Assembly: GCA_903825615.1 (NCBI GenBank)
Contig: CAIKBK010000004.1
Coordinates: forward strand, 1 to 5,141
DNA length: 5,141 bases
Source of the DNA: Candidatus Vogelbacteria bacterium
Lineage (GTDB): Bacteria; Patescibacteriota; Minisyncoccia; Phycocordibacterales; XYD1-FULL-46-19
Reading direction: 5' to 3'
Part shown: piece after piece, positions 1-5,141 of the stretch
How the letters are laid out: every line of letters starts with the position of its first letter
How positions within the stretch are numbered: position 1 is the first letter of the stretch
The notes under the pieces: model-generated
The model's input: the letters and a program-made list of their open reading frames with translations, nothing else
Told to the model about the DNA's origin: nothing
The model's database searches: none
Position numbers and translations under genes: made by a program

Positions 1-720
1 CCCAACGACCGCTTGCTCAATATGATTAGCAAAGATACCACTCTGACTTCCGCCTTTTCTATCTGTGATGATGTCTTAAAACAAGCCGTCGAAGGCATTT
101 CTAATACTATTACCATGCCAGGGCAGATCAATGCTGACTTTGCTGATATCAAGACTATTATGCAGAACTCTGGCTCCACTCTGATGGGGGTCGGTGTGGC
201 GACGGGTGAAAATCGCGCCACCGAGGCTGCCAAAATGGCTATCAGCTCACCACTTTTGGATGTCTCGATTATCGGGGCCAAGGGCATCCTCTTTACGGTC
301 GCGGGTGGCGATGATGTTACCCTCTTTGAGCTGCAAGAAGCCGCTAAGGTTATTACTGAATCTATCGATCCCGAGGCCAAAGTTATCTTTGGTACTATCC
401 ACGACGATAAGATGAAAAAGAACGAGATTAAGATTACCGTTATTGCTTGCGGTTTCCCAAGTGATAATACTAAGAAGAGCCGTGATGATTTCAAGATTAA
501 CTTCAGTACTGATGCCGTTATAAACTCGGCAGCAGAAACAAATGAGCCCAAAAAAGAAATTGTTGATAATAATGAAACAAAAAAAGCTGAGTCACTAAAC
601 AGGTCAGAAAAAAAAGAAGCTGAGCCAATTCTTAGTCTCAAAGACAAGAAGGACGATAATCTGGATGACGATGATTGGTCTTCTATCCCCGCTTTCTTGC
701 GACGCTCCAAGACTAAGTAG
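1..720 (+). CDS. ftsZ: Cell division protein FtsZ, C-terminal part (5' end outside window)
   Basis: FtsZ is the tubulin-like GTPase that polymerises into the division ring at mid-cell. The frame is open from base 1 and begins with PNDRLL, the conserved segment at the end of the GTP-binding domain. The true start is therefore upstream, and the TTG at 13 is not a start. Visible family marks are the T7 synergy-loop segment NADFADIK (about residue 44 of the visible part), which supplies the catalytic Asp to the neighbouring subunit, then GENRATEAAKMAISSPLL, and GTIHDD with VTVIACGF at the end of the C-terminal subdomain. A Lys/Glu/Asp-rich disordered linker follows, ending in the C-terminal peptide IPAFLRR, the conserved docking motif for membrane anchors such as FtsA. 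All expected residues are present, so the protein looks functional. It ends in TAG 12 nt before the flavoprotein gene, with no terminator between them, so read-through is likely. Identification is certain. Confidence 0.97.
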   Translation, partial: PNDRLLNMISKDTTLTSAFSICDDVLKQAVEGISNTITMPGQINADFADIKTIMQNSGSTLMGVGVATGENRATEAAKMAISSPLLDVSIIGAKGILFTVAGGDDVTLFELQEAAKVITESIDPEAKVIFGTIHDDKMKKNEIKITVIACGFPSDNTKKSRDDFKINFSTDAVINSAAETNEPKKEIVDNNETKKAESLNRSEKKEAEPILSLKDKKDDNLDDDDWSSIPAFLRRSKTK

Positions 721-726
721 TATAAT
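697..726 (+). promoter_or_regulatory. Putative promoter of the flavoprotein gene, leaderless type
   Basis: A perfect -10 box TATAAT (721-726) starts immediately after the ftsZ stop codon. TTGCGA (697-702, 4 of 6 matches to TTGACA) lies 18 nt upstream inside ftsZ. Only 6 nt separate the -10 box from the ATG at 733, so a start about 7 nt downstream would fall on the A of the start codon. No Shine-Dalgarno sequence is seen, which fits a leaderless mRNA. This is inferred from sequence only. Confidence 0.55.
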
Positions 727-732
727 TAGCTT

Positions 733-1674
733 ATGTTTGATGTAATTATAATCGGTGGTGGACCCGCTGCTTGCTCGGCCGGTGTTTATGCTACCCGCAA
801 AAAATTAAAAACTTTAGTTATCGCCGAAGAGCTTGGTGGCCAGTCGGCTGTCTCGCCCGAAATTCAAAATTGGCTGGGAGAGATAAGTATCCCTGGAGCC
901 GAACTCTCCAAGAAATTTGTTAATCATCTCCGCTCTTATGAAGGAGAAAGTTTGACTATAAAAATGGGTGTAGTAACTGGCGTTAATAAAGAAGGTAATT
1001 TCTTTAAAGTTAATACTGACGGCAATATCTATGAAAGCAAAACAATCTTTATGGCCACCGGTGGCCGACGCCGCAAATTAGAGATTAAGGGTGCTGACAT
1101 TTTTGAACATAAAGGACTCACCTACTGCCCTTCCTGCGATGGCCCCTTATTCAGTGGACAAGATGTGGCGGTGATTGGAGGCGGTAATGCCGGTTTTGGC
1201 ACGGCGGGTCAACTCCTTGCTTATTGCCAGAGCGTGACCTTGCTTGAAATGATGCCCGAATTCCGCGCTGAAGCAATGACGGTGGAAAAGTTAAAACAAA
1301 ACCATAATTTTAAAGCGTTTAACAATCTTGAAATCATCGAGATTAAGGGTGACCCTTCGATTCCCTCAGGGCAAGTAAATTTTGTAAAAAGTTTAGTTTA
1401 TAAAAATAAAGAAACCGACGAAATTATAGATTTACCTGTTACTGGCATTTTTGTCGAGATTGGTTTCGTGCCTAATACTGAGATGGTTAAGAGCTTGGTT
1501 AACCTTAGCCCGGCTGGCTATATTATGGTTGACCACCAAACTCAAAGAGCCTCACAAGAAGGTATCTGGGCGGCCGGTGACTGCTCCGATGTAAAGTATC
1601 ATCAAAATGGCATCGCCGCTGGTGATGCTGTCAAAGCCACCGAAGACATTTACGAATTTCTAAAGTCCCGCTAA
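733..1674 (+). CDS. trxB: Thioredoxin reductase-like / AhpF-type FAD-dependent disulfide oxidoreductase
   Basis: Cytoplasmic FAD enzyme of the low-molecular-weight thioredoxin reductase family, passing electrons from NAD(P)H to a thiol partner through a redox-active CxxC. At 313 residues it has the usual length. Seen in order: FAD-binding GGGPAA (residues 8-13), ATGG (108-111), the active-site pair C132-P-S-C135 followed by DGPLF, a second nucleotide-binding GGGNAG (149-154), and the C-terminal FAD motif AAGDC (280-284). Two details resemble the reductase part of AhpF more than TrxB: the YCPxCDGPLF context, and LLEMMPEFRAE where NADPH-dependent TrxB has HRR. Glu172 at that place suggests NADH preference, which is an inference. 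The AhpF N-terminal thioredoxin-like domains are absent, so a separate thioredoxin or glutaredoxin-like partner would be needed. No Shine-Dalgarno site precedes the ATG. The last 15 bp overlap the convergent transporter gene. The family is certain; TrxB versus another role is less so. Confidence 0.9.
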   Translation: MFDVIIIGGGPAACSAGVYATRKKLKTLVIAEELGGQSAVSPEIQNWLGEISIPGAELSKKFVNHLRSYEGESLTIKMGVVTGVNKEGNFFKVNTDGNIYESKTIFMATGGRRRKLEIKGADIFEHKGLTYCPSCDGPLFSGQDVAVIGGGNAGFGTAGQLLAYCQSVTLLEMMPEFRAEAMTVEKLKQNHNFKAFNNLEIIEIKGDPSIPSGQVNFVKSLVYKNKETDEIIDLPVTGIFVEIGFVPNTEMVKSLVNLSPAGYIMVDHQTQRASQEGIWAAGDCSDVKYHQNGIAAGDAVKATEDIYEFLKSR

Positions 1675-2382
1675 AGTGATAGCTAAGTAAAGTACGACAA
1701 TCCCTAAGATTGTCATTAGGGTTGTTAATTGTGTCGGGTGACCGTGATGACTCTCGGGCAAGAGCTCGGAGGCGCCAATGTAGAGGAAGAAGCCGGTAAA
1801 GAGAGCCAGTATTAGTCCGAGCCAAGATTCAGGCAAAGAGAAGAAGAGGGTGGAGAAAATACCGAGCGCTGGTGCCAGCGAAGCAATGAGAAGCCAGCGT
1901 AGGGCCTTCTTTTTATCTCCCCCATTTTTAAGCGTTAAGCCAACAATATTCAAACCATCGGAAAAATTATGAGATAAGACCGCCAGAGCTAAGATTAAAC
2001 CGACTTCGGTCGAAACTTGGAAAGCCAGGCCAACGGCCAAGCCGTCAATCACACTGTGCACCGCCAAGATTAAAGCCGACAAAGACTTTTTCTTATGATG
2101 AGGATTCTCGCAATGCTCATCTTCGTGAGTCTGAAAGAAAAGCAAACGATCCAAAATCAGATAGATTATAAAACCTAGAGCCACTAGTGAAGTGGTAAGA
2201 GGAACGCTAAAAATATTTGTGTTCAGCTCTAGCGCTTCAGGCAAGAGATCAAAAAAAGCCACCCCAATTACCGCTCCCGCTGAGAAACCTAAGATCAAGT
2301 GGAGTTTATCTCTAAAGCGGAAGGCGAATAAGCCTCCAACAAAAGCCGAGCAGAAAGCAGCCAAACCAATTAGAATTAACAT
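1660..2382 (-). CDS. ZIP family divalent metal transporter
   Basis: Integral inner-membrane transporter of 240 residues, a normal length for the bacterial ZIP family, which imports zinc and sometimes iron or manganese. About seven to eight hydrophobic segments are visible. The hallmark metal-site helices are HSVIDGLAVG (residues 109-118, ZIP helix 4, usually HNxxDG) and HNFSDG (138-143, helix 5, often HExPEG). In helix 5 the usual Glu residues are replaced by Asn139 and Asp142, so metal preference may differ from classical ZupT-like members. FFDLLPEAL (43-51) and ASELLPE (204-210) are further family-like acidic motifs. A loop with HEDEHCENPHH (86-96) just before helix 4 is the typical His-rich metal-binding loop, and HHGH (212-215) is a second His cluster. 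The ATG is 6 nt from a TATAGT box, suggesting a leaderless message. The 3' end overlaps the flavoprotein gene on the opposite strand. Substrate is not determinable here. Confidence 0.93.
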   Translation of the reverse strand: MLILIGLAAFCSAFVGGLFAFRFRDKLHLILGFSAGAVIGVAFFDLLPEALELNTNIFSVPLTTSLVALGFIIYLILDRLLFFQTHEDEHCENPHHKKKSLSALILAVHSVIDGLAVGLAFQVSTEVGLILALAVLSHNFSDGLNIVGLTLKNGGDKKKALRWLLIASLAPALGIFSTLFFSLPESWLGLILALFTGFFLYIGASELLPESHHGHPTQLTTLMTILGIVVLYLAITLAGL

Positions 2383-2388
2383 AGAGAA

Positions 2389-2397
2389 ACTATACCA
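2389..2397 (-). promoter_or_regulatory. Putative extended -10 promoter of the ZIP gene
   Basis: On the minus strand the sequence reads TGG-TATAGT, an extended -10 element, followed by only 6 nt and the ATG of the transporter. No convincing -35 box exists, since the region where it would lie is the terminator hairpin at 2399-2447. The predicted start coincides with the start codon (leaderless), and no Shine-Dalgarno site is seen. Confidence 0.5.
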
Positions 2398-2398
2398 G

Positions 2399-2447
2399 AA
2401 TTAACCAAAAACTTCACCTCATGACGAAGTGAAGTTTTTGGTTAATT
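2399..2447 (-). terminator. Intrinsic terminator after the DUF378 gene (perfect 19-bp hairpin)
   Basis: Bases 2399-2417 and 2429-2447 are perfect reverse complements, with an 11-nt loop. The core stem ACTTCAC/GTGAAGT is flanked by A5 on one side and T5 on the other, the usual form of a terminator that can work in both directions. It begins 16 bp beyond the DUF378 stop codon on the minus strand and directly precedes the -10 box of the ZIP gene, so it separates two genes on the same strand. Confidence 0.8.
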
Positions 2448-2462
2448 AGTTGTTAACCAGAT

Positions 2463-2657
2463 TTAGACTATCTTCTTAGCTAAGAAGATAACATAAATGG
2501 CCGAAGCGCCAACGAGCGCATAGACAACGGTTTGCAATAATATGTTATACCTAAGCAAGAAGCCGACTAGATCAAATTTAAGAATAGCAATCAGACCCCA
2601 ATTAAGTCCACCGATAATCAGTAAGACTAAGGCAACCCAATTTAAAATTTTAATCAT
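2463..2657 (-). CDS. DUF378 family small membrane protein
   Basis: A 64-residue protein with two predicted transmembrane helices (about residues 4-26 and 40-61) joined by a short loop. The first helix carries the conserved IIGGLNWGL signature (about residues 14-22) and is followed by FDLVGFLL. The second contains VVYALVGASAIYVI. Together these match the DUF378 family (YuzA-like), whose function is unknown. Length and architecture are normal for the family. The start ATG is preceded by a very A/T-rich leader without a Shine-Dalgarno site. The proposed promoter at 2698-2706 predicts a leader of about 34 nt. A strong hairpin terminator follows the stop, so the gene is probably a single transcription unit. 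The family call is based on recognition of the signature; no role can be deduced from the neighbours. Confidence 0.88.
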   Translation of the reverse strand: MIKILNWVALVLLIIGGLNWGLIAILKFDLVGFLLRYNILLQTVVYALVGASAIYVIFLAKKIV

Positions 2658-2697
2658 TATTTAATTTTTATTGAAATTAAGTATTCGACCTAACGAT

Positions 2698-2706
2698 ATT
2701 ATACCA
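2698..2706 (-). promoter_or_regulatory. Putative extended -10 promoter of the DUF378 gene
   Basis: The minus strand reads TGG-TATAAT, a perfect -10 with a TGn extension, 40 nt upstream of the ATG at 2657. No good -35 hexamer is found at 16-18 nt, which is acceptable for extended -10 promoters. The nine bases are the exact inverted copy of the promoter element facing the other way at 2762-2770. Confidence 0.55.
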
Positions 2707-2761
2707 AAAGAATAACCAATTTGACGAGAGGTTTATTCACAGCCCATTCTTCGGACCTTAG

Positions 2762-2770
2762 TGGTATAAT
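2762..2770 (+). promoter_or_regulatory. Putative extended -10 promoter of the 102-residue membrane protein gene
   Basis: TGG-TATAAT on the plus strand lies 19 nt before the ATG at 2790. Transcription would begin near 2777, giving a leader of only about 13 nt. No -35 box is convincing at the expected distance; TTGACG at 2721-2726 is too far away (38 nt). With its inverted twin at 2698-2706 it forms a divergent promoter pair in the 132-bp intergenic region. Confidence 0.55.
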
Positions 2771-2789
2771 TAACCCCATAGAATAAAGT

Positions 2790-3098
2790 ATGAATATTAT
2801 CACTTATCTTAGACATTGGCGCTTTGAAGGTTATGCCTTATTTGACCTCACTCTCTCCTTCTTGGGGATGTGGCTTCTCTCTTCTCTCCTCTCCAAAATC
2901 TTTCGTCTTATTCACGTGCAAGTCCCAACAATCAATTGGGTCATTCTCACTCTACCGATTAGTATAGTTATTCATCTCTTAGTCGGGCGTCATACTCCCA
3001 TGGTCCAAAATTTTCTAAATCCTCACGGTCATTGGACGCTTAAAATCATTATTGTTGTCTGTTTAATTTTCGGTCTATGGGGAATTAAAATAAGATAG
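2790..3098 (+). CDS. Hypothetical membrane protein with three transmembrane segments
   Basis: I do not recognise this 102-residue protein. It has a short basic N-terminal stretch (LRHWRFEG, residues 7-14), then three strongly hydrophobic segments at about 15-37, 48-66 and 83-100, with a HTPMVQNFLNPHGHW loop (68-82) rich in His, Asn and Pro between the last two. No cysteine pair, nucleotide-binding or catalytic motif is seen. It ends in IKIR right after the third helix, so only a minimal tail remains. The clear promoter just upstream, the single long hydrophobic frame and the hairpin after its TAG support a real gene. No Shine-Dalgarno site is apparent (only AATAAAG before the ATG). Its neighbour on the divergent side is also a small membrane protein, but that does not establish shared function. 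Confidence 0.8.
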   Translation: MNIITYLRHWRFEGYALFDLTLSFLGMWLLSSLLSKIFRLIHVQVPTINWVILTLPISIVIHLLVGRHTPMVQNFLNPHGHWTLKIIIVVCLIFGLWGIKIR

Positions 3099-3113
3099 GA
3101 GTTAAAAAGCAAA

Positions 3114-3143
3114 GGGCCCAAACGCACGAAGACGTTTGGGTCC
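3114..3143. terminator. Hairpin between convergent genes, probable bidirectional terminator
   Basis: Bases 3114-3124 and 3133-3143 form an 11-bp stem with an 8-nt loop. The one imperfect pair (3116/3141) is G-U when read on the plus strand and A-C on the minus strand. It lies between the stop of the 102-residue gene (3098) and the stop of the DnaA-like gene (3155). On the minus strand the stem is followed by a T-rich run (TTTGCTTTTT), so it best fits termination of the DnaA-like gene. The plus-strand side has only a weak T-run. Confidence 0.7.
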
Positions 3144-3154
3144 TGTTGAATTTA

Positions 3155-4801
3155 TTAACAGCGCTCGCGACAACGTTTTTTTGTCGCAGGTCTCCAGTCT
3201 TCCAATTGGCGAGCCCAAAGTTTCTTCTTACTCTCTGGTACAGTAAAACGGAGAAGAAGCTCTCTGATCAAACCACTTAGCTGAAGACGAGCCTCGGCCG
3301 ACTCTTCCAGAAGGCCCTTAACCCTCATTATCCCACCAGCAGTCATATCTAACGCTCGAAGAGCGCCAGGATAGAACCAGCCAGCCACAACCTCCCTCTC
3401 TAGACCCAAGACAAGAGAAGCAAGATAACAAGCCAGATCAAGAACTGGTTGGGGGGTAATGAGACGCGTTTCTTTCCGAAGTTCGGCATCCCTCTCGAAA
3501 ATTAAGGAGATAAGGTCATCCGCATCAGGCAGAAGCTTAAACAACTCCTGAGCCTCCGCTAAAGTGACACGATGACCATTGACCCCGCAACCCTGAGAGA
3601 AAGAGATAGTTCCCAAACGACTAAGGAGAAGGGAGAGCTCCCCTTCCTTAGTTTTCTTGATCAGCCAGTCGATAACTTTAGGATTGAGAGTGTCTCCACC
3701 CTTGTTACCTTCAGCTGTTACAAGACGTGGTGGATATTTAGCCAGAAACCTCTTGGCAACTTCTGGGTACGACGAGGCACCGATCTTTTCGACTCTGAAG
3801 ATTTGTAGATCTTTGAGTTCTCGGTACAACTCTGGACCCAAGTCTTCTTCTGTCGGCGGACGAGATAACGAGATAAGAACTCGGCCTCCGCGTTTCCCTC
3901 TTTCGCGAGTAAGACGTATGGCCTCAGCCATTTTTCGTCTCGTTCCCTTCGCTCCGCTGGAGGTACCATCGATATCCGTGATCACTAGAACTTTTGCCGA
4001 CAAAAGACATTTTTCAAAGATTCCTAAACGTCGTCTATCAACATTGGTTCCGCCAGATTCTCCAGTTGAGAAAAAAGAGGAGTAAAGACTCTGAAAAGTC
4101 TTACCTGTGACACAAAAGATATCGAGTTTCGGATCCACCTTGAGCATCGCTTGGAGCGACACATAGAGGAGCATCCTCTTACCGGACTCTTCGGGACCAC
4201 AGAGCACAAGACTCTTAAACAAGGGACGAGCCCGATTAGGCTTAGCCACTTCTTGAGTTGCCTCTAGCGCTAACCGATTAACAATCGAGTCTCCGACCAC
4301 AAAGTCTTCGAAATCAAAGTGTCCACTCGGTGGTTCGCCGGGCTTAAAGTCTTCCCGACTTCTTTTCCCTTTTAAGCGCAATCCCTTGCTGTCTTCGTCT
4401 GATTCTTCAGGAACACCTTCCAGATTCGCTTGAACCGGAGGGATGACCCCCTTGGCCTGTTCACAAAGGTTCTGGTCAACGACAAGCTTCCAAGTCTCTA
4501 AACCCTGCCCCTTGAAAGCCATGTCGATTGAAGCTCGGTAACTCTTTTTGGGATCACCCAGCCAACCAGAGAAGAATTCACTCGGCACATAGACGACCCC
4601 CTCAGACTTCCCAAGAAGGCCAGCCACCCGACCAAAACTCACCCCAGGCAAAGCGAACCAAACATCAAACATTGTGTCATCGCCCAAAATACTTCTTAAG
4701 CTCCCGTGGACAACACAATTGAATTCATTATCGATCTGGATCAAGGGAGCCAGACCGACATTGGCGTTCCCGCCGTTCTCTGTCTTCTCCTCGATACCCA
4801 T
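3155..4801 (-). CDS. Divergent DnaA-like protein with degenerate AAA+ ATPase motifs
   Basis: The 548 residues follow the domain order of the replication initiator DnaA. Positions count from the ATG at 4801. Residues about 35-110 resemble DnaA domain I (TMFDVWF, then YVPSEFFSGWL). A charged linker follows (about 115-160, with EESDED and KGKRSRED). GHFDFEDFVVGDS (160-172) matches the YTFDNFVVG entry to the AAA+ domain. The Walker A position reads GPEESGKR (202-209), with Arg where Thr/Ser is required. Walker B reads VLVITDID (271-278), with Thr for the first Asp. LISLSRPP (309-316) matches the sensor I strand. The SRF arginine-finger motif is not recognisable, and the sensor II helix reads EGELSLLLSRL without the usual Arg. 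The C-terminal region (about 448-520) aligns with domain IV, with DMTAGG in place of the DHTT signature and a final SGLIREL. An extra tail ends in KKRCRERC. It is longer than usual DnaA (about 440-470). DnaA family membership is well supported; an ATP-independent paralogue role is inference. Confidence 0.8.
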   Translation of the reverse strand: MGIEEKTENGGNANVGLAPLIQIDNEFNCVVHGSLRSILGDDTMFDVWFALPGVSFGRVAGLLGKSEGVVYVPSEFFSGWLGDPKKSYRASIDMAFKGQGLETWKLVVDQNLCEQAKGVIPPVQANLEGVPEESDEDSKGLRLKGKRSREDFKPGEPPSGHFDFEDFVVGDSIVNRLALEATQEVAKPNRARPLFKSLVLCGPEESGKRMLLYVSLQAMLKVDPKLDIFCVTGKTFQSLYSSFFSTGESGGTNVDRRRLGIFEKCLLSAKVLVITDIDGTSSGAKGTRRKMAEAIRLTRERGKRGGRVLISLSRPPTEEDLGPELYRELKDLQIFRVEKIGASSYPEVAKRFLAKYPPRLVTAEGNKGGDTLNPKVIDWLIKKTKEGELSLLLSRLGTISFSQGCGVNGHRVTLAEAQELFKLLPDADDLISLIFERDAELRKETRLITPQPVLDLACYLASLVLGLEREVVAGWFYPGALRALDMTAGGIMRVKGLLEESAEARLQLSGLIRELLLRFTVPESKKKLWARQLEDWRPATKKRCRERC

Positions 4802-4809
4802 AATCGACA

Positions 4810-4817
4810 CTCCTTCT
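4810..4817 (-). promoter_or_regulatory. Strong ribosome binding site deciding the start of the DnaA-like gene
   Basis: The minus strand reads AGAAGGAG, with 8 nt to the ATG at 4801-4799. A GTG at 4810-4808 in the same frame would add three residues but overlaps this Shine-Dalgarno site itself, so the ATG is the better start. It is the only clear Shine-Dalgarno site in the window. Confidence 0.75.
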
Positions 4818-4870
4818 GCTTCGTTTTGTTTACACTGTCAATGCCAAAGACCACACACTAGTCCTTTTGG

Positions 4871-4898
4871 ATTCTAGCACAATAAAAATAAACTCCAA
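4871..4898 (-). promoter_or_regulatory. Putative promoter of the DnaA-like gene
   Basis: On the minus strand TTGGAG (4898-4893) is separated by 16 nt from TAGAAT (4876-4871), which has a TGC extension just before it. A run of eight T lies immediately upstream of the -35 and may act as an UP-like element. The predicted start near 4864 gives a leader of about 60 nt. CCAAAGAC (4843-4850) and GTCCTTTTGG (4861-4870) could pair, with bulges, around that start; this could be a leader hairpin or operator but is weak. Confidence 0.5.
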
Positions 4899-4901
4899 GC
4901 C

Positions 4902-4932
4902 AAAAAAAACGCCTCTACCACAAGGGTGTTTT
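4902..4932 (-). terminator. Weak terminator-like hairpin with T8 tract
   Basis: Bases 4906-4913 and 4925-4932 can pair over 8 bp with one imperfect pair and an 11-nt loop. On the minus strand the stem runs into an unbroken run of eight T. It may be a second terminator for the gene to the right, placed just before the promoter of the DnaA-like gene. The core has few G-C pairs, so confidence is low. Confidence 0.35.
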
Positions 4933-4981
4933 AGTAGACTTTTAGAACTTAGACTGAGATATATAGGTCAGGGTATGAAAA

Positions 4982-5011
4982 GAGAGGTGTCCGCTTGCGC
5001 GGGCACCTCTC
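4982..5011 (-). terminator. Strong GC-rich hairpin, probable terminator of the right-hand gene
   Basis: Bases 4982-4994 and 4999-5011 form a 13-bp stem with a TTGC loop and a single imperfect pair (4990/5003). On the minus strand the stem is followed by TTTTCAT, and it lies 15 bp beyond the TGA of the partial frame at 5027-5141, the normal place for an intrinsic terminator. On the plus strand GGTGATTTT follows, a less direct T-run. There is no plus-strand gene just upstream that needs a terminator. Confidence 0.65.
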
Positions 5012-5026
5012 GGTGATTTTCTGCAT

Positions 5027-5141
5027 TCACAGACTTTCGATCATTTTGCAGAACTCTGGCCATGAACCGACCCGTTTCGCGACCGTTCCTTCGTCAAGAT
5101 GGCTATTGTAGCCCCAAGAAAAGAGGAAACGGTGTGGAACG
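5027..5141 (-). CDS. Probable C-terminal end of an unrecognised gene (5' end outside window)
   Basis: Reading the minus strand from the window edge, one frame is open for 37 codons and ends in TGA at 5029-5027. The visible residues begin VPHRFLFSWGYNSHLDEG and end FCKMIESL, a mixed, soluble-looking composition. I recognise no family. Support comes mainly from the strong hairpin terminator placed 15 bp beyond the stop. A second frame is also open here (32 codons, ending in TGA near 5042), so the choice of frame is not certain. The gene would be co-directional with the DnaA-like gene but separated from it by hairpins and a promoter, so the two are probably independent transcription units. Confidence 0.45.
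   Translation of the reverse strand, partial: VPHRFLFSWGYNSHLDEGTVAKRVGSWPEFCKMIESL

Follow-up and report, generated by a model that had tools for sequence, protein, structure and literature searches.

Introduction

The ATP switch of DnaA is a central timer of bacterial replication. The window, which is the entire 5141-base contig C4 of genome G000, carries a gene for a DnaA-like protein that, according to an initial sequence-only reading, displays the full architecture of DnaA built around an apparently dead ATPase center. What function might a DnaA relative serve if its switch has been dismantled? The answer favored here, albeit tentatively, is that of a rare DnaA paralogue, uncoupled from ATP, that would compete with the ordinary DnaA or modulate it.

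The locus

Genome G000 comprises 578,335 bases in 117 contigs and is 93.3% complete. The genomes searched in this investigation range in size from 0.4 to 1.1 Mb. The features of the window are as follows.

1-720, + strand: ftsZ, 3' part (Pfam)
733-1674, + strand: thioredoxin-reductase-like (trxB-like) gene (Pfam)
1660-2382, - strand: ZIP transporter gene (Pfam)
2463-2657, - strand: DUF378 gene (Pfam)
2790-3098, + strand: orf102, a small frame with the look of a membrane protein and no Pfam match
3113..3144, + strand: terminator-like hairpin in the interval that separates orf102 from the DnaA-like gene (consensus match only)
3155-4801, - strand: DnaA-like gene, 548 amino acids, ATG start, TAA stop
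4982..5011, + strand: 13-pair terminator-like hairpin upstream of the DnaA-like gene (consensus match only)

The DnaA-like gene is thus placed after the ftsZ, trxB-like, ZIP, DUF378, and orf102 genes rather than beside dnaN, and the remaining identified genes of the contig are chromosomal in appearance. A promoter scan revealed no site at the start of the gene, and neither a tRNA nor an Rfam relative was found in the window. The repeats between positions 2700 and 5141 are short and unremarkable. Another frame on the - strand may extend beyond the contig, which would then include just its 3' portion (5027-5140, 37 codons and a stop). Mis-binning of the contig was considered and judged unlikely because the ftsZ, trxB, ZIP, and orf102 genes are 78-84% identical to those of G001, a genome of the same genus, and because G000 contains a single match to the ftsZ portion of the window. 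A chimeric join inside the contig is possible.

The corresponding regions of related genomes differ in several respects. In G001, genes for tRNA-Glu(ttc) and tRNA-Ser(cga) follow orf102 (L048 225-475), and in G003 the same pair follows the ZIP gene (L049 7960-8202). At window positions 3099-3157, the DnaA-like gene occupies the place that the two tRNA genes hold beside orf102 in G001. The DUF378 gene, located between the ZIP gene and orf102, has no counterpart in the G001 region as judged by tblastn, and G001 contains an extra 210-residue frame between trxB and the ZIP gene (L048 1593-2225) that is lacking in the window.

Relationship to DnaA

The 548-codon frame was read correctly at the outset as intact. 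Its ATG is preceded by a GGAG, and when the window was shuffled 200 times, the longest stop-to-stop frame to appear reached only 220 codons. Three protein searches over ~5.8 billion sequences, each of which scored only ~8,000 candidates, provided two relatives with amino acid sequence identities of 66% and 49%. Both are full-length, arise from other contigs, and share conserved blocks with the window protein. In the following discussion the three are referred to as P0001 (the window protein), P0002, and P0003.

A Pfam scan of the window protein gave no match, PF00308 included, and such scans can therefore miss DnaA relatives of this type. The two relatives score 35.6 and 35.0 bits against PF00308, with a cut-off of 23. 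With the DnaA profile TIGR00362, the window protein matches at an E-value of 6.7e-6 (25.4 bits) and the relatives at 41.6 and 41.2 bits, all far below the equivalog cut-off of 343.9. Of the two profile types suggested at the start as a check, DnaA and Hda, a match to the window protein was thus obtained with TIGR00362 alone; the Hda profile TIGR03420 (cut-off 194.8) did not match it and gave weak scores of 25.2 and 26.4 bits for P0002 and P0003. Comparison of the family with 20 canonical DnaA sequences in hhalign resulted in a probability of 98% and an E-value of 3e-13 over residues 60-436, which span the end of DnaA domain I plus the AAA+ module. Structure prediction led to the same assignment. 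A model built from the three family sequences, without canonical DnaA, placed DnaA chains first among PDB entries, albeit at a poor mean pLDDT of 46.6. A second model based on 23 sequences was better (mean pLDDT 64.1), but 20 of these were canonical DnaA proteins. These sequence comparisons identify the window protein as a DnaA relative that has diverged strongly and whose homology is real but distant. Its layout is given below, all on the - strand.

4457..4732: domain I-like region, residues 24-115 (alignment, hhalign, model)
4322..4456: variable linker, residues 116-160, mostly of very low model confidence
3767..4321: AAA+ base with a degenerate ATP site, residues 161-345 (alignment, model, fold comparison)
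4175..4198: Walker A region GPEESGKR, residues 202-209 (sequence)
4046..4075: residues 243-252, an insertion of 10 residues that canonical DnaA lacks, modeled as short strands
3962..3979: Walker B region TDIDGT, residues 275-280 (alignment)
3512..3766: lid-like region, residues 346-430, in which the sensor II column of the alignment has no Arg
3302..3511: residues 431-500, predicted with low confidence to be helical, where domain IV would be expected (alignment, model)
3158..3301: C-terminal extension with a conserved basic tail, residues 501-548

The full DnaA architecture initially proposed is borne out for domain I and the AAA+ base only. The assignment of domain IV is weak: the model falls below pLDDT 60 over the greater part of the lid and of domain IV, and in the latter region the RDHTTV DnaA-box signature is not recognizable in the alignment. 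The insertion at residues 243-252 lies in what we take to be the region where DnaA has its initiator-specific helices.

The three proteins have a pattern of conservation of their own. Between residues 254 and 295, 28 of the 42 columns are invariant, including the stretch GAKGTRR, and from residues 400 to 420 the count is 17 of 21. The P-loop, by comparison, retains three invariant columns of eight. A subfamily block that reads SFxQGxGVNGHxVTLxEAQEL is found in the lid-like region, and all three proteins end in a basic tail with a net charge of +7 to +10 over 45 residues. P0001 and P0002 are 72% identical in the AAA+ base and 59% identical in domain I. Within domain I, Trp 48 and Phe 76 are kept in all three and align, in a register that was checked, with Trp 27 and Phe 49 of Bacillus subtilis DnaA which, together with Thr 26, are required for DnaD binding (PMC10201431). 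The position of Thr 26 is not kept, being V/N/A in P0001/P0002/P0003.

Distribution of the gene

The DnaA-like gene is rare and accessory. A strong match to the family profile was observed in G000 alone, namely in one of 16 family genomes and one of 397 sampled order genomes, with a score of 1082.7 bits as compared to next best values of 26.8 (family) and 32.6 (order). At E-values up to 1e-3, any match at all occurred in 10 of the 16 and 143 of the 397 genomes, respectively. A search of 379 phylum genomes at E-values up to 1e-9 gave three matches, and the two besides G000 (37.9 and 37.3 bits) proved upon reading to be canonical DnaA. The three genome sets overlap. Likewise, the weak family-profile matches that were read or motif-filtered corresponded to canonical DnaA at nine loci. 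When 61 related genomes were searched with the window protein alone, only G000 matched. No relative was found in genome_contigs with either the window protein or the query A1, and P0003 showed a weak DnaC-like match in PHROGs, the only one of the three to do so. Titles and abstract openings in the literature, admittedly weak evidence, describe no such protein.

This distribution bears upon the strongest of the rival explanations, that the gene belongs to an integrated mobile element and encodes its replication initiator or a protein controlling its replication, which would make DNA or protein contacts other than those of ATP-driven DnaA filaments. The accessory nature of the gene is in keeping with such an origin, as are the tRNA-Glu gene that adjoins orf102 in G001 at the place of the window gene and the DnaA-like plasmid genes described in PMC1800911. 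Against it, plasmid and phage records queried with P0003, and viral_contigs queried with A1, gave no match, the Pfam-scanned window proteins include no integrase, no long repeat occurs between positions 2700 and 5141, and the neighboring genes have a chromosomal look. We regard a mobile element as rather unlikely.

The ATP site

For the analysis of the ATP site, the three family proteins were aligned with 20 canonical DnaA sequences. In the sequence-only reading every ATP-handling position of the window protein that could be placed was said to be altered, specifically a Walker A motif ending in GKR, a Walker B region reading ITDID, a missing SRF motif, and a sensor II without its arginine. Each of these features is indeed present, but "every position" went too far inasmuch as Lys 208 of Walker A and Asp 276, the second Walker B aspartate, are kept. 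The canonical GxxxxGK[ST] pattern is absent from the window protein. Across the family, the Walker A lysine is conserved in all three proteins, and the following residue is R/K/S, such that the motif ends in GKR, GKK, and GKS, respectively. The Walker B aspartate pair appears as TD/PD/TN; its first aspartate is lost in all three, the second is D/D/N, and the nearby Asp 278 is invariant. The two arginine columns of the Box VII stretch read E/D/E and E/K/A, the latter corresponding to the arginine of SRF. The sensor I aspartate column is S/S/Q. For sensor I and for the former of the two Box VII columns, the identification is assumed. At the aligned sensor II column, the least certain of the alignment, the residues are S/P/S.

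The losses at sensor I and at one more arginine of the Box VII stretch, in addition to that of SRF, had not been noted in the initial reading. Because the two relatives share the substitutions, the original observation is more general than it first appeared: a set of homologues replaced at the same four columns (the first Walker B aspartate, the sensor I aspartate, and the arginines of Box VII and sensor II) does exist, although Walker A varies within it. Arg 395, which lies five residues beyond the aligned sensor II column, and Arg 336 are invariant in the three proteins and might represent displaced sensor or finger residues. More broadly, 148 alignment columns are near-constant in canonical DnaA (the same residue in at least 19 of the 20 sequences). 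The three proteins keep 36, 35, and 36 of them; 21 are kept by all and 94 by none.

In Escherichia coli, mutation of the Box VII arginine abolishes formation of an active complex, and mutation of the sensor II arginine lowers ATPase activity with oligomerization still possible, as reported in PMC3401641. Given the replacement of the four columns in all three family members, ATP-driven filament assembly is predicted to be lost. Nucleotide binding may nevertheless persist, since the Walker A lysine is invariant and P0003 keeps GKS. The claim of a dead ATPase center is thereby narrowed: the canonical residues at the four columns are gone in all three proteins, but binding is a separate matter. 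These same residues underlie the proposal of a nucleotide-binding, non-hydrolyzing AAA+ subunit in which bound ATP or ADP would be needed for the fold or for partner choice. That proposal seems improbable to us, in that the Walker A Ser/Thr is an arginine or lysine in two of the three proteins and the first Walker B aspartate is missing from all of them.

A probable ordinary dnaA in the same genome

The paralogue reading presumes a second, canonical DnaA. PF00308 matched 53 of the 61 genomes searched, but not G000, and a query with the canonical DnaA of G001 found nothing in G000 at E-values up to 10. In light of the 93.3% completeness of the assembly, the window protein could be viewed as the sole initiator, having replaced canonical DnaA. 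A dnaN is likewise missing: the G001 DnaN query had no match in G000, nor did TIGR00663. Of 21 genomes, 16 were matched by this profile, and those without a match also included G002, G004, G010, and G016. As dnaN is commonly missing from such assemblies, its absence says only that the region is unassembled. In G001 the gene order, with names based on a reading of the translations, is yidC, dnaA (L031 9638-11011), dnaN, a penicillin-binding-like gene, ruvC, and yebC. Contig C76 of G000 (L052) matches the left side of this region and ends at ~L031:7265, and contig C46 (L062) matches the right side and begins at ~L031:15220. The interval of ~8 kb between them holds, in G001, yidC, dnaA, dnaN, and the penicillin-binding-like gene. 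The simplest account is that the ordinary dnaA of G000 probably lies in this assembly gap, which makes the window gene a paralogue rather than a replacement. The initial suggestion of a paralogue fits the flanking contig ends, even though no second dnaA or dnaN was found in G000 itself. Given the missing dnaN, the flanking contig ends, and the prevalence of PF00308, the sole-initiator reading was rejected as highly improbable. Because of the gap, replication genes would falsely seem to be absent in searches of this metagenome-assembled genome.

Proposed role

That the gene is a decaying dnaA duplicate, as the 94 near-constant columns lost from all three proteins might imply, is scarcely credible in view of its intact frame and its full-length relatives, which share both the replaced canonical residues and conserved blocks of their own; as initially suspected, these argue for a selected subfamily rather than for random decay.

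The role favored here is that of a competitor or modulator of the ordinary DnaA. Such a protein would be unable to join ATP-driven DnaA filaments and, lacking a recognizable DnaA-box signature, would not find DnaA boxes in the normal way. Docking through domain I could occupy the domain I partners of DnaA, or DnaA itself; this step is proposed because Trp 48 and Phe 76, the counterparts of DnaD-binding residues, are kept. The basic tail would hold DNA, and initiation would be damped or redirected. The anatomy in this scheme is observed or modeled, and each functional step is inferred from it.

A broader and doubtful extension is that these proteins represent a class of regulators not described before, pseudo-AAA+ proteins that bacteria with tiny genomes derived from DnaA, with the ATP switch dismantled and the partner-docking domain I retained, such that a DnaA decoy would time the start of replication. 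A conserved DnaA relative that has lost the switch and retained the docking domain would amount to a separation-of-function protein made by nature. In a lineage whose genomes are very small, it would also be a candidate for the regulation of replication.

Comparison with known systems

The window protein resembles DnaA (TIGR00362, PF00308) in its domain I-like N-terminus, linker, and DnaA-clade AAA+ base, and DnaA is its best fold match. It differs in falling far below the equivalog cut-off, in the replaced Walker B, sensor I, Box VII, and sensor II residues, in the 10-residue insertion and the extra basic C-terminal tail, and in an unrecognizable RDHTTV motif. Hda (TIGR03420) is also a DnaA-related AAA+ protein, and it is by analogy to Hda that a regulatory role is suggested here. 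Hda lacks domains I and IV and acts via its own arginine and the sliding clamp, whereas the window protein has a domain I and no Box VII arginine. In Rickettsia felis, plasmid pRF carries DnaA-like genes additional to the chromosomal initiator (PMC1800911), and the window gene is likened to these; the pRF genes are plasmid-borne, however, and the window gene lies among chromosomal-looking genes. Finally, when folds were compared, the AAA+ core of the DnaC/DnaI helicase loaders resembled that of the window protein. DnaC proteins keep the Box VII and sensor II arginines, as described in PMC3401641, whereas the window protein has neither at the aligned columns, and its N-terminal region corresponds to the final part of DnaA domain I.
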